Source: Oscillospiraceae bacterium (GTDB lineage Bacteria; Bacillota; Clostridia; Oscillospirales; Ruminococcaceae). Taken from it: a stretch of DNA of 56,895 bases. The stretch lies in the NCBI GenBank assembly GCA_017545185.1, contig JAFWQJ010000065.1, positions 1 to 56,895 of the forward strand, read 5' to 3'. The translations under genes and the position numbers were made by a program. A model generated the notes under the pieces. The model had not been told where the DNA came from. It saw only the letters and a list, made by a program, of their open reading frames with translations, and searched no databases. Below, in pieces: positions 1 through 56,895 of this stretch. Within the stretch, counting starts at the first letter, position 1. The number at the start of each line of letters is the position of its first letter.

Positions 1-1
1 A

Positions 2-304
2 GTCAGCATTGCGGACGTACAGCTTGCGCTGAAGGCATACACGATGCGTATTTCGGGCAAGGAAATGGGTCTGACGGACAAACAGATCAAAGCAGCAGAT
101 GTCAATGAGAACGGGGAACTGTCTGTGGATGATGTGCAGAACATCCTGATCTATTACGTCAACAATACCGTTGCGGGCAAAAAGCTCACATGGGAACAGC
201 TGCTCGGCAAACAGCCGCAGAAACAGCCGCGTCCGGGCTTTCCGAAGCAGCGCGAGGATACCGGATTGCTGCTGACAAGGACAGCTCGGAAGCCGACAGC
301 ATAA
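2..304 (+). CDS. C-terminal end of a dockerin protein (5' truncated by window)
   Basis: The frame is open from base 2, with the true start outside the window, and ends at TAA 302-304. The visible residues form a type I dockerin. The first partial loop (VSIADVQLALKAYT) is followed by a spacer and a second loop (DVNENGELSVDDVQNILIYY), then NNTVAGKKLTWEQLLG. The same ending occurs in the leucine-rich dockerin protein at 25197-27983 (NTVAGKKVTWEQLLG), so the parent is probably a related secreted leucine-rich protein. Dockerins bind cohesins on scaffoldins or the cell surface (family knowledge). The residues after the dockerin are basic and low in complexity. They may be a natural tail or a frame-altered end, because the paralogue stops about 5 residues after WEQLLG whereas this one runs on for about 30. 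Confidence 0.85.
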   Translation, partial: VSIADVQLALKAYTMRISGKEMGLTDKQIKAADVNENGELSVDDVQNILIYYVNNTVAGKKLTWEQLLGKQPQKQPRPGFPKQREDTGLLLTRTARKPTA

Positions 305-338
305 AGCGTTCGCATGAACCGTAAGACCTCATAAACAG

Positions 339-375
339 CAATCACCGTCTGATTTCGGTCAGGCGGTGATTGTTT
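339..375 (+). terminator. Rho-independent terminator after the dockerin gene
   Basis: Inverted repeat CAATCACCG ... CGGTGATTG (339-347 / 364-372) followed by TTTCC. It lies 35 bp after the dockerin stop. Confidence 0.75.
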
Positions 376-671
376 CCGATAAAACAATGACACATGAACA
401 CCTCAGGTATCGCCCGTGCGGAGGCGATGCTTTGCTGTTTCAGGCTTTGATGATCTGCCGTCCTGCAAAGATATGAAGCCGAATGACAGTCTGCTGCTGA
501 AGGATCAGAACAGCGCAGCGCCTAGATCATTCCGGACGCTGCCTGCCGGATGCTTTTCAGGAAAAGACGCGGATGCGGACAGTCTTTTTGCATACGCCGT
601 CATCTGCGGGCGCAGGATGATCTATACGGCTTACGAAAAAGGAACCGGCTGCGCTCAGGTTCCGTAAACAG
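376..671. other. Intergenic region, no convincing gene
   Basis: About 300 bp without a supported gene. A GTG-started frame of 83 codons (416-667, +) ends just before the terminator at 672. It has no good ribosome site, no recognisable domain and a composition unlike its neighbours. It could be the remnant of a decayed gene. Confidence 0.4.
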
Positions 672-715
672 AAACAGCGACGCTCCCGTATCTGCGGAGC
701 GCCGCTGTTTTTATT
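672..715. terminator. Hairpin terminator, usable from both sides
   Basis: AAACAGCGACGCTCC (672-686) pairs with GGAGCGCCGCTGTTT (696-710) with one mismatch, followed by TT on the + strand. It sits 30 bp past the stop of the leftward gene at 744 and can serve that gene too. Confidence 0.65.
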
Positions 716-743
716 CTGCATTTCTTCGTCCGGATTCAGACAT

Positions 744-2840
744 TCAGTTTGCCGGCGAAGCATCATCCTCAAACCGCCATTTGACCGGCTTGAGATCAAG
801 CACGCGATCCATCTGCTGCTCAATGATCTCCGTGCGCTTTTCCAGCGTATCCCGCGGATCCGGAATCAGGCTCCAATCGCTGCCGGACTTCAGTTTCTCC
901 CAGATCGCATCCATCCATGCGGTACAGAAGTTGTAAACAATATCAAACAGGACCGGCAGATTGTCCTTGATCGGAATGGATACCTCGCAGCCCGGCATAC
1001 AAATGATCAGGTTTGCACCGCCCTCAACGCGGAACCTCAGGATGTTTTTCGGAAGTGCGCTGTCGATTACGGTTTCCACCTTCACGCCCACTTTATCCTC
1101 GAAATAGGCTCTGAGCCGGTCTTCCGCATAGCCCTGGACAACCTCCTCGGATTTTCGCCCGAGTGCTTCATTCTCGGAACCTATTTCAATTTTGCCGCCG
1201 GCAAGATAGTTGAGAATGATGCCGAGCATACTGTCGATCCCTTCGGTCACGAACAGTTCAGCCTCCTTGGCGGAGCGATTCGTCATGATATTCTGTATAA
1301 AGCCTTCGTTCCGGGATGCAGTTTCCTTTGCCCAGCGTGCTGCATTGAGCGCATCGCGGGTGATCCCGTTTTTGGCAGCATTGCGCATAGAATCGGCGAA
1401 TGCCCTGTCGCCTGCGAGCTTGACTGCCTCCTGTATCCGCTCATTTGCCATGGATTTGAAGACATTGCCGCAGAACTTACCGATTGCTTCAAAAAACTTT
1501 TCGCCCAAGCCCGAGATCCAGCTCAGGAACCATTTCCTGAACTTTGCGATCGTCAGATCACGGCAAGCCGCAATGAGAGACCGGTAAATGTCGCCCTTTG
1601 CGGAATCTGTCTTTCCGGTATAATGCTTCACAAAGCTTATCATGAGATAGGCGGCAACGAGATAGCCGAGTGTCTTTGCAGAAGGCTTTTCCTTTCCTGT
1701 AATGATACCTTCCACATAATCCTGACAGGCCGAGAGCATGGTCGTATGGAGATCAGGCGCATTTTCAATATTTCCCGATGCAACATATTCACCGAGATAG
1801 GTCGCCATCAGATTCTTGAGCGGATTGATGATCGCCGCGGCAGCATCACCGCCGACAGGCAGCACCTTTTTGAGCAGCACCTCAACAGCCTTGTCGCCGC
1901 ATTTCACCAGAGAACCGGCAACCACAATATAGTCTGTGAGCAGCTTGTCCATCCGTTCTGAAGCATCCTTGGATTCCTGCTCAAACTTGACGGCGGCAAT
2001 GATCAGATTCTGACGGATCACCTCCAGATCGGCGGCGGAATACTGTTCCGGATTGCGGACGATCACAGCCATCGAATCGCTGACGCCGAAAACCCTGATC
2101 GCTTTTTTCAGCCGTCTGATTGCTTCCGCCTGTGCAATTTTGCTCGGCAGAAGATCCGGCTCGACACCGGTCAGTGCCAGCGGCAGCTTTGCATGAAATT
2201 CCGAGTCCTCTGCATGGTAGTCCAGCGGTACATCCGCATAATAGAGCTCAGCGAGAACCGGAAGCGTGACAAGCGGATAAAATGCGCATCCGGAGTTTCC
2301 TCTGTTGCGGACATGAAACCGGAAATTGTCGCTGAACATCAGGCCGTATCTGCCGCCGTCATCCGGCTGCCCGTGCTTCACGGCAGGCGCTTCCGGAATG
2401 ACTGCCTCACCCTCACTGTTCAGATATGCGACCGTGACAGAATAGTCCATGGACGGGATCACTGCATTGCCGCGGCCGTCCGTTTTCCGCTCGTCCGTAT
2501 CGGTATTCACCAGCAGACGGCCGTTCAGCATATCCTTATCCGCGGCTAAAACCGACAGTCCTTCCGAATAAAGCTCAACATTGAACACCTCGCTGATGAC
2601 CATGCCGTCCTCAAAAACCGCTTCTGTCGTCACACGGATCGTCCTGCCGGCAGCAAAAATGCCGTTTTCCATGCCCGCATCGCGCGCGTCCATATCTTCA
2701 GAGGACACTGTGATCTTTTCGGTAAGATCGCCGCGCTGCAGTTCATCCCCCTCATAGTCGATCTCCACAATGGCGGCGTACACACGAACCGGCGCAGCAC
2801 ATCTGCGGATCCCGTCACCGAAGCTCTTGTAGATCACCAT
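744..2840 (-). CDS. Hypothetical 698-aa protein, no recognised family
   Basis: A long open frame with coding-like composition, read leftward. I do not recognise a family. The N-terminal third (residues 1-190) looks like beta-rich, Ig-like or carboxypeptidase-regulatory-like modules (for example FEDGMVISEVFNVELYSEGL). Residues 250-560 are helix-rich and may be amphipathic, and the end is beta-rich again. There is no signal peptide, lipobox, LPXTG or dockerin. The start is uncertain: the ATG at 2840 has no clear Shine-Dalgarno, and the frame stays open upstream only to a TAG near 2913. Absence of a secretion signal and a start inside what reads like a domain suggest either a cytoplasmic protein or a 5'-truncated remnant of a larger secreted one. 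A bidirectional hairpin follows at 672-715. Divergent from the LPQTG gene at 2976. Confidence 0.65.
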   Translation of the reverse strand: MVIYKSFGDGIRRCAAPVRVYAAIVEIDYEGDELQRGDLTEKITVSSEDMDARDAGMENGIFAAGRTIRVTTEAVFEDGMVISEVFNVELYSEGLSVLAADKDMLNGRLLVNTDTDERKTDGRGNAVIPSMDYSVTVAYLNSEGEAVIPEAPAVKHGQPDDGGRYGLMFSDNFRFHVRNRGNSGCAFYPLVTLPVLAELYYADVPLDYHAEDSEFHAKLPLALTGVEPDLLPSKIAQAEAIRRLKKAIRVFGVSDSMAVIVRNPEQYSAADLEVIRQNLIIAAVKFEQESKDASERMDKLLTDYIVVAGSLVKCGDKAVEVLLKKVLPVGGDAAAAIINPLKNLMATYLGEYVASGNIENAPDLHTTMLSACQDYVEGIITGKEKPSAKTLGYLVAAYLMISFVKHYTGKTDSAKGDIYRSLIAACRDLTIAKFRKWFLSWISGLGEKFFEAIGKFCGNVFKSMANERIQEAVKLAGDRAFADSMRNAAKNGITRDALNAARWAKETASRNEGFIQNIMTNRSAKEAELFVTEGIDSMLGIILNYLAGGKIEIGSENEALGRKSEEVVQGYAEDRLRAYFEDKVGVKVETVIDSALPKNILRFRVEGGANLIICMPGCEVSIPIKDNLPVLFDIVYNFCTAWMDAIWEKLKSGSDWSLIPDPRDTLEKRTEIIEQQMDRVLDLKPVKWRFEDDASPAN

Positions 2841-2870
2841 TTTATAGGCAGATCCGGCAGACGCCTTCTG

Positions 2871-2909
2871 ATTACAAATTTGTAATTCTGCACATTTTTC
2901 AGATAAGAT
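2871..2909 (+). promoter_or_regulatory. Perfect 16-bp palindrome overlapping a candidate promoter
   Basis: ATTACAAATTTGTAAT (2871-2886) is an uninterrupted palindrome. Its right arm holds a possible -35 (TTGTAA, 2880-2885), 18 bp before TAAGAT (2904-2909), the likely -10 for the LPQTG gene. A dimeric repressor site is a natural reading (inference). Confidence 0.5.
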
Positions 2910-2975
2910 ATGCTAAGATAAGATCAGCGAAAGGAAATTCGCAAAATACGACAAATCAAATCGGAGGTAATTACG

Positions 2976-5180
2976 ATGAAAAAAATGATCACTTGTCTCA
3001 CAATGCTCAGCATGGTTCTGGCATCGGTACCGGCAGCCGGTCTGCAGGCAGCCGCAGCAGCAGAAGAAACAGCCGTCACAGCGGAAGCGGAACAGACGGC
3101 ATCTCCCGCAGACATCGCCGGATGCTATTTCTATCAGAAGCTGAATGAAACGACCGGCGCATACGAGAATGCCGGATACCTGACTGTATCTGAAAACGGC
3201 ACCACCTATATTTATCAGGATTACGCAGCAAAGACGACCGCAGAAGGCACTGTCAAGCTTGATCCGAAGGTCTATCCGGACGGCAACGCCGTTCCGTGGT
3301 TCAGCTTCCTTGACAAGAACGGAACAGCATGGTTCGGCTGCTACGGCGCTAAGGACAGCAATATGCTCACAAACGGCGGCTCACAGGAACGTCTGCTCCG
3401 CGACAATTCCTCCGGCACCGAAAATCAGGCAAACGAGGCTGACCTCGCAGGCAAATGGTTCATGGAATCCCGCGAAAACAAGGCCGGCGCCGAAACGACC
3501 TACAGTGAACTGACTGTGGATGAGAACGGCAGATTCTTCTGCATCTTCAATCTGACGGACGGCGCCGCAGGCGAAGGAACGGAGTCGGTTCTCGGTCAGG
3601 TCACGCTGCACTTTGAAGGCCATCCGGACGGAACTGTGACCACGGTTTACAAATTTATCACTGAGGACGGCACGCTCTTTATGGAAGGCACGCTCGCGGA
3701 TGACAATATGTCGATGGTGCTCGCTTCGGACGGGATCGCAACAATGAAGCGCGATCAGACCGTGCGCAAGGCATCTTCCGCCGAGATCACCGGCAGCTGG
3801 GTCCTGAAGGAAATGAAGAATGTGTATAAGCCCGAGGAAGGCTATTCCGATTCCGGCGTGATCACGGTCAATGACAACAAAACCTATACCTACTGCGATG
3901 CAAGCGGAAAGCAGTCCGCCGGCAGCGTGTTCGCATCCTATGAGATGCATCCGAACGGCACTGTCACGATCTGGTATGATTTCTATGACAGCAACGGAAC
4001 ATACTGGATCGGCTGCCAGGATCATCTGGACAAGATGAACCGGAACACGCTTTATGTCGGACAGACCGCAGAACAGATGCTGGTACGCGAAACAGCGGCG
4101 CCGAATGATTACGGCTACTATGATGTCACCGATATGCCGGTATCCGGTATCAGCATGAAGGCACTTGACGGCGAATGGAAGAACGGCGATGTGACCATGT
4201 ACATCTTTAACAGCACGGAACAGGAAGGTCTGTTTGAGATGTTCACCGATGAGGAGGGCATGTTTTCATCCGGACGCATCAAGATTCAGTATCAGCTCGA
4301 TCAGAAGGGACAGGAGCATTTTTACTATGTGCTTTACTCCGGTGAGGATCTCTATCTTGAATTCGATATGACCGGCGAGCTTCCGCTGGATACCCTGACC
4401 GCCAAGCGCGACGATACGGTCAAATTTGTGCGCGGTGCGGAACCCTACGATGCGGACAGCGATCTCCTTTATGATATGGCGAAGGCTCCCGGCTGCCTCA
4501 GCGCGAGAGCACTGGAAGGCGCATGGGAACAGAACGATACAAATGCAGCCTGCGTCCTGACATTCTCTGATCTGGATGATGTTTCCGGCAAATTCCGTCT
4601 GGTCGGCAGCAACGAGGAAGGCATCGCTGACAGTGTTACCGAAGGCATCGTCAAGCTTCAGTACAATTATGATGTGTACGGGGAAAGAACGTACATCTAT
4701 GCGCTGTATGTCCCTGACGAGACCGGTGAATGCACCCAGATCTGGATGACGATCCTGGCAGCCTGCGACCGCCCGGCGGATACGCTGCAGCTTTCCAATA
4801 TGGATATCAGCTTCCGGCGTTCCGAAGCAGCGCAGCCGCATAAATACACGAATGAGCAGCTCATTGAAATGGCAAAGAAGGACTATCAGAAGAGCACCGG
4901 CATCCTTCCCGCAGACGCACATTCTATGGAGAATTACGGCGGTACGGTCACGGTCGTGCTGACAGATAAAAACGGCGAGGATTTTGACGCATACACGGTC
5001 GATCCCGATACCGGTATCGGTGAGCGGTTCTCTGACAAAAAGGCAGTCAATCTGCCGCAGACCGGCAACAACTCCCTGAAAGCACTGCTGCTTGCATTCA
5101 GCGCATTCCTGCTGAGCGGCTTCGGTTTCTTTGCGGTCAGAAAGTCCGGCGTGCTCCGCCGCAGAAACGATGCGCAGTAA
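2976..5180 (+). CDS. LPXTG cell-wall-anchored protein with five repeated modules
   Basis: 734-aa surface protein. The start has a strong Shine-Dalgarno (CGGAGG, 8 bp spacing) and a signal peptide at residues 1-28 (MKKMITCLTMLSMVLASVPA). The body is about five tandem copies of a roughly 100-120-residue module. Most begin with a hydrophobic-G-x-W signature (LAGKWFMES, ITGSWVLKE, LDGEWKNGD, LEGAWEQND) and continue through beta-hairpin-like stretches with Y/F-rich strands and G-x-W/L-F cores. The end is a classic sorting signal: LPQTG at 693-697, a hydrophobic stretch and a basic tail (RRRND). The function of the module is unknown; it resembles lipocalin-like or calycin-type beta-barrels only in general appearance. 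The sortase gene that follows overlaps its stop by 11 nt, so the two are translationally coupled and this protein is the probable dedicated substrate. Confidence 0.9.
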   Translation: MKKMITCLTMLSMVLASVPAAGLQAAAAAEETAVTAEAEQTASPADIAGCYFYQKLNETTGAYENAGYLTVSENGTTYIYQDYAAKTTAEGTVKLDPKVYPDGNAVPWFSFLDKNGTAWFGCYGAKDSNMLTNGGSQERLLRDNSSGTENQANEADLAGKWFMESRENKAGAETTYSELTVDENGRFFCIFNLTDGAAGEGTESVLGQVTLHFEGHPDGTVTTVYKFITEDGTLFMEGTLADDNMSMVLASDGIATMKRDQTVRKASSAEITGSWVLKEMKNVYKPEEGYSDSGVITVNDNKTYTYCDASGKQSAGSVFASYEMHPNGTVTIWYDFYDSNGTYWIGCQDHLDKMNRNTLYVGQTAEQMLVRETAAPNDYGYYDVTDMPVSGISMKALDGEWKNGDVTMYIFNSTEQEGLFEMFTDEEGMFSSGRIKIQYQLDQKGQEHFYYVLYSGEDLYLEFDMTGELPLDTLTAKRDDTVKFVRGAEPYDADSDLLYDMAKAPGCLSARALEGAWEQNDTNAACVLTFSDLDDVSGKFRLVGSNEEGIADSVTEGIVKLQYNYDVYGERTYIYALYVPDETGECTQIWMTILAACDRPADTLQLSNMDISFRRSEAAQPHKYTNEQLIEMAKKDYQKSTGILPADAHSMENYGGTVTVVLTDKNGEDFDAYTVDPDTGIGERFSDKKAVNLPQTGNNSLKALLLAFSAFLLSGFGFFAVRKSGVLRRRNDAQ

Positions 5181-5706
5181 ACGATTCTCCGTTCCGGAGA
5201 CGAAAAAGCAGTGGGTCCTGTTTCTGACCGGACTCACTGCGCTACTGATCGGAGCAGGGATCCTGCTGTCTTCCGGCATCCGGAAACTGAATCGGATCCG
5301 GCAGAAGCATCAGCTGATGCGGGAAAATCCGGTCGTTGAGATCGCCGCGCTCGGCATCAAGGCTCCGGTTCTGGAAGGCACCGATCAGCAGACGATCGCA
5401 AAAGCCGTCGGGCATTTTGCCGGGACCGGTGATTTCGGTCAGGGCAATTACTGCATCGCGGGTCACAGCAGTCCGCTTTACAAGGAGTATTTCAACAGTC
5501 TGAAGCAGGCCGAAAACGGGATGACGATCACGCTGTACGATAAGCAAAAGAACCGCTATGAATACACCGTCAGCGACAGCTTTTTGGTCACGCCGGATCA
5601 GACGGAAGTGCTGGACGACTTCGGAGATGACCGCATCACGCTCATCACCTGCAATGATGACGGAACGCAGCGGCTGATCGTTACCGGCATATACGGAAAC
5701 AGCTGA
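5170..5706 (+). CDS. Sortase, probable dedicated anchor enzyme (class A/D-like)
   Basis: 178-aa membrane transpeptidase. One N-terminal transmembrane segment (residues about 13-33) is followed by a sortase barrel with the catalytic triad visible: His99 in IAGHSS, Cys161 in TLITCND and Arg168 in QRLIV. The size and the TLITC signature fit class D or A housekeeping-type enzymes rather than pilin polymerases, but the class is an inference. The ATG at 5170 lies inside the end of the LPQTG gene (overlap 5170-5180). An in-frame TTG further upstream is less likely because it has no ribosome site. Role: cleaves LPQTG between T and G and links the protein to peptidoglycan. Confidence 0.92.
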   Translation: MRSKRFSVPETKKQWVLFLTGLTALLIGAGILLSSGIRKLNRIRQKHQLMRENPVVEIAALGIKAPVLEGTDQQTIAKAVGHFAGTGDFGQGNYCIAGHSSPLYKEYFNSLKQAENGMTITLYDKQKNRYEYTVSDSFLVTPDQTEVLDDFGDDRITLITCNDDGTQRLIVTGIYGNS

Positions 5707-5732
5707 CGCATCGGTACCCGTATTTTTCCGCA

Positions 5733-5762
5733 TTGACAGGACTGATCCAAATGTGGTATAAT
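5733..5762 (+). promoter_or_regulatory. Sigma-A promoter of the lipoprotein gene
   Basis: TTGACA (5733-5738), 18-bp spacer, TATAAT (5757-5762). Both boxes match consensus exactly. Confidence 0.85.
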
Positions 5763-5801
5763 AACCGCATAGATCCATGAAATACAAAGGGGTATCAACG
5801 T

Positions 5802-7238
5802 ATGAACAAGCAATCTGCTGTGATTGCCGCAGCGCTGATGTGTCTCTGCATGACCGGCTGCTCCGGCAGGGATCAGCTGACCAAACAGAAGGACGACATT
5901 CCGACGATCCCGGCTGAAACGGGTCAGATCAGAATGACGGAGGAAACCGCTGCCGGACAGACTGAAGCCGTCACGGCACTGACCGGCACAGGCATCCGGC
6001 ATACGGAAACTTCATTCGTTACAAGCCGGACCGTCACCGTCACGGAAGCAGCAAAGACTGCGGCACCGGCGCAGACCAAAGAAGAAAATGCCGGTGCTCC
6101 TGCAGCCCGTGAAACCAATTCGCTGTACGGGAAATGGGAAACGGTCTCCTTCGCGAAAAACACCGGCGAGAGCGTTGCCTATGATCTTGCTGATTCTGTG
6201 CACAGAAGCTACTATGTCGGACTTGATCTGCGCAGTTCGGGGCAGTCCGAGCTGACCGTCGGGACGGAAACATTTCCGGCAACGATCGCTGTGAACGGGA
6301 ATACGCTGTCGGTCTGGAAGGCAAACAACAATTCCGGCAGCATGGATTTTCAGTTCAGCGATGACAAGACCCGCATGACAGCCGTGCTGATGGACGGACG
6401 AATCACTGCGACCCTGAATCCGGTCAGAAACGGTTTTTCGATCACGCCTTATCTGAACAGCGCAAAGGAGCCTGCGTGTCCTTTTTCCGCCTCCGACCTG
6501 ACCGGAGAATGGGCAATGCCCGGCACATTCGGAACAAGGAACAATTCCATACATGTCAGTGCAGACGGCTCTGTCATACTGCGCTATGCTTCCGGCGGAA
6601 CACGCCGCGGCAAAATACAGATCGCGCGGGAAGATCAGGCTGACGGTACATCCGGCTATCTGTATGCGCTTTGCGATGACACCGGAACTTCGTGGATGAG
6701 ATTTCCGTGCACTGCTGTCCCCGCCGATCATCTGTATTCAGAACAGGACGGAGCGGAATATGTCCGCCTCAGCCTTGCAGATATCGCCGTCGGAAAGATG
6801 AACGACCTGACCTTCCTGATGAGCTGCATGAACGGCGGCGGCGGTGATCTGGAAACCGACCGCGAAAACACCGTCACGGCCGGCGATCAGAATGCTGTCT
6901 ATGCGCTTGTCACGGATGAGCGTTTTTCGATCAACAGCCTCGGGAAGGCTGCTTTGGAGCGTCTGCTGGAGGAAACAACATCCGGTGACGAAAGAAAGCA
7001 CTGGTCGGATATGCTCGATTACAGCTTCCTTGAACAGGACGGACAGACCTATGTCCGCATCAATGAGGGGCACGGCCATTATATCTTTGATACCGGGCAC
7101 GGTGTCACAGTCAAAGACCAGACGGAAACCTCGTTTACGGCAGCGACCAATGCATCGAATCAGATGTACGGCCGGGGCAGTGCGCATTTTGTCTTTGACG
7201 GCACCAACTGGACGATCGACAGCTATGAATTCAACTGA
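5802..7238 (+). CDS. Secreted lipoprotein with two GxW modules
   Basis: 478 aa. The signal peptide ends in a lipobox (CLCMTGC, Cys20), so it is lipid-anchored outside the membrane. Residues 21-105 are a Thr/Ala/Glu-rich low-complexity linker. Two modules follow, starting at LYGKWETVS (about 107) and LTGEWAMPG (about 230). They resemble the repeats of the LPQTG protein at 2976-5180 in spacing and in the initial G-x-W motif. The C-terminal quarter (about 335-478) looks like a separate alpha/beta domain with an aromatic-rich end. The start has the ribosome site AAAGGGG at good spacing. It has its own promoter and a strong terminator. The shared module and adjacency suggest function together with the LPQTG/sortase pair, but the biochemical role is unknown. 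Confidence 0.88.
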   Translation: MNKQSAVIAAALMCLCMTGCSGRDQLTKQKDDIPTIPAETGQIRMTEETAAGQTEAVTALTGTGIRHTETSFVTSRTVTVTEAAKTAAPAQTKEENAGAPAARETNSLYGKWETVSFAKNTGESVAYDLADSVHRSYYVGLDLRSSGQSELTVGTETFPATIAVNGNTLSVWKANNNSGSMDFQFSDDKTRMTAVLMDGRITATLNPVRNGFSITPYLNSAKEPACPFSASDLTGEWAMPGTFGTRNNSIHVSADGSVILRYASGGTRRGKIQIAREDQADGTSGYLYALCDDTGTSWMRFPCTAVPADHLYSEQDGAEYVRLSLADIAVGKMNDLTFLMSCMNGGGGDLETDRENTVTAGDQNAVYALVTDERFSINSLGKAALERLLEETTSGDERKHWSDMLDYSFLEQDGQTYVRINEGHGHYIFDTGHGVTVKDQTETSFTAATNASNQMYGRGSAHFVFDGTNWTIDSYEFN

Positions 7239-7250
7239 ATCAACGCATGA

Positions 7251-7297
7251 AAAACAGCACGCTGACAGCATCATACTGCCGGCGTGCTGTTTTATCG
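7251..7297 (+). terminator. Terminator of the lipoprotein gene
   Basis: AAAACAGCACGC (7251-7262) pairs perfectly with GCGTGCTGTTTT (7282-7293); the second arm ends in a T run. Confidence 0.85.
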
Positions 7298-7302
7298 GTG
7301 CG

Positions 7303-7366
7303 GCATCAGAAACAGGAACGCGCTTTCCCGGACGATCCGCTTTGCTGCTGCATCCGTATCATCACC
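7303..7366. repeat. Dispersed intergenic repeat, copy 1
   Basis: A 64-bp stretch starting GCATCAGAAACAGGAACGCG is nearly identical to 14568-14624. It has two substitutions and a 7-bp (TTTGCTG) length difference. Both copies lie in non-coding DNA downstream of a terminator hairpin. No other gene is supported in 7298-7480. Confidence 0.75.
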
Positions 7367-7486
7367 GGAAACCGCGTCCATAACGGAGGCAGCACAAACT
7401 ACAGTGTGACTGATATCAGAGAACCGCTGACATATCACGGCTCCGGTTTTCCGATTCCGGGGAAACAGACCGCGTGCAAATAATGA

Positions 7487-7515
7487 TTGACAATGAACGG
7501 AATCTGTGTTAGAAT
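7487..7515 (+). promoter_or_regulatory. Sigma-A promoter
   Basis: TTGACA (7487-7492), 17-bp spacer, TAGAAT (7510-7515), 70 bp before the start codon at 7585. Confidence 0.8.
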
Positions 7516-7584
7516 AAAAACACCGTACAAGTTATGCCGTGCGGCAGGAAAGACAATATCCGCATAAATCCGGAGGTGTGAAAA

Positions 7585-8115
7585 ATGGATGGACAAAACG
7601 GGAAGAAAGCACATTTTCCGATCGGGTGCACTTTGTTCCTTATTATCACTGCATTTATTATCAGTGAGCTGGCTTTCAATACGCCGTTTGCATGGAAGCA
7701 AGTGAACGACGCGCCGGATGTTTCGGCAGAATACCGCGGCACGAACATTGTTCTGGACAGTGACCGCCATTATATTCTGGTCTCGACGTATGTTTTTTCC
7801 AATAAAGGCAATAAGCCGGTCTCTTTTGATGCGTGTTATGAATCCGCTGCATCCTACAACGGAACAGCGCTGAAAAGAATCTATGCAAATGATGACAGAA
7901 CCACCGAAGCGAACGACGAGATCCAGCCGGGTGCCGTCATTGCGCTCCAGGTCGGATATTCTTTGCCCGATTTCATGCCGGGTCAATCGGCAAATGCCAA
8001 GATCAAGGTCAAGCTGACCGAACGGTTTGGCGAGATGAATGTGATCCATCAGACGGAGCAAAAAGCATCCGAGCTCTCCGTGAAAGAGGTAAATCCGTTT
8101 TGCAGGGTCTGCTGA
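7585..8115 (+). CDS. Membrane-anchored secreted protein, DUF5067-like
   Basis: 176 aa. A transmembrane segment at residues 13-32 is followed by one extracellular domain, residues 45-165. That domain has the look of the DUF5067/telomeric-repeat-binding-factor-2-like beta-sandwich family (DRHYILVSTYVFSNKGNKPV, then IQPGAVIALQVGYSL). Such domains are found on many small secreted Firmicute proteins of unknown role (family knowledge, assignment moderate). GGAGGTG Shine-Dalgarno 8 bp before ATG. Monocistronic: own promoter upstream and a hairpin terminator at 8137. It ends in CRVC, two cysteines in the last four residues. Confidence 0.8.
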   Translation: MDGQNGKKAHFPIGCTLFLIITAFIISELAFNTPFAWKQVNDAPDVSAEYRGTNIVLDSDRHYILVSTYVFSNKGNKPVSFDACYESAASYNGTALKRIYANDDRTTEANDEIQPGAVIALQVGYSLPDFMPGQSANAKIKVKLTERFGEMNVIHQTEQKASELSVKEVNPFCRVC

Positions 8116-8136
8116 TCCGGCAGCATACAGCATATC

Positions 8137-8170
8137 ATGAGGCGCTGATCTGTCATCAGCGCCTCATTTT
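8137..8170 (+). terminator. Rho-independent terminator
   Basis: ATGAGGCGCTGA (8137-8148) and TCAGCGCCTCAT (8156-8167) pair perfectly, followed by TTT. Confidence 0.88.
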
Positions 8171-8249
8171 CGTCTCCGGCAGACGGAAACGCGCCTTATC
8201 CCCTGCCCAAGCGCCGGTCAGCTTTTTTTCATGATAGTATCATTCCCTA

Positions 8250-8278
8250 TTGCATTCTGCACCGTCCGATGCTATAAT
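8250..8278 (+). promoter_or_regulatory. Sigma-A promoter of the C1 protease gene
   Basis: TTGCAT (8250-8255), 17-bp spacer, TATAAT (8273-8278). Confidence 0.75.
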
Positions 8279-8343
8279 GAAGAAAAATGCGCTGCACAGC
8301 GCTGAATCCGCATTCAGCCTGTGATCCATGGGGAGGGAACACG

Positions 8344-10143
8344 ATGAAGTACAGATTTTTTCCGCGAAAAATGACAGCGGCATTTCTGGCATGCACACTT
8401 TGCAATCCGGCTCAGGAGCTGACAGCATCCGGTCATGCGCCGACCTGCCGTCCGGTCTGCTATACCCTGACGGAAACGGCAGGCTGCTGGTACTATGCAG
8501 ACGAAAACGGCAATCCGATGCCGGAGCAGTCCGCACCGCGCCGCAGAAAGGCTCCGGCTGATCTGCAGGGACTGCCCGCCCGCTATGACCTGCGGGAGGA
8601 AGGCTATGTGACACCGGCAAAGTCACAGGTCGGCGGGACCTGCTGGGCTTACGGGCATATCGGTGCGATCGAGTCCAATATGATCCGGAAGGGAATGGCC
8701 GAACCGACACTGGATCTTTCGGAGGCGCACATGATATGGTTCGGCCGCGGACAGGGCGGTCCGGCGGATCCGTCCGATCCGCTCTACGGAGACGGCGTAA
8801 ATCTCGGCACAGAGGCATATATACAGGGCGGCGGGCTGTACTGGGTCACCGGTCCGCTTCTCGCATGGGAAGGCGTTGTCCGTGAATCGGATGCGCCTGC
8901 GCATCAGGACAGGATCCCGATGGATGAATCGCTGCGGTTCCGTTCGATCGCGCATTTGCAGAATATGCGGAAATACTCCAAAAACGACGCCCTCATGATC
9001 AAGCAGACATTGATGGAAAAGGGCGCGCTGGCTTTTTCGTATTTCATCCCGTCAGACATCGAGTGCATGTCTCCGCAGTGCGGCTTTTATCAGACGCTGT
9101 ATGTTCCGGGCGATCCTGCACGCTCAAAAGTTGAAGGCGGCGGGCATACCGTGACGCTGGTCGGCTGGGACGACAATTTCCCGAAGGAGAACTTCAACGA
9201 AACACCGCCCGGAGACGGCGCTTGGATCCTGAAAAACACATGGGGCGAAAATGCATCCCGGACAGAAAAAGGCTTTTTCTATATGTCGTATTACGAGCCG
9301 GGCATTGCGGATATTTCACTGCTGGACATGGAATCCCCGGACAATTACAGCGGGATCTATCAGTACGACGGCGATTCCGATACGAGCTATACGACCGGTC
9401 ACGGCTCTGACTACGGCTTTTTGCAGGCGAATGTTTTTACGGCGCGGAAGGACGAGAATATCACTGCTGTCGGTTTCTATATCAACAATTACGATGTGCC
9501 GTATGAAGCGGAGATCTACGCGCTGGAGCCTGACTTTGCAGATCCGCGGGACGGCAGACTGCTGACTTCCGTCAGCGGAACGGCAGACTATATCGGATAT
9601 TACACGGTCCCGCTTGCGCCGGGATGCGGCGTCCGTGCCGGGCAGCTGTTTTCTGTTGTCATCAAAACGGCGCCCTGCGCGCATACGACCTGCCATTTTG
9701 ACCGGCACTGTTTTGCACCGCGCACCTCCTTCTTCACGGTCTATAATGCCGACGGAGAAGAGCCGTGGAAGGACTGTTATGAAGACGGGCGCGGAAATGC
9801 CAATATCAAGGCCTATACATCCAACGGCCTGATGCTCTGCGAAGCGCTCTGTCCGGATCCGCTGATCCGTGAAGATCTTGCAGCGGAATATGATACGGAC
9901 GGAGACGGGTTCCTCACGGAAGATGAGCTGTCTGCGGTTCACGGGATCCCGTATGATATCAGCGGGGACGGCAGGGTCAATGCGGCAGACCTGACGCTGC
10001 TGAAGCGTGCCGTATCCGGAAAACAGGCGGCAGGCTCCGGTTATCACTGGAACAACGGTGACCTTGATCACGACAGAAGGCTGACGCGTGAGGATATTGA
10101 CAGGATGCAGTATTTCCTGCTCCGGAAGCCGGAAACCGCATGA
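8344..10143 (+). CDS. Secreted C1 papain-like cysteine protease with dockerin
   Basis: 599 aa from the ATG at 8344, which has the ribosome site GGGAGGG. An in-frame ATG at 8287 lacks one and would place extra residues before the signal peptide. Domain order: signal peptide (1-28); C1A peptidase (about 75-325) with the oxyanion Gln in KSQVGGTCWAYG, catalytic Cys100, His268 in GGGHTVTLVGW and Asn298 in LKNTWGE; a beta-sandwich like the lectin-like domain that follows many clostridial C1 proteases (about 335-455, NYSGIYQYDG); C-terminal type I dockerin (about 520-595) with loops DTDGDGFLTEDE and DISGDGRVNAADLTLLKRA. Role: an extracellular peptidase displayed through a cohesin. A paralogue with the same order is at 28319-30028. 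All catalytic residues are present. Confidence 0.93.
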   Translation: MKYRFFPRKMTAAFLACTLCNPAQELTASGHAPTCRPVCYTLTETAGCWYYADENGNPMPEQSAPRRRKAPADLQGLPARYDLREEGYVTPAKSQVGGTCWAYGHIGAIESNMIRKGMAEPTLDLSEAHMIWFGRGQGGPADPSDPLYGDGVNLGTEAYIQGGGLYWVTGPLLAWEGVVRESDAPAHQDRIPMDESLRFRSIAHLQNMRKYSKNDALMIKQTLMEKGALAFSYFIPSDIECMSPQCGFYQTLYVPGDPARSKVEGGGHTVTLVGWDDNFPKENFNETPPGDGAWILKNTWGENASRTEKGFFYMSYYEPGIADISLLDMESPDNYSGIYQYDGDSDTSYTTGHGSDYGFLQANVFTARKDENITAVGFYINNYDVPYEAEIYALEPDFADPRDGRLLTSVSGTADYIGYYTVPLAPGCGVRAGQLFSVVIKTAPCAHTTCHFDRHCFAPRTSFFTVYNADGEEPWKDCYEDGRGNANIKAYTSNGLMLCEALCPDPLIREDLAAEYDTDGDGFLTEDELSAVHGIPYDISGDGRVNAADLTLLKRAVSGKQAAGSGYHWNNGDLDHDRRLTREDIDRMQYFLLRKPETA

Positions 10144-10151
10144 TGCGGAAG

Positions 10152-10276
10152 CGGGATTTCGTCGCGGATGAAATGCACACCGCGCCGGCATTTCGTCACG
10201 GTTTGGAAACTCAGGTGCCCAAAACGGGATTTCATCGCCGTATACGGCATTTCATCTCAATATCCGGCATTTCGTC
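10152..10276 (+). repeat. Phased 12-bp motif array A (candidate activator sites)
   Basis: Copies of CGGSATTTCRTC lie at 10152-10163, 10186-10197, 10225-10236, 10245-10256 and 10265-10276. The last three are spaced exactly 20 bp apart. An inverted half-copy (GATGAAATGC, 10168-10177) makes a near-palindrome with the first. The array ends 8 bp before the -35 box at 10285. The same motif and geometry recur at 28088-28188. Likely a tandem binding site for a direct-repeat-binding regulator such as a LytTR protein (inference). Confidence 0.75.
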
Positions 10277-10284
10277 GTATTATA

Positions 10285-10313
10285 TTGCTTTTCTTGAAGT
10301 ATCGTGCTATAAT
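10285..10313 (+). promoter_or_regulatory. Promoter downstream of array A
   Basis: TTGCTT (10285-10290), 17-bp spacer, TATAAT (10308-10313). Leaves a leader of about 150 nt before the ATG at 10470. The weak -35 fits an activated promoter. Confidence 0.7.
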
Positions 10314-10469
10314 AATATTGTGGACTTCACATTCAGATACAAAACGTCACACTACATTTCATACAGGGGGATTTCGCATCACTGCTGAGCTGCTTTCCGT
10401 GCGCGGAGGAATGCAGCTGAGTATATTATCACAACACCTTATTCACTACAATCTCAGGAGGATCTCCAC

Positions 10470-11933
10470 ATGAAACGCATCAAATCTATGGTTTGTATCT
10501 CAACCGCACTGTTTACACTCTCTGCAGTCCCGTTTTCTGCCGGCATCACAGCACAGGCTGCAACGGGTACAGGCACCACATCAGACGGCCTCAGGTATTC
10601 CTATGATACTTCCGCAAACAAAGCGGTCATCACCGGATACACAGGCTCTGCTTCGGCCGTGACGATCCCTTCGACCCTTGCAAACTGCTCTGTCAAAGAG
10701 ATCGGTAAAAAAGCGTTCTTTTATAAGAATGTGACATCGGTCTCGCTCCCGAACACTGTTTCAACGATCGGGGAAAACGCATTTTACGGCTCTCATCTGA
10801 CGGGCATCACCCTGCCCTCCGGCGTGACCGCAGTCGATCAGTATGCCTTTGCATTCTGCAGCGACCTGCAAACGGTCACGATCAGCGGTGCGGCAGAACT
10901 GGATCTCGCTTCTTTCTGGAATTGTCCGTCTTTGACCAGTGTGCAGGTTTCCGCAAATTCCAAAACCAAAAGAGACCAGATCGCATTTATGGAATGCCCG
11001 AACCTGACACAGGTCAACGGCATTGCACCTTATACGACCCAGACTGACAGCAGCGGTCATACGTATCCCGTCCTGAATCCTGCGGCAGAGACTGCCATCC
11101 GCAATCACTTCAGCCGCAGCACCGACGTCAAGTTCGTCAATGATTTCTGCTCGCTCTACTGCGCATATATCGTCGATACGGAAACAGACCCGTGGATGAC
11201 GCAGACGCTGAAAGCCCGGCAGCTGCACGACTGGCTTGTCCGGCACTGTGAATACGAGGATAAGAACGGCATCGAGCAAAACAGTGACACGGAGAATTTC
11301 GTCTCATCCGCAGTCTTTCTCAGCTGTGCCATGAATATCCGCGGAAACGGCATCGGTGAAGCTGTCTGCGACGGTTATTCCAAGGCCTACAATATGCTGC
11401 TGGCACAGGCCGGCATGGAATGCTACCGCATCGGAACAGCCACGCATTCATGGAACATCGCCAAGATCGACAATCAGTTCTATGAAATTGATGTCACGCA
11501 TGATGACCCGATCACCTATAACAGCAGCGGCGTCGTTGTCCCTGACAACACCTTCGGAAACATCTATTCAACGCGGTATACGCACTTCCTCAAAAGCCAT
11601 GCGGATATGAAGGTCGCACACAAGAACAAATACAATAATCCGGAGCTGTGTGATTACAACATTGATCATCATCCGCTGCTCGGCGAAGCCCCCGACAACA
11701 TCACAGCCCTGATGGCACAATGCACGGTGTCCCTGACCGACACAAACCAGGACGGAATGCTCGACAATGACTTCGACATGGACGGTACGGCGTTCGGCAC
11801 GGATTACTGGGAGGATATCCTTGCATATTCGATGCTTTGCGGCCGTTACTTCGGATATGATGACGATCTGAACGATCACATGCCCGAGGCGCTCTATATC
11901 ATGCATCAGGAGCATCACGGCGTCTGGGGATAA
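10470..11933 (+). CDS. Secreted leucine-rich (BspA-like) transglutaminase-like protein
   Basis: 487 aa. Signal peptide 1-31 (cut after AQA). LRR_5/BspA-type repeats at about 70-190 (KEIGKKAFFYKNVTSVSLPN, IGENAFYGSHLTGITLPS). Transglutaminase-like domain at about 205-390 with the complete triad: Cys300 in EAVCDGYSKA, His326 in THSWN and Asp341 in IDVTHDD. The end carries one Ca-loop-like stretch (DTNQDGMLDNDFDMDG) followed by a helix. It resembles half of a dockerin, but a second loop is not evident. Such fusions are seen in secreted Clostridia proteins; whether they cross-link proteins or act as peptidases is not known. AGGAGG ribosome site. Transcription starts from a promoter placed behind the phased motif array, so it is probably regulated. 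Confidence 0.88.
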   Translation: MKRIKSMVCISTALFTLSAVPFSAGITAQAATGTGTTSDGLRYSYDTSANKAVITGYTGSASAVTIPSTLANCSVKEIGKKAFFYKNVTSVSLPNTVSTIGENAFYGSHLTGITLPSGVTAVDQYAFAFCSDLQTVTISGAAELDLASFWNCPSLTSVQVSANSKTKRDQIAFMECPNLTQVNGIAPYTTQTDSSGHTYPVLNPAAETAIRNHFSRSTDVKFVNDFCSLYCAYIVDTETDPWMTQTLKARQLHDWLVRHCEYEDKNGIEQNSDTENFVSSAVFLSCAMNIRGNGIGEAVCDGYSKAYNMLLAQAGMECYRIGTATHSWNIAKIDNQFYEIDVTHDDPITYNSSGVVVPDNTFGNIYSTRYTHFLKSHADMKVAHKNKYNNPELCDYNIDHHPLLGEAPDNITALMAQCTVSLTDTNQDGMLDNDFDMDGTAFGTDYWEDILAYSMLCGRYFGYDDDLNDHMPEALYIMHQEHHGVWG

Positions 11934-11950
11934 CCCCCATATATATCTTT

Positions 11951-11994
11951 TTCAGGCTGCCTTCCGCCGCGCAGGAAAGGCAGCCTGAATTTTT
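11951..11994 (+). terminator. Strong terminator
   Basis: TTCAGGCTGCCTT (11951-11963) pairs with AAGGCAGCCTGAA (11977-11989), followed by TTTTT. Confidence 0.9.
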
Positions 11995-12087
11995 ATTTGC
12001 AGAACGGAGGACAGAAACGGAACATTCTGCTGCGGTCAGATCCGCATAGCAGGAGATGACATTCTCCGTATCATCCGGTGCTGCGGC

Positions 12088-12116
12088 TTGCATATTTCTC
12101 AGGAACGTGATATAAT
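12088..12116 (+). promoter_or_regulatory. Sigma-A promoter of the ECF sigma operon
   Basis: TTGCAT (12088-12093), 17-bp spacer, TATAAT (12111-12116). Confidence 0.75.
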
Positions 12117-12158
12117 CAACATTGTAAATAAAGACACAAAAAATTTTTTTCGGAAAAA

Positions 12159-12190
12159 TGAAACCTTTTTCGTGTCTGCGGTGTATGTTA
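12159..12190 (+). promoter_or_regulatory. Candidate ECF-type (autoregulated) promoter
   Basis: TGAAACC (12159-12165) matches the GAAAC-type -35 of many Gram-positive ECF sigma factors. GTGTATGTTA about 16 bp downstream would be the -10. It lies between the sigma-A promoter and the ECF gene. Autoregulation is an inference. Confidence 0.45.
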
Positions 12191-12245
12191 GGTGAAAGAG
12201 CTCTTTTCAACAACAGCAGTTCCGGATTAACGGAGAGAGGACAAT

Positions 12246-12713
12246 ATGACCGATTCGCTTTTTACAAAGGCCTATGAGCTGTACAGGAACAATGTCTATG
12301 CGGCTGCGTTCAGCTGTGTGCGGAATGCCGCGGATGCAGCAGATCTCCAGCAGGAAACCTTCATGCGGCTGTATACCTGTGACAAGGAATTTGAAAACGA
12401 TACACATATCAAAGCGTGGCTGCTTCGTGTCGTCGTCAATCTGAGCAAAAATCATCTCAGAGATAACCGCCGCATTGTTCTGACAGAACTGACAGAAACG
12501 ATCCCTGCGCCGGACGGAACCGGTCAGCAGGATGTTCTCGACGCCGTACTCGCTCTGCCTGAAAAATACCGCGCACCGATCCATCTGCATTACTATGAGG
12601 ATTATTCGGTGCGGGAGATCGCAGAGATACTGGACTTGACAGAGGGTGCAGTCAAAACAAGACTGCGCCGCGGCAGAAGCCTGCTGGAAAAAGCACTTGG
12701 GAAGGAAGGCTGA
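12246..12713 (+). CDS. ECF (group 4) RNA polymerase sigma factor
   Basis: 155 aa, the usual length for the family. Region 2 spans about residues 5-70 (NAADAADLQQETFMRLYT includes the region 2.2-2.4 signature). Region 4 at about 100-150 holds the HTH (YSVREIAEILDLTEGAVKTR followed by LRRGR). There are no extra domains. Start ATG 12246 with GGAGAGAGG ribosome site. The next gene starts 4 bp after the stop and encodes a single-pass membrane protein, the usual partner arrangement for a sigma/anti-sigma pair. The sequence does not show what signal is sensed. Confidence 0.93.
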   Translation: MTDSLFTKAYELYRNNVYAAAFSCVRNAADAADLQQETFMRLYTCDKEFENDTHIKAWLLRVVVNLSKNHLRDNRRIVLTELTETIPAPDGTGQQDVLDAVLALPEKYRAPIHLHYYEDYSVREIAEILDLTEGAVKTRLRRGRSLLEKALGKEG

Positions 12714-12717
12714 TCGT

Positions 12718-14295
12718 ATGAGTATGCAAACAGACTATCGTGAACAGGTGGATCGCATTTGTGAGCAGGCAGCAATGCCGGACGGAAAGGAGTTATTGGA
12801 AATGGCAAAGAATTACGCAGCAAACGGAGGAGAGACCTGGAGACCCCGCCGCGGGATCAGAATGATCCGGACAGGCATCATCATTGCAGCAGCCTGCACA
12901 GCGGCAGCCGGTCTGACCGCAGTCGGAGCAGGCGCAGCAGGATTCGGACCGCTGTCCGGTCTGTTCCGCGAGAAGTTTCAGGACAACACAACGGCCGATC
13001 TGATCGACAGGGGGTATCTGTGCGAGATCAATCAGTCGTTCCGGGACGGCATTTACCGCGCCGATCTGCTCGGTGTCTCCGGCGATCTGGCAAACCCGAA
13101 GGTCATCATTGACCTTTATATTGATGATCCGGAGATCGCGGCGGCAAACGAGACCGTGAACATCGGCGTCTATACGCTCGGTGTTTATCAGTACGATCAC
13201 GAGCTGGATCAGTATATGTGGGCGGACGGCACGGCGTACCGTGATTCCGAGATCCCGAATCTGTATCATGCAAGCATTCAGGGCGCGCCTGTATGGATGT
13301 CGAACGGAGAAGAATGCGTGATCGACATCACCGCGATTTACAGAAATGAACCGGACGGCACATCCGTGATCGACCGCACGCACATGGAAACCCGTCTGAC
13401 GATCCCGACAGGTGAGCTCGCGGGTACAAATTGCCTGTATTATGCAGAGGAGGAGAACATGGTTCTTCCGGTGAACGGGATCGACTATCTGCTGACGCGG
13501 GCAGAGTTCAGCGCATACCAGACAGAGATCAACCTCCGCCTGAAAATGGACGGGTTCCTTGCATCCGCACCGGAAGACGCACAGATCGACAGCACCTTAT
13601 TCAAGGATACGGCGCTGAATGAAGCACTGGTCCTGACCGTTGACGGAACCGAATACAGATGCAATCCGGACTGCTGCTACATCTATTGGGATACTGAGGA
13701 CGAATGCGATGACGGCGGATACGGTTATGTTGCGCCGATCTTCGAACGGATCGACTATAATTCTGCCGAGACGATCGTTCTTTCGGCGGGCGATGCAAGC
13801 CTGACGCTGAAGGGTTCTTCTGCAGACACTGATTTCACGGAGAGCACGGACAGCAGCAGTCAGGATGCAGATGCCGATACGGATGAACAAACGGAAATTC
13901 CGGCGGAACAGCCTGCCGGCAGCACTTCCGATGCCATGACGTATGCGTATCATACGCCGCTGTACTTCGCGGAGGAAGACGATGCGGTGCTGCACTTCGG
14001 GCATATTGATTATCATATCAACTATGTGTTCTTCCATGAGACAGACACCGAGATCGGCCTTTATTTCGATGCGGACAGCTATGATGACGCAGCACTGAAT
14101 AACGCCCTGACGCTGACCATTGACGGAGAAACCTACAGCTGCACGCCGAACTGCTGCTATACATGGCTCGACACGGAGGGAGAAGCAGAGGTCGTGAACC
14201 GCGGCTATGTGCATCCGACATTTCCGGCATTCAGCTTTGATGCAGCAGAATCGGTTATCCTCTCTGCCGGCAATGCAAGCTATACGCTGAAATGA
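12718..14295 (+). CDS. Single-pass membrane protein, probable anti-sigma partner
   Basis: 525 aa. The start at ATG 12718 is chosen because GGAAGG lies 9 bp upstream and the sigma gene ends at 12713. Residues 1-48 are cytoplasmic and include a short Cys/Glu-rich helix (VDRICEQAAMPDGKELLEMA) where an anti-sigma domain is expected. A transmembrane helix spans about 49-72. The rest is extracellular: a DUF4179-like region (75-230), then two copies of a roughly 110-residue module joined by a Ser/Asp/Thr-rich linker. Both copies hold the motif VDGTEYRCNPDCCYIYWDT / IDGETYSCTPNCCYTWLDT and end in VLSAGDASLTLK / ILSAGNASYTLK. No classic zinc anti-sigma motif (HxxxCxxC) is present. Anti-sigma function is inferred from position and topology. 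Confidence 0.8.
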   Translation: MSMQTDYREQVDRICEQAAMPDGKELLEMAKNYAANGGETWRPRRGIRMIRTGIIIAAACTAAAGLTAVGAGAAGFGPLSGLFREKFQDNTTADLIDRGYLCEINQSFRDGIYRADLLGVSGDLANPKVIIDLYIDDPEIAAANETVNIGVYTLGVYQYDHELDQYMWADGTAYRDSEIPNLYHASIQGAPVWMSNGEECVIDITAIYRNEPDGTSVIDRTHMETRLTIPTGELAGTNCLYYAEEENMVLPVNGIDYLLTRAEFSAYQTEINLRLKMDGFLASAPEDAQIDSTLFKDTALNEALVLTVDGTEYRCNPDCCYIYWDTEDECDDGGYGYVAPIFERIDYNSAETIVLSAGDASLTLKGSSADTDFTESTDSSSQDADADTDEQTEIPAEQPAGSTSDAMTYAYHTPLYFAEEDDAVLHFGHIDYHINYVFFHETDTEIGLYFDADSYDDAALNNALTLTIDGETYSCTPNCCYTWLDTEGEAEVVNRGYVHPTFPAFSFDAAESVILSAGNASYTLK

Positions 14296-14345
14296 GACCG
14301 TGACAGAATCAAACGCTGCTGCAGCCTTGCAGCAATACAGACGCC

Positions 14346-14380
14346 CGAAAAAGCCCTGCGAAAGCCGGGCTTTTTCTTTT
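14346..14380 (+). terminator. Terminator of the ECF operon
   Basis: AAAAAGCCC (14348-14356) and GGGCTTTTT (14367-14375), followed by CTTTT. Confidence 0.85.
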
Positions 14381-14492
14381 TCTCGCTGCGCATCGGGGAG
14401 ATGACACGGCAAAAGCGGAAAGAACATAAAGCGTACATCGCGGCGCAATGATATTCCGTGTCCGCGCAGGAATACAAACGGCTGTAACAGAA

Positions 14493-14528
14493 AGGCATCG
14501 CCCCGCCCGGGACGATGCCTGTTTGTTT
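14493..14528. terminator. Bidirectional hairpin between convergent operons
   Basis: AGGCATCG (14493-14500) and CGATGCCT (14513-14520) with a GC-rich loop, followed by GTTTGTTTT on the + strand. It lies between the ECF operon and the leftward kinase gene. Confidence 0.6.
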
Positions 14529-14567
14529 TACTGTGTTTCATCTGCTCCCCCGCCGCGCTGACCGTCA

Positions 14568-14624
14568 GCATCAGAAACAGGAACGCGCTTTTCCGCACGA
14601 TCCGCCTGCATCCGTATCATCACC
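14568..14624. repeat. Dispersed intergenic repeat, copy 2
   Basis: 57 bp nearly identical to 7303-7366. The rest of the 14381-14672 gap holds the bidirectional hairpin and no supported gene. Read leftward the repeat encodes a signal-peptide-like string (RKSAFLFLM), so it could be a relic 5' end of a gene. Confidence 0.72.
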
Positions 14625-14672
14625 CGCGGGCGTTGTCCGCAGAGATGTATGCGGGAAAGGATGCAGTATGCT

Positions 14673-16133
14673 TCATTTCATCAGAACGATCTGCACGGTA
14701 AACACATGCTCCGCGCAGGACAGCTTCATCATTCCGCCGTACTTTTCAACGGTTCTGCGGATGTTGCCGATCCCGTATCCGTGCAGGGCTTTGTCCTGCT
14801 TGCCGGTGATGTGATTTCCGCCGGACATCAGCGCCGTACAGTCCACATCCGCCGGACAGCTGTTGGACGCCTCGATCAGACGGTGATGCTCCGATTTTCT
14901 GAACGAAAGCCGGACAAATCCGTTTTCCGTCTGCGCGGCTGCTTCGACCGCATTGTCCAGCAGATTCGCAAACACGGTGCAGATATCCATCGGCTTCCAG
15001 TTCAGTCCGCCGTCGATCACGCCGTCCGTGCTGAATGTGATGCCGAGCTCTGTCATTTTTGCAAGCTTCGATGCGATCAGCGCATCGACCATGTCGTCTC
15101 CCGTGACGACCTTCGGGGACAGCGCACTGACCTCCGTGCGCATATCATCCAGATACCGCTTTGCCTCCGCGATCTTCCCCTCCTCCATGAGCATGGCGAC
15201 CGCCGTCAGATTATTCTGCACATCATGCCGGAATGCGCGGGTATCCTCCTGTGCCGCCCGGTACTGCCGGGAAGCATTCAGCTCCGTTTCGAGGAAATTC
15301 TGCTGATAGGCAGTCAGCTCCTTATAGGACGCACTGAGCCTGTTCCGCAGGATCAGCAGCGGGATCAGCAGGATCAGCAGCAGCATGAACAGCACCAGAA
15401 TGATCCGCATGGGCAGACTGCCGCCTGCAAGCGGGATGCCCTGCTTTTCCACAGTTTCAAACAGAATATTGATCAGCAGCGCGATGACGGCATAAAACAG
15501 GACCGATGCCACATCAATTTTCCGCAGCCGGAGCGCAATGCCTTTTTTGTATACGCGGAAATACAGCAGCAGCGTGATGATGACCGCCAGCACCAGACGG
15601 ATGATATCCAGCTGCATCATCTCCGCCATGGACGTTTCCGCGACATGCTTGCCGGAAATACCGGTTTCCGTGATGCAGTAGCGGATCATTTCCGGCGGCA
15701 GACTGCACACAAAGCTGATCAGCATACAAACGCCGAATGCGATCAAAAAGCGCAGCAGCCCCTTCCGGAACCCGATCCCCTTTCCGGCCGCGATCACTGC
15801 GGCGACCCAGAAAAAGATCGACGAGCCGCCGATCAGGAACACCCGATCGCCCAGATCACTGATCAGGAACGTATCCGTCATGGTACCGTTCTCCGCCATG
15901 TTCCGGCCGATCGCGATTCCGATGATCAGCGAAACGATCATCACGGCGATCATTGTGACCGGAAAGCCGACGATCACGAACGCCGCACGTTTTCGCGAGA
16001 TCACGACCGCATCGTCATAAAAGCAGTGCACGATCAGTGCGGTCGCCAGATACTGAAACAGGACCATGAAAAAATCAATGACCGTCGTGACCAGCATCTC
16101 CCATGAGAACAGCATAGAAACATAATCCTGCAT
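14673..16133 (-). CDS. GHKL sensor histidine kinase of a LytTR two-component system
   Basis: 486 aa. The N-terminal half has about six transmembrane segments (residues about 10-275). A coiled-coil/dimerisation region follows, with His303 in RAFRHDVQNNL, the AgrC/LytS-type phosphoacceptor box. The GHKL ATPase domain has its N box (DICTVFANLLDNAVEAA) and G box (HGYGIGNI). The gene starts on the last base of the response regulator stop (TGATG, position 16133), so the two are translationally coupled. The family often senses peptides or cell-envelope changes, and the ligand here is unknown. The multi-pass sensor and LytTR partner place it with AgrCA-like systems. No autoinducer peptide gene is obvious beside it. 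Confidence 0.93.
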   Translation of the reverse strand: MQDYVSMLFSWEMLVTTVIDFFMVLFQYLATALIVHCFYDDAVVISRKRAAFVIVGFPVTMIAVMIVSLIIGIAIGRNMAENGTMTDTFLISDLGDRVFLIGGSSIFFWVAAVIAAGKGIGFRKGLLRFLIAFGVCMLISFVCSLPPEMIRYCITETGISGKHVAETSMAEMMQLDIIRLVLAVIITLLLYFRVYKKGIALRLRKIDVASVLFYAVIALLINILFETVEKQGIPLAGGSLPMRIILVLFMLLLILLIPLLILRNRLSASYKELTAYQQNFLETELNASRQYRAAQEDTRAFRHDVQNNLTAVAMLMEEGKIAEAKRYLDDMRTEVSALSPKVVTGDDMVDALIASKLAKMTELGITFSTDGVIDGGLNWKPMDICTVFANLLDNAVEAAAQTENGFVRLSFRKSEHHRLIEASNSCPADVDCTALMSGGNHITGKQDKALHGYGIGNIRRTVEKYGGMMKLSCAEHVFTVQIVLMK

Positions 16134-16834
16134 CAGAACGCCTCCCTGCTGACAAATGAAAACAGTGCCTCCCGCAGCGCAGTCTCTTTGCTGCGTGCGA
16201 CCGGCAGTCTCGTTCCGTCCTCCATGACCACTTCCCGGCCGGAAAGCTGCTGTATTTTGGACAGTGCAGCAAGATAGCAGCGGTGGATGCGGAAAAACCC
16301 CTCCGGTGTCAGACGCTGCTCAAAATCGCGCATATTGCCGCGCACGGAATAGCTGTCCGCATCCGTGCTGATGACCACGTTCTGGTTCTGGGATTCGATG
16401 AACAGGATCTCTGCCAGCCGCAGCCGGGTTTCTCCTTCGTCCGTCCGGATCCAGAGCGTTTTTTCGTTTTCCATTTTTTGCAGCACATGGTCGATCACCG
16501 CTTTGATCTTCTGTTCGTCGGCGGGCTTGGTCAGATACCGCAGCGCGTTGACCTCATAACCCTGGATCGCATATTCGATATGCCCGGTGAGAAAGACGAT
16601 GCTGACCGTATCGCTGAGCGCACGCAGCTCCTCCGCCAGCGTGATGCCGTCCATTTCCGGCATTTCAATATCCAGAAACACCAGATCGTAAGCGCGGAGC
16701 CGGAACTGCTTCAGCAGCGCCGCGCCGCTTGAAAAGCTGTCCACCAGCATGTCAAGGCTTTTATACAGCCGGTCGGTAATGCGCCGGAAATCGCTGAGAA
16801 ACTGCTGTTCGTCGTCACAGATTGCTATTCGCAT
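16133..16834 (-). CDS. LytTR-family response regulator
   Basis: 233 aa. The ATG at 16834 has a GGAGG ribosome site. Earlier in-frame codons would run through the promoter. Receiver domain 1-118 with acidic pocket DD (residues 7-8), phosphoacceptor Asp55 (LVFLDIEMPEMDG) and the conserved Lys in LTKPA. LytTR DNA-binding domain about 130-228 (ILFIESQNQNVVISTD, then FFRIHRCYLAALSKI, matching the family's F-x-R-x-H-R/K-S/C-x-L/Y signature). LytTR proteins bind pairs of roughly 9-bp direct repeats about 21 bp apart (established knowledge). A 21-bp-spaced repeat lies just upstream, and 20-21-bp phased arrays stand before two surface-protein promoters in the window. Confidence 0.94.
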   Translation of the reverse strand: MRIAICDDEQQFLSDFRRITDRLYKSLDMLVDSFSSGAALLKQFRLRAYDLVFLDIEMPEMDGITLAEELRALSDTVSIVFLTGHIEYAIQGYEVNALRYLTKPADEQKIKAVIDHVLQKMENEKTLWIRTDEGETRLRLAEILFIESQNQNVVISTDADSYSVRGNMRDFEQRLTPEGFFRIHRCYLAALSKIQQLSGREVVMEDGTRLPVARSKETALREALFSFVSREAF

Positions 16835-16866
16835 AGAAGTCCTCCGTTTTTGATTTTCCATAACAA

Positions 16867-16895
16867 AGTATACCATATACGATGCAAAAATGCAA
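16867..16895 (-). promoter_or_regulatory. Promoter of the LytTR regulator/kinase operon
   Basis: On the - strand: TTGCAT (16895-16890), 17-bp spacer, TATACT (16872-16867). 33 bp before the regulator ATG. Confidence 0.75.
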
Positions 16896-16909
16896 GTGCG
16901 GCATCTGCA

Positions 16910-16940
16910 GTTTACGACAAAATCCGCACCGTTCACGACA
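16910..16940. promoter_or_regulatory. 21-bp-spaced direct repeat, candidate LytTR autoregulatory site
   Basis: GTTTACGACA (16910-16919) and GTTCACGACA (16931-16940) are direct repeats with a 21-bp period. Read leftward they are TGTCGTAAAC and TGTCGTGAAC. They sit 14 bp upstream of the -35 of the regulator operon and also just upstream of the rightward promoter at 16969. The spacing is that of LytTR sites; binding is inferred. Confidence 0.6.
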
Positions 16941-16945
16941 GTTTT

Positions 16946-16974
16946 TCCCGTTTCCGGAAAAACCGTGCTATACT
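16946..16974 (+). promoter_or_regulatory. Candidate activated promoter of the small membrane protein
   Basis: TATACT (16969-16974) is a good -10. The -35 position (TCCCGT, 16946-16951) does not match consensus. The direct repeats end at 16940, the position expected for an activator. Confidence 0.45.
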
Positions 16975-17039
16975 CAGGACATCAAACACGCACCGGGCTG
17001 GCAGAACATGCCCGGCGCCCGTAAACAGGAGGATATCGT

Positions 17040-17282
17040 ATGAAAAAGACAACCAAAGTTGAAGCGGAGAAGGCGCTCCGCGGCATAATGATCTTTGCGA
17101 TCATTGTCACGATCGCATCTCTGATCTTTTCCGTTGTGAACAAGGATGATGACAGCCTGAGAACCGGCATCATCAATCTCTGCTGCCTGAGCGCGTGCTC
17201 CGGCTGCCTGCTGACACAGAAAAAGAAGGGACAGGAAAAAGAGGACGAGGTCGAGATCGAAGTCAGAAAGGATCACGAATAA
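17040..17282 (+). CDS. Small two-pass membrane protein, unknown function
   Basis: 80 aa with a strong AGGAGG ribosome site. Two hydrophobic segments (about 16-33 and 44-58, the second containing CCLSACSGC) are separated by a short NKDDDS loop. A charged KKKGQEKEDEVEIEV tail follows. I do not recognise the family. Divergent from the LytTR system with the presumed binding site between them, so it is a likely target of that regulator (inference). It could be a small accessory or immunity-type protein, but nothing in the sequence decides this. The pseudogene at 17347 follows after 64 bp and was probably co-transcribed. Confidence 0.75.
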   Translation: MKKTTKVEAEKALRGIMIFAIIVTIASLIFSVVNKDDDSLRTGIINLCCLSACSGCLLTQKKKGQEKEDEVEIEVRKDHE

Positions 17283-17346
17283 CCCTGTTCCCCCGCGCAC
17301 ACGGCGCATCCATAAACAAAAGGCAATTTTGAAAAGGAGTGTTCTT

Positions 17347-18422
17347 ATGAAAGGAAAACGCATTCTCACATCTGTACTGGCAGCCCTGACGCTGCTCACC
17401 GTCCCCGCTGCTTTTCCGCAGCAGGCTGCTCCGCTGAACGCGGTCACGGCATCCGCGGCCGGCAACAGCATCGCATCCGGAAGCTTCGGGACGTCCAAAT
17501 GAAGACTGGACGGCTTCGGCACACTGACGGTCTCCGGCGGCTGCTCTGAATCCATAAACGGCTCTGCATGGGAACGCTACCGTTCTCAGATCAAATCCGT
17601 CGTGATCGAAACAGCCAACGCATCAATTTCCACCGGCGCATTTCAGAACTGCACCAATCTGAAAAGCGTTCAGCTGCCGGATGTCCTCCGTGAGATCGGA
17701 GATGAGGCATTCAAAAACTGCACCGGCCTGACCGATATCCGGTTTCCCTATATGCTCGACAGCATCGGCAGCAGGGCTTTTGCCGACTGCACCGCACTGA
17801 AACGCGTGATCCTTCCGCAGGACTGCGAGCGGCTCCGGTCCGGTGCGTTTCAGAACTGCACCGCACTGACATACGTCGGGTTCCCTTATACTTATAACGG
17901 CGCAATGCAGATCTCCTATGATGTTTTCAGCGGATGCCCGAAAAACATTACGGTTGCCGCGCCTGCGCTTTCCGATGCTTATTATTTCGCTAAGAGTCAC
18001 GGCTATCCGTTCAGGGAGTATACGAACATCCGTCTGCAGGATGACAAAGCAGAAGCCGTCACCGCAAAAAGCGGGGAGACCGTCAGGTTCACGGTCCATC
18101 CGGTCAATGAGTCCAAAAACGACGACAGCCTCACCTATCAGTGGATGCATTACGACGGCGAGCTCTGGAGAGACCTGACATGGACCGGCGCCAAGACACC
18201 GACGCTTTCCGTTCCCGTTGATGCATCCCGCGAAAGCTGGCTCTATGAGTGCCGTGTTTACACCGGTTCCGGAAGCTGTACGATCAGCCGGTCCAAAAGA
18301 ATCATTGTAAAAGCTGCGGTCACGCAGCAGCCGGCAGAAACGGTTATAAGTTCCGCTGCATTGTGAAATCCGCAAACGCCGCAAAAACAGTCTCCAATAC
18401 CGCCGTCCTGACAGTCAGATAA
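17347..18422 (+). pseudogene. Broken leucine-rich/Ig-like secreted protein
   Basis: A good ribosome site (AAAAGGAGTG) and a signal peptide (MKGKRILTSVLAALTLLTVP) start a BspA-like protein. It reads GSFGTSK and then hits an in-frame TGA (17500-17502) before RLDGFGTLTVSG. In relatives this N-terminal module has Trp at that point (consensus W-x-L-D-x-x-G-x-L-T-I-S-G), so a TGG-to-TGA change is likely. The frame then continues through four LRR_5 repeats and an Ig-like domain (VRFTVHPVNESKNDDSLTYQ). After KAAVTQQPAETV it shifts and stops at 18366. The expected ending RNGYKFRCIVKSANAAKTV continues in another frame to TAA 18420-18422. An out-of-frame internal deletion of most of a second Ig-like domain explains this. 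Two independent lesions argue for a true pseudogene, unless there is a sequencing error. Confidence 0.85.
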
Positions 18423-18481
18423 GTGCGGCTTCAAACGCAGCGGCATTGCCGCAATGGATCATGCGCAGATCCGAAACCCGC

Positions 18482-18512
18482 AGAAAAAGCCCGGCAATCG
18501 CCGGGCTTTTCT
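18482..18512 (+). terminator. Terminator after the pseudogene
   Basis: GAAAAAGCCCGG ... CCGGGCTTTTCTG: a perfect GC stem with A and T flanks. Confidence 0.85.
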
Positions 18513-18521
18513 GAAAGACTG

Positions 18522-18558
18522 AACCGGCGGACACTGTGTCAGCGTCCGCCGGTTTTGC
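18522..18558. terminator. Second hairpin between convergent genes
   Basis: AACCGGCGGAC (18522-18532) and GTCCGCCGGTT (18544-18554), followed by TT. It lies 36 bp beyond the stop of the leftward peptide gene. Confidence 0.7.
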
Positions 18559-18593
18559 TTGTCCCTTTCAGGATGCATCAGATTTCATCTGCA

Positions 18594-18689
18594 TCAGTCA
18601 AAGTTGTCGTCATCAAGTAAGAGAGATTCCGTGATCACATCTTCCGCATCAAATGCGATGATCTGAACCTCAGGTGCGGTATACTTCAT
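18594..18689 (-). CDS. 31-aa acidic peptide gene
   Basis: ATG at 18689 with ribosome site GGAAGGAAGG, stop TGA at 18594-18596. The peptide begins MKYTAPEVQIIAFDAEDVIT and ends LLLDDDNFD. It starts 20 bp after the stop of the 1,873-aa secreted protein and is read in the same direction, so it is probably its last cistron. Short peptides of the form M-K-x-Y-x-x-P-E-(hydrophobic)-F-x-A-E-D-V-I-T occur widely in Clostridia as unannotated or hypothetical genes (general knowledge, moderate). There is no Cys, no double-Gly leader and no neighbouring modification enzyme, so a RiPP precursor is not supported. Function unknown. Confidence 0.65.
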   Translation of the reverse strand: MKYTAPEVQIIAFDAEDVITESLLLDDDNFD

Positions 18690-18709
18690 ATACTTTTCCT
18701 TCCTTCCGG

Positions 18710-21700
18710 TTATTTCTCTTCAAATGCTGCTGCGGCCTCACCGTATTTCACGATCGCCTTCAGCAGATTTCTGAGATCATTGTTTGTGCTCGTTTCGAGC
18801 ATTCTCTTGGCGTATGTGTACACGCCGTACTGCACCTCAGCATAGTCAGCAGGATCGGAGACAGATTCTGCGCGCACGACATACATCTCATCGAAGTCGG
18901 TCGGTGCAATGCCCCTGCAGGAGACAACATAGACGCTGCCGTCCTTTACAGCATGAACGGTCTGACCGTTCACGGTGAATCTGTAATCGGAGACCGATGC
19001 GCCTTCCGCAAGCGTGAACTTCACGTTCAGCGTGATCAGGGATGCGATCGAGATGTTGGCGCTCTTCGCTCTGACGGTCGTTCCGTTGTTTGCGATCACA
19101 GCCTTGTACTCGTCGCCGATTGTGACAACTTCGTTGTCGAGCGGCATGTTGATTAGATTGTTGATGAGCTTTTCTTCCGGCTCACCGTTGAACTTCTGGA
19201 GATATCCGCCGTAGTTCACCAGTGCCTTGATCAGGTTTGCCATTTTGGGATCGAGGTTCGTTTTGCGCAGGACGTTCTGGAAATAGGTTCTGAGACTGTA
19301 GTCGAGAACCGTTCCGCGGACGCCGTCCGAGTACAGGATCTGTGCTCTTACGTTGTCAGACATCTTGATCGGGTCGATCTTGCAGGTGAAGGTATAGGTG
19401 CCGTCGCCGTTCGATCTTGCCTGCGTCATCTTCACGTTCTGGACGATGCCGTCCTCGAACTCGAAGCGCATGACCGCATTCTTGTCCGCGAAGGCTGCCG
19501 GGCTGAGCTTCACCTTGAGGTTCAGCTTGACCTCGCCGCTGATCGAGACATTTGCGCCGGTGAATGCATCTCTGCCGTTATGCAGTTCGCCGCAGAGCCT
19601 GCACTTTCCGTGGCCGTTGAAGTCATGGTGAATGTCTGCGTAGTAGATGTGTGCGCCTGCCTCTGCACCTGCCGTGAACGGCTCAAAAACTTCATCGTGT
19701 GCATCGTCTGCGTACCAGCCGAGCAGCGGGCAGGTCTCCGTGCCGATATCCGGCAGGCTGTCCACGACAGTGCCTGCAGGGACCTGCATGAGCTCGGTTC
19801 TGCCTTCCCAGTAGTTCAGGAGAATGTTGACGCGGAGATCATTCTCGCGTTCGCTGAAGTCCTTGACCTCGCCCTCAGCAACGAAGGAGCAGCCGTTCTT
19901 GACGGTGATGTTCGTGCCCGGTGCAAGGATCACGGTGATGAAGTCCGGAATCGTCACATTGGTCGTGATATTGATATTGCCGAACAGGGTCATCTCGGTC
20001 GGTTCGCCGGCTGCTGCTGCATCGGCGATCGCGCCTCTGACATCCTGATAGCACTCGCCGTTTGCGAGCATTGCCGTTGCAGCGCGGTTGACATACTTTG
20101 CATTGATGAGCTGACCGCAGGTCTCGCAGACCTTGATCGCGCTGCCGTTCTGGCCGTTTGCCGGAACGTCGAGGAGATAGTAATTGCCGGAGCACTCGTG
20201 CGGCTCGATGCTGTGGAGCGGGTAGTCGATCACATAGCCGTTTTCAAACTCAATGTGCACAACAGCGTCTCTGTTTGCCTCAAGTGCCTTGATGTTGAGC
20301 ACGGCATCGCCGGTGATGAAGAGGCTGCCGTCCTCCAGCGTTTCAGAATCGCCCTGCAGGACGCTGAGCTCAAACGGAACAGAAGGCGTGCTGCGGCTCA
20401 GCAGGCTCATCAGGCGCTGGAATGCCGGTGCCGGGGTACGCGGAGTACCGTCCGCATTGCGGATCGTAACAGTTGCGGTGACAGAGCCCTGCGGCTGATG
20501 CAGGATACCGATGCAGTCCTCCATCACGGTGTAGCCCTCGCCGAAGCCGGTCGCACCCGCGGCGGCACCGAATGCATCCACAAGGAAGTTATCGTAGCCG
20601 GACATGTTGGAATCGCTGGTCAGACCGGTCGTCCAGTCATGGTCGATGAGAAGGTACTTTGTGGTCGCGCCTTCCACGCCTTCGATGAGCGCTTCGCCGC
20701 CTTCGCCGCAGTTATCGAACGCGAAGCCGAGCGCTGCCTTGCCCATTGCGCGGAAGTAATGGCTGGTGTTCTTTTCCTTGAGTTCGTCCGAGACCTCGCC
20801 GACGATCACCTCATACGGGATCTCCGTCGTGGAGCCTTCCAGCGTGGTGACTGCGACGTTCTTCAGAACATGACCGATATGGATCTCGGAGAGATATGCG
20901 CTGTAAAGTCTGGTGCAGAAGTTGAGTGCCTTCAGCCACGGATTGGAGCCGAAGGAGCTCGCGAGAACGATGACGTCCGCGGAAAGCTTCATCTGCTCAA
21001 GCTGCTGCTCAAGGAGAGACTTCCAGATGTCATTGATGTAGACCGTGATCTCGACGGATTCGCCGGGAAGCAGCTCATCAACATGGACATGCTCCACGCG
21101 GTTCGCGCACTGAAGCTGTCTGCCCTCGACCTCAACACTGTATGTGCCGTTGTCGTAGATGCGGCGGATCGACAGGGAGCCCTGCTCCACCTTCTTGATT
21201 CTGTGATCCAGATTGTAGATCGGCTTGTCGGAGACGTTTTTCAGCGTGATCGTGACCGGATACGCTTCTTCATAGAAGGAGACGCCCGGCAGCTGAATGA
21301 TCATTTTCAGTGCATCGCCTGCATAGACATGCAGATCGTTCTTGGAGTGGAAGATGTACTCGAATTCCTCGCCGCCGGATTCGCCGGTCAGCTTGGAGCT
21401 CAGCTGATAGGTGCCGGCCTTGTCGCCTCTGAGATACCAGTGCACATCAAAGACGCCGCCCGGTGCGAGGTCGCCCAGTGTCTGGGTCTGTTCGCTGTTG
21501 CAGAGCGTGAGGCCGTCCGGAACATCCAGAACGGTCTTGCAGTTCCGCATGGTCTGGTTGTCCTTGTTGACGACGAAGAGCTGAACATCATAGAATTCCT
21601 TGAGCCACTTTGCCTCGCCGTAGATGATCATGAACATCTCTTCATGAACGCTCTCGTAGTGCGTGACATAGCCGCCGATCGTCTCAACGTAGACATAGCT

Positions 21701-24331
21701 GCCGGACGGGATCGCGATCGGTGCGCCGCCCGTCACAATATAAGGCGTGGAGTTGCAGACGATGAAATCGACGACCTGTGCCTCGAAGGTCATCTCGATC
21801 GCGTAATTGAAGGTGTGGTAGTTCTCATCACCGGAGATATCAATGCCCGCATTGACGATGTCATCCATCGTCATCGGGGTGACAGTCATTTCGCCTTCGA
21901 TGTTGAGGCGGCGCGGCTGTTCCTGCTCCTCCGGGAGATCCGGGACATATTCCGTGGTGACCGGTGCGAACGGCTCCGGCGTGGTCGTGGTGGTCGTAGT
22001 CGTGGTGGTCGTTGTGGTAGTGGTCGTGGTGGTCGTTGTGGTGGTAGTCGTTGTAGTGGTAGTCGTGGTGGTCGCCGTTGTGGTGAACGCAGGGTCATAG
22101 TGATTGCACTTGCGGCCTGTGTTCCGGTCGATGTTCTGGCAGTAGCCGGAAGCATCGTGGTTATGGCCGGTCGCCTGCTCGCTGACGCCTTCTCTCTCGA
22201 GGCGGTCAGAGGTCTCGTACTCGCAGTTGATGCACTTCTTGTTCCAGAGCTCATTCTCGGTGCAGTTTGCATACCGGACAACTCTGCCCCAGTCCAGCAC
22301 ATGCTCAACGGTGAGCGTCCGGCCGGACATTGTGCTGTCGTTGGTGTAGTGCGTCAGCGGATCCGGATTCGACCGGCTGCAGGAACGGTTCTCGGTATAG
22401 CGGTACACTCTCATCTCACTGCCGAGATGCGGGAGCGCCTCGCCGTTTTCGAGATCCTGCGACCAGGAAGCGCCCATGAAGAATGCGACCATACCGCTTG
22501 CGAAATCCGCTGCGGAAGCCTTATAGGAAGCGTCTGCATTCTCAGAAAGGATGTACACATTGGTGAACACAGAATTCTGTGTGTTCGCGCTTGAGAGCAG
22601 TTCTGTGCCGCTGCCCGCGAAGTAAGAGGAGACAACGGTCGAATCGACAGCATCGTAAACAAGACCGCCTGCCTGATTGCCGATGACATCCGCCGTACTG
22701 AAAACATTTCTGATGACAGAGCTGTTGTCAGCGGAGGCTGCGATCGAGCCGGCAGGAGCATCCGTTTCAAAGCGGGAGTTCACAATGCCGACACTCTGAA
22801 CGGTCGCGCCGCTAAGCGAGCCGAACAGACCGCCCGCCTCGGTTCCTTCATAGCAGAGGCCGCTGATCGTATGGTTCTTGCCGTCGAACTTTCCGGAGAA
22901 CTGTGCGATCGGCACCCATGCCAGCGTATCGGACAGCGTGTATGTGCCGTCGTCCTGCTGCGTGAGGTTCATGTTGAAGCAGATATCGTTGACGAGGTCG
23001 ATGTTCACATTGTTTGCGATCTCGCCGCTGTTGATGTTCTCAGACAGCCACATGAGCTGACCCGCATTTCTGACCTCGTATCTGGTGTTGCCGTTTTCCT
23101 CAAAGCTCTGCGGCTTCTGGAAGAACAGCGGGGTCTCAGCCGTATGATCCATGGAGAGCGGGCAGCCACTTCCGCCGTAGCAGATGCCGTCCGCATTGTA
23201 GGCGTGCGTCTTGAACAGGTGAATATCGCCGACTGCGAAGATCACGCTCTTTTCGACAGTTTCGCATGCCGGAATGCGCAGGCCGCTCCACGAATACGCG
23301 ATGCCGGAGTCATAGCCGACATTGTAATTGGAAGCGGTGTGGTCATAGTAGGCATAGGTGTTTCTGCTGCCGTAGTAACCCCAGCAGCAATTTGCATCCT
23401 CCGGGATTGAAAGCAGGAAGATGTTGCGGTTGTTGTCACGCATTTCTACGTTTTTGACATTGTAGTTTGCGCAGTTTTCTGCGCTAAGCTGCGTATCGTC
23501 ATCCGAAAATGCGTAGATCACCGCATGGTCATTGCCGCCGATCTGGACATCCGCGGTGCTGGCAAGGCCGAAGCTGTCAACATCGGCATCGGAACGGTTC
23601 TGAATCAGATAGGAGACCTTGACATACAGGTTTTCCTCGGGATTCTCCGAAACGGTGCCGTAGCAGTTGCAGAAGGAGAAGACCGGGGTCACGGCAAGGC
23701 CGTTATTGAGGACGTAGGTCGCCTTCAGTTCGCTTCTGTTGAGGCTGTATGTAGCGGAGCCGATCCTGTAAGAAAGATTGTAGCCGCCGTTGCCGAAGGT
23801 TGTCTGCAGGCTGCCGTTGTTGCCCATGAAGTCGTAATAACTGCCGTGGTTGAAGTACGTGACGAGCCCGGAATTGGTGTTCACGCTTTCGTAGCCGTTG
23901 TAGTTCCATGAAGCATAGTACGTTGTGTCATTCTCAAATGTTGTGACCGGATTGCCGGCCGCATCCGTCCACCCTGCAAAGACAAGGAAGGAGAGTTCCG
24001 GCGCTTCGGGTACCGGCGCATCTGCGGACACGTTTTCGTCCGCCAATACTGCCGCACCGTTTTCGACTGCGTACTTCTCATCGTTCAATGAGCCGCCGTT
24101 CAGATCGAACCGGATCGAAGAGGATCTGACCGCACGGAGCTCTTCGATCCCGGGTGAATCGGGATTGACAGGAGCTTCGCCGCCTTCGGATTCCCCGGAT
24201 TCTTCGATCCCGGCAGTCTCCTCGGCGCGTGCAGTCAGAATCGAGCCCGGCTGATAAGCCGGCAGCATTCCGCCGAGCATCGTCAGCGATGTGACGGCCG
24301 CGAGCAGTCTGCTGAATTTAGAATGATTCAT
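18710..24331 (-). CDS. Very large secreted protein (1,873 aa) with poly-Thr linker
   Basis: Starts at ATG 24331 (ribosome site AAAGGA). A further ATG upstream in frame has none. Signal peptide 1-45. An InlB/Listeria-Bacteroides-type repeat follows (about 75-140, FAGWTDAAGNPVTTFENDTT). Next is a beta-rich region (150-480), a GLUG-like segment (about 490-620, ISGLCYEGTEAGGLFGSLSG) and a Cys pair region, then an uninterrupted threonine tract at about 748-785. The middle (800-1400) has Ig/adhesion-like domains (YPVTITLKNVSDKPIYNLDH). The C-terminus has a second InlB-like unit and two related roughly 130-residue modules ending TNLDPKMANLIKALVNYGGY and TSTNNDLRNLLKAIVKYGEA. No LPXTG, dockerin, SLH or transmembrane anchor is visible. 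Probably an extracellular adhesin-like protein; retention is unexplained. Confidence 0.85.
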   Translation of the reverse strand: MNHSKFSRLLAAVTSLTMLGGMLPAYQPGSILTARAEETAGIEESGESEGGEAPVNPDSPGIEELRAVRSSSIRFDLNGGSLNDEKYAVENGAAVLADENVSADAPVPEAPELSFLVFAGWTDAAGNPVTTFENDTTYYASWNYNGYESVNTNSGLVTYFNHGSYYDFMGNNGSLQTTFGNGGYNLSYRIGSATYSLNRSELKATYVLNNGLAVTPVFSFCNCYGTVSENPEENLYVKVSYLIQNRSDADVDSFGLASTADVQIGGNDHAVIYAFSDDDTQLSAENCANYNVKNVEMRDNNRNIFLLSIPEDANCCWGYYGSRNTYAYYDHTASNYNVGYDSGIAYSWSGLRIPACETVEKSVIFAVGDIHLFKTHAYNADGICYGGSGCPLSMDHTAETPLFFQKPQSFEENGNTRYEVRNAGQLMWLSENINSGEIANNVNIDLVNDICFNMNLTQQDDGTYTLSDTLAWVPIAQFSGKFDGKNHTISGLCYEGTEAGGLFGSLSGATVQSVGIVNSRFETDAPAGSIAASADNSSVIRNVFSTADVIGNQAGGLVYDAVDSTVVSSYFAGSGTELLSSANTQNSVFTNVYILSENADASYKASAADFASGMVAFFMGASWSQDLENGEALPHLGSEMRVYRYTENRSCSRSNPDPLTHYTNDSTMSGRTLTVEHVLDWGRVVRYANCTENELWNKKCINCEYETSDRLEREGVSEQATGHNHDASGYCQNIDRNTGRKCNHYDPAFTTTATTTTTTTTTTTTTTTTTTTTTTTTTTTTTTTPEPFAPVTTEYVPDLPEEQEQPRRLNIEGEMTVTPMTMDDIVNAGIDISGDENYHTFNYAIEMTFEAQVVDFIVCNSTPYIVTGGAPIAIPSGSYVYVETIGGYVTHYESVHEEMFMIIYGEAKWLKEFYDVQLFVVNKDNQTMRNCKTVLDVPDGLTLCNSEQTQTLGDLAPGGVFDVHWYLRGDKAGTYQLSSKLTGESGGEEFEYIFHSKNDLHVYAGDALKMIIQLPGVSFYEEAYPVTITLKNVSDKPIYNLDHRIKKVEQGSLSIRRIYDNGTYSVEVEGRQLQCANRVEHVHVDELLPGESVEITVYINDIWKSLLEQQLEQMKLSADVIVLASSFGSNPWLKALNFCTRLYSAYLSEIHIGHVLKNVAVTTLEGSTTEIPYEVIVGEVSDELKEKNTSHYFRAMGKAALGFAFDNCGEGGEALIEGVEGATTKYLLIDHDWTTGLTSDSNMSGYDNFLVDAFGAAAGATGFGEGYTVMEDCIGILHQPQGSVTATVTIRNADGTPRTPAPAFQRLMSLLSRSTPSVPFELSVLQGDSETLEDGSLFITGDAVLNIKALEANRDAVVHIEFENGYVIDYPLHSIEPHECSGNYYLLDVPANGQNGSAIKVCETCGQLINAKYVNRAATAMLANGECYQDVRGAIADAAAAGEPTEMTLFGNINITTNVTIPDFITVILAPGTNITVKNGCSFVAEGEVKDFSERENDLRVNILLNYWEGRTELMQVPAGTVVDSLPDIGTETCPLLGWYADDAHDEVFEPFTAGAEAGAHIYYADIHHDFNGHGKCRLCGELHNGRDAFTGANVSISGEVKLNLKVKLSPAAFADKNAVMRFEFEDGIVQNVKMTQARSNGDGTYTFTCKIDPIKMSDNVRAQILYSDGVRGTVLDYSLRTYFQNVLRKTNLDPKMANLIKALVNYGGYLQKFNGEPEEKLINNLINMPLDNEVVTIGDEYKAVIANNGTTVRAKSANISIASLITLNVKFTLAEGASVSDYRFTVNGQTVHAVKDGSVYVVSCRGIAPTDFDEMYVVRAESVSDPADYAEVQYGVYTYAKRMLETSTNNDLRNLLKAIVKYGEAAAAFEEK
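21977..22086 (-). repeat. Threonine-codon tract (low-complexity linker)
   Basis: About 36 consecutive ACN codons, seen on the + strand as a run of GTGGTCGT-like triplets. Codons are mixed (ACC, ACG, ACT, ACA), which limits but does not remove slippage. Confidence 0.9.
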
Positions 24332-24455
24332 GCTGGATTCCTTTCTGTTTTTTGGCAACGCCATATTTATAGCACACACGGCAGTCGGCAGCCGTGATAC
24401 TATACAAAGAATAAAAATGTTTACAAATCATACTGTCAGTAAACACAACAATTTA

Positions 24456-24484
24456 ATTATAACACGTTTTATTCTGATTGTCAA
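24456..24484 (-). promoter_or_regulatory. Consensus promoter of the large secreted protein
   Basis: On the - strand: TTGACA (24484-24479), 17-bp spacer, TATAAT (24461-24456). Gives a leader of about 120 nt before ATG 24331. The rest of the 24332-24639 gap holds only a GC hairpin (24597-24632) after the macrodomain gene. Confidence 0.85.
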
Positions 24485-24639
24485 TACATATACAGCTTCT
24501 CCGTGCGGCATACAGCGTACAGCTGATCAGGAAACGCATCCGCTCATGTGCGTCCTCCTGTCCCGGTTTTCAGACGATCGCCGGCGCGGGACCCGGGAAA
24601 GCCCCGCAAACCGGGTGATCTGCAGGGCTTTCCGTGCTG

Positions 24640-25152
24640 TTATTCAGACGCGAGGCTCCTCTCGCCGAGCGCCTTGAGGCCGTCGTCCAGAACGGCAAAA
24701 ATGATCCGGAGCCGATCGCCGGGGTTTTCGTTCCGGAAATCCCGGCATGCCTGAACTGCCGTTCTCCACGCCTGTTCCTTCGGATACCCGAAAATGCCCG
24801 CCGAGATCAGCGGAAACGCAATGGATCTGCAGCCGTTCTGCACGGCAAGTTCCAGCGCGGTATGATAGGCGCCGTACAGCAGCTGCGGCTCATTGCTGTT
24901 TCCGCCCCGCCAAACCGGGCCGACCGCATGGATGATATATTTCGCGAGAAGCCGGAATCCCGGCGTGATAACAGCGCGCCCTGTCGCGCACCCGCCGATT
25001 TCGGCACAGGCTTTTGTCAGCTCTGCCGATCCGGCTGCGCTGAAAATCGCGCCGCATACGCCGCCGCCTTCCGCAAGATGTTCATTTGCAGCGTTCACGA
25101 TCGCGTCAGCCGCAATCTCCGTGATGCTGATCTTTCTGATCTCGATGCTCAT
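24640..25152 (-). CDS. Macrodomain protein (MacroD-type, ADP-ribose handling)
   Basis: 170 aa, a stand-alone macrodomain of usual length. Visible signature: AIVNAANEHLAEGGGVCGAI (residues about 16-35) with the Asn and Gly-rich loop that hold ADP-ribose, the strand KYIIHAVGPVWRGG, and the phosphate loop PLISAGIFGYP. This pattern matches MacroD/YmdB-type O-acetyl-ADP-ribose and mono-ADP-ribosyl hydrolases (family knowledge). Start ATG 25152 with GGAG; a GTG 9 bp upstream is less likely. Cytoplasmic. It is 44 bp downstream of the dockerin leucine-rich gene's stop on the same strand, but no functional link is evident. Contrast the degenerate macrodomain at 44681-45733. Confidence 0.93.
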   Translation of the reverse strand: MSIEIRKISITEIAADAIVNAANEHLAEGGGVCGAIFSAAGSAELTKACAEIGGCATGRAVITPGFRLLAKYIIHAVGPVWRGGNSNEPQLLYGAYHTALELAVQNGCRSIAFPLISAGIFGYPKEQAWRTAVQACRDFRNENPGDRLRIIFAVLDDGLKALGERSLASE

Positions 25153-25196
25153 TGTCGGCACTCCCTTCTCCGGCTCTGCGGTTCAGAGCCGCCCGT

Positions 25197-27983
25197 TTAC
25201 TGCTTATCCGCGTTGATCCCGAGCAACTGCTCCCATGTGACCTTCTTTCCCGCAACGGTATTTTCCGTGTAGTATTTGAGAAGCAGCTGTGCGTCCTCGA
25301 CGCTGATCACGCCGTTTTCGTCCACATCTCCGGCCTTGATCTGCACCGCAGTCAGCCCCATTTCATTGCCCGCGATCCGCTCGGTATAGGCCTTCAGCAC
25401 GGTCTGTGCATCGTCCACGCTGACGTTATCGTCGCCGTTCACATCGCCCCGGATATACAGCAACTCGAACGGATAGCCGTATTTTTCCGCATGAGCCTGC
25501 GCGGTGCTGCCGCCGTATCCGATGACAGCCGCCCCCGCAGGGATCGTTTTCTCCGAATCCGCGATCCCGCAGTCACGCGCCTGAATACAGATCTCTTTCA
25601 GGCCCGCGCAGCCGGAGACCGTGTTTGCACCGATCTCCGTGACCGTTTTCGGAAGGACGATCTTCGTCACGGCGGATTTATCGAATGCCTTGTCCGGAAC
25701 GGCCGTGACGCCCTCGCGGAATATCACTTCCAGTTCCTCGCCGGTCGTGCGGAAAGCCGTCGCTGCAATTGTCTCAATATTTTTGCCGATCGAAACGGTT
25801 TTCAGCAGCGGGCAGTCGGCGAATGCGCCCTGCTCCGGATAGGCGCCGCACTGGATCTCCCTGACGGAATCCGGCAGCGTAACGGATTCCAGCTGACTGC
25901 AGCGCCGGAAGCATTCCGACGGGATGACCGCCGCGCCTTCTGCGACCGTCACGGTTTTCAGCGAACCGCAGGACGCAAACGCCTCTGCGCCGAAGGAACA
26001 GCCGGGGAGCTCCGCAGCGGTCAGACCGGTGCCTGCAAATGCCCGTCTGCCGATCTCTTTCACCGAAGCCGGGAAATTGCATTCTTTCAATGACGAACAG
26101 CCGTCAAATGCAGAGGCATTGACAGCGGTCAGCGTCTCCGGCAGGACGACCTTTGCAAGCTCCGTGCGCGATTTGAACGCGCCCTCCGGAACAGCCGTGA
26201 CGCCCTCGCGGAAGGTCACCTCCAGAATGCCCTCGCCGGTCGTGCGGAAAGCGGTCGCCGCGATCGCCTCAATATTCTTGCCGAGCGATACGGTTTTCAG
26301 CAGCGGGCAGTCGGCGAATGCGCCCTGCTCCGAATAGGCGCCGCAAAGGATCTCTTTGACGGAATCCGGCAGCGTGACGGATTCCAGCTGACTGCAGCGC
26401 CGGAAGCATTCCGACGGGATGACCTCCGCGCCTTCTGCGACCGTCACGGTTTTCAGCGAACCGCAGGACGCGAACGCCTCTGCGCCAAAGGAACAGCCGG
26501 GGAGCTCCGCAGCGGTCAGACCGGTGCCTGCAAAAGCCCGTCTGCCGATTTCCTTCACCGAAGCCGGGAAATTGCAATCTGTCAGCGATGAGCAGCCGTC
26601 AAATGCAGAAGCATTGACTGCGGTCAGCGTCTCCGGCAGGACGACCTTCGCAAGCTCGGTGCGCGATTTGAACGCACTCTCCGGAACAGCCGTCACGCCC
26701 TCGCGGAAGGTCACCTCCAGAATGCCCTCGCCGGTCGTGCGGAAGGCCGTCGATGCGATCGCCCCGATATTTTTGCCGATCGAAACGGTTTTCAGCAGCG
26801 GACAGTCGGCGAATGCGCCCTGATCCGAATAGCCGCCGCACCGGATCTCTTTGACGGAATCCGGCAGCGTGACAGATTCCAGCCCCTTGCAGTGCCGGAA
26901 GCATTCCGACGGGATGATCTCCGCGCCTTCTGCGACCGTCACGGTTTTCAGCGAACTGCAGGACACGAACGCCTCTGCGCCGAAGGAACAGCCGGGCAGC
27001 GCCGCAGCGGTCAGACCGGACCCGGCAAAGCCGCGCCTGCCGATCTCCTTCAGCAAAGCCGGAAAATCACATTCTGTCAGCGACGTACAGCCTTCAAATG
27101 CGGAAGCATTGACAGCAGTCAGCGTCTCCGGCAGAATGACCTTTGCAAGCTCGGTGCGCAATTTGAACGCGCCCTCCGGAACAGCGGTCACGCCCTCGCG
27201 GAAGGTCACCTCCAGAATACCGTCACCGGTCGTGCGGAAGGCCGTTGACGCGATCGCCCCGATATTTTTGCCGATCGAAACGGTTTTCAGCAGCGGACAG
27301 TCGGCAAATGCGCCCTGATCCGAATACGCGCCGCACCGGATCTCTTTGACGGAATCCGGCAGCGTGACAGATTCCAGCACCTTGCAGTGCCGGAAGCATT
27401 CCGACGGGATGCTCTCTGTCCCCTCCCCGACCGTCACGGTTTTCAGCGATGCGCAGCCCGAAAACGCCTCATTTCCGAGCGTGCAGCCCGGCAGCGTGAG
27501 TGCGGTCAGACCGCTGTTTTTGAACGCGCCGCCGCCGACCGATTCCAGCGACTTCGGCAGCGTGACCGTCTGCAGCGCAGTACAGCCGAGGAACGCATTG
27601 TTCCCGATCGCGGTGACGGTCTCCGGCAGCGTCACTTCGGCGAGTGCCGTGCATCCGCTGAACAATCCGGCGCCGACCGCCGTGATGACGTTCTTGCTGT
27701 CTGTATTTTTGAGGACGGCCTTCTGAATTTTCCCTGTATGGGAGCCGAACGGCTTGCCGGAGACGTCAGCCATGTCGCCGGAGCCGGTGACCGTCAGCGT
27801 CCCGTCCCCGTCCAGCGTCCATGTCAGCTTCTCCCCGAGCGTCCCCTCAGCGGCAGGGGTCTGTTCGTCCGCCGCGGCATTCACGGCTGCCGTGAACGGT
27901 ACCGCGGATGCCGGAAGCGCCGATGCTGCCGATGCCAGCATGAGAAACGCGGTCAGAACAGATGTATAACGGATCAGTTTCAT
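25197..27983 (-). CDS. Secreted leucine-rich (BspA-like) protein with dockerin
   Basis: 928 aa. ATG 27983 has AAAGGAG; an in-frame upstream ATG would read through the promoter. Signal peptide about 1-23. The N-terminal module (LTWTLDGDGTLTVTGSGDM) is typical of BspA-like proteins. A long LRR_5 solenoid follows, in which four 165-residue supra-repeats are recognisable by their GCSFGAEAF or GCTLGNEAF starts and LKTVSIGKNIGAIASTAFRT cores. The end (about 862-928) is a type I dockerin with loops DVNGDDNVSVDDAQTVLKAY and DVDENGVISVEDAQLLLKYY. The preceding YGGSTAQAHAEKYGYPFEL is the usual cap of these solenoids. Likely a binding or adhesion protein displayed on a cohesin; ligand unknown. Divergent from the C1 protease at 28319. 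Confidence 0.92.
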   Translation of the reverse strand: MKLIRYTSVLTAFLMLASAASALPASAVPFTAAVNAAADEQTPAAEGTLGEKLTWTLDGDGTLTVTGSGDMADVSGKPFGSHTGKIQKAVLKNTDSKNVITAVGAGLFSGCTALAEVTLPETVTAIGNNAFLGCTALQTVTLPKSLESVGGGAFKNSGLTALTLPGCTLGNEAFSGCASLKTVTVGEGTESIPSECFRHCKVLESVTLPDSVKEIRCGAYSDQGAFADCPLLKTVSIGKNIGAIASTAFRTTGDGILEVTFREGVTAVPEGAFKLRTELAKVILPETLTAVNASAFEGCTSLTECDFPALLKEIGRRGFAGSGLTAAALPGCSFGAEAFVSCSSLKTVTVAEGAEIIPSECFRHCKGLESVTLPDSVKEIRCGGYSDQGAFADCPLLKTVSIGKNIGAIASTAFRTTGEGILEVTFREGVTAVPESAFKSRTELAKVVLPETLTAVNASAFDGCSSLTDCNFPASVKEIGRRAFAGTGLTAAELPGCSFGAEAFASCGSLKTVTVAEGAEVIPSECFRRCSQLESVTLPDSVKEILCGAYSEQGAFADCPLLKTVSLGKNIEAIAATAFRTTGEGILEVTFREGVTAVPEGAFKSRTELAKVVLPETLTAVNASAFDGCSSLKECNFPASVKEIGRRAFAGTGLTAAELPGCSFGAEAFASCGSLKTVTVAEGAAVIPSECFRRCSQLESVTLPDSVREIQCGAYPEQGAFADCPLLKTVSIGKNIETIAATAFRTTGEELEVIFREGVTAVPDKAFDKSAVTKIVLPKTVTEIGANTVSGCAGLKEICIQARDCGIADSEKTIPAGAAVIGYGGSTAQAHAEKYGYPFELLYIRGDVNGDDNVSVDDAQTVLKAYTERIAGNEMGLTAVQIKAGDVDENGVISVEDAQLLLKYYTENTVAGKKVTWEQLLGINADKQ
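25645..27480. repeat. Tandem 495-bp repeats inside the dockerin leucine-rich gene
   Basis: The landmark CGGTTTTCAGCAGCGG recurs at 25796, 26291, 26786 and 27281, exactly 495 bp apart. The intervening DNA is highly similar, least so in the outer units. The boundaries given are approximate. In protein terms each unit is 165 residues. Confidence 0.9.
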
Positions 27984-28034
27984 ATATTCTCCTTTTGCAA
28001 AAAGCGGTGCGCCCGAAGGCGCGCAGATATTTAT

Positions 28035-28063
28035 ATTATAGCACAGAATGCGGCCGATTGCAA
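28035..28063 (-). promoter_or_regulatory. Promoter of the dockerin leucine-rich gene
   Basis: On the - strand: TTGCAA (28063-28058), 17-bp spacer, TATAAT (28040-28035). Confidence 0.78.
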
Positions 28064-28087
28064 GATTTTTCAACATGAAGGCAGCGC

Positions 28088-28188
28088 CGTGCATTTCGTC
28101 GCGGATGAAATGCACAGACCGTTCATCCGGAAAAACGGGATTTCGTCCTCAAAAAGCGGGATTACGTCGCGAAATACGGCATTCTGTC
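28088..28188 (+). repeat. Phased 12-bp motif array B (candidate activator sites)
   Basis: Copies related to CGGSATTTCRTC end at 28100, 28127 (partial, CCGTTCATC), 28147, 28168 and 28188. The last four are spaced 20, 21 and 20 bp. The first copy forms a near-perfect inverted repeat with GATGAAATGCAC (28104-28115). A 24-bp run at 28093-28116 is identical to 10156-10179 in array A. The array ends 8 bp before the -35 at 28197, exactly as in array A. Confidence 0.75.
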
Positions 28189-28196
28189 GGATTCTA

Positions 28197-28225
28197 TTGA
28201 CTTGTCGGTTTTCTTATGTTATCAT
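28197..28225 (+). promoter_or_regulatory. Promoter downstream of array B
   Basis: TTGACT (28197-28202), 17-bp spacer, TATCAT (28220-28225), driving the C1 protease gene at 28319. Confidence 0.75.
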
Positions 28226-28318
28226 TTTACATAACAGGCAATATGACACCAATTTCAGGCATCCGGGTTCTGTCACATACAACCGCAGCAAACATGAATC
28301 GGGAAAGGAAATACGCTT

Positions 28319-30028
28319 ATGAAACAAATACGCAAATTCACCGCCGCAGTCATGTCATGTATCCTCTGCAGCACCGTTATGCCGTTCTCCGTCTTTGCCG
28401 AGGAACCGGCCGGCACCGCTGCAGAGCTGCCTGCAAAGTATGACCCGCGGACAGAGGAACCGGAGATCCTGACCGCCGTCAAGAATCAGACCTCTCCGAT
28501 CTGCTGGTCGTATTCCTCGCTTGGCTGCATTGAGTCAAACCTCATCAAAAAGGGCTATGCCGACAACACGCTCAATCTGTCGGAAGCGCACCTGATCTGG
28601 TTCTCCCGCGGAAAGGACTCGCCGGACGACCCTGACGACCCGCGCCACGGCGGCGGCAAGAATCTCGGCAAAGAAGCTTACAGGACCGGCAGCTATACGA
28701 TCAATACCATTGCGGCGCTGGCGGCATGGCAGGGCATCGTCACGGACAGCGATGCGCTCACGCTCACGCAGACCCCGGTCATGGCCGAATCCGAGCGTTA
28801 CCGTTCGGCTGCACATCTGCAGAACGCGGATTATTACAAAGCGTCTGAAAAAGACGGGATCAAAGCAAGCATCCTGAAAAACGGCCCGATGATCCTCGGC
28901 TATTTCTGCGCAGAGAACTATCCGCTCTCCGCAAAAGCCGGTTACTACAACGCAGATACCACAATGGAAGCGGCACGGAGAAGTGATCTGGCCGGCGGCT
29001 GGCATTCCGTCATGGTCGTCGGCTGGGACGATACCTATTCCAAGGATAATTTCACGGTCCCGGCACCCGGCGACGGCGCATGGATCATCAAGAACAGCTA
29101 CGGCAATTTCCAGCGTTCCGAGAACGGATATTTCTATATGAGCTATTATGAGCCGACGATCGACGAGGTCGTATCCGTTGACATGGAACCGGTCACGAAT
29201 TACGGTGCCGTCCGCAGCTATGACTGCTCCGATCTGTCAACGACATACTTTGCGGAGAAGAACTGCGGCCTGATGCTCGCGAATGTCTTTGAAGCGAAGG
29301 AGCCGGAAACGGTCACTGCCGTCGGATTCTTCTCAGCCGAGCAGATCCCGGAATGCAAGATCTGCGTATACAAACTGGATCCGGATGCGGAAAACCCGGA
29401 GGACGGCACGCCTGCGATCGAAATGACCGCAGACATCGCGCACAAGGGCTACCATACGATCAAGCTGCCGGAGAGCTTCAAAGCCGAGGCCGGACAGAAA
29501 TATTCCGTGACCGTCAGAATGCCGGTCGAGACCATTCAGCCGGCAATCCTGGATACCGGCTGTTATAAAGCAGGCGTATCGTATTACAGATTCTATACGG
29601 CGGAAGAAGAAAAGCCGTGGAAGGACTGCTTCCGTGCAGGGCGCGGCGACTGCACCGTTCATGTGTATACCGAATACACCGGCGAGGAAAAAGACCCGTT
29701 CATCAAAAACGCGGACGGCACGCTGATCGACGCCTATCCGGAGCCGCTGATGCGGGAGACGCTGAGAGAACTTGACACGAATCATGACGGATATTTCTCG
29801 CGGGAGGAAAGCGCTGCTTCCTACACAGGCGTGATCTATGATATCAACCGGGACGGCCTGTCCGATTCCAGAGACCTGACGCTCCTGAAGCGTGCGATCC
29901 TCGGCCTGCAGGAATCCGGCTCCGGCTATGACTGGAAAGAGGCAGATATCGACATCAACTGCGTGTATGAATATAACGATGTACACATTCTGAAATGCTG
30001 GACGCTCCAGAAGTCCACGAAAGAATGA
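28319..30028 (+). CDS. Secreted C1 papain-like cysteine protease with dockerin (paralogue)
   Basis: 569 aa. Signal peptide 1-27 (ends SVFA). C1A peptidase with Cys62 in TSPICWSYSSLG, His229 in GGWHSVMVVGW and Asn259 in IIKNSYGN. There is almost no propeptide between the signal peptide and the catalytic domain (LPAKYDPRTEEPE starts at about 40). A lectin-like beta-sandwich follows (about 290-410, TNYGAVRSYDCSD). The end is a dockerin (about 480-560) with loops DTNHDGYFSREES and DINRDGLSDSRDLTLLKRAI; the second half is followed by a third Asp-rich stretch (DIDINCVYEYNDVHIL). The order matches the enzyme at 8344-10143. Ribosome site AAAGGA. It sits behind phased array B and therefore probably shares control with the transglutaminase-like gene at 10470. 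Confidence 0.93.
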   Translation: MKQIRKFTAAVMSCILCSTVMPFSVFAEEPAGTAAELPAKYDPRTEEPEILTAVKNQTSPICWSYSSLGCIESNLIKKGYADNTLNLSEAHLIWFSRGKDSPDDPDDPRHGGGKNLGKEAYRTGSYTINTIAALAAWQGIVTDSDALTLTQTPVMAESERYRSAAHLQNADYYKASEKDGIKASILKNGPMILGYFCAENYPLSAKAGYYNADTTMEAARRSDLAGGWHSVMVVGWDDTYSKDNFTVPAPGDGAWIIKNSYGNFQRSENGYFYMSYYEPTIDEVVSVDMEPVTNYGAVRSYDCSDLSTTYFAEKNCGLMLANVFEAKEPETVTAVGFFSAEQIPECKICVYKLDPDAENPEDGTPAIEMTADIAHKGYHTIKLPESFKAEAGQKYSVTVRMPVETIQPAILDTGCYKAGVSYYRFYTAEEEKPWKDCFRAGRGDCTVHVYTEYTGEEKDPFIKNADGTLIDAYPEPLMRETLRELDTNHDGYFSREESAASYTGVIYDINRDGLSDSRDLTLLKRAILGLQESGSGYDWKEADIDINCVYEYNDVHILKCWTLQKSTKE

Positions 30029-30033
30029 TCTCA

Positions 30034-30073
30034 GCGGACCGCACCTGTTCTGATCCCGGGTGCGGTCCGTTTT
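30034..30073 (+). terminator. Terminator of the C1 protease gene
   Basis: CGGACCGCACC (30035-30045) pairs with GGTGCGGTCCG (30059-30069), followed by TTTTT. Confidence 0.9.
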
Positions 30074-30106
30074 TCGGCAGATCAGGCCTTTTTTACCGAT
30101 TTATCA

Positions 30107-30135
30107 TTGACTTTCGCGCCGGAATCATGTATAAT
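30107..30135 (+). promoter_or_regulatory. Sigma-A promoter
   Basis: TTGACT (30107-30112), 17-bp spacer, TATAAT (30130-30135). Confidence 0.82.
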
Positions 30136-30225
30136 AAAGTTGAGCGTTCCTGACACGGGTGGCAGGACGCCGACAGACGTTTCCGGGAGGGGGAACGATC
30201 CATGATATGTACAGGAGGGGTCATC

Positions 30226-31377
30226 ATGAAAACAAGCAAAAGCGTTCTGAGGGTCACGGCGATCCTCGCCGCCGTCATGCTGACAGGCGGAATGTCTCTC
30301 GCCGCAAAGCCGGTGATTCTCTCTGCTGCGCCGATCACGGCATACGCAGAAGAAGAAGGCACATTCGCGAAGAATGACACGTTTGAATACAAGAAGTATT
30401 CCCAGTATGTTGAGGTCACGCGTACTTTTCGTGATTCCGATACGCTGGAGATCCCGTCCCAGATTGACGGACTGCCGGTCAAAAAGATCGGTATCTACGG
30501 TTTCCAGCTCTGCAAGGCAAAAACAATCATATTCCCGGATACGCTGGAAGAGATCGGACCGTATGCATTCGGTATGTGCGAGAACCTTGAATCCGTAACA
30601 TTCCCGGATTCGGTGAAGGTCATCAAGTTCCACGCGTTTGAATGCTGCCCGAAACTCTCGGAGATCAACTTCCCCGCAGATCCGGTCTGGACCGGCGACT
30701 TCACCTTCGATGAGACACCGTGGCTGGAAGCACAGCGCAAAAAGGATCCGCTGGTCATTGTCAATGGCTCGGTGATCGACGGCAGGACCTGCACGGGCGA
30801 TGTCGTGATCCCGAAGGGCGTGACCTATGTCGCGACCGGCGCATTCTCCAAGAATGAGAAGATCACATCGGTCAAATTCCCGGCCAGCGTGAAGCATCTG
30901 CAGGAAAACACATTCTGGCAGTGCTCCGCTCTGACCTCGGTCGAGATGCCGGGCGTCACCGAACTGGGATTCGGCGTGTTCGGCGACTGCGACAAGCTGA
31001 CGGATCTGAAGATCTCCGGCAAGCTGACAAAGATCGACCAGTACACCTTCACGGATAACGACGCCTCTGCGACGATCACGTTCTACGGCAGTCAGTCTGC
31101 ATGGAACAGCGTGCAGAAGCCGGACGGCGATGCCTTCCTGCAGCGTGCAAGACTGGTATTCGACGAGAGCTATCAGGAACCGCAGGATGAGGTCATCGGC
31201 GACATCAACGCGGACGGCCAGTGCGATTCCGCCGACGCCGTGCTGCTGCAGAAGCATCTGCTGACGATCGAGTTCCTGAATGAGGAAAAGGCAAAGATCG
31301 CCGATCTGGACAAGAACGGCAAGCTGGAGGCCTCCGACCTCGCACTGCTCAAGCAGAACATTCTCAAGAACAGATAA
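30226..31377 (+). CDS. Secreted leucine-rich protein with dockerin
   Basis: 383 aa from ATG 30226 (ribosome site GGAGGGG). An in-frame ATG at 30202 also has a GGAGG and would add eight residues. Signal peptide about 1-44. LRR_5/BspA-type repeats at about 70-310 (VKKIGIYGFQLCKAKTIIFP, IGPYAFGMCENLESVTFPDS, GVFGDCDKLTDLKIS). A break at about 165-195 (PWLEAQRKKDPLVIVNGSVI) is the usual insert of this family. C-terminal dockerin at about 322-383 with loops DINADGQCDSADAVLLQKHL and DLDKNGKLEASDLALLKQNI. A compact relative of the 928-aa protein upstream. Own promoter and terminator. Display on a cohesin is inferred from the dockerin, and the ligand is unknown. Confidence 0.92.
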   Translation: MKTSKSVLRVTAILAAVMLTGGMSLAAKPVILSAAPITAYAEEEGTFAKNDTFEYKKYSQYVEVTRTFRDSDTLEIPSQIDGLPVKKIGIYGFQLCKAKTIIFPDTLEEIGPYAFGMCENLESVTFPDSVKVIKFHAFECCPKLSEINFPADPVWTGDFTFDETPWLEAQRKKDPLVIVNGSVIDGRTCTGDVVIPKGVTYVATGAFSKNEKITSVKFPASVKHLQENTFWQCSALTSVEMPGVTELGFGVFGDCDKLTDLKISGKLTKIDQYTFTDNDASATITFYGSQSAWNSVQKPDGDAFLQRARLVFDESYQEPQDEVIGDINADGQCDSADAVLLQKHLLTIEFLNEEKAKIADLDKNGKLEASDLALLKQNILKNR

Positions 31378-31392
31378 CGTACCCAAACAGGC

Positions 31393-31428
31393 AGCCCCTC
31401 CGGAAGCGGATTCCGGAGGGGCTTTTGT
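31393..31428 (+). terminator. Terminator between convergent operons
   Basis: AGCCCCTCCGG ... CCGGAGGGGCT followed by TTTGTG. It ends 2 bp before the stop of the leftward sortase gene, so it may also close the leftward pilus operon. Confidence 0.85.
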
Positions 31429-31429
31429 G

Positions 31430-32257
31430 TTATTGTCTACGTGACTTTTTGTTTCCGAAAACGATCAGCAGGATATACAGGATCAGCAGCACAGGCGCAC
31501 CGAGAATCGGTGCAACGATCACCGGTGTTATGCGGTATGCCTCATTCCGGTAGTAAACACGGCGTTCCTCTATTTCGTCATTCTGAACGCGCTTTGCCCG
31601 TACAAACAGCCGCTGCGTATTGATGCCGTATGGCGTACAGGTGAACAGCGTGCAGAGATCCTTTCCCTTTTCAATCTGCAGATCATCAACCTCATACGGC
31701 TCAACGGTTTTGGTTTTCACCACCTGATATGTGAATACTTCGGACAGGATCGTGATCGTGAAGCGGTCGCCGGGTTCCAGCTTGTCAAGGTCGGAAAAGA
31801 GCCTTGCATTCGGCAGACCTCTGTGACCCGAAAGCACCGTATGCGTGCCCGCACCGCCGACCGGCAGACTGCTGCCCGGCAGGTGTCCGATCGCGACCTG
31901 CAGCACCTCCGGCTCCACGGAGTGGTAAATCGGCAGCTCCAGATTGATCTTGTCAATATTCAGATAGCCCATGATGCCGGTTCCGGTGATGTCCAGCGTA
32001 TCTTCATAGCCGGAAACGCGCTCCGGATGATAAAAGCCCTCCGGGGTTTCCGCAAGCCGCTGATTATAATCCTGCGCTTCGGAAAGGATGCGTTCCCGTT
32101 CCGCAGCACGGATCTCACTCACGGCATCCTGATAATTCTGCACGACCTTCGACATATTCCGCGAATTGATATAATCGCTGACAGGCGGATACAGCATCAG
32201 TACAATGCCGGTGAAAAATGCTGCAGCCAGTCCGTATTTCAGTATTTTGTGCTTCAT
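31430..32257 (-). CDS. Class C (pilin-polymerising) sortase, leftward pilus operon
   Basis: 275 aa. Start ATG 32257 with GGA ribosome site. N-terminal transmembrane segment about 7-25, helical N-terminal region, sortase barrel with His145 (LSGHRGL), Cys207 (LFTCTPYG) and Arg216 (TQRLFV), then a second transmembrane segment at about 245-268. Two membrane segments and the TCTPYGxNTxRL signature are typical of class C enzymes, which join pilin subunits through a pilin lysine (established knowledge). A lid-like acidic/aromatic stretch precedes the barrel (GYEDTLDITG). It is the last gene of the operon, 93 bp after the backbone pilin. The second class C sortase at 41340 is its paralogue in the opposite operon. 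Confidence 0.94.
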   Translation of the reverse strand: MKHKILKYGLAAAFFTGIVLMLYPPVSDYINSRNMSKVVQNYQDAVSEIRAAERERILSEAQDYNQRLAETPEGFYHPERVSGYEDTLDITGTGIMGYLNIDKINLELPIYHSVEPEVLQVAIGHLPGSSLPVGGAGTHTVLSGHRGLPNARLFSDLDKLEPGDRFTITILSEVFTYQVVKTKTVEPYEVDDLQIEKGKDLCTLFTCTPYGINTQRLFVRAKRVQNDEIEERRVYYRNEAYRITPVIVAPILGAPVLLILYILLIVFGNKKSRRQ

Positions 32258-32350
32258 CTGCGATTCCTTTTTCGGATAAGCTTTGCAGCGGGAGGGTGAT
32301 GCCTCCCGCTGCATTGATTCATGGATTGTGTGTCATTCTGTCAGAATGTC

Positions 32351-34108
32351 TCACTTCTCAGCATCGGACATTCTCTTCTTGGTGACCAGCACGATGCCCG
32401 AGCCGACTGCCAGCATACCGCCGAGCAGGTAGAACAGCTTGGTGCCGATACCGCCGGTGGTCGGCAGGTTCGATTTCTGAATGTTCTGAACCTCGAATTC
32501 ATACTGGTAAGCAGTATTTGCTGTCAGCGGAGTGGTGCTGTCCTTTGTGACTGTCCAGTTCGGTCCGTCCAGAGTCGGTGCCGACGCGATCTTGATCGTG
32601 ACATCGGAAGCCTCCTGGTAGCCTTCCGGAACGACGATTTCTTCGATCGTATAGTCGCCGTCGCCGAGACCCGTAAAGGTCAGAACACCGTTTGCGTCAA
32701 CAAACGCTTCCACATAAACCTCACTGCCCTCGGTCGTATTCTGCGTGATCGTCGCCTGTTCCTCAAGCTTGTACTTCTGAGTCGTGGACTCATAGAGCGC
32801 GGCATCGCCCGAACCATCCTCTGTGTAGGTACCGTCCTTCAGCTTGAAGTACGAGCCGTCATCCGCCTTCACAAAGCACTTACCAACAGTGATGACCTTG
32901 TTCACGCCGTTGCCGGTGAGTCTGAACGCTGCACCTGCAAGCGGGGTACCCTTGTTGTCCTTCTTCATCAGCTTGAGTGCCGTGGTGTAGGTTTTGACCT
33001 CATCATCCGGGGTCTTGCCGGTCGGTTCACTGTCCTTCGGCTCGTCAGTTGTATTCGTGCTGTCCGTATCCGCATTCGGGTCATTGGAATACTGAAGATT
33101 GACCGTATTCGGGTTGCCTGCATCCGTGATAACAGCGTTCTCGTTCAGAGTGGCTTTATACGTGACGACGATATCTGTGCCGGGATCAACATCCTTGAAG
33201 AGATCAACGCAGTCTTTAAAAACGATCTTGAGCGTCGTACCGGTTGTAGCACTGTAAGTGCCCTGAACCAGATAGTACTGACCGTTCTTATCAGTGCCTG
33301 TGCCGTCCTCATCAAGCGTCAAAGGCGACCCGCCGAGCGTAACCGTCAGCGTATCGTCATAGGTCAGGCCCTTGGAAAGCGTATCATTCAGCACGAAGTA
33401 GTACTTGTCGTAGCCTGTCACATCGGGGCTCTTTGTTTTGATCTCATAGTTCACGGTGTCGCCGATCGAAGCGGAGTTGGCATCAACTTTTTGCGTGCCC
33501 TCCACGATCTTCTTCTCAACGCTCGGCAGAGAGTGCTTTGCGACTGCCTCGGTATCCTCGACGATCTTCAGCAGGTTTGCACTTCTGACCTTGACGCCTG
33601 CTGTTTCACCGGACACAAGCGGATCGCTTTCATCAAGGATCAGGTACCAGCCGTCAGCCAGCTCCGTGTTTGTATATTTTGTTCCGGATTTCGCCAGCGG
33701 CTTCGCTGCAGTCTTGGTCAGAACGCCTGTCTCGTTGAACACCTTTGCAAGGAGCTGGATATTGTCTGCGTCCTTGATCTTGGCGAGCTGTGCCGCAACC
33801 TGGTTGACGGTTGCATTGGAAGCAAGCTCATCAATACCGAGATCAGACTTCTTGGCATTCAGCGCAGCAATCAGAGCCGCGCCGTCGTCGGTGATCGCGT
33901 CACCCCAGTTCATATCGGAAAGGTTGCCGTCAGCATCCTTTGTACCGGTAATGAGCTGATAAGCATTGTAAGTATGCTCCGCCGGATCCGTATCAGTCAC
34001 GGTGAGCGTGGAAGCAAATGCGGTCAGGCTCATGGAAGCCATTGCGCACGGAGCGAGTGCCAGCAGGCCGGCTGTCAGCAATGCTGCAAATCTCTTACTC
34101 TTTTTCAT
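32351..34108 (-). CDS. LPXTG backbone pilin (SpaH/EbpB-like major pilin)
   Basis: 585 aa. ATG 34108 with GGAGG. Signal peptide 1-31 (ends TAFA). N-terminal domain with YQLITGTKDADG (about 45). Isopeptide-type Cna-B domains follow, with a candidate reactive Lys in ALKLMKKDNKGTPLAGAAFR and an E-box-like YTIEEIVVPEGYQ at about 495. Sorting signal LPTTG at 548-552, then a hydrophobic segment and KKR. The layout and length match major pilins of SpaA/SpaH-type fimbriae (family knowledge). Genes for the tip-type protein and the class C sortase flank it, so it should be the shaft subunit of the leftward pilus. Confidence 0.92.
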   Translation of the reverse strand: MKKSKRFAALLTAGLLALAPCAMASMSLTAFASTLTVTDTDPAEHTYNAYQLITGTKDADGNLSDMNWGDAITDDGAALIAALNAKKSDLGIDELASNATVNQVAAQLAKIKDADNIQLLAKVFNETGVLTKTAAKPLAKSGTKYTNTELADGWYLILDESDPLVSGETAGVKVRSANLLKIVEDTEAVAKHSLPSVEKKIVEGTQKVDANSASIGDTVNYEIKTKSPDVTGYDKYYFVLNDTLSKGLTYDDTLTVTLGGSPLTLDEDGTGTDKNGQYYLVQGTYSATTGTTLKIVFKDCVDLFKDVDPGTDIVVTYKATLNENAVITDAGNPNTVNLQYSNDPNADTDSTNTTDEPKDSEPTGKTPDDEVKTYTTALKLMKKDNKGTPLAGAAFRLTGNGVNKVITVGKCFVKADDGSYFKLKDGTYTEDGSGDAALYESTTQKYKLEEQATITQNTTEGSEVYVEAFVDANGVLTFTGLGDGDYTIEEIVVPEGYQEASDVTIKIASAPTLDGPNWTVTKDSTTPLTANTAYQYEFEVQNIQKSNLPTTGGIGTKLFYLLGGMLAVGSGIVLVTKKRMSDAEK

Positions 34109-34185
34109 GATAATATCCTCCAATTTCATAATCATTTTCATTTTTTCGGTGGTCGCCTTTTTCATTGCGTTACGGGAAGCTCACA

Positions 34186-37100
34186 TCATCGGAACCTCCT
34201 TTCGCGTCTTTTCAAGGCGTAGCCGCCAATCATACCAGTCATTGCCAGGAGCAGGCCTGTGAAGCAGTAACCGTTTGCTCCCATGCCGCCCGTATCGGGC
34301 AGCCAGTACCAGATGTAGGTGTTTTTCACCGTGATCGGGTTTTGCGGGGTATTTGTATCAACGTCGTTGTTCATGTAGCTGACAAGGTACATGACCTTGC
34401 CGTTTGCGTCAACCCAGTTGCCGTCATCATTCTTTGTCAGTTCATTGCCCGCACTGTCGTATACCATGATCTCTTCGAGGTGGTATTCGTAGAGGCAGTC
34501 GTTTTCCTCTTTAATATAACGCCTGTCTGTCACAGGATAATCGCTGCCCCAGTGATAGGTCCAGGATTTCCCGTCGTCCGAATCATCGGGAAGTGTGATG
34601 GTTTTCGCCCAAACCGTGCCATTTGGTTCCGTATCGATCTCATACGTACCGTCGCCCTTGAGATGCAGCGGATTCGTGTAGGAGTTCGGATCCGGCACGA
34701 TCTGGTAGATGCGGTCATAGAAATCAGTGACATACTGTCCGGTCGATTCGCTGTAGCCGGGGACGTCCGGCGGATTTCCTGCCGTACCGGGCTCCGTAAT
34801 GGTGAGATACAGTAATCTGAAATCACCGTTGTCATTGGAATTCGGAGGCGTTTCAAAATAGATTGCCATGGTGTCCCGGTTCGCATTCTCCGGAACCGTG
34901 AACTCCGCTGAAAATGTGTGCTGCTCATATGCTTCATTGCCATCTGCATTCAAGACAATGTTCGGCACAACAGTCGGCCACGAGTTGTTTCCGGTGTCCA
35001 TGCTCAGCTGAATGACCTGTGCAGGTGTTCCGTTGCCGTGTTCCTGAGCCTCGCCTGTAAAGACATATTTCCTGCCCGGGATCAGATCCGGAACATTGAT
35101 CCGGATACCGTCATTGTGTGCGCTTCTGCCAGTTACAACAATTCCGTTAAAATTGTGAATCGGATGCCCCGGCTGGATCGTTGTCTCATTCGGAGCATTA
35201 AAGTCCATGACCTCCCAGCCTTCGCTGCTGTCGCCGTTCTGGAACTGGAAATCATAAATCACATTGTCTCCGTTTCCGCCGACCGTCACTTTACCGTCGG
35301 TTTCCGAGACCGTGACGGGGTCGGTGCCTTCGATTGCCGTGAACTCATCCACAAGGAACCAGGTTCCCTGTTCGTTTGAAAGTGGGAAATTCGTGTAGTC
35401 AGGCCAACCGTTCTCGCCGTTGCCCGGAATGGACTCGATCAGAATTCTCATGTTGTACGGGTCGATCTCTGCCTCTTGGCTGTCGGAAGCACCGAGCCGG
35501 ATCGTTCCGGTGATCTGTCTCCACTCACCGGCAGGCACGTAGACCTCCTGACCGATCGGCTGATAACCGTTTCCGGAAAGCGTACCGTCGTCAAGCAAGT
35601 GTTCGCCGAGGCCGTCGAAGAAAGTCATCTTGAACGTGTCTCCGACCGGGCTGTAAACATAAGCACTGAACGTGTAGGTCTTGTTTGCGAAGTATATGGA
35701 CGGATCGAGATAGATCGTCGCCGCATCGTTCGACCGCTCTCTGTTTGAGATCATCAGAGAGCCGCCGTCCTTTCCGTAAGAATGCTCGCTGTCATAGGAT
35801 GCTGCGGCTACCGGCTGCGGTCCGCCGTGCTGCACCGTCCATTTCTGCGTCAGCACATTCAGTGCTGCATTCTGGTCGGAATCAGAGAAGGAATGATGCT
35901 GCAGGAGCTTCGCGTCCTTCGCATCGGCTGTCTTGACCTTGATCGTCACAGTGTTTCCGTTCTCCGCCAGATTGTTGATGACCAGAATATTCTCATCCGG
36001 GTGCACCTGAAGATCTATCGTTTCCGGCGACACCTGCGGATAAGCAGGATCGGCGGTGTAATACTCCGCGCCCGCCGGGATCGCATAGGATACTTCAAGT
36101 CCGCCGCCTGCGTAAGGACCGCTGTACGGCGCGCCCGGTGTCTCCTGCGGTGTCGTGTAGGAAATGATCGGGTTGCCCGCTTCGTCCACAATGTTGACCG
36201 TCAGCCTCGTCGGCTTGCTGCCTTCATATTCCGCCTTCTTGCGCGTCAGCCGGAGCTGAACCTTCGGCGGGTTCTCGGTGTTCTCCCACTGTTTCTTCGC
36301 ATTCAAATTCACCTTGTGAATATCGGTATTGGTGATTACGATATTGCCGTTGTCATCCGTGCTGTAGGTTGCCTTAAAGTCTCTCGGAACATTGAGTTCC
36401 TCGACCTCGTAAGAGTAGGTGTGATTGCCGTACCGTTTCAGCAGCCCGTCAACGGTCTTGCCCTCTGCCCATTCTGCTGCAGAGACGGAAAAGGTTCTGA
36501 CCTTGATATCACCCTGTTTCAGAGCGACCTGCTTGACCTCACCGGTCTGGTCATCGGTTCGCATGATCTTGAATTTGACGGAATCGTAACCGGGCGGGAT
36601 CGCCACATCTGCGGGCTCCCATGCCTTTCTGATCACAATGGGTCCGACTTCTTCAATGATCTCATTATTGAAGTTGTAGCTGTTCACATCCGACAGAGCC
36701 TGCCCGCCGAGTGTTGCTTCTCCGTTTGTCACCGTGACCGGACTGCCGTTGACAGTGACCGATCCGATGATGTTCGGATTCACGCCCTCCTCCACGACCT
36801 TGAATATTCGTGTCTGACCGAGCTCTTCAAAAGTCTTTCGTTCACCGTCCTTGAGTATGAAAGAGCCGTCGCCTTCCGGATCCAGTTCCTTTAGATAGAA
36901 GTCGCCGTCCGGATCATTGCCCTGGGTCTGAGCCCAGACTTTGTTATCGTCGTCCCACTCCCAGATACGGAAGGTATATTTCAGATCTTCGTAGAGACCC
37001 TTGATATAATGATGCTGATACTCGACATTCTTCATGACCGTCAGCGGCTTCACTGTCGGCAGGTTCATCTCCATTGCAAGGTTGGAATAGCAGCCGCCGC

Positions 37101-38967
37101 GCTCCAGATAGAACATATTGATCTTGTGTGTCTTTGTATGAGCGGTGCTGTCCCAGTCCGAAATGTAATCGGAGATCTTCGTCACGATCCACTTGTTCTC
37201 CTCGCTGCCGGAACTGGTGCTTGCCGTGTCGATGCCAATCGGCGTCGGCAGTTTCGTCCAGTCCTCTTCACTGGAAATGATGCCCCAATTGGTCAGCGTC
37301 TTCTGAACCGAATCCTTCTCCGGATCATCGCTCGTCAAAGGCATGCCTGTTCCGTTGTCCTGTGTCCAGACAATGCCGTTGGTAAAGTCGATCATACCGC
37401 CGGCCGGTTCGTGGATACCGCCGATATCAAGCACGAGCTTGCCGTCCACAAAGACCCACATGTCATCGTCACCGCTGTACTTGAATGTAACAGGCTCGGG
37501 GGTATTCGCAGCAGTCGGATTGATAAACTCGGCTTCCATCGTCATGCCGAAGTGGTGATTGTAACCGTTTCCGTCGAAGTTCGGATTTCTTCTCGTATCG
37601 TCATAGGGATCGAACGGGAAGAAGCCAATCTTGAAATAGGGATCTACTGTATCATTCTCATCGTAATAGATCTTGTTTTCTTCGTTATCATATCTGCCGG
37701 TGAACTGACCGCCCAAATGGTGAGCGTCGTTGATGATGTCAAAGGTTCCTCTGAAGCGGTTTGCATTTTCCGGATCATCCGGATTCTCCCAGATCGCCGG
37801 ATCATCTCCGTAAACGATAAAGTTTCCGGTCGTCTGATCGTAATAAGCGTAGTTATCATTGCTGTTATAGTAGAGATGACCGGTTTTATTATCCTTCTGC
37901 AGCAAATGGTTGACGTTTGTATAGACCGTCTTATACGCGCTCTGGTCAACATTGCCGTCCGTTGTACTCAAATTTGTAGTCGGTGCAAACAGATACGCGA
38001 GGCTGTTGCCGGAACCTGCGATATGCGGGTAGCCGTCCGAACCAAGTTCAGACTGAACAATCCCCTGAACCGGTCTGTTGCCGGGGTAAGCAGGATTGGA
38101 GTTGTAGTCGCCCGAATAGCTGTTCTTGTCCGGAACATAGATATGTGTGTCGCCGTCCCAGTAGTTATAAACATTCGAGCCGCCCTCAACGCCTGCACCG
38201 CCTGCACCTGCAGGCACCGGCGTGCCGTATGCCAGGAACAGGATGTCATCTCTTGCGTTTCTGCCGGTGTTGATACCGGTATCCGAAACAAAGTTGTGCT
38301 GATACGGCGGACCGATCAGCGCGCCGCCATTATCCCGTGCAAAACCGTAGTTGTTGTTCTGAGATTCAAGTTCGCTTCCGCCGTAATCAAACAGCGTGAA
38401 CTTGATGCCCTCTGCAATGTTGTCGATCGTATCGAGGACGTACTGTCCCTGATCGTTGAAGCTGCCGGTGCTGCCGTTTTCTGCCGCTCTCAGCGCAGGG
38501 GCTCTCAGCATTTCTTCCGGCTCGTCATCAGCTTCGATCACATAGTCGTCTGTGTATTCATCATAATCTGCAATGCCCTCTGCATTCGTGATCGCTTCGT
38601 CCAGCGTCACGCTGCTGCCTCCAAGCAGTGCCGCGAAATCCGTGCTGCCCGTATAGCAGGAGGCATCGTGCACATGCTCTGTCAGCCCGCAGACGAGCTG
38701 TTCTTCCCAGCAATCATCGGTATGAACGTGCTCCGTGTCGTCCTCAAGTCCGCACACAAGCTGCTTTTCCCAGCACGCATCGGTGTGGACATGCTCTTCG
38801 ATCCCGCACTCCGCTTCGTTTGCCATTGTCAGGCCCACGCCGTGGAGTGCCCACGAAACGCCGGAGGTCACGAACAGTGAAAGGACAAGGAGCAGTGCGA
38901 TCATACGGTGCCTCTGCATCTTTTTCCTGTTCACTTCCGACAATAAGATCTCAAAGCTCTTCTTCAT
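34186..38967 (-). CDS. Giant LPXTG pilus tip/adhesin with fibro-slime and CBM-like domains
   Basis: 1,593 aa. ATG 38967 with GGAGGAG. The signal-anchor comes late (about 22-42), after a charged leader. Residues 55-105 hold three tandem EHVHTDxC-type His/Cys repeats. A fibro-slime/PA14-like domain is centred on about 495-525 (FKYSGDDDMWVFVDGKLVLD, then GGIHEPAGG). Cna-B-like domains occupy about 770-930. Two beta-sandwich regions that read like family 4/9/22 carbohydrate-binding modules lie at about 1010-1210 and 1230-1395 (HNFNGIVVTGRSAHNDGIRI, then LIPGRKYVFTGEAQE). The sorting signal is LPDTG at 1556-1560. The position before the backbone pilin and the size fit a tip adhesin. The CBM-like pair suggests binding to plant polysaccharide; fold assignment is by eye. 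Confidence 0.88.
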   Translation of the reverse strand: MKKSFEILLSEVNRKKMQRHRMIALLLVLSLFVTSGVSWALHGVGLTMANEAECGIEEHVHTDACWEKQLVCGLEDDTEHVHTDDCWEEQLVCGLTEHVHDASCYTGSTDFAALLGGSSVTLDEAITNAEGIADYDEYTDDYVIEADDEPEEMLRAPALRAAENGSTGSFNDQGQYVLDTIDNIAEGIKFTLFDYGGSELESQNNNYGFARDNGGALIGPPYQHNFVSDTGINTGRNARDDILFLAYGTPVPAGAGGAGVEGGSNVYNYWDGDTHIYVPDKNSYSGDYNSNPAYPGNRPVQGIVQSELGSDGYPHIAGSGNSLAYLFAPTTNLSTTDGNVDQSAYKTVYTNVNHLLQKDNKTGHLYYNSNDNYAYYDQTTGNFIVYGDDPAIWENPDDPENANRFRGTFDIINDAHHLGGQFTGRYDNEENKIYYDENDTVDPYFKIGFFPFDPYDDTRRNPNFDGNGYNHHFGMTMEAEFINPTAANTPEPVTFKYSGDDDMWVFVDGKLVLDIGGIHEPAGGMIDFTNGIVWTQDNGTGMPLTSDDPEKDSVQKTLTNWGIISSEEDWTKLPTPIGIDTASTSSGSEENKWIVTKISDYISDWDSTAHTKTHKINMFYLERGGCYSNLAMEMNLPTVKPLTVMKNVEYQHHYIKGLYEDLKYTFRIWEWDDDNKVWAQTQGNDPDGDFYLKELDPEGDGSFILKDGERKTFEELGQTRIFKVVEEGVNPNIIGSVTVNGSPVTVTNGEATLGGQALSDVNSYNFNNEIIEEVGPIVIRKAWEPADVAIPPGYDSVKFKIMRTDDQTGEVKQVALKQGDIKVRTFSVSAAEWAEGKTVDGLLKRYGNHTYSYEVEELNVPRDFKATYSTDDNGNIVITNTDIHKVNLNAKKQWENTENPPKVQLRLTRKKAEYEGSKPTRLTVNIVDEAGNPIISYTTPQETPGAPYSGPYAGGGLEVSYAIPAGAEYYTADPAYPQVSPETIDLQVHPDENILVINNLAENGNTVTIKVKTADAKDAKLLQHHSFSDSDQNAALNVLTQKWTVQHGGPQPVAAASYDSEHSYGKDGGSLMISNRERSNDAATIYLDPSIYFANKTYTFSAYVYSPVGDTFKMTFFDGLGEHLLDDGTLSGNGYQPIGQEVYVPAGEWRQITGTIRLGASDSQEAEIDPYNMRILIESIPGNGENGWPDYTNFPLSNEQGTWFLVDEFTAIEGTDPVTVSETDGKVTVGGNGDNVIYDFQFQNGDSSEGWEVMDFNAPNETTIQPGHPIHNFNGIVVTGRSAHNDGIRINVPDLIPGRKYVFTGEAQEHGNGTPAQVIQLSMDTGNNSWPTVVPNIVLNADGNEAYEQHTFSAEFTVPENANRDTMAIYFETPPNSNDNGDFRLLYLTITEPGTAGNPPDVPGYSESTGQYVTDFYDRIYQIVPDPNSYTNPLHLKGDGTYEIDTEPNGTVWAKTITLPDDSDDGKSWTYHWGSDYPVTDRRYIKEENDCLYEYHLEEIMVYDSAGNELTKNDDGNWVDANGKVMYLVSYMNNDVDTNTPQNPITVKNTYIWYWLPDTGGMGANGYCFTGLLLAMTGMIGGYALKRRERRFR

Positions 38968-39008
38968 TGGTGATCTGCTCCTCCTTTCTCCGTGATAACG
39001 GAATCATT

Positions 39009-39596
39009 TTAGGATTGATTGTGTTTCCGCAGCGGCCAGACCCGGAACAAAACCTTTCCGACGATCTGTTCCGCGCCGATGCTGCCGATATCGCTGTTCC
39101 GGCTGTCCGCCGAAAGCACACGGTTATCTCCGAGAATGAAGATCTTATCAGCAGGCACCTCATACGGAAATGCAATGTCGCACTGTCCGAGGCTCTTCTC
39201 TATCACGTAAGGTTCATCGAGAAGCTTGCCGTTGACAGTGACGCTGCCGTCTCCGCTGATCGAAATGACGTCACCCGCCAGTCCGACCACGCGCTTCAGG
39301 AGCATTTTGTTCTGCCACGAAACGCAGCAGAGATCCCCGTAGGTAACGCTGTCCGTATTGAGCGTCACCAGGATGTCGCCGTCATTCAGCGTCGGGCTCA
39401 TGCTGTCGCCCGATACCTGAATCACCGGCATGAATATTGTCGATACCAGTACCGCTGCCGCCGCTACAACGATCAGCACGGCCGCGGTATTGAGCAATGT
39501 GCGGATAAACCGTTTCCGGTAGCGTATCCGGTTCAGCTCGGATTCGACCTGCTCCTCCGAGGGGATCACGACCGGAGCCTTGTTTTCAGCTGCCAT
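39009..39596 (-). CDS. Signal peptidase I, leftward pilus operon
   Basis: 195 aa. Transmembrane segment about 36-55. Ser65 in VSGDSMSPT and Lys101 in MLLKRVVG form the catalytic dyad. The later boxes VAGD-like (LAGDVISISG) and GDNR...DSR (ILGDNRVLSADSRNSDIG) are present. Length and motifs are normal for a Gram-positive type I signal peptidase. Dedicated signal peptidases are common in pilus operons, where some help pilin processing or assembly (family knowledge). It lies between the coiled-coil gene and the tip gene, and has a close relative at 40748-41362. Confidence 0.94.
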   Translation of the reverse strand: MAAENKAPVVIPSEEQVESELNRIRYRKRFIRTLLNTAAVLIVVAAAAVLVSTIFMPVIQVSGDSMSPTLNDGDILVTLNTDSVTYGDLCCVSWQNKMLLKRVVGLAGDVISISGDGSVTVNGKLLDEPYVIEKSLGQCDIAFPYEVPADKIFILGDNRVLSADSRNSDIGSIGAEQIVGKVLFRVWPLRKHNQS

Positions 39597-39610
39597 ATCT
39601 GATTCCTTTA

Positions 39611-39958
39611 TTATATGCTGTTTTCTGCTGCGGGAGCTTCCGGAGCCGGAGCGGACTGTTCCGTCTGCGCCGTCTGCTGCTCCGCCGCCGATGCAGCTTC
39701 CTTTATTTCTCTTTCTGCGTTTCGTTTGACCTGCTCGACATATTCGTCTGCGGTTTTCTGCGCGGTCTCGAACAGCTCGTTGAGCTTCACGACTGCCTCC
39801 GCGATCGACCCGGCGTTCCGGATCTTCAGTTCTCTGGCTTCAAGCTCGGATTTCAGTGATGCGATCTCCTCGTTGAGTGCCTTTTCGCGCTTCTGATATT
39901 CATATAGGATCTCGATCAGATCGGAGCGTCTGAGCCGCTTGAATTCTTTATCTGTCAT
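39611..39958 (-). CDS. Small coiled-coil protein (MTDKE family), first gene of leftward pilus operon
   Basis: 115 aa. The conserved opening MTDKEFKRLRRSDLIEILYE is followed by a heptad-rich coiled coil (about 18-100, EKALNEEIASLKSELEARE) and an Ala/Glu/Pro tail. It has no signal peptide or membrane segment, so it is cytoplasmic. The N-terminus matches that of the 55-aa protein at 40588-40755, which also opens a pilus operon and also precedes a signal peptidase gene. Function unknown; a scaffold or regulator acting with the signal peptidase is one possibility (inference). The distance to the promoter implies a leader of about 180 nt. Confidence 0.85.
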   Translation of the reverse strand: MTDKEFKRLRRSDLIEILYEYQKREKALNEEIASLKSELEARELKIRNAGSIAEAVVKLNELFETAQKTADEYVEQVKRNAEREIKEAASAAEQQTAQTEQSAPAPEAPAAENSI

Positions 39959-40503
39959 GTGATTTCACCTATTGTTTCGTGTAAATGATACCGATTTTGT
40001 TTCATTACGAACCGTATAAAATATTATTTAGCTCATATGTTAATGATATTCAGGTTCCGTCGTTGTTTTCAAATTTGTTTTGGAACGTCAGCCATAATTA
40101 CATATATAGAATATTTACTATCTTGCTGTTTCTTTTATGCTCTAATTATAACATCTTCTGTAATTTTTGTCAATCTCTTTTATCCGTTTTTTCATTATTT
40201 GCATAATTTTGGTGTAATCCGCACAACTGTTGTACGGCTTTCTTGTAGAAACAGCCGGAAACGCTACAACTTTTCCGAAAGCAACATTTACTAAAAGTCC
40301 GATTCTAAAAAATATATACCTTACGTTATCCGCGGCAATTTCATCCGTAAAAGCTCCTCCTTATTTTTATACCGAAAGTAATTTCTCTGACAAATATTTA
40401 CTATTCATATAATTCGCCCGCGTCATTATGCACGATTTTGCGCTCTCTAAATTATATGATGTGACAGTTTTTCGGAAATCGCCGTCTTTTTTCGCAACAT
40501 TGG
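39959..40503. other. AT-rich control region between divergent pilus operons
   Basis: About 545 bp, markedly richer in A and T than all surrounding DNA. It holds the consensus leftward promoter (40145-40173) and, at its right edge, the rightward promoter. It also has an 11-bp palindrome ACAACTGTTGT (40223-40233) and a further TACAAC (40265-40270), which together make a long imperfect inverted repeat. No gene is supported. A curved-DNA or global-regulator target is plausible (inference). Confidence 0.65.
40145..40173 (-). promoter_or_regulatory. Consensus promoter of the leftward pilus operon
   Basis: On the - strand: TTGACA (40173-40168), 17-bp spacer, TATAAT (40150-40145). Confidence 0.85.
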
Positions 40504-40532
40504 TTGACTTGCCCCCGCTTTCGTTGTATAAT
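40504..40532 (+). promoter_or_regulatory. Promoter of the rightward pilus operon
   Basis: TTGACT (40504-40509), 17-bp spacer, TATAAT (40527-40532), 55 bp before ATG 40588. Confidence 0.85.
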
Positions 40533-40587
40533 AGTAAGGAAAAGAATACGCTGTATAAGCACATCACTGCACGCAGGGAGGTACCGG

Positions 40588-40755
40588 ATGACTGACAAGG
40601 AACTGCGAAAAGCAAAAAAAACAGATCTGATCGAAATGCTCTACTATCTCAGAACAGAAATCGACGAGCTGAAGGCACAAAACGATACGCTTCGCGCAAA
40701 GGTGCTCCTGCTCTCCGGTGAGCAGCCCGCCGAAAGCGGTGACAGCGATGCATAA
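40588..40755 (+). CDS. Small coiled-coil protein (MTDKE family), first gene of rightward pilus operon
   Basis: 55 aa. ATG 40588 follows GGGAGG by 7 bp. MTDKELRKAKKTDLIEMLYY, then a short coiled coil (TEIDELKAQNDTLRAKVLLL) and an acidic tail. The first 20 residues are clearly related to those of the 115-aa protein at 39611-39958; the coiled coil is shorter. It overlaps the signal peptidase gene by 8 nt. Cytoplasmic, function unknown. The pairing with a signal peptidase on both sides of the control region argues that the two gene products work together. Confidence 0.85.
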   Translation: MTDKELRKAKKTDLIEMLYYLRTEIDELKAQNDTLRAKVLLLSGEQPAESGDSDA

Positions 40756-41362
40756 GTTCACAAGCCTTGACGAGATCCCGACCGCGGAACAGTTCAAAAA
40801 GGAGCTGAACCGGCGGCGTTATAAAAAGCAGTTCGCTGCCACGCTGAAAAATACGTTCATCTCCGTTGCAGAAGCCGCATCCGCCGCCGTGCTGATCTCA
40901 TGGCTGTTCCTGCCTGCCGTCCGCGTGACCGGCACGAGCATGGAGCCGACCCTGTTCAGCAATCAGATCGTTTTCTGCAGCAAGCTGCAGAATGCAAAGC
41001 GCGGCGATATCATTGCATTATACTATAATAAAAAGCTGCTGCTGAAGCGCGTGATCGCCGTTGCAGGCGACACGATAGACATCGACGAAAAAGGCAATGT
41101 CACGCTGAACGGCGAGCCGCTGGACGAGCCGTATATCAATTCCGCAGCACTCGGCGAATGCGACATCGTATTCCCTTATCTGGTCAAGGAGAACCGCTGG
41201 TTCGTCATGGGCGACAACCGCGCAGTCTCCGTGGACAGCCGCTATTCCGCGTTCGGTGCCGTTCCGGATGAGAACATCCTCGGCGTTGTGTGGTTCCGGC
41301 TGTATCCGTTTGATCTGCCGCATATCCTGGAGAACCCCCATGAAGAAAAAGAAAGCGTCTGA
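40748..41362 (+). CDS. Signal peptidase I, rightward pilus operon
   Basis: 204 aa from ATG 40748, which overlaps the coiled-coil gene stop (GATGCATAA). An in-frame GTG at 40718 is an alternative. Transmembrane segment about 36-57, catalytic Ser64 (VTGTSMEPT) and Lys100 (LLLKRVIAVAGD), GDNR box (VMGDNRAVSVDSRYSAFG). Closely related to the enzyme at 39009-39596, including the N-terminal pattern EEQ/EQF...ELNRxRYxKxF, so the pair arose by duplication of the module. The gene end overlaps the class C sortase by 23 nt, showing tight coupling. Confidence 0.93.
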   Translation: MHKFTSLDEIPTAEQFKKELNRRRYKKQFAATLKNTFISVAEAASAAVLISWLFLPAVRVTGTSMEPTLFSNQIVFCSKLQNAKRGDIIALYYNKKLLLKRVIAVAGDTIDIDEKGNVTLNGEPLDEPYINSAALGECDIVFPYLVKENRWFVMGDNRAVSVDSRYSAFGAVPDENILGVVWFRLYPFDLPHILENPHEEKESV

Positions 41363-42266
41363 TATCCTGCTGACGGCACTGCTTGTTCTCATCATGCTGG
41401 CCGGCATCGCGATCTTTCTCTATCCGGCATTCAGCAGCTGGTGGAACGACCGGACGCAGACCAAGATCATCGAGGAATACAACAAGGCCGTCGGTGTTCT
41501 GGATACGTCCCAGAAGGATGAAATGCTCGATCAGGCACATGCCTACAACGCAGCACTGGCATCCCTTGCAGATCCGATGTCGCAGTATGAAGCCCTGACC
41601 GATTACTCCGGCGTGCTGAACATTCCGGGCACGGGCATCATCGGCTATATTGATATCCCGAAGATCGGCGTGCATCTCCCTGTTTATCACGGCACAAGTC
41701 CGGAGGTGCTCAATGTCGCAGTCGGACATCTGGAGGGAACCTCACTGCCGGTCGGCGGCAAGGGCAGCCACGCGGTCATCTCCGCGCACAGAGGTCTGCC
41801 CTCGGCAAAGCTTTTTTCCGATCTCGATCAGCTGACCGAGGACGATCAGTTCAGCATCTCCGTCCTCGACGATATTTTTACCTATGAGGTCGATCAGATC
41901 AATGTCGTGCGTCCCTATGAAACGGAGCTGCTCCGGCCGGAGCCGGACAAGGATCTGGTCACGCTGATGACCTGCACCCCCTACGGCATCAATACGCACA
42001 GACTTCTGGTCAGAGGGCACCGTATCGACACGGTCATTTCCGAGGAAGAAGACGAAGGCGATGAAACCGTCCGCAGAGTCAGAATTCCCGCTGACGCGAT
42101 CCTTGTCGATCAGATGATCTCTCTGCCGTTTGTCATTGTCCCGCTGGTCATTGTCCTGATCATCTACTGGACGATCACCGGCAGACGCGGCAAAAAACGA
42201 TATCTCTCCGCATATACGCTCCAAAAAGAGCTGGATCAGAAGGAAAGGAACGGTGAATCAGAATGA
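41340..42266 (+). CDS. Class C sortase, rightward pilus operon
   Basis: 308 aa. The ATG at 41340 has GGAG 9 bp upstream and lies inside the signal peptidase gene. Transmembrane segments are at about 10-30 and 255-277. Barrel with His150 (ISAHRGL), Cys212 (LMTCTPYG) and an Arg in THRLLV. The lid region precedes the barrel (YEALTDYSGVLNI). Typical class C pilin polymerase, paralogous to the enzyme at 31430-32257. The C-terminal cytoplasmic tail (GRRGKKRYLSAYTLQKELDQ) is longer than in the paralogue. Presumed substrate: the small LVQTG pilin encoded next, which overlaps it by 4 nt (ATGA). Confidence 0.94.
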   Translation: MKKKKASDILLTALLVLIMLAGIAIFLYPAFSSWWNDRTQTKIIEEYNKAVGVLDTSQKDEMLDQAHAYNAALASLADPMSQYEALTDYSGVLNIPGTGIIGYIDIPKIGVHLPVYHGTSPEVLNVAVGHLEGTSLPVGGKGSHAVISAHRGLPSAKLFSDLDQLTEDDQFSISVLDDIFTYEVDQINVVRPYETELLRPEPDKDLVTLMTCTPYGINTHRLLVRGHRIDTVISEEEDEGDETVRRVRIPADAILVDQMISLPFVIVPLVIVLIIYWTITGRRGKKRYLSAYTLQKELDQKERNGESE

Positions 42267-43255
42267 CGGCTGCACGAAGAAGAAAACATCGGATGATTCT
42301 GCCGCTGATCGCAGCGGTGCTCCTGATGCTGCCGCTGCAGTACGCACAAAAAGCAGAGGCTGCTGAAAACAAAACAATTACACTGGTCTGCCGTCAGGAC
42401 GATACGATCCTCAGCGGCATGGAGTGGACACTGTACCGGATCGGAAAACGGAACGGCTCTGAGGTCATATTCATCCCGGAGCTTTCCGCCTACAGCATGG
42501 ATCTCGGCGACCTTTCTGCGGACGCGGTCGATACCGCTGCCAAAACCATTGCAAGCTACGTGGCCGAAGCAGGACTTGCGCCGCTTTCAAACGGCAGCAC
42601 AAATACGTCCGGCGAGCTTGCATTCGGCGGCCTGAACAACGGTCTGTATCTTGCCGTCGGCAAAACGCTGCAGGTCGGCAACACGACCTACTTCCCTTCT
42701 GAGCTGCTGCTTGAGATCAACGATGCCGGCATTGACTATGACGCATATCCGAAATTCTATTATTCCGACCTCTCGAATCAGGCGACGAAATATACGGTCA
42801 GAAAGGTCTGGGCTGACAACGACGACCAGTACCAAAAGCGTCCGCCTGAGATCACGGTCGATCTGTTCAAGGACGGTGCTCTTTACCAGTCCGTCACGCT
42901 GGATGCGGAGGACGAATGGGAATATTCATGGAGCGCGCTGAATGACGGCGCGGTCTGGACGGTCGCGGAGCGGGAGATCCCCGCGGATTATTCCGTCATG
43001 ATCGACTCCAACAGCACGCAGTTCGTGATCCGCAATTCCTGTCAGGCACCGCCGGAAACCACGGCACCGCCGCAGACGACCGCGCCCCCGCAGACCACGC
43101 CTCCGCAGACCACGCCTCCGCAGACCACGCCTCCGCCGCAGCTCGTGCAGACGGGTCAGCTCTGGTGGCCTGTCCTGCCGCTGTCACTGGGCGGCATCAT
43201 CCTGATCGGCGCAGGCATTTCGATGCGTGCGGGAAAGAAGAAAGATGAAGAATAA
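42263..43255 (+). CDS. Small Cna-B pilin with LVQTG-type sorting signal
   Basis: 330 aa. The signal peptide is about 1-34 (ends AEAA). N-terminal pilin-like domain about 35-165 (NKTITLVCRQDDTILSGMEW). One Cna-B domain about 170-255 (YTVRKVWADNDDQYQKRPPE). A PPQTT repeat linker at about 262-290 acts as a wall spacer. The sorting signal is LVQTG (294-298) instead of LPXTG, followed by a hydrophobic stretch and RAGKKK. Replacing Pro by Val in the sorting motif is unusual and suggests a specialised partner sortase; two sortase genes flank it. Role: minor or anchor pilin of the rightward pilus (inference). Confidence 0.88.
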   Translation: MTAARRRKHRMILPLIAAVLLMLPLQYAQKAEAAENKTITLVCRQDDTILSGMEWTLYRIGKRNGSEVIFIPELSAYSMDLGDLSADAVDTAAKTIASYVAEAGLAPLSNGSTNTSGELAFGGLNNGLYLAVGKTLQVGNTTYFPSELLLEINDAGIDYDAYPKFYYSDLSNQATKYTVRKVWADNDDQYQKRPPEITVDLFKDGALYQSVTLDAEDEWEYSWSALNDGAVWTVAEREIPADYSVMIDSNSTQFVIRNSCQAPPETTAPPQTTAPPQTTPPQTTPPQTTPPPQLVQTGQLWWPVLPLSLGGIILIGAGISMRAGKKKDEE

Positions 43256-43922
43256 TACATGGAAGCTTGTCGTACTCCTCGGCGTTCTGATGATCGCCGC
43301 AGCAGGTCTGCTCTGCATGTACAATATCCGGCAGAGCAATGATGCGGCAGCGCATTCGGAGGCGATTCTGGAAGCCCTGAAAAAGCAGCTCCCGGAGCCG
43401 CCCGCAGAAGCACCGGAGCCCGCAGAAACAGCACCCGCCCCGGCAAAAGAGGATCTGTTTGCATACTACGAAGAAGCCGAAACTGCACCCGTGCAGAGCG
43501 AGACCGCGGACATTGTCATCGGCAATGCCGCCTACTGCGGATATCTTACGCTGCCCTCGCTGGGTCTTGAGCTGCCCGTCATGAGCAGCTGGAGTTATCC
43601 GAATCTGAAGCTGGCACCCTGCCGCTACAGCGGAAGCGCAGAGACGAACGATCTCATCATCATGGCGCACAATTATTCCTCGCACTTCGGCAGGATCGGC
43701 GAGCTGACGACCGGCGCGCAGTTCTCCTTCACCGATACAAACGGTATCACGCATCCGTATGCGGTCTCGTTCATCGAGGTGATCGGGGGACAGGATGTCG
43801 AGCAGATGTTCCGCGGGCAGTCGGCCGACTGGGATCTGACGCTGTATACCTGTACGCTGAGCGGTCAGAGCCGTGTCACGATCCGCGCCGACAGGCTGGA
43901 CAAACCGGAAGAAGCATCATAA
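43245..43922 (+). CDS. Second sortase of the rightward operon (class B/D-like)
   Basis: 225 aa. ATG 43245 overlaps the pilin stop by 11 nt. Transmembrane segment 7-27, a Pro/Ala/Glu-rich stalk (50-75), then a sortase barrel with His142 (MAHNYSSHFG) and Cys203 (LYTCTLSGQSRVT, with the Arg three residues on). SWSYPNLKLAPCRYSGSAET before the His is characteristic of a clostridial sortase group of unsettled class. It lacks the C-terminal membrane segment of class C enzymes. It could anchor the LVQTG pilin or the finished fibre to the wall (inference). The operon's terminator follows at once. Confidence 0.9.
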   Translation: MKNNTWKLVVLLGVLMIAAAGLLCMYNIRQSNDAAAHSEAILEALKKQLPEPPAEAPEPAETAPAPAKEDLFAYYEEAETAPVQSETADIVIGNAAYCGYLTLPSLGLELPVMSSWSYPNLKLAPCRYSGSAETNDLIIMAHNYSSHFGRIGELTTGAQFSFTDTNGITHPYAVSFIEVIGGQDVEQMFRGQSADWDLTLYTCTLSGQSRVTIRADRLDKPEEAS

Positions 43923-43929
43923 CAAAAAG

Positions 43930-43970
43930 CCCCTGCACCCGGCGATGTACCGGGTGCAGGGGTTTGTCTT
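43930..43970. terminator. Terminator closing the rightward pilus operon
   Basis: Long stem CCCCTGCACCCGG ... CCGGGTGCAGGGG followed by TTTGTCTT. The VWA gene ends at 43969, so it is shared by convergent transcripts. Confidence 0.88.
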
Positions 43971-44589
43971 ATTTGAGCGCGTCCTTCCAGTTGTCCGCGA
44001 GGGTACCCTTCCGGCGCACCGCCGCGACCGATTTGTGCACAGCCTCGAACAGGCACTGTGTCCCGCATTCGGTCGCCTGATAATCCGCCGCACGGTCGCG
44101 GGAAATGCCGATCCTTGCAGCTTCGGCGGCAGCGTCGATGTTCGCGCCGAGGAACAGGAACTCCCAGCCCTTTTTCTTCGCCGCTTCGATCATCTTCTTG
44201 ATGTCGGCGTAGCTGTAATTGCAGCTGGAATTCTCGTGTCCGTCCGTCGTGATAATGAAGATCGTGTGCTCGGGCACATCCTCGGGGCGAGCGTATTTGT
44301 GGATCATTTCGATCTGTCTGATTGCCGCGCCGACTGCATCGAGCAGAGCCGTTCCGCCGCCGACGCAGTAGTCCTTGTCCGTCATGACCGGCACCTTGTC
44401 CAGCGGCAGACGGTCATGCAGCATCTCATGCCGCGTATCGAACAGCACCGTCGTGACGAACGCCTCGCCTTCCTCCTTCTTCTGCTTCGCGATCATCGCG
44501 TTGAAGCCGCCGATCGTGTCGTTTTCCAGCCCGCTCATCGAGCCGCTGCGGTCGAGGATAAAGACCATTTCCGTGAAATTGTTTTTCAT
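43969..44589 (-). CDS. VWA-domain protein (TerY-like)
   Basis: 206 aa, a single von Willebrand factor A domain. The MIDAS motif is intact: DRSGSMSG near residue 13, a downstream Thr in GGGTALLDAVG, and an Asp in TTDGHENSS. There is no signal peptide or membrane segment, so it is cytoplasmic. Similar to the TerY-type stand-alone VWA proteins linked in many bacteria to stress or tellurite-associated clusters (family knowledge). ATG 44589 with a GGAG ribosome site (AAAGGAGAATCACA). It lies 91 bp after the macrodomain-HTH gene on the same strand and was probably co-transcribed with it. Confidence 0.92.
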   Translation of the reverse strand: MKNNFTEMVFILDRSGSMSGLENDTIGGFNAMIAKQKKEEGEAFVTTVLFDTRHEMLHDRLPLDKVPVMTDKDYCVGGGTALLDAVGAAIRQIEMIHKYARPEDVPEHTIFIITTDGHENSSCNYSYADIKKMIEAAKKKGWEFLFLGANIDAAAEAARIGISRDRAADYQATECGTQCLFEAVHKSVAAVRRKGTLADNWKDALK

Positions 44590-44680
44590 TGTGATTCTCC
44601 TTTCGGTTTGGGGCGGATTGTTTCCTGTGTCTTTATCATACCACAAACCGAAAGGAAAAGGGTCAACCGGCAGTTGACTT

Positions 44681-45733
44681 TTATTCCGAGCCGAGCAGCG
44701 GCTGATCGTACTGCTCCAGTGCCTCGTTGATCTCGAATACATTGTAGATTTTCCGGTCAATAAAATATTCGATGATGACGTCAAATTTGCTGCTGTGCGA
44801 GAGCGAAAGCCCCGCCGTCCGCAGCAGCGCGTTTGTCTCGTCCAGATCGAGCCGCAGCGCCAGTGCCAGCGCGAGCGCGGTCTCTTTTTGCGGGCGGTAA
44901 TGCGGTTTCGAGCGGATCTTGGAGAAAAGCTGCTTCGAGAGATTCGCCTTTTTGTAGCATTCGGCATCCGACATGCCCCGCTCGTCAATGAGCCGCAGCA
45001 GCATTTCCGTGAAGCCCTCGTCAAGCTGCTTCAGGCGCTCGTCCAGCGACGCTTTCTCCGCAGCGCATTCCGCAGGGATCCCGCTCTCCATGTATGCCGG
45101 AGCGGCAAAATCAGACTTCTTTTCCTTCCGGAAGAATGCGGAAGCATTTGCCGCAGCCCCTGCGAACGCATCATGCAGCGGATGCGCCTGCGCAGGATGA
45201 AGCCGCTTTGCAAGATACTGTTCCAGTTCCGCGAGCGTCTCCCGGTGTGCGCCGTAGCTGTGCCAGTCAAACCGGACGAGATAAACGTCCAGCTTTGCAG
45301 TCAGCGGATGTGACAGGATCGTCTGCACCGCGGTTTCCAGTGCAATGTCCTTCGGGAAGCCGTAAACGCCGGAGTCGATCAGACTGACGGCGATCTTTCT
45401 GCAGCCCTGCGCCGCGGCTTCTTCAAGGCTGTGCCGGTAGCAGTCCGCGAGCGTCTCTGTTTCATGCTGATCTCCGCCGCGCCAGACCGGTGCCGCCGTG
45501 ACGATCAGCTTTTTGCAGGAAAGCCCGGATACGGCCTCCCGGCTGCGCAGGGTCTTTGCCTCCCCTGCCGCGCATCCGCCCAGTGCCCGCAGTTCATCCG
45601 TCAGCGACATACCGGCTCTGCTGCCGCACGCACCGAACACGCTGCCGCCGTACTGCAAAGATTCGTCCGCGGCGATCACAGCCGCATCACACGGGAACCG
45701 TGTCAGATCGGTATATAACAGCTTCAAAGGCAT
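44681..45733 (-). CDS. Macrodomain fused to a C-terminal HTH-like region
   Basis: 350 aa. ATG 45733 with GGAGGTG. Residues 1-150 are a macrodomain by pattern (TAAPVWRGGDQHETETLADC; SLIDSGVYGFP), but the first binding loop is changed. Where active members read VNAAN this one reads VIAAD (AAVIAADESLQYGGSVFG), losing the Asn residues. Residues 150-250 are a linker (AFFRKEKKS). Residues about 255-345 are helical with an XRE/HTH-like order (MSDAECYKKANLSKQLFSKI, then KETALALALALRLDLDETNA). This suggests a sensor of ADP-ribose-type ligands joined to a DNA- or protein-binding domain rather than an enzyme (inference). The partner gene for a VWA protein follows. Own promoter. Confidence 0.88.
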   Translation of the reverse strand: MPLKLLYTDLTRFPCDAAVIAADESLQYGGSVFGACGSRAGMSLTDELRALGGCAAGEAKTLRSREAVSGLSCKKLIVTAAPVWRGGDQHETETLADCYRHSLEEAAAQGCRKIAVSLIDSGVYGFPKDIALETAVQTILSHPLTAKLDVYLVRFDWHSYGAHRETLAELEQYLAKRLHPAQAHPLHDAFAGAAANASAFFRKEKKSDFAAPAYMESGIPAECAAEKASLDERLKQLDEGFTEMLLRLIDERGMSDAECYKKANLSKQLFSKIRSKPHYRPQKETALALALALRLDLDETNALLRTAGLSLSHSSKFDVIIEYFIDRKIYNVFEINEALEQYDQPLLGSE

Positions 45734-45763
45734 GACATTGCACCTCCTTCAATTGATATATCC

Positions 45764-45792
45764 ATTGTATCATAATCCCTGCGCCGCGTCAA
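45764..45792 (-). promoter_or_regulatory. Promoter of the macrodomain-HTH/VWA operon
   Basis: On the - strand: TTGACG (45792-45787), 17-bp spacer, TACAAT (45769-45764). Confidence 0.75.
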
Positions 45793-45837
45793 GGGCGGAA
45801 AAGCAGAAATAATCAACAGATACCTGTATATTTTCTC

Positions 45838-45871
45838 TTGTATTCTCTTGGGATATGTGTTATAGTATAAT
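45838..45871 (+). promoter_or_regulatory. Candidate promoter of the dockerin esterase gene
   Basis: TTGTAT (45838-45843) is 17 bp before TATAGT (45861-45866). A TATAAT overlaps at 45866-45871 but has no good -35. Confidence 0.6.
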
Positions 45872-45996
45872 AGGCGGAAAGCGGAATCCTGTACCGGTTT
45901 CATCGCAGATCCGTATCTTCCGAAGCCTTCTCCGCGCCGTTCAGGGGCACGGAGATCATAGAAAATATCAATTTATTTGACTGGGGGAAACATCTT

Positions 45997-47097
45997 ATGA
46001 ACATGAAACACGCAGCGGTACTGGCTGCCGCGCTCCTGACCTTCTGTACAGCGGTCTGTCCGGCATCCGCTGCCGTCCGGGGAGACGCAGACAGAAACGG
46101 CAGCACCGACCGGAACGACGCACGGTATCTGACGGAATGGCTGCTGAAGGAAAGCGGCAGTCCGGACCTTGCGGCCGCCGATCTGGACGCGAACGGCAGG
46201 CTGGATGCCGCCGATCTTTCGCTGCTCAAGGCACTGATCCTGAATCCGCCCGCGCAGCACAGCAGCACCGACCCGAAGGCCTATATGGAGCAGGTGCGCA
46301 GCAATTGGGTGCAGCAGGTGCCGCAGAACATTCAGAACGCACGCGGCGGCGAGCTGACGCACATCACGTATTTCTCGCAGAAGGCGAACAAGGAAAAGGG
46401 CGCGCATGTCTGGCTGCCGCCCGGGTACGATCCCGCAAAGCAGTATCCGGTCTTTTACGTCAACCACGGCATTCAGGGCAATGAGTATACGATGCTCAAC
46501 GGCTTCGGCATCATGGAGAGCGCAGCCGGCCTGATCGAAGCCGGCGAGGCGGAGCCGATGATCATTGTGTTCACGTTCATGTACACGAACCCGAACAAGG
46601 ACAACTGCGACGGCATCAACGCGCAGGAAGTGCCGTATTACGACGCCTTCCTCGATGACCTCACCGGCAGTCTGATGCCCTATATCGAATCGCATTATCC
46701 CTGCAAAACGGGGCGTGAGAACACCGCGATCGGCGGCTTTTCCATGGGCGGCAGAGAGTCGCTCTATATCGGCATCATGCGGCCGGATCTGTTCGGCTAT
46801 ATCGCGGCGAGCTCCCCTGCTCCGGGCGTCGTGCCCGCCCGCGACAATTTCATGGAGCATGTGGGCAGCATCCGTGAGGAGCAGTTCCGCATGTCGGAGC
46901 CGTATCTGCCGTATCTGCTGATGATCACCGGCGGCACCGCGGACGGCATGGTCGGAGACTTCCCGGAGCAGTACCACAATCTGTTAGCGCGCAACAACAC
47001 CGATCACATCTGGGTCTCCGTGCCGGGCGGCGGACATGACGGCGGTGTCGGCACACCGTTTTTCTACAATTTCATCCGCGCACTGTTCAAGGCGTAA
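45997..47097 (+). CDS. Dockerin-bearing CE1-type esterase
   Basis: 366 aa. Signal peptide 1-26. The dockerin is at the N-terminus (about 27-85; loops DADRNGSTDRNDARYLTEWL and DLDANGRLDAADLSLLKALI), unlike the C-terminal dockerins elsewhere in the window. An alpha/beta-hydrolase of the esterase D/CE1 family follows: KGAHVWLPPGYDPAKQYPVF, nucleophile Ser249 in GGFSMGGRES, His347 in PGGGHDGG, and the acid probably the Asp in GGTADGM. CE1 members include feruloyl and acetylxylan esterases acting on plant cell wall (family knowledge); the exact substrate cannot be read. Start ATG 45997 with GGGGGA. Own terminator at 47182. Confidence 0.92.
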   Translation: MNMKHAAVLAAALLTFCTAVCPASAAVRGDADRNGSTDRNDARYLTEWLLKESGSPDLAAADLDANGRLDAADLSLLKALILNPPAQHSSTDPKAYMEQVRSNWVQQVPQNIQNARGGELTHITYFSQKANKEKGAHVWLPPGYDPAKQYPVFYVNHGIQGNEYTMLNGFGIMESAAGLIEAGEAEPMIIVFTFMYTNPNKDNCDGINAQEVPYYDAFLDDLTGSLMPYIESHYPCKTGRENTAIGGFSMGGRESLYIGIMRPDLFGYIAASSPAPGVVPARDNFMEHVGSIREEQFRMSEPYLPYLLMITGGTADGMVGDFPEQYHNLLARNNTDHIWVSVPGGGHDGGVGTPFFYNFIRALFKA

Positions 47098-47181
47098 GCA
47101 TACCGAAAAAGCGGTATCCGCGATGCATCCGGAATGGGACTCCGCCCTCATGACAGATCATCACGAAGCAGAAACATTTTT

Positions 47182-47219
47182 CAACAAAAGCATCTCTCCG
47201 CAGAGGGATGCTTTTGTTG
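47182..47219 (+). terminator. Terminator of the esterase gene
   Basis: CAACAAAAGCAT (47182-47193) pairs with ATGCTTTTGTTG (47208-47219). Confidence 0.85.
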
Positions 47220-47290
47220 TGATTCTGACAGTCATTTCTGTGCATTCATGCCGGATTTTGCTGCAATATTCAGTGTTTTTACAAAATAAC

Positions 47291-47319
47291 TTGTAAAGAT
47301 TTGACTTTTATTGTATAAT
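47291..47319 (+). promoter_or_regulatory. Promoter of the HExxH-ricin-dockerin gene
   Basis: TTGTAA (47291-47296), 17-bp spacer, TATAAT (47314-47319). Weak 21-bp-spaced repeats (CATTTCTGTGC at 47233, GATTTTGCTGC at 47254) lie upstream. Confidence 0.7.
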
Positions 47320-47385
47320 AAAAATGTTCCGTCCCGGCGGAGCAAAAGCCGATCCGGACAGAAATGAAAAAAAGGAGTTAAAAGT

Positions 47386-49431
47386 ATGAGAAAGAAAGCT
47401 TTGCAGAAAGCAGCCGCCGCAATGTCGGTATCCCTGCTGATGACTTCCGTCATGCAGGTTCAGGCAGCGACCGGCGTTCAGGCATTCCCGGAATCCGTGC
47501 AGAGCAGGATGAACCTGCTGCAGCAGACCCGTTCGGAGATCTTCTACGAATATAGCACCTATGCACATCAGAAATGCTATTATGAAACGGACACGCCGCC
47601 GCAGTACCGCTTCCTGTTCATCGAGGCCAGAAACGTCAAAACGCAGAACGGCCGTGACGCCAAGACCACGGAAGAAGACGACGAGATCTTCGCAAAGGCC
47701 GCCGTGCAGTTTGAGCAGGTCGTCGAGTATCTGGCGGAATACAATGTCGATATCGTCGTGGACACGCTGATCCTGGACGATCAGGTGCAGGCGGCCACCG
47801 ATTACACCCGGTATCCCGACATGCAGAAATTCATCCGGAAATACGCCCCCTACGGCACGTATGACACAGTCATCACCTTCACCTGCGAGAACACCGATTT
47901 CGGCTGCCCGAACACTTCGTACTCCAGCAGAGAGCCGATGTCCGGTGCGGGCTACGCATGGGTACCGATCGCACTCTGGGATCACGAAAGCTTCGACCCG
48001 GAGATCAGGGAAAAGCCGTGGCATCTGTTCACGGTTGACCTCGCGATGCACGAATGGATCCACCAGCTCGAATCCTTCGGGAACCTCGACGGCATCATCA
48101 TGCCGTCGGCGGATATCTTCGGCAAGGGCACCGATCAGCTGCGGATCTCGGAGGATCAGCGCACGGTCACGAACGACCAGCTGGAATGGGACTACATCTG
48201 GCCGGAGGACACGGTCTACAAAAACTCCGCAGATTTCCTCAAGGGCCGCGAGCCGGATTCCGTCTCCTATGCACGCGCCTATTTCAACGGCCGCATTTAC
48301 GATATCGCAAAGGACCGCTATCTCGGCATGTTCCCGTCCTTCTGGCGCGTCTACAACGGAAAGTGCTTCTTCGGCGAATACTACGCAGCCGACCCGGACG
48401 GCAAATATCAGGCATTTCTCGGTGAGGACACCGCCGAGATGAGCCGCGAGAACGGCATCGTCTATCAGGACGATTCCTATATCTTCGATATGTACTATTC
48501 GCTGGAAGAAAACAAGATCATGTCGCTTTCCAGAAAATTCCCGAACTGGCGGTTCCCGTATGAGAACACGCAGCTGAATGACTGCACCTTCACGAAGATC
48601 AGCTTCGGGGAAACGGGCGACTACTACCTGATGAATCAGGCGACCGGCAAGTATCTTGCATTTGATGCGGAGAACACCGCATTCACCTTCTCTGATTTCA
48701 AAGCAGACGATTCGATCTGCTGGACGATCACTTATCTCGGCGACAACTTCGTCCGCATTTCCCCGAAGGCCGCCCCGGCACTCCGGTTTGATGTCGGCAA
48801 TGCATGGGATAAGGATGACAACCCCGTGATCATTTATGTGGAGACCGGCGTGGACAGAGCACAGGAATATCAGCTCCGCCAGAATGCAGACGAGAGCTAT
48901 TCGATCTATCCGCAGCTTTCCTATTCGCGCTGCGTCACATATAAGGACGGCAAGATGGTGCTTTTCACGGACACAAAGTCCGAAGCACAGAAGTGGCTGA
49001 TCGAAAAGGCAGACGGCAAGCCGATCGGCTTCACCCCGGCTGTTGTGACGACAACCGCACCGGTCACAACGACCGTCACAACAACGACGACCACCACCAC
49101 CACAAAGGCGCCGGTCACGACAACCGCGGCTCCCGTCACGACAACGAAGGCTCCCGTCACGACAACCGCAGCACCTGTCACGACAACGAAGGCTCCCGTC
49201 ACCACGACCGTGCCGGTACAGACCGGTCTGAAGGGCGACGTCAATCTGGACGGCAGCGTGGATGTTTCGGATGCCGTTCTGACAGCGAGAGTCCTTGCGG
49301 AGGACCGCACGGCCGTCGTGAAGGATCAGGGCATCCGCAATGCAGATGTCAACGGCAGCGGCTCGCCGGATATGGAGGACATCGTTCTGATCCTGAAATA
49401 CATTGCAAAGATCATCTCATCCCTCAGCTGA
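47386..49431 (+). CDS. Secreted HExxH protein with ricin-like and dockerin domains
   Basis: 681 aa. Signal peptide 1-27. Residues 30-390 form a domain I do not recognise as a named family. It contains DLAMHEWIHQLESFG at about 218-232, so HEWIH at 222-226 matches a zinc metalloprotease HExxH helix. The next conserved stretch is FGKGTDQLRISEDQRTVTND. Residues about 400-545 look like a beta-trefoil/ricin-type lectin (DYYLMNQATGKYLAFD; NPVIIYVETG). A Thr/Pro/Ala linker with TTKAPVTTTAAPV repeats follows (about 548-608), then a C-terminal dockerin (612-681; DVNLDGSVDVSDAVLTARVL, DVNGSGSPDMEDIVLILKYI). Ribosome site AAGGAG. Likely a peptidase displayed by cohesin; catalysis is inferred from the motif only. 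Confidence 0.88.
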   Translation: MRKKALQKAAAAMSVSLLMTSVMQVQAATGVQAFPESVQSRMNLLQQTRSEIFYEYSTYAHQKCYYETDTPPQYRFLFIEARNVKTQNGRDAKTTEEDDEIFAKAAVQFEQVVEYLAEYNVDIVVDTLILDDQVQAATDYTRYPDMQKFIRKYAPYGTYDTVITFTCENTDFGCPNTSYSSREPMSGAGYAWVPIALWDHESFDPEIREKPWHLFTVDLAMHEWIHQLESFGNLDGIIMPSADIFGKGTDQLRISEDQRTVTNDQLEWDYIWPEDTVYKNSADFLKGREPDSVSYARAYFNGRIYDIAKDRYLGMFPSFWRVYNGKCFFGEYYAADPDGKYQAFLGEDTAEMSRENGIVYQDDSYIFDMYYSLEENKIMSLSRKFPNWRFPYENTQLNDCTFTKISFGETGDYYLMNQATGKYLAFDAENTAFTFSDFKADDSICWTITYLGDNFVRISPKAAPALRFDVGNAWDKDDNPVIIYVETGVDRAQEYQLRQNADESYSIYPQLSYSRCVTYKDGKMVLFTDTKSEAQKWLIEKADGKPIGFTPAVVTTTAPVTTTVTTTTTTTTTKAPVTTTAAPVTTTKAPVTTTAAPVTTTKAPVTTTVPVQTGLKGDVNLDGSVDVSDAVLTARVLAEDRTAVVKDQGIRNADVNGSGSPDMEDIVLILKYIAKIISSLS

Positions 49432-49435
49432 ACAG

Positions 49436-49475
49436 CAAAAAGCCTGCACGTTCTTCCGGGCGTGCAGGCTTTTTC
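49436..49475 (+). terminator. Terminator of the HExxH gene
   Basis: AAAAAGCCTGCACG ... CGTGCAGGCTTTTT, a perfect stem with a T run. Confidence 0.92.
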
Positions 49476-49489
49476 ATCCGCATACAAAA

Positions 49490-49524
49490 CATCCCTCCGT
49501 CCGGAAACGAAGGGATGCTTTTTT
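49490..49524. terminator. Second hairpin in the convergent gap
   Basis: CATCCCT (49490-49496) and AGGGATG (49511-49517), followed by CTTTTTTG on the + strand. Just beyond the stop of the leftward gene. Confidence 0.7.
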
Positions 49525-49525
49525 G

Positions 49526-50017
49526 TTATTCCGTTATTTCATTCAGTGCGATCTTTTCTTCGCTGCCCTCGCCGTTGATCGCGAAATATGCAGCTTCTTC
49601 CTCCGGCTTCACATACAGCACAAAGGTCTTGACTTCCTTTCTCTTGTGAACGGACTTATAGCCCTTCAGCGTTGCCTCAGCCAGTCCGCTGATATCGAAC
49701 TCTTTTCCGCCGAACTGCAGGACCGTCGTGATCTTCGGTGCAGCCTTCTTTGCGGGCTTCTTTGCAGCAGCTTTCTTCTCAGCAGGTGCTTTCTTTTCAG
49801 CAGGTTTCTTCGCAGCCGCGGGTTTCTTCGCAGCCGCTTCCGCAGCCTTTGCGGGTGCTGCAGCAGGCTTCTCATCGGCCTTCTTTGCTGCCGGTGCCTT
49901 CTTCGCAGCGGTCTTTGCCGGAGCTTTCTTCTCAGCAGGCTTCTTTACAGCGGTTTCTTTCTTTTCAGCAGTCTTCTTTGCGGGTGCCTTTTTTTCAGCA
50001 GCTTTCTCTGCCATCAT
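49526..50017 (-). CDS. Lys/Ala/Pro-rich protein with DUF6465-like C-terminus
   Basis: 163 aa. Start at ATG 50017, 8 bp after AAAGGA; a second ATG follows directly. Residues 3-100 are a histone-H1-like low-complexity tail made of AEKKAPAKK/AAKK units. Residues 100-160 are a compact domain (TVLQFGGKEFDISGLAEATL, FVLYVKPEEEAAYFAINGEG) that matches the DUF6465 family of Clostridia (recognised by pattern, moderate). It has no signal peptide, so it is cytoplasmic. The basic tail suggests binding to nucleic acid or acidic partners, as in bacterial histone-like proteins (inference). Monocistronic. Confidence 0.82.
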   Translation of the reverse strand: MMAEKAAEKKAPAKKTAEKKETAVKKPAEKKAPAKTAAKKAPAAKKADEKPAAAPAKAAEAAAKKPAAAKKPAEKKAPAEKKAAAKKPAKKAAPKITTVLQFGGKEFDISGLAEATLKGYKSVHKRKEVKTFVLYVKPEEEAAYFAINGEGSEEKIALNEITE

Positions 50018-50123
50018 GAAGCACATCCTTTCATACAATTATTTCGGCATTCAGCCTTGTTATATTATAACATATCTTTCACCGTATGTCAAGAGATTAT
50101 TCAGGTATCAGGCGAATTTCGGG

Positions 50124-50152
50124 TTGATTTATCACAGAAATTGTGGTATAAT
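50124..50152 (+). promoter_or_regulatory. Promoter of the YitT-type gene
   Basis: TTGATT (50124-50129), 17-bp spacer, TATAAT (50147-50152). Confidence 0.75.
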
Positions 50153-50218
50153 ATGCAAAAAGAACATCCTGCCGCCGGAATCGGCACGAAGCATTACAAA
50201 ACAAGGAGGAAACTGAAG

Positions 50219-51079
50219 ATGAAAAAGCCGCTCAGCAAACATCTCCTGACCGTTCTCGCCGTGACGGCCGCCGCGTTTGTCATGGCGCTCAACAAGAACT
50301 CCTTTGTCGATACCGGCGGGCTGTATCCAGGCGGCGTGGCGGGGCTTTCCATTCTGATCCAGCGTCTGCTGGCGGAAACGCTGCACCGGAATATCCCGTT
50401 CAGCGTCATCAATCTGCTGCTGAACGCCGTCCCGGTGTACATCGGCTTCCGGTACATCGGAAAGAAATTCACGCTGTATTCCTGCCTGATGATCGTGCTG
50501 AACAGTCTCTTTACCGACCTGCTCCCGCCGCACATCATCACGGAGGACATTCTGCTCATCAGCATTTTCGGCGGGATCATTCAGGGACTTGCGGTCTCGC
50601 TCTGCCTGAATGCGAACGCGACCTCCGGCGGCACGGATTTCATCGGCATTTTTCTTTCGGAGCGCCGCGGCGGGGATGCGTTCTCCGTGATCCTCGGCTT
50701 CAACACCGTGATCCTGCTGGCAGCAGGTTTCCTGTTCGGCTGGGACAAGGCACTGTATTCGATCATTTTCCAGTATGCGGCGACCGCGGTGCAGCGGCTC
50801 ACCTACCGGAAATACCAGCAGAGCACGCTGTTCATCGTCACGACAAAGCCCGCGCCGGTCTGCAATGCGATCTATGCCGCGACGCAGCACGGCGCGACCG
50901 TTCTGGAGGGCGAGGGCTCCTATGAGCACTGCGAGCGCAATGTGGTCTATTCCGTGGTGTCGGCGGCGGAATCCAAGCAGGTCATCCGCATTGTCCGGGA
51001 GACCGACCCGGAGGCGTTCATCAACGAGATGCGGACGCAAACGCTCTCCGGCCGGTTCTATCATCCGAAGGAGGAATGA
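50219..51079 (+). CDS. YitT family membrane protein with DUF2179
   Basis: 286 aa, the family's usual length. ATG 50219 with AAGGAGG. The N-terminal YitT membrane domain has about five transmembrane segments (10-185) and the characteristic GGLYPGGVAGLSILIQR and NANATSGGTDFIG stretches. The C-terminal DUF2179 domain (about 200-280) holds HGATVLEGEGSYEHCERNVV and DPEAFINEMRTQTLSGRFY. The function of the family is unsettled; a transporter is often assumed. Its last 59 bp overlap the convergent transglutaminase-like gene. Confidence 0.95.
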   Translation: MKKPLSKHLLTVLAVTAAAFVMALNKNSFVDTGGLYPGGVAGLSILIQRLLAETLHRNIPFSVINLLLNAVPVYIGFRYIGKKFTLYSCLMIVLNSLFTDLLPPHIITEDILLISIFGGIIQGLAVSLCLNANATSGGTDFIGIFLSERRGGDAFSVILGFNTVILLAAGFLFGWDKALYSIIFQYAATAVQRLTYRKYQQSTLFIVTTKPAPVCNAIYAATQHGATVLEGEGSYEHCERNVVYSVVSAAESKQVIRIVRETDPEAFINEMRTQTLSGRFYHPKEE

Positions 51080-51905
51080 CAGCGTCCCGCATCTGCTGCA
51101 TGACCGTTTCGTACCGGAGCCTGCCGCCCTCTGCCGCAGGATATGCAGCAGCATCCCAGTCATGCGTCTGCCGCAGCAGACTGTCCCCGCAGAGAAAATA
51201 CGCATGGGTGTCTCCGGGTTCCGCGGTGTCGTCCCATGTGCAGTCAACATGATACCAGAAGCCGTCCGGCCGCACAAGGTTCCAAGCGTGCGCGGACGGC
51301 TTTCCGTTTTCATACGCCGTGCCGGTCACGGTCCGCACCGGCACCCCGGCGGCCTCCAGCAGCAGCGCAAATCCCTCCGCATAACCCGAGCACCGCGCCG
51401 CAGCCCCGCACAGTGCCCCGTAAGCGCTGCCGCAGTCCGGCGCGGTCTCGCTGTAGGCGCACACATTGCAGAGCCGTTCATGGGCAAGCAGCACCCGCAC
51501 CGCCGGCGGATACCGCAGCACGGATTCTGCCCATTCTGCCGCAGCAAGGCTGACCTGCCGCTTCTTCTCCCGTACCGTTTCCGGCGGCTCCGTGTAGACC
51601 GCGGTCACCGTCAGCAGACGCCCGCTGCGCTGCCAGCCGAGCGTTTCCAGCATCGTCCCGCAGAGCACGGAACGCGTCCGCGCAGCGCGCACGCAGTCCC
51701 CTGCCGCGCCGTACAGCGTCTCCGGAACGGAAACGGTCAGCGCGGTCTCCGTCCGCATCAGCATATCCGCTGCGGCATCGGTCAGCTCCGCGGCGGACTG
51801 CACCGTCAGCACCGGCTCCGGCAGCGGCAGCGCGGGCGCCGGCTGTACCCGGCAGCCGGTCAGCAGGCAAACCGACAGCAGCAGCGCAGATCTTCCTGAT
51901 TTCAT
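51021..51905 (-). CDS. Transglutaminase-like lipoprotein
   Basis: 294 aa. ATG 51905 with AAAGGA. The signal peptide ends in lipobox LLTGC (Cys18), so it is membrane-tethered outside. The transglutaminase-like core (about 150-245) has its triad: Cys in ARCSGYAEGFALLLEAAGV, His in SAHAWNLVRPDG and Asp in YHVDCTWDD. The N-terminal part (20-140) is an Ala-rich helical region resembling the spacer found in similar clostridial lipoproteins. The last 59 bp of coding sequence overlap the end of the YitT-type gene on the other strand, with no room for a terminator between them. Its role is probably wall or protein processing (inference). Confidence 0.9.
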   Translation of the reverse strand: MKSGRSALLLSVCLLTGCRVQPAPALPLPEPVLTVQSAAELTDAAADMLMRTETALTVSVPETLYGAAGDCVRAARTRSVLCGTMLETLGWQRSGRLLTVTAVYTEPPETVREKKRQVSLAAAEWAESVLRYPPAVRVLLAHERLCNVCAYSETAPDCGSAYGALCGAAARCSGYAEGFALLLEAAGVPVRTVTGTAYENGKPSAHAWNLVRPDGFWYHVDCTWDDTAEPGDTHAYFLCGDSLLRQTHDWDAAAYPAAEGGRLRYETVMQQMRDAVIPPSDDRTGRRAFASASR

Positions 51906-51989
51906 GCAGGTTCCTTTCGTCAATACGCTGAAAATCATTTCCTGCGGAGAAATTGTTTTGTGCACCTCTTCATTTTTTCGTTTTTGCTA

Positions 51990-52018
51990 TTGCCAAACGC
52001 TCAGAAATAGTGTAAAAT
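51990..52018 (+). promoter_or_regulatory. Promoter of the efp operon
   Basis: TTGCCA (51990-51995), 17-bp spacer, TAAAAT (52013-52018). Confidence 0.7.
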
Positions 52019-52079
52019 ACCAGTATATGGGATGATGAACCATCATTCAATTACAAGCTGTTTCTTTGGAGGTAAACAC

Positions 52080-52637
52080 ATGATTTCTGCAGGTGATTTT
52101 CGCAATGGCATGACCTTTGAAATGGACGGTCAGGTCGTTCAGGTTATCGAGTTCCAGCATGTCAAGCCGGGCAAGGGTGCTGCATTCGTCCGCACCAAGT
52201 ATAAGAACGTCATCACCGGTGCCGTGGTCGAAACTTCTTTCAACCCGACTGCAAAGTTCCCGACCGCTTTTGTCGAGCGCAAGGATATGCAGTACAGCTA
52301 CAATGACGGCGATCTCTACTACTTCATGGACATGGAGACCTACGAGCAGATCCCGATCAGCAAGGACGTCATCGGCAATGCGCTGGATTTCGTCAAGGAA
52401 GAGGAGATCGTCAAGGTGCTGTCCTACAAGGGCAACGTGTTCGGCATCGAGCCGCCGTTCTTCGTTGAGCTGACGATCACTTCCACCGAGCCGGGCGTCA
52501 AGGGCAACACCGCGACCAACGCGACCAAGCCCGCTGTCGTCGAGACTGGCGCTGAGATCCGCGTGCCGCTGTTCATCAACGAGGGCGACAAGATCCGCAT
52601 CGACACCCGTACCCGTGAGTACATGGAGCGCGCATAA
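52080..52637 (+). CDS. efp: Translation elongation factor P
   Basis: 185 aa, full length. ATG 52080 with TGGAGG. KOW-like domain I ([20 protein letters not shown]) with the tip loop [10 protein letters not shown]; Lys32 is the residue that would be modified or act at the P-site tRNA. Domains II and III follow, with the conserved ending [20 protein letters not shown] relieves ribosome stalling at proline runs (established knowledge), which fits a genome with Pro/Thr-rich linkers such as the PPQTT repeats at 42263-43255. The next gene is 61 bp downstream, likely the same operon. Confidence 0.98.
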
Positions 52638-52698
52638 TCTGCTGCGTTTTCCCGTTCCGTTCGCGGAGCAAAAAGTTTTGTGAGAAAGGATAATCATC

Positions 52699-53259
52699 AT
52701 GAAGCTGACTGAGAAAATCGCTTATATGAAGGGTCTTCTGGACGGCATGGAGCTGGACGGCTCCACCAAGGAAGGCAAGGCCATCCTGCAAATGGCAGAG
52801 GTCATGGAGGAAATGGGCGTCTACATCGACGATCTGCAGTCGCAGGTCGATGAGCTGACCGAGCTCTGTGATCTGCTGGATAAGGATCTCGGCGAGGTCG
52901 AGACCGATCTCTACTGCGATGACGATGACGACAATCTCTATGAGGACGATGATGACAGCGACGATGACGATGATGATGACTTCGACATCGGTCAGGTCCT
53001 CCCGGCAGATTATGATGATTATGCTTATGATGACGACGACGAGGACTTCGATGAAGTGCAGTATGTCGTCAACTGCCCGAGCTGCGATGAGACGGTCAGC
53101 CTGAGCGAGCGCCAGCTCGAGGAAGGCAGCATGACCTGCCCGCACTGCGGGGAGCTGCTCGAGTTCGATTACGACAACATCGAAACGGAATTTTCTGCCG
53201 ATGCAGACGATGACGAAGCCGATGATGCCGAACCGGAAGATGAGGGAGATGCCGAGTAA
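52699..53259 (+). CDS. CD1247-like acidic protein with zinc ribbon
   Basis: 186 aa. The N-terminal coiled-coil domain (residues 1-70, KLTEKIAYMKGLLDGMELDG) is the CD1247 N-terminal type found in Clostridia next to efp or related genes (family recognised by pattern). A very acidic Asp tract follows (about 74-118), then a zinc ribbon with CPSC ... CPHC (about 133-153) and an acidic tail. Cytoplasmic. It may bind zinc and interact with basic partners; function unknown. AAAGGA ribosome site. The FMN riboswitch begins 16 bp after its stop, so no separate terminator was found. Confidence 0.88.
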   Translation: MKLTEKIAYMKGLLDGMELDGSTKEGKAILQMAEVMEEMGVYIDDLQSQVDELTELCDLLDKDLGEVETDLYCDDDDDNLYEDDDDSDDDDDDDFDIGQVLPADYDDYAYDDDDEDFDEVQYVVNCPSCDETVSLSERQLEEGSMTCPHCGELLEFDYDNIETEFSADADDDEADDAEPEDEGDAE

Positions 53260-53274
53260 GCATTCCCGCACAAT

Positions 53275-53388
53275 TGTTTCAGGGCGAGGTGAAAATCCTC
53301 ACCGGCGGTACAGTCCGCGAACCGCTTTTCAGCGGCCGAACCGGTGAAATTCCGGTACCGACGGTTACAGTCCGGATGGAAGAAACAG
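53275..53388 (+). promoter_or_regulatory. FMN riboswitch (RFN element)
   Basis: All landmark segments are present: AGGGCGAGGTGAAAATCCTC, ACCGGCGGTACAGTCCGCGA, AACCGGTGAAATTCCGGTAC and CCGACGGTTACAGTCCGGAT. They are closed by the P1 pairing TGTTTC (53275-53280) with GAAACA (53382-53387). It controls the riboflavin transporter gene downstream. Confidence 0.97.
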
Positions 53389-53449
53389 ATTGTTCAGAGG
53401 TGTACCGCGGTACGCCTGCTGCAGTGCAGCATCAGAACTGATACAATCT

Positions 53450-53486
53450 CCGCCCGTGAGCCGAACAGGTTTGCGGGCGGTTTTTT
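53450..53486 (+). terminator. Expression platform terminator of the FMN riboswitch
   Basis: CCGCCCG (53450-53456) and CGGGCGG (53474-53480), followed by TTTTTT. The arms lie between the aptamer and ribU, so FMN binding should end transcription early. Confidence 0.88.
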
Positions 53487-53533
53487 CTTCTGCAAGAAGC
53501 CGCAAATCTTCATGTCAGAAAGGAAGTATCCCC

Positions 53534-54220
53534 ATGAAAAAATCCGCCGCTGCTGCCGTACCGATGACCGGTGCGCAGAATGCATCCGCCGTCAGAAAGC
53601 TGACCGTCCTCGCGCTGCTGAGCGCCGTCGGCTATGTCTCCATGCTTTTCATCAAGGTGCCGGTCATCGGCTTCCTGAGCTATGAGCCGAAGGACATTTT
53701 CCTGACGCTCGCCGGTTTCCTCTACGGCCCGATCGCCGCACTCGCCTGCTGCATCGTGACCGGTGTGCTCGAACTGTTCATCAGCTCGACCGGTCTGATC
53801 GGCATGGTCATGAACATCATCGCGAGTGCCGCATTTGCCTGCACCGCCTCGCTGATCTACAAAAAGCGCCGCGATATCTACGGCGCCGCGCTCGGCCTTG
53901 TCTGCGCCGTCGCCGCGATGACCGTGTGCATGCTGCTGTGGAACTATCTGATCTCGCCGCTGTACATGGGCGTTTCCCGCGCCGAGATCGTCCCGCTGCT
54001 GAGCACGATGTTCCTGCCGTTCAATCTGCTGAAGGCTGGCATCAATGCAGCGATCACGCTGCTGCTGTACCGTCCGTTCCTGCATGTGCTCCGTCTCTGC
54101 GGATTCCCAGTCGGCGATCACCTCGCGGACAAAAAATCGTCCGTCGTATTGGTCGCAGCGGTTTCCGCGGTGCTGCTCGCAGTCTGCGTCGGCGTTGTGC
54201 TGTACCTGAACCGCGGGTGA
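53534..54220 (+). CDS. ribU: Riboflavin ECF transporter substrate-binding protein RibU
   Basis: 228 aa. ATG 53534 with AAAGGA (AGAAAGGAAGTATCCCC). Six hydrophobic segments. The signature FLSYEPKDIFLTLAGFLYGP, near residue 51, with a Glu-Pro-Lys-Asp core, is characteristic of RibU. A longer N-terminal extension (AAAAVPMTGAQNASAVRKL) precedes the first membrane segment. It works with the energising module of an ECF transporter (EcfA, EcfA', EcfT), whose genes are not in this window. The FMN riboswitch upstream supports the substrate assignment. Confidence 0.96.
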   Translation: MKKSAAAAVPMTGAQNASAVRKLTVLALLSAVGYVSMLFIKVPVIGFLSYEPKDIFLTLAGFLYGPIAALACCIVTGVLELFISSTGLIGMVMNIIASAAFACTASLIYKKRRDIYGAALGLVCAVAAMTVCMLLWNYLISPLYMGVSRAEIVPLLSTMFLPFNLLKAGINAAITLLLYRPFLHVLRLCGFPVGDHLADKKSSVVLVAAVSAVLLAVCVGVVLYLNRG

Positions 54221-54919
54221 TCACGCAAGCTCCCCGCTTTCCTCGTAGGCATCCCGCAGAAGCGTCAGCGCGCGCTTTTCGATGCGGGAGACATACGACC
54301 GGCTGATGCCGAGCTTTTCCGCGACCTCGCGCTGCGTCTGCGCCGGATAGCCGAACAGCCCGTACCGCCGCGCGATGACCGTCCACTCGCGCTTTCCGAG
54401 CCGCGTCTCAAGGAAGCGGTACAGCTGCTTTTCCTGCATGGACTGCTCGACCTGCGTTTCCAGATCAGTGCTGTCCGGCATGATGTCCAGCAGCGTCAGC
54501 GCATTGCCGTCCTTATCGTATTCCAGAGGATCGTCGAAGAACACTTCTCCGGCGGTCTTCTTTTTTGCGCGGTAATGCATCAGGATCTCATTTTCAATGC
54601 ACCGTGAAGCATAGGTCGCAAAGCGCGCGCCCTTCTCCGTATTGAACGAGGACACCGCCTTGATGAGCCCGAGCGTCCCGATCGAAATGAGCTCCTCCTG
54701 CTCGCGGTCGGGCGAATAAAACTTCTTTGTGATATGCGCGACCAGCCGCAAATTGTGCGAGATCAGCTTCTGCCGTGCGGCATCGTCGCCCGCGGCCAGC
54801 TGCCGCAGACATGCTTCTTCCTCTGTGCGCGTCAGTGCCGGCGGAAATGCCGCCGCATGATCGACATGCAGGAGAAACACCGTCATCTGCCCGAACAGTC
54901 CCGATAAAAATGCAAACAC
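54221..54919 (-). CDS. sigK: RNA polymerase sigma factor, SigK-type
   Basis: 232 aa from GTG 54919, preceded by AAGGCGGTGG. This start gives the usual SigK N-terminus (VFAFLSGLFGQMTVFLLHV), a hydrophobic pro-like stretch. Region 2 (HNLRLVAHITKKFYSPDREQ, then ELISIGTLGLIKAVSSFNTE) is intact, and region 4 has HTH QREVAEKLGISRSYVSRIEK. SigK acts late in the spore mother cell (established knowledge), so the organism probably has, or had, sporulation genes. Non-sporulating relatives also keep such factors. There is no interrupting element. The stop abuts the ribU stop (54220/54221) with convergent transcription and no terminator between. Confidence 0.9.
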   Translation of the reverse strand: MFAFLSGLFGQMTVFLLHVDHAAAFPPALTRTEEEACLRQLAAGDDAARQKLISHNLRLVAHITKKFYSPDREQEELISIGTLGLIKAVSSFNTEKGARFATYASRCIENEILMHYRAKKKTAGEVFFDDPLEYDKDGNALTLLDIMPDSTDLETQVEQSMQEKQLYRFLETRLGKREWTVIARRYGLFGYPAQTQREVAEKLGISRSYVSRIEKRALTLLRDAYEESGELA

Positions 54920-55009
54920 CGTACCACCGCCTTTTCTGCATTTTATGCACAGGACGTTCGGTATATGCTTCCGATAGAAAAAAACAATAACGCTGCCTGT
55001 GAAAAAGTC

Positions 55010-55038
55010 TTGACAAATCCGGCAGGATATGCTATAAT
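55010..55038 (+). promoter_or_regulatory. Consensus promoter of the SAM-riboswitch operon
   Basis: TTGACA (55010-55015), 17-bp spacer, TATAAT (55033-55038). Confidence 0.9.
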
Positions 55039-55045
55039 ATATGAG

Positions 55046-55147
55046 CCTTATCATGAGCGGCGGAGGAATCAGGTCCTGTGAAGCCGCGGCAACCGCGCGA
55101 TCGCGTATGGTGCCAAGTCCTGCGGCGCAAGCCGAAAGATGAGGAAC
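55046..55147 (+). promoter_or_regulatory. SAM-I riboswitch (S box)
   Basis: CTTATCATGAGCGGCGGAGG, GTCCTGTGAAGCCGCGGCAA, GGTGCCAAGTCCTGCGGCG and CCGAAAGATGAGGAACG reproduce the S-box order and conserved bases. It lies between a consensus promoter and a terminator and leads to a CPBP protease gene and metK. Confidence 0.96.
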
Positions 55148-55160
55148 GAATGCAACGATA

Positions 55161-55191
55161 GGCGGCATACGTTCTGTATGCCGCCTTTTTT
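55161..55191 (+). terminator. Expression platform terminator of the SAM-I riboswitch
   Basis: GGCGGCATAC (55161-55170) and GTATGCCGCC (55176-55185), followed by TTTTTT. Confidence 0.92.
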
Positions 55192-55214
55192 ACAGAAACA
55201 GAAAGGACGCACAA

Positions 55215-56108
55215 ATGGAGCAACAGCTTTCCCCGACAAGACCGCACCCGTTTTTTGACAAACACACGATCCTCGGCACGGTCGTCATAATCCTCTGGGC
55301 ATACTGCATTGTTATGTTCACAGCGGCTTTTCCGATCACCATTATCTGTATGTTCCTGGGGCTCGGCGATCCCACAGACTATCTCTTTCTCGGCATCATC
55401 GTCACGGCGCCCCTGACGCTGCTGATCCACAGGCTCTGGTTCATCCCGGATTTCAAGGGCATCTTATTCCGCGGCTTTCTGAAAACGCTGCGATGTTGTC
55501 CGGTGATCCTGCTGTTCTGGCTGGCGCTCTGCCTGCCGGACTTCCTGCACGGCGATTTCCCGCAGACCTTTAATCTGAAGGTCATTTCGCTCTCGCTGAC
55601 GGCCGGCTTTTCGGAGGAAGTCATCTTCCGCGGGCTCCCGCTCTCCTATCTGAAGCGGCAGCTCCGTTCCGAGAAGCAGGTCCCGCTGATCGTCATCATC
55701 ACCGGAGCGATCTTCGGCCTGACGCATCTCACCAATGTTTTCGTCGGCGCATCGGTCAGCGCGAGCCTGCTGCAGGGCGTCACCACGACCTGCATCGGCA
55801 TTTTCTTCGGTGCCGTGTTTATGCGCGGCGGCAATATTCTCGTCCCGATGCTGCTGCATACGCTGCATGACGCGCTGCTGCTCTCCTTCATGGAGGCCGA
55901 TGAAGTCTCTGCCGTCCTTGAGGAGGAGGCGAGCCTGAACGATATTCCCACTGTGCTGATCTGCGCGGCACTGGCTGCCTTCGGATTTTTCCTGATCCGG
56001 AGATCCAAGCGCCGTGAGATCTGCGATATGTGGGCAGAAACATGGTCACAGACAACCGAAAACCTGCCGGAAAACCCGGCCGAACCCGAAACACTACAGG
56101 AGGTTTAA
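55215..56108 (+). CDS. CPBP-family intramembrane protease
   Basis: 297 aa. ATG 55215 with AAAGGA. About eight membrane segments. The CPBP/Abi motifs are visible: [18 protein letters not shown] (motif 1, Glu-Glu and Arg), [12 protein letters not shown] (motif 2 His) and [13 protein letters not shown] (motif 3 His/Asp). These are the residues of the Rce1-type metallo-independent glutamate protease group (family knowledge). The substrate is unknown. The first gene behind the SAM riboswitch; metK begins directly after the stop, and its ribosome site (CAGGAGG) lies within the last codons of this gene. The pair is therefore co-regulated by S-adenosylmethionine, an unusual position for this family. 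Confidence 0.93.
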
Positions 56109-56109
56109 T

Positions 56110-56895
<786 letters not shown>

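Follow-up and report, generated by a model that had tools for sequence, protein, structure and literature searches.

Short direct repeats run up to a promoter ahead of a gene for a leucine-rich-repeat (LRR) protein in an Oscillospiraceae genome, and this locus raises the question of whether the repeats form an operator and, if so, which protein reads it. The window analysed is an entire contig (C65, 56,895 nucleotides) of a 3.6-Mb genome (G000) in 94 contigs. Its array A consists of five exact copies of CGGSATTTCRTC, the final three of which are spaced exactly 20 bp apart and followed, after 8 bp, by TTGCTT-17-TATAAT (Table 1); every element of this first description was confirmed. The whole window holds six exact copies, five in array A and one in array B (at 28136), versus 0.08 expected by shuffling, and the largest count in any of 100 shuffles of the window was 1.

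Table 1. Coordinates in the window of arrays A and B, of their target genes and of the response regulator locus.
Feature	Position	Strand	Remark
Array A box 1, distal, CGGGATTTCGTC	10152..10163	+	starts 133 bp before -35
Array A inverted box GTGCATTTCATC	10167..10178	-	CGGSATTTCRTC with 2 mismatches; head-to-head with box 1, 3-bp gap
Array A box 2, CGGCATTTCGTC	10186..10197	+	-99 from -35
Array A degenerate box slot GGAAACTCAGGT	10205..10216	+	by eye; 19 bp past box 2 start, 20 bp ahead of box 3; GGCAACTCAGG / GGCAATTCAGG similar in other arrays
Array A box 3	10225..10236	+	-60 from -35
Array A box 4	10245..10256	+	-40 from -35
Array A box 5	10265..10276	+	-20 from -35
Array A -35 TTGCTT	10285..10290	+	
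Array A -10 TATAAT	10308..10313	+	spacer 17
Target gene A: secreted-looking LRR_5 protein	10470..11933	+	weak transglutaminase-related match
LytTR response regulator (candidate of the earlier note)	16136..16834	-	LytTR and receiver domains
Response regulator promoter TTGCAT (16895-16890), TATACT (16872-16867)	16895..16867	-	by eye
Response regulator promoter repeat TGTCGTGAAC ... TGTCGTAAAC (TGTCGYRARC)	16910..16940	-	21-bp pitch
Array B inverted box pair GTGCATTTCGTC-GCG-GATGAAATGCAC	28089..28115		
Array B boxes 28136, 28157, 28177	28136..28188	+	-61, -40, -20 from -35
Array B promoter TTGACT-17-TATCAT	28197..28225	+	
Target gene B: C1 peptidase, lectin-like domain, dockerin	28319..30028	+	dockerin match just under Pfam cut-off

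The gene behind array A had been called a leucine-rich transglutaminase. The leucine-rich part of that name stands, as the Pfam matches are LRR repeats only; the transglutaminase part is weak, since the NCBIfam match to a transglutaminase-related lipoprotein (residues 247-390) falls far below its cut-off. Transglut_core is present in an LRR target of a related genome (G250). The second array in the window, array B, is looser than array A. In both, as in several other arrays, a head-to-head pair of boxes with a 3-bp gap lies upstream of the direct boxes (10152-10178 and 28089-28115). The window also contains the 12-mer CCGGATTCCGTC four times on the reverse strand at a 495-bp period (25863-27359), inside a 972-aa open reading frame (ORF; 25197-28115), where it probably marks long in-frame tandem repeats.

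Genome-wide, the exact motif was found 32 times, versus 8 times for a control in which the pattern was read backwards; by our own count, 22 of the 32 fall within seven array loci and the other 10 stand alone. A loose two-box pattern with three mismatches allowed gave 77 matches versus 67 for the control, which is background level. The genome has eight array promoters: those of A and B, those on contigs C4, C8 and C42, a divergent pair at C50:75.4-75.7 kb, and one at C50:94.9 kb. Their alignment (A1) places three boxes, the -35 and the -10 at near-constant distances. Seven of the eight precede secreted-looking proteins (signal peptides were assessed by eye), including dockerin peptidases, a thermolysin and the LRR protein. 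C1 peptidases with lectin-like and dockerin parts lie behind array B and the C50:94.9 kb array, and the C8 array (L065, locus about 6295-6870) precedes an M4 thermolysin with a CBM2 domain whose ORF starts 577 nt past the -10. The targets at C4, C42 and the left side of the C50 pair are three secreted-looking proteins without a Pfam match; judged by eye, the C42 protein ends in a dockerin-like part, and a Dockerin_1 match is present in its G250 relative. The right array of the C50 pair precedes the gene of a regulator itself, in which a LacI-type sensor is joined to a LytTR domain.

For comparison across relatives, a sequence-only profile (R1) was built from the eight arrays and run over 81 genomes. 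Matches at E<=0.1 occur in 67 of the 81 and constitute background; matches at E<1e-9 are termed strong. Promoter geometry was then read from 26 target promoters, 25 of which were parsed (five genomes). In this parse, which favoured -35s that put a box near -20, a box starts at -20 in 24 of the 25, immediately upstream of the -35 as at LytTR sites; boxes also stand at -40/-41 in 24, at -60/-61 in 24 and at -97 to -100 in 15, and the -35 begins with TTGC in 19. The set excluded a promoter before a LytTR ORF at G250:C84 (R1 E=2e-5), G253, L176 and L178, and G268_C19 was left unparsed. An unbiased parse took 35 promoters, among them the regulator's own and those of distant orthologues; 34 were parsed and 33 of these had a box (G250:C84 excluded, G268_C19 unparsed, no box in L176). 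Here the last box stands at -20 in 23 of the 33, and of 105 distances between neighbouring forward boxes 49 are 20 bp and 15 are 21 bp. This pitch leaves 10-11 bp between the GGCATTTCAT cores of the boxes, which fits LytTR operators, described as tandem repeats of 9-11 bp separated by spacers of 10-13 bp (PMC11347149, PMC4847170).

The regulator's own promoters (n = 6) are built differently, with a box at -20 in none of the six and TTGACA in all six. We read the target promoters as strictly phased where a weak -35 needs help, and the combination of consensus TTGACA with boxes out of the -20 register suggests a different, perhaps damping, autoregulation of the regulator gene.

Two arrays of G250 were observed in other surroundings. 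At L189 (G250:C19, from 2407 on), an array-B-like promoter is followed, 282 bp past the -10, by a series of 36-bp repeats (GTTTGAGAGTAGTGTAATTTTATAGAGTAGTCATAC), at least eight in number and with a 66-bp period, which look like a CRISPR array. At L190 (G250:C76, about 2124), a complete box array and promoter are followed about 167 bp downstream by a hairpin and a run of T's, and no ORF of at least 110 aa starts within 540 bp of the array; it may serve a short non-coding transcript or be a relic.

An intergenic or mobile repeat family without a regulatory role might also leave isolated exact matches, inverted pairs and an array with no sizeable ORF nearby, such as that on G250:C76. The 10 isolated matches, however, are about as many as the 8 of the control, and the arrays are phased to the promoter in one orientation. 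Because they are phased to the -35, we reject this reading, which appears extremely improbable. The scan of the genome and its relatives, in which box positions are fixed to the -35, instead bears out the original view of a set of promoter-phased arrays rather than scattered repeats.

The genome encodes three LytTR proteins, and among its strong R1 matches only those on C50 lie at a LytTR gene (C50:75712-77439). This gene stands directly behind its own array and encodes 576 aa, comprising a LacI-type Peripla_BP sensor, an unassigned middle region and a C-terminal LytTR domain. The PF04397 match scores 77 bits (cut-off 22.6) and that to Peripla_BP_3 82.7 bits, and no Response_reg match was found in Pfam. 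By its predicted domains, the protein is a one-component LytTR regulator in which a sensor is fused and a receiver is absent. An AlphaFold model (pLDDT 55, pTM 0.32) was too poor to use. Four paralogues examined in the same genome, 25-33% identical over the N-terminal and middle regions, share the LacI-type sensor part and carry GGDEF and/or AraC helix-turn-helix outputs instead of LytTR: GGDEF plus AraC in L203 and L204 (in the latter with the GGDEF match under the cut-off), GGDEF in L205 and AraC in L206. Given these paralogues with other outputs, the LytTR output of the C50 protein looks like a domain swap. Among the titles and abstract starts listed in literature searches, none describes a LacI-type sensor joined to LytTR or LytTR control in Ruminococcus.

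The link between array and regulator gene recurs at all seven C50 orthologue loci that were found, each of which has an R1 match within 300 bp upstream; in six of the seven one match points at the gene, and at L178 the divergent match alone passes E<=0.1. These loci come from metagenome-assembled genomes labelled Ruminococcus, Oscillospiraceae and, in one case, Clostridiales, and L176 is cut by a contig end. Five of them (L172, L173, L174, L175 and L177) are probably the same as G250, G268, G265, G259 and G249, so that only L176 and L178 add new species. Toward the regulator gene, the R1 score drops with the distance of the relative (E=2e-15 in G000, 2e-13 in G265, 4e-8 in G268, 7e-7 in G250, 0.008 in G249 and 0.005 in G259). 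The gene-facing promoters of G249 and G259 are weak in R1, and there the divergent side or inspection by eye carries the case. In G259 (L175), with a 60% identical orthologue, the box has drifted to GGCATCTTAGTC, and on the divergent side four box-like units (GGCATCTTAGTC twice, GCACCTCTTGTC and TGACCTGTTGTC) lead in exact 20-bp steps to TTGACA-17-TAAAAT. The 11-mer GCATCTTAGTC has two matches in G259, both at this site, one isolated match in G252 and none in the other seven of the nine genomes searched. The regulator gene adjoins polA in G000, G265 and G250, whereas polA lies on a different contig in G268 and G249; regulator gene and array thus stay together where the neighbours differ.

Arrays and regulator also coincide between genomes. 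Strong arrays occur in six of the 81, all of one genus (G000, G265, G250, G268, G249 and G253). Among 30 genomes of the genus, full-length C50 orthologues were found in G000, G265 (100% identical), G250 (85%), G268 (83%), G249 (74%) and G259 (60%). The system appears narrow, as the matches listed for 247 genomes of the family include no full-length orthologue outside the genome itself. Strong arrays are present in five of the six genus genomes with an orthologue versus one of the 24 without (p=2.4e-4; p=5.1e-5 when G253 is removed), and four of the five genomes with the window's response regulator have arrays (p=0.0026; p=0.0010 without G253). These counts are not independent, because the five genomes with trusted arrays are closely related (in the four relatives polA is 82-97% identical to that of G000). 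One genome, G259, has a C50 orthologue and no strong array. G253 was considered as a counter-example, having arrays without an orthologue, and set aside: its array lies on a 4-kb contig (C189, L187) that matches the window at 97.8% identity, although polA of this genome reaches no more than 74%, which makes the contig a probable stray or binning contaminant.

The reader named in the earlier note was the window's own two-component LytTR response regulator, which would act with its GHKL kinase. It carries both LytTR and receiver domains, lies 6 kb from array A and has orthologues in four of the five genomes with trusted strong arrays (G000, G265, G250 and G268). Yet arrays are also present in G249, a 99% complete genome in which the response regulator has no match at E<=1e-15, so arrays are not confined to genomes with this regulator, and G272 encodes a 57% identical orthologue and has no strong array (best R1 E=0.010). 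G265 has two LytTR proteins, and G249 has three, of which two are encoded by open frames of 155 and 148 aa; the only one common to these two array-bearing genomes is the C50 protein. Nor does the response regulator's own promoter carry a strong array (best R1 E=0.026). It has a different, though partly similar, repeat, TGTCGYRARC at 21-bp pitch, which recurs in the promoters of three orthologues (one base off in one) and makes 16867-16940 a likely autoregulatory site. The proposed assignment is accordingly not upheld, and we consider it quite unlikely that this protein is the reader of the arrays. The third LytTR protein of the genome (C77) was also considered; it is not needed in G265, which encodes just two LytTR proteins, one orthologous to the C50 protein and one to the window regulator.

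A TTGTCG-like element is common to the TGTCGYRARC repeat and some proximal array boxes, and cross-talk of the response regulator on the arrays is possible. Both proteins might then read them, the fusion protein setting the regulon and the response regulator cross-binding some boxes, a reading to which the partial resemblance of the repeats and the location of arrays A and B on the response regulator's contig lend some weight; the persistence of arrays in G249, where that regulator has no match at E<=1e-15, makes it rather unlikely.

That the boxes are of LytTR type is suggested by their sequence as well as by their position. The motif had been thought to be without earlier description, but its core, GGCATTTCAT, is the direct repeat bound by E. 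coli YpdB at yhjX (PMC4847170). We located this direct repeat in the upstream region of K-12 yhjX, with copies 21 bp apart, and the match to the core of the array box is an exact 10-mer. The LytTR-type interpretation of the array itself was upheld, as direct repeats at two-turn pitch just before a -35 are also described in PMC6193735, PMC11347149 and PMC4847170. Alternatively, a regulator of another family might bind the boxes, the resemblance being convergent; LytTR sites have no consensus in common, according to PMC4847170, which leaves room for this. Against it stand the exact YpdB match, a pitch and placement like those of LytTR sites, and the association with the promoter of a LytTR gene, which make it very unlikely. 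Identity of LytTR domains was tried as a tie-breaker between the two candidate readers and discarded, because the YpdB domain is 27% identical to that of the C50 protein and 27% to that of the window regulator.

Array A is therefore probably a multi-box operator for a LytTR factor, most likely the protein encoded at C50:75712-77439. Array anatomy, the genome-wide set, promoter phasing and the link to the regulator gene are evident in the DNA itself, and from them we infer binding, a ligand and activation. The C50 protein would take a small ligand, a sugar or similar, upon which its LytTR domains would cooperatively occupy boxes spaced by two helical turns. At the box that starts at -20, a LytTR unit would come to lie against RNA polymerase and activate promoters whose -35 is poor (TTGC..). 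Dockerin peptidases, the thermolysin-CBM2 protein, the LRR protein and other exported proteins would be switched on in this way, and the regulator's own promoter would be subject to the different, perhaps damping, control noted above.

A broader reading, plausible though less likely than not, is that in rumen and gut relatives of Ruminococcus a LytTR output was acquired by a LacI-type sugar sensor, which became the master switch for a set of secreted dockerin peptidases and adhesin-like proteins. It would act via exceptionally long operators (as many as six direct boxes and a distal head-to-head pair), possibly with graded or looped control, and box sequence and regulator would change in concert at a constant 20-bp pitch. 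The LytTR box motif itself is already known, and a box sequence proven in E. coli recurs here in a distant lineage. For bacteria represented here by metagenome-assembled genomes alone, the analysis offers a testable assignment of regulator, operator and regulon that takes in genes for secreted peptidases and dockerin proteins. If it is true, the LacI-type sensor joins the known input domains of LytTR proteins.

Known LytTR systems share single features with this one. YpdB (now PyrR) is likewise a LytTR-domain activator at a GGCATTTCAT direct repeat; unlike the arrays, yhjX has two boxes, and YpdB serves a pyruvate-responsive kinase as its response regulator. For AgrA, PMC4227749 describes binding to two direct repeats, the promoter-proximal ones being centred near -60. 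The LytTR regulatory systems termed LRS (HdrRM, BrsRM) also have direct repeats near the -35 of their own operon, at a distance given in PMC6193735 as 4-11 bp in S. mutans and mostly 10 bp elsewhere. Their LytTR protein is paired with a membrane inhibitor, whereas the C50 protein has a LacI-type sensor and the gene directly downstream of it in G000 encodes DNA polymerase I (polA), not an inhibitor.

A pair of ORFs resembling an LRS pair was observed in G250, where a weak array-like promoter (L197, G250:C84:92484-92564, reverse strand; R1 E=2e-5) is followed by a 146-aa LytTR ORF and a small ORF.

RcoM and CoxC are one-component LytTR proteins (PMC11347149). Like the C50 protein, they join a sensor to LytTR, and their operators, like the arrays, have three direct repeats spaced by two helical turns. 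They differ in being CO sensors and in their TTCNNGCA-like repeats, and CoxC represses by overlapping the -35.
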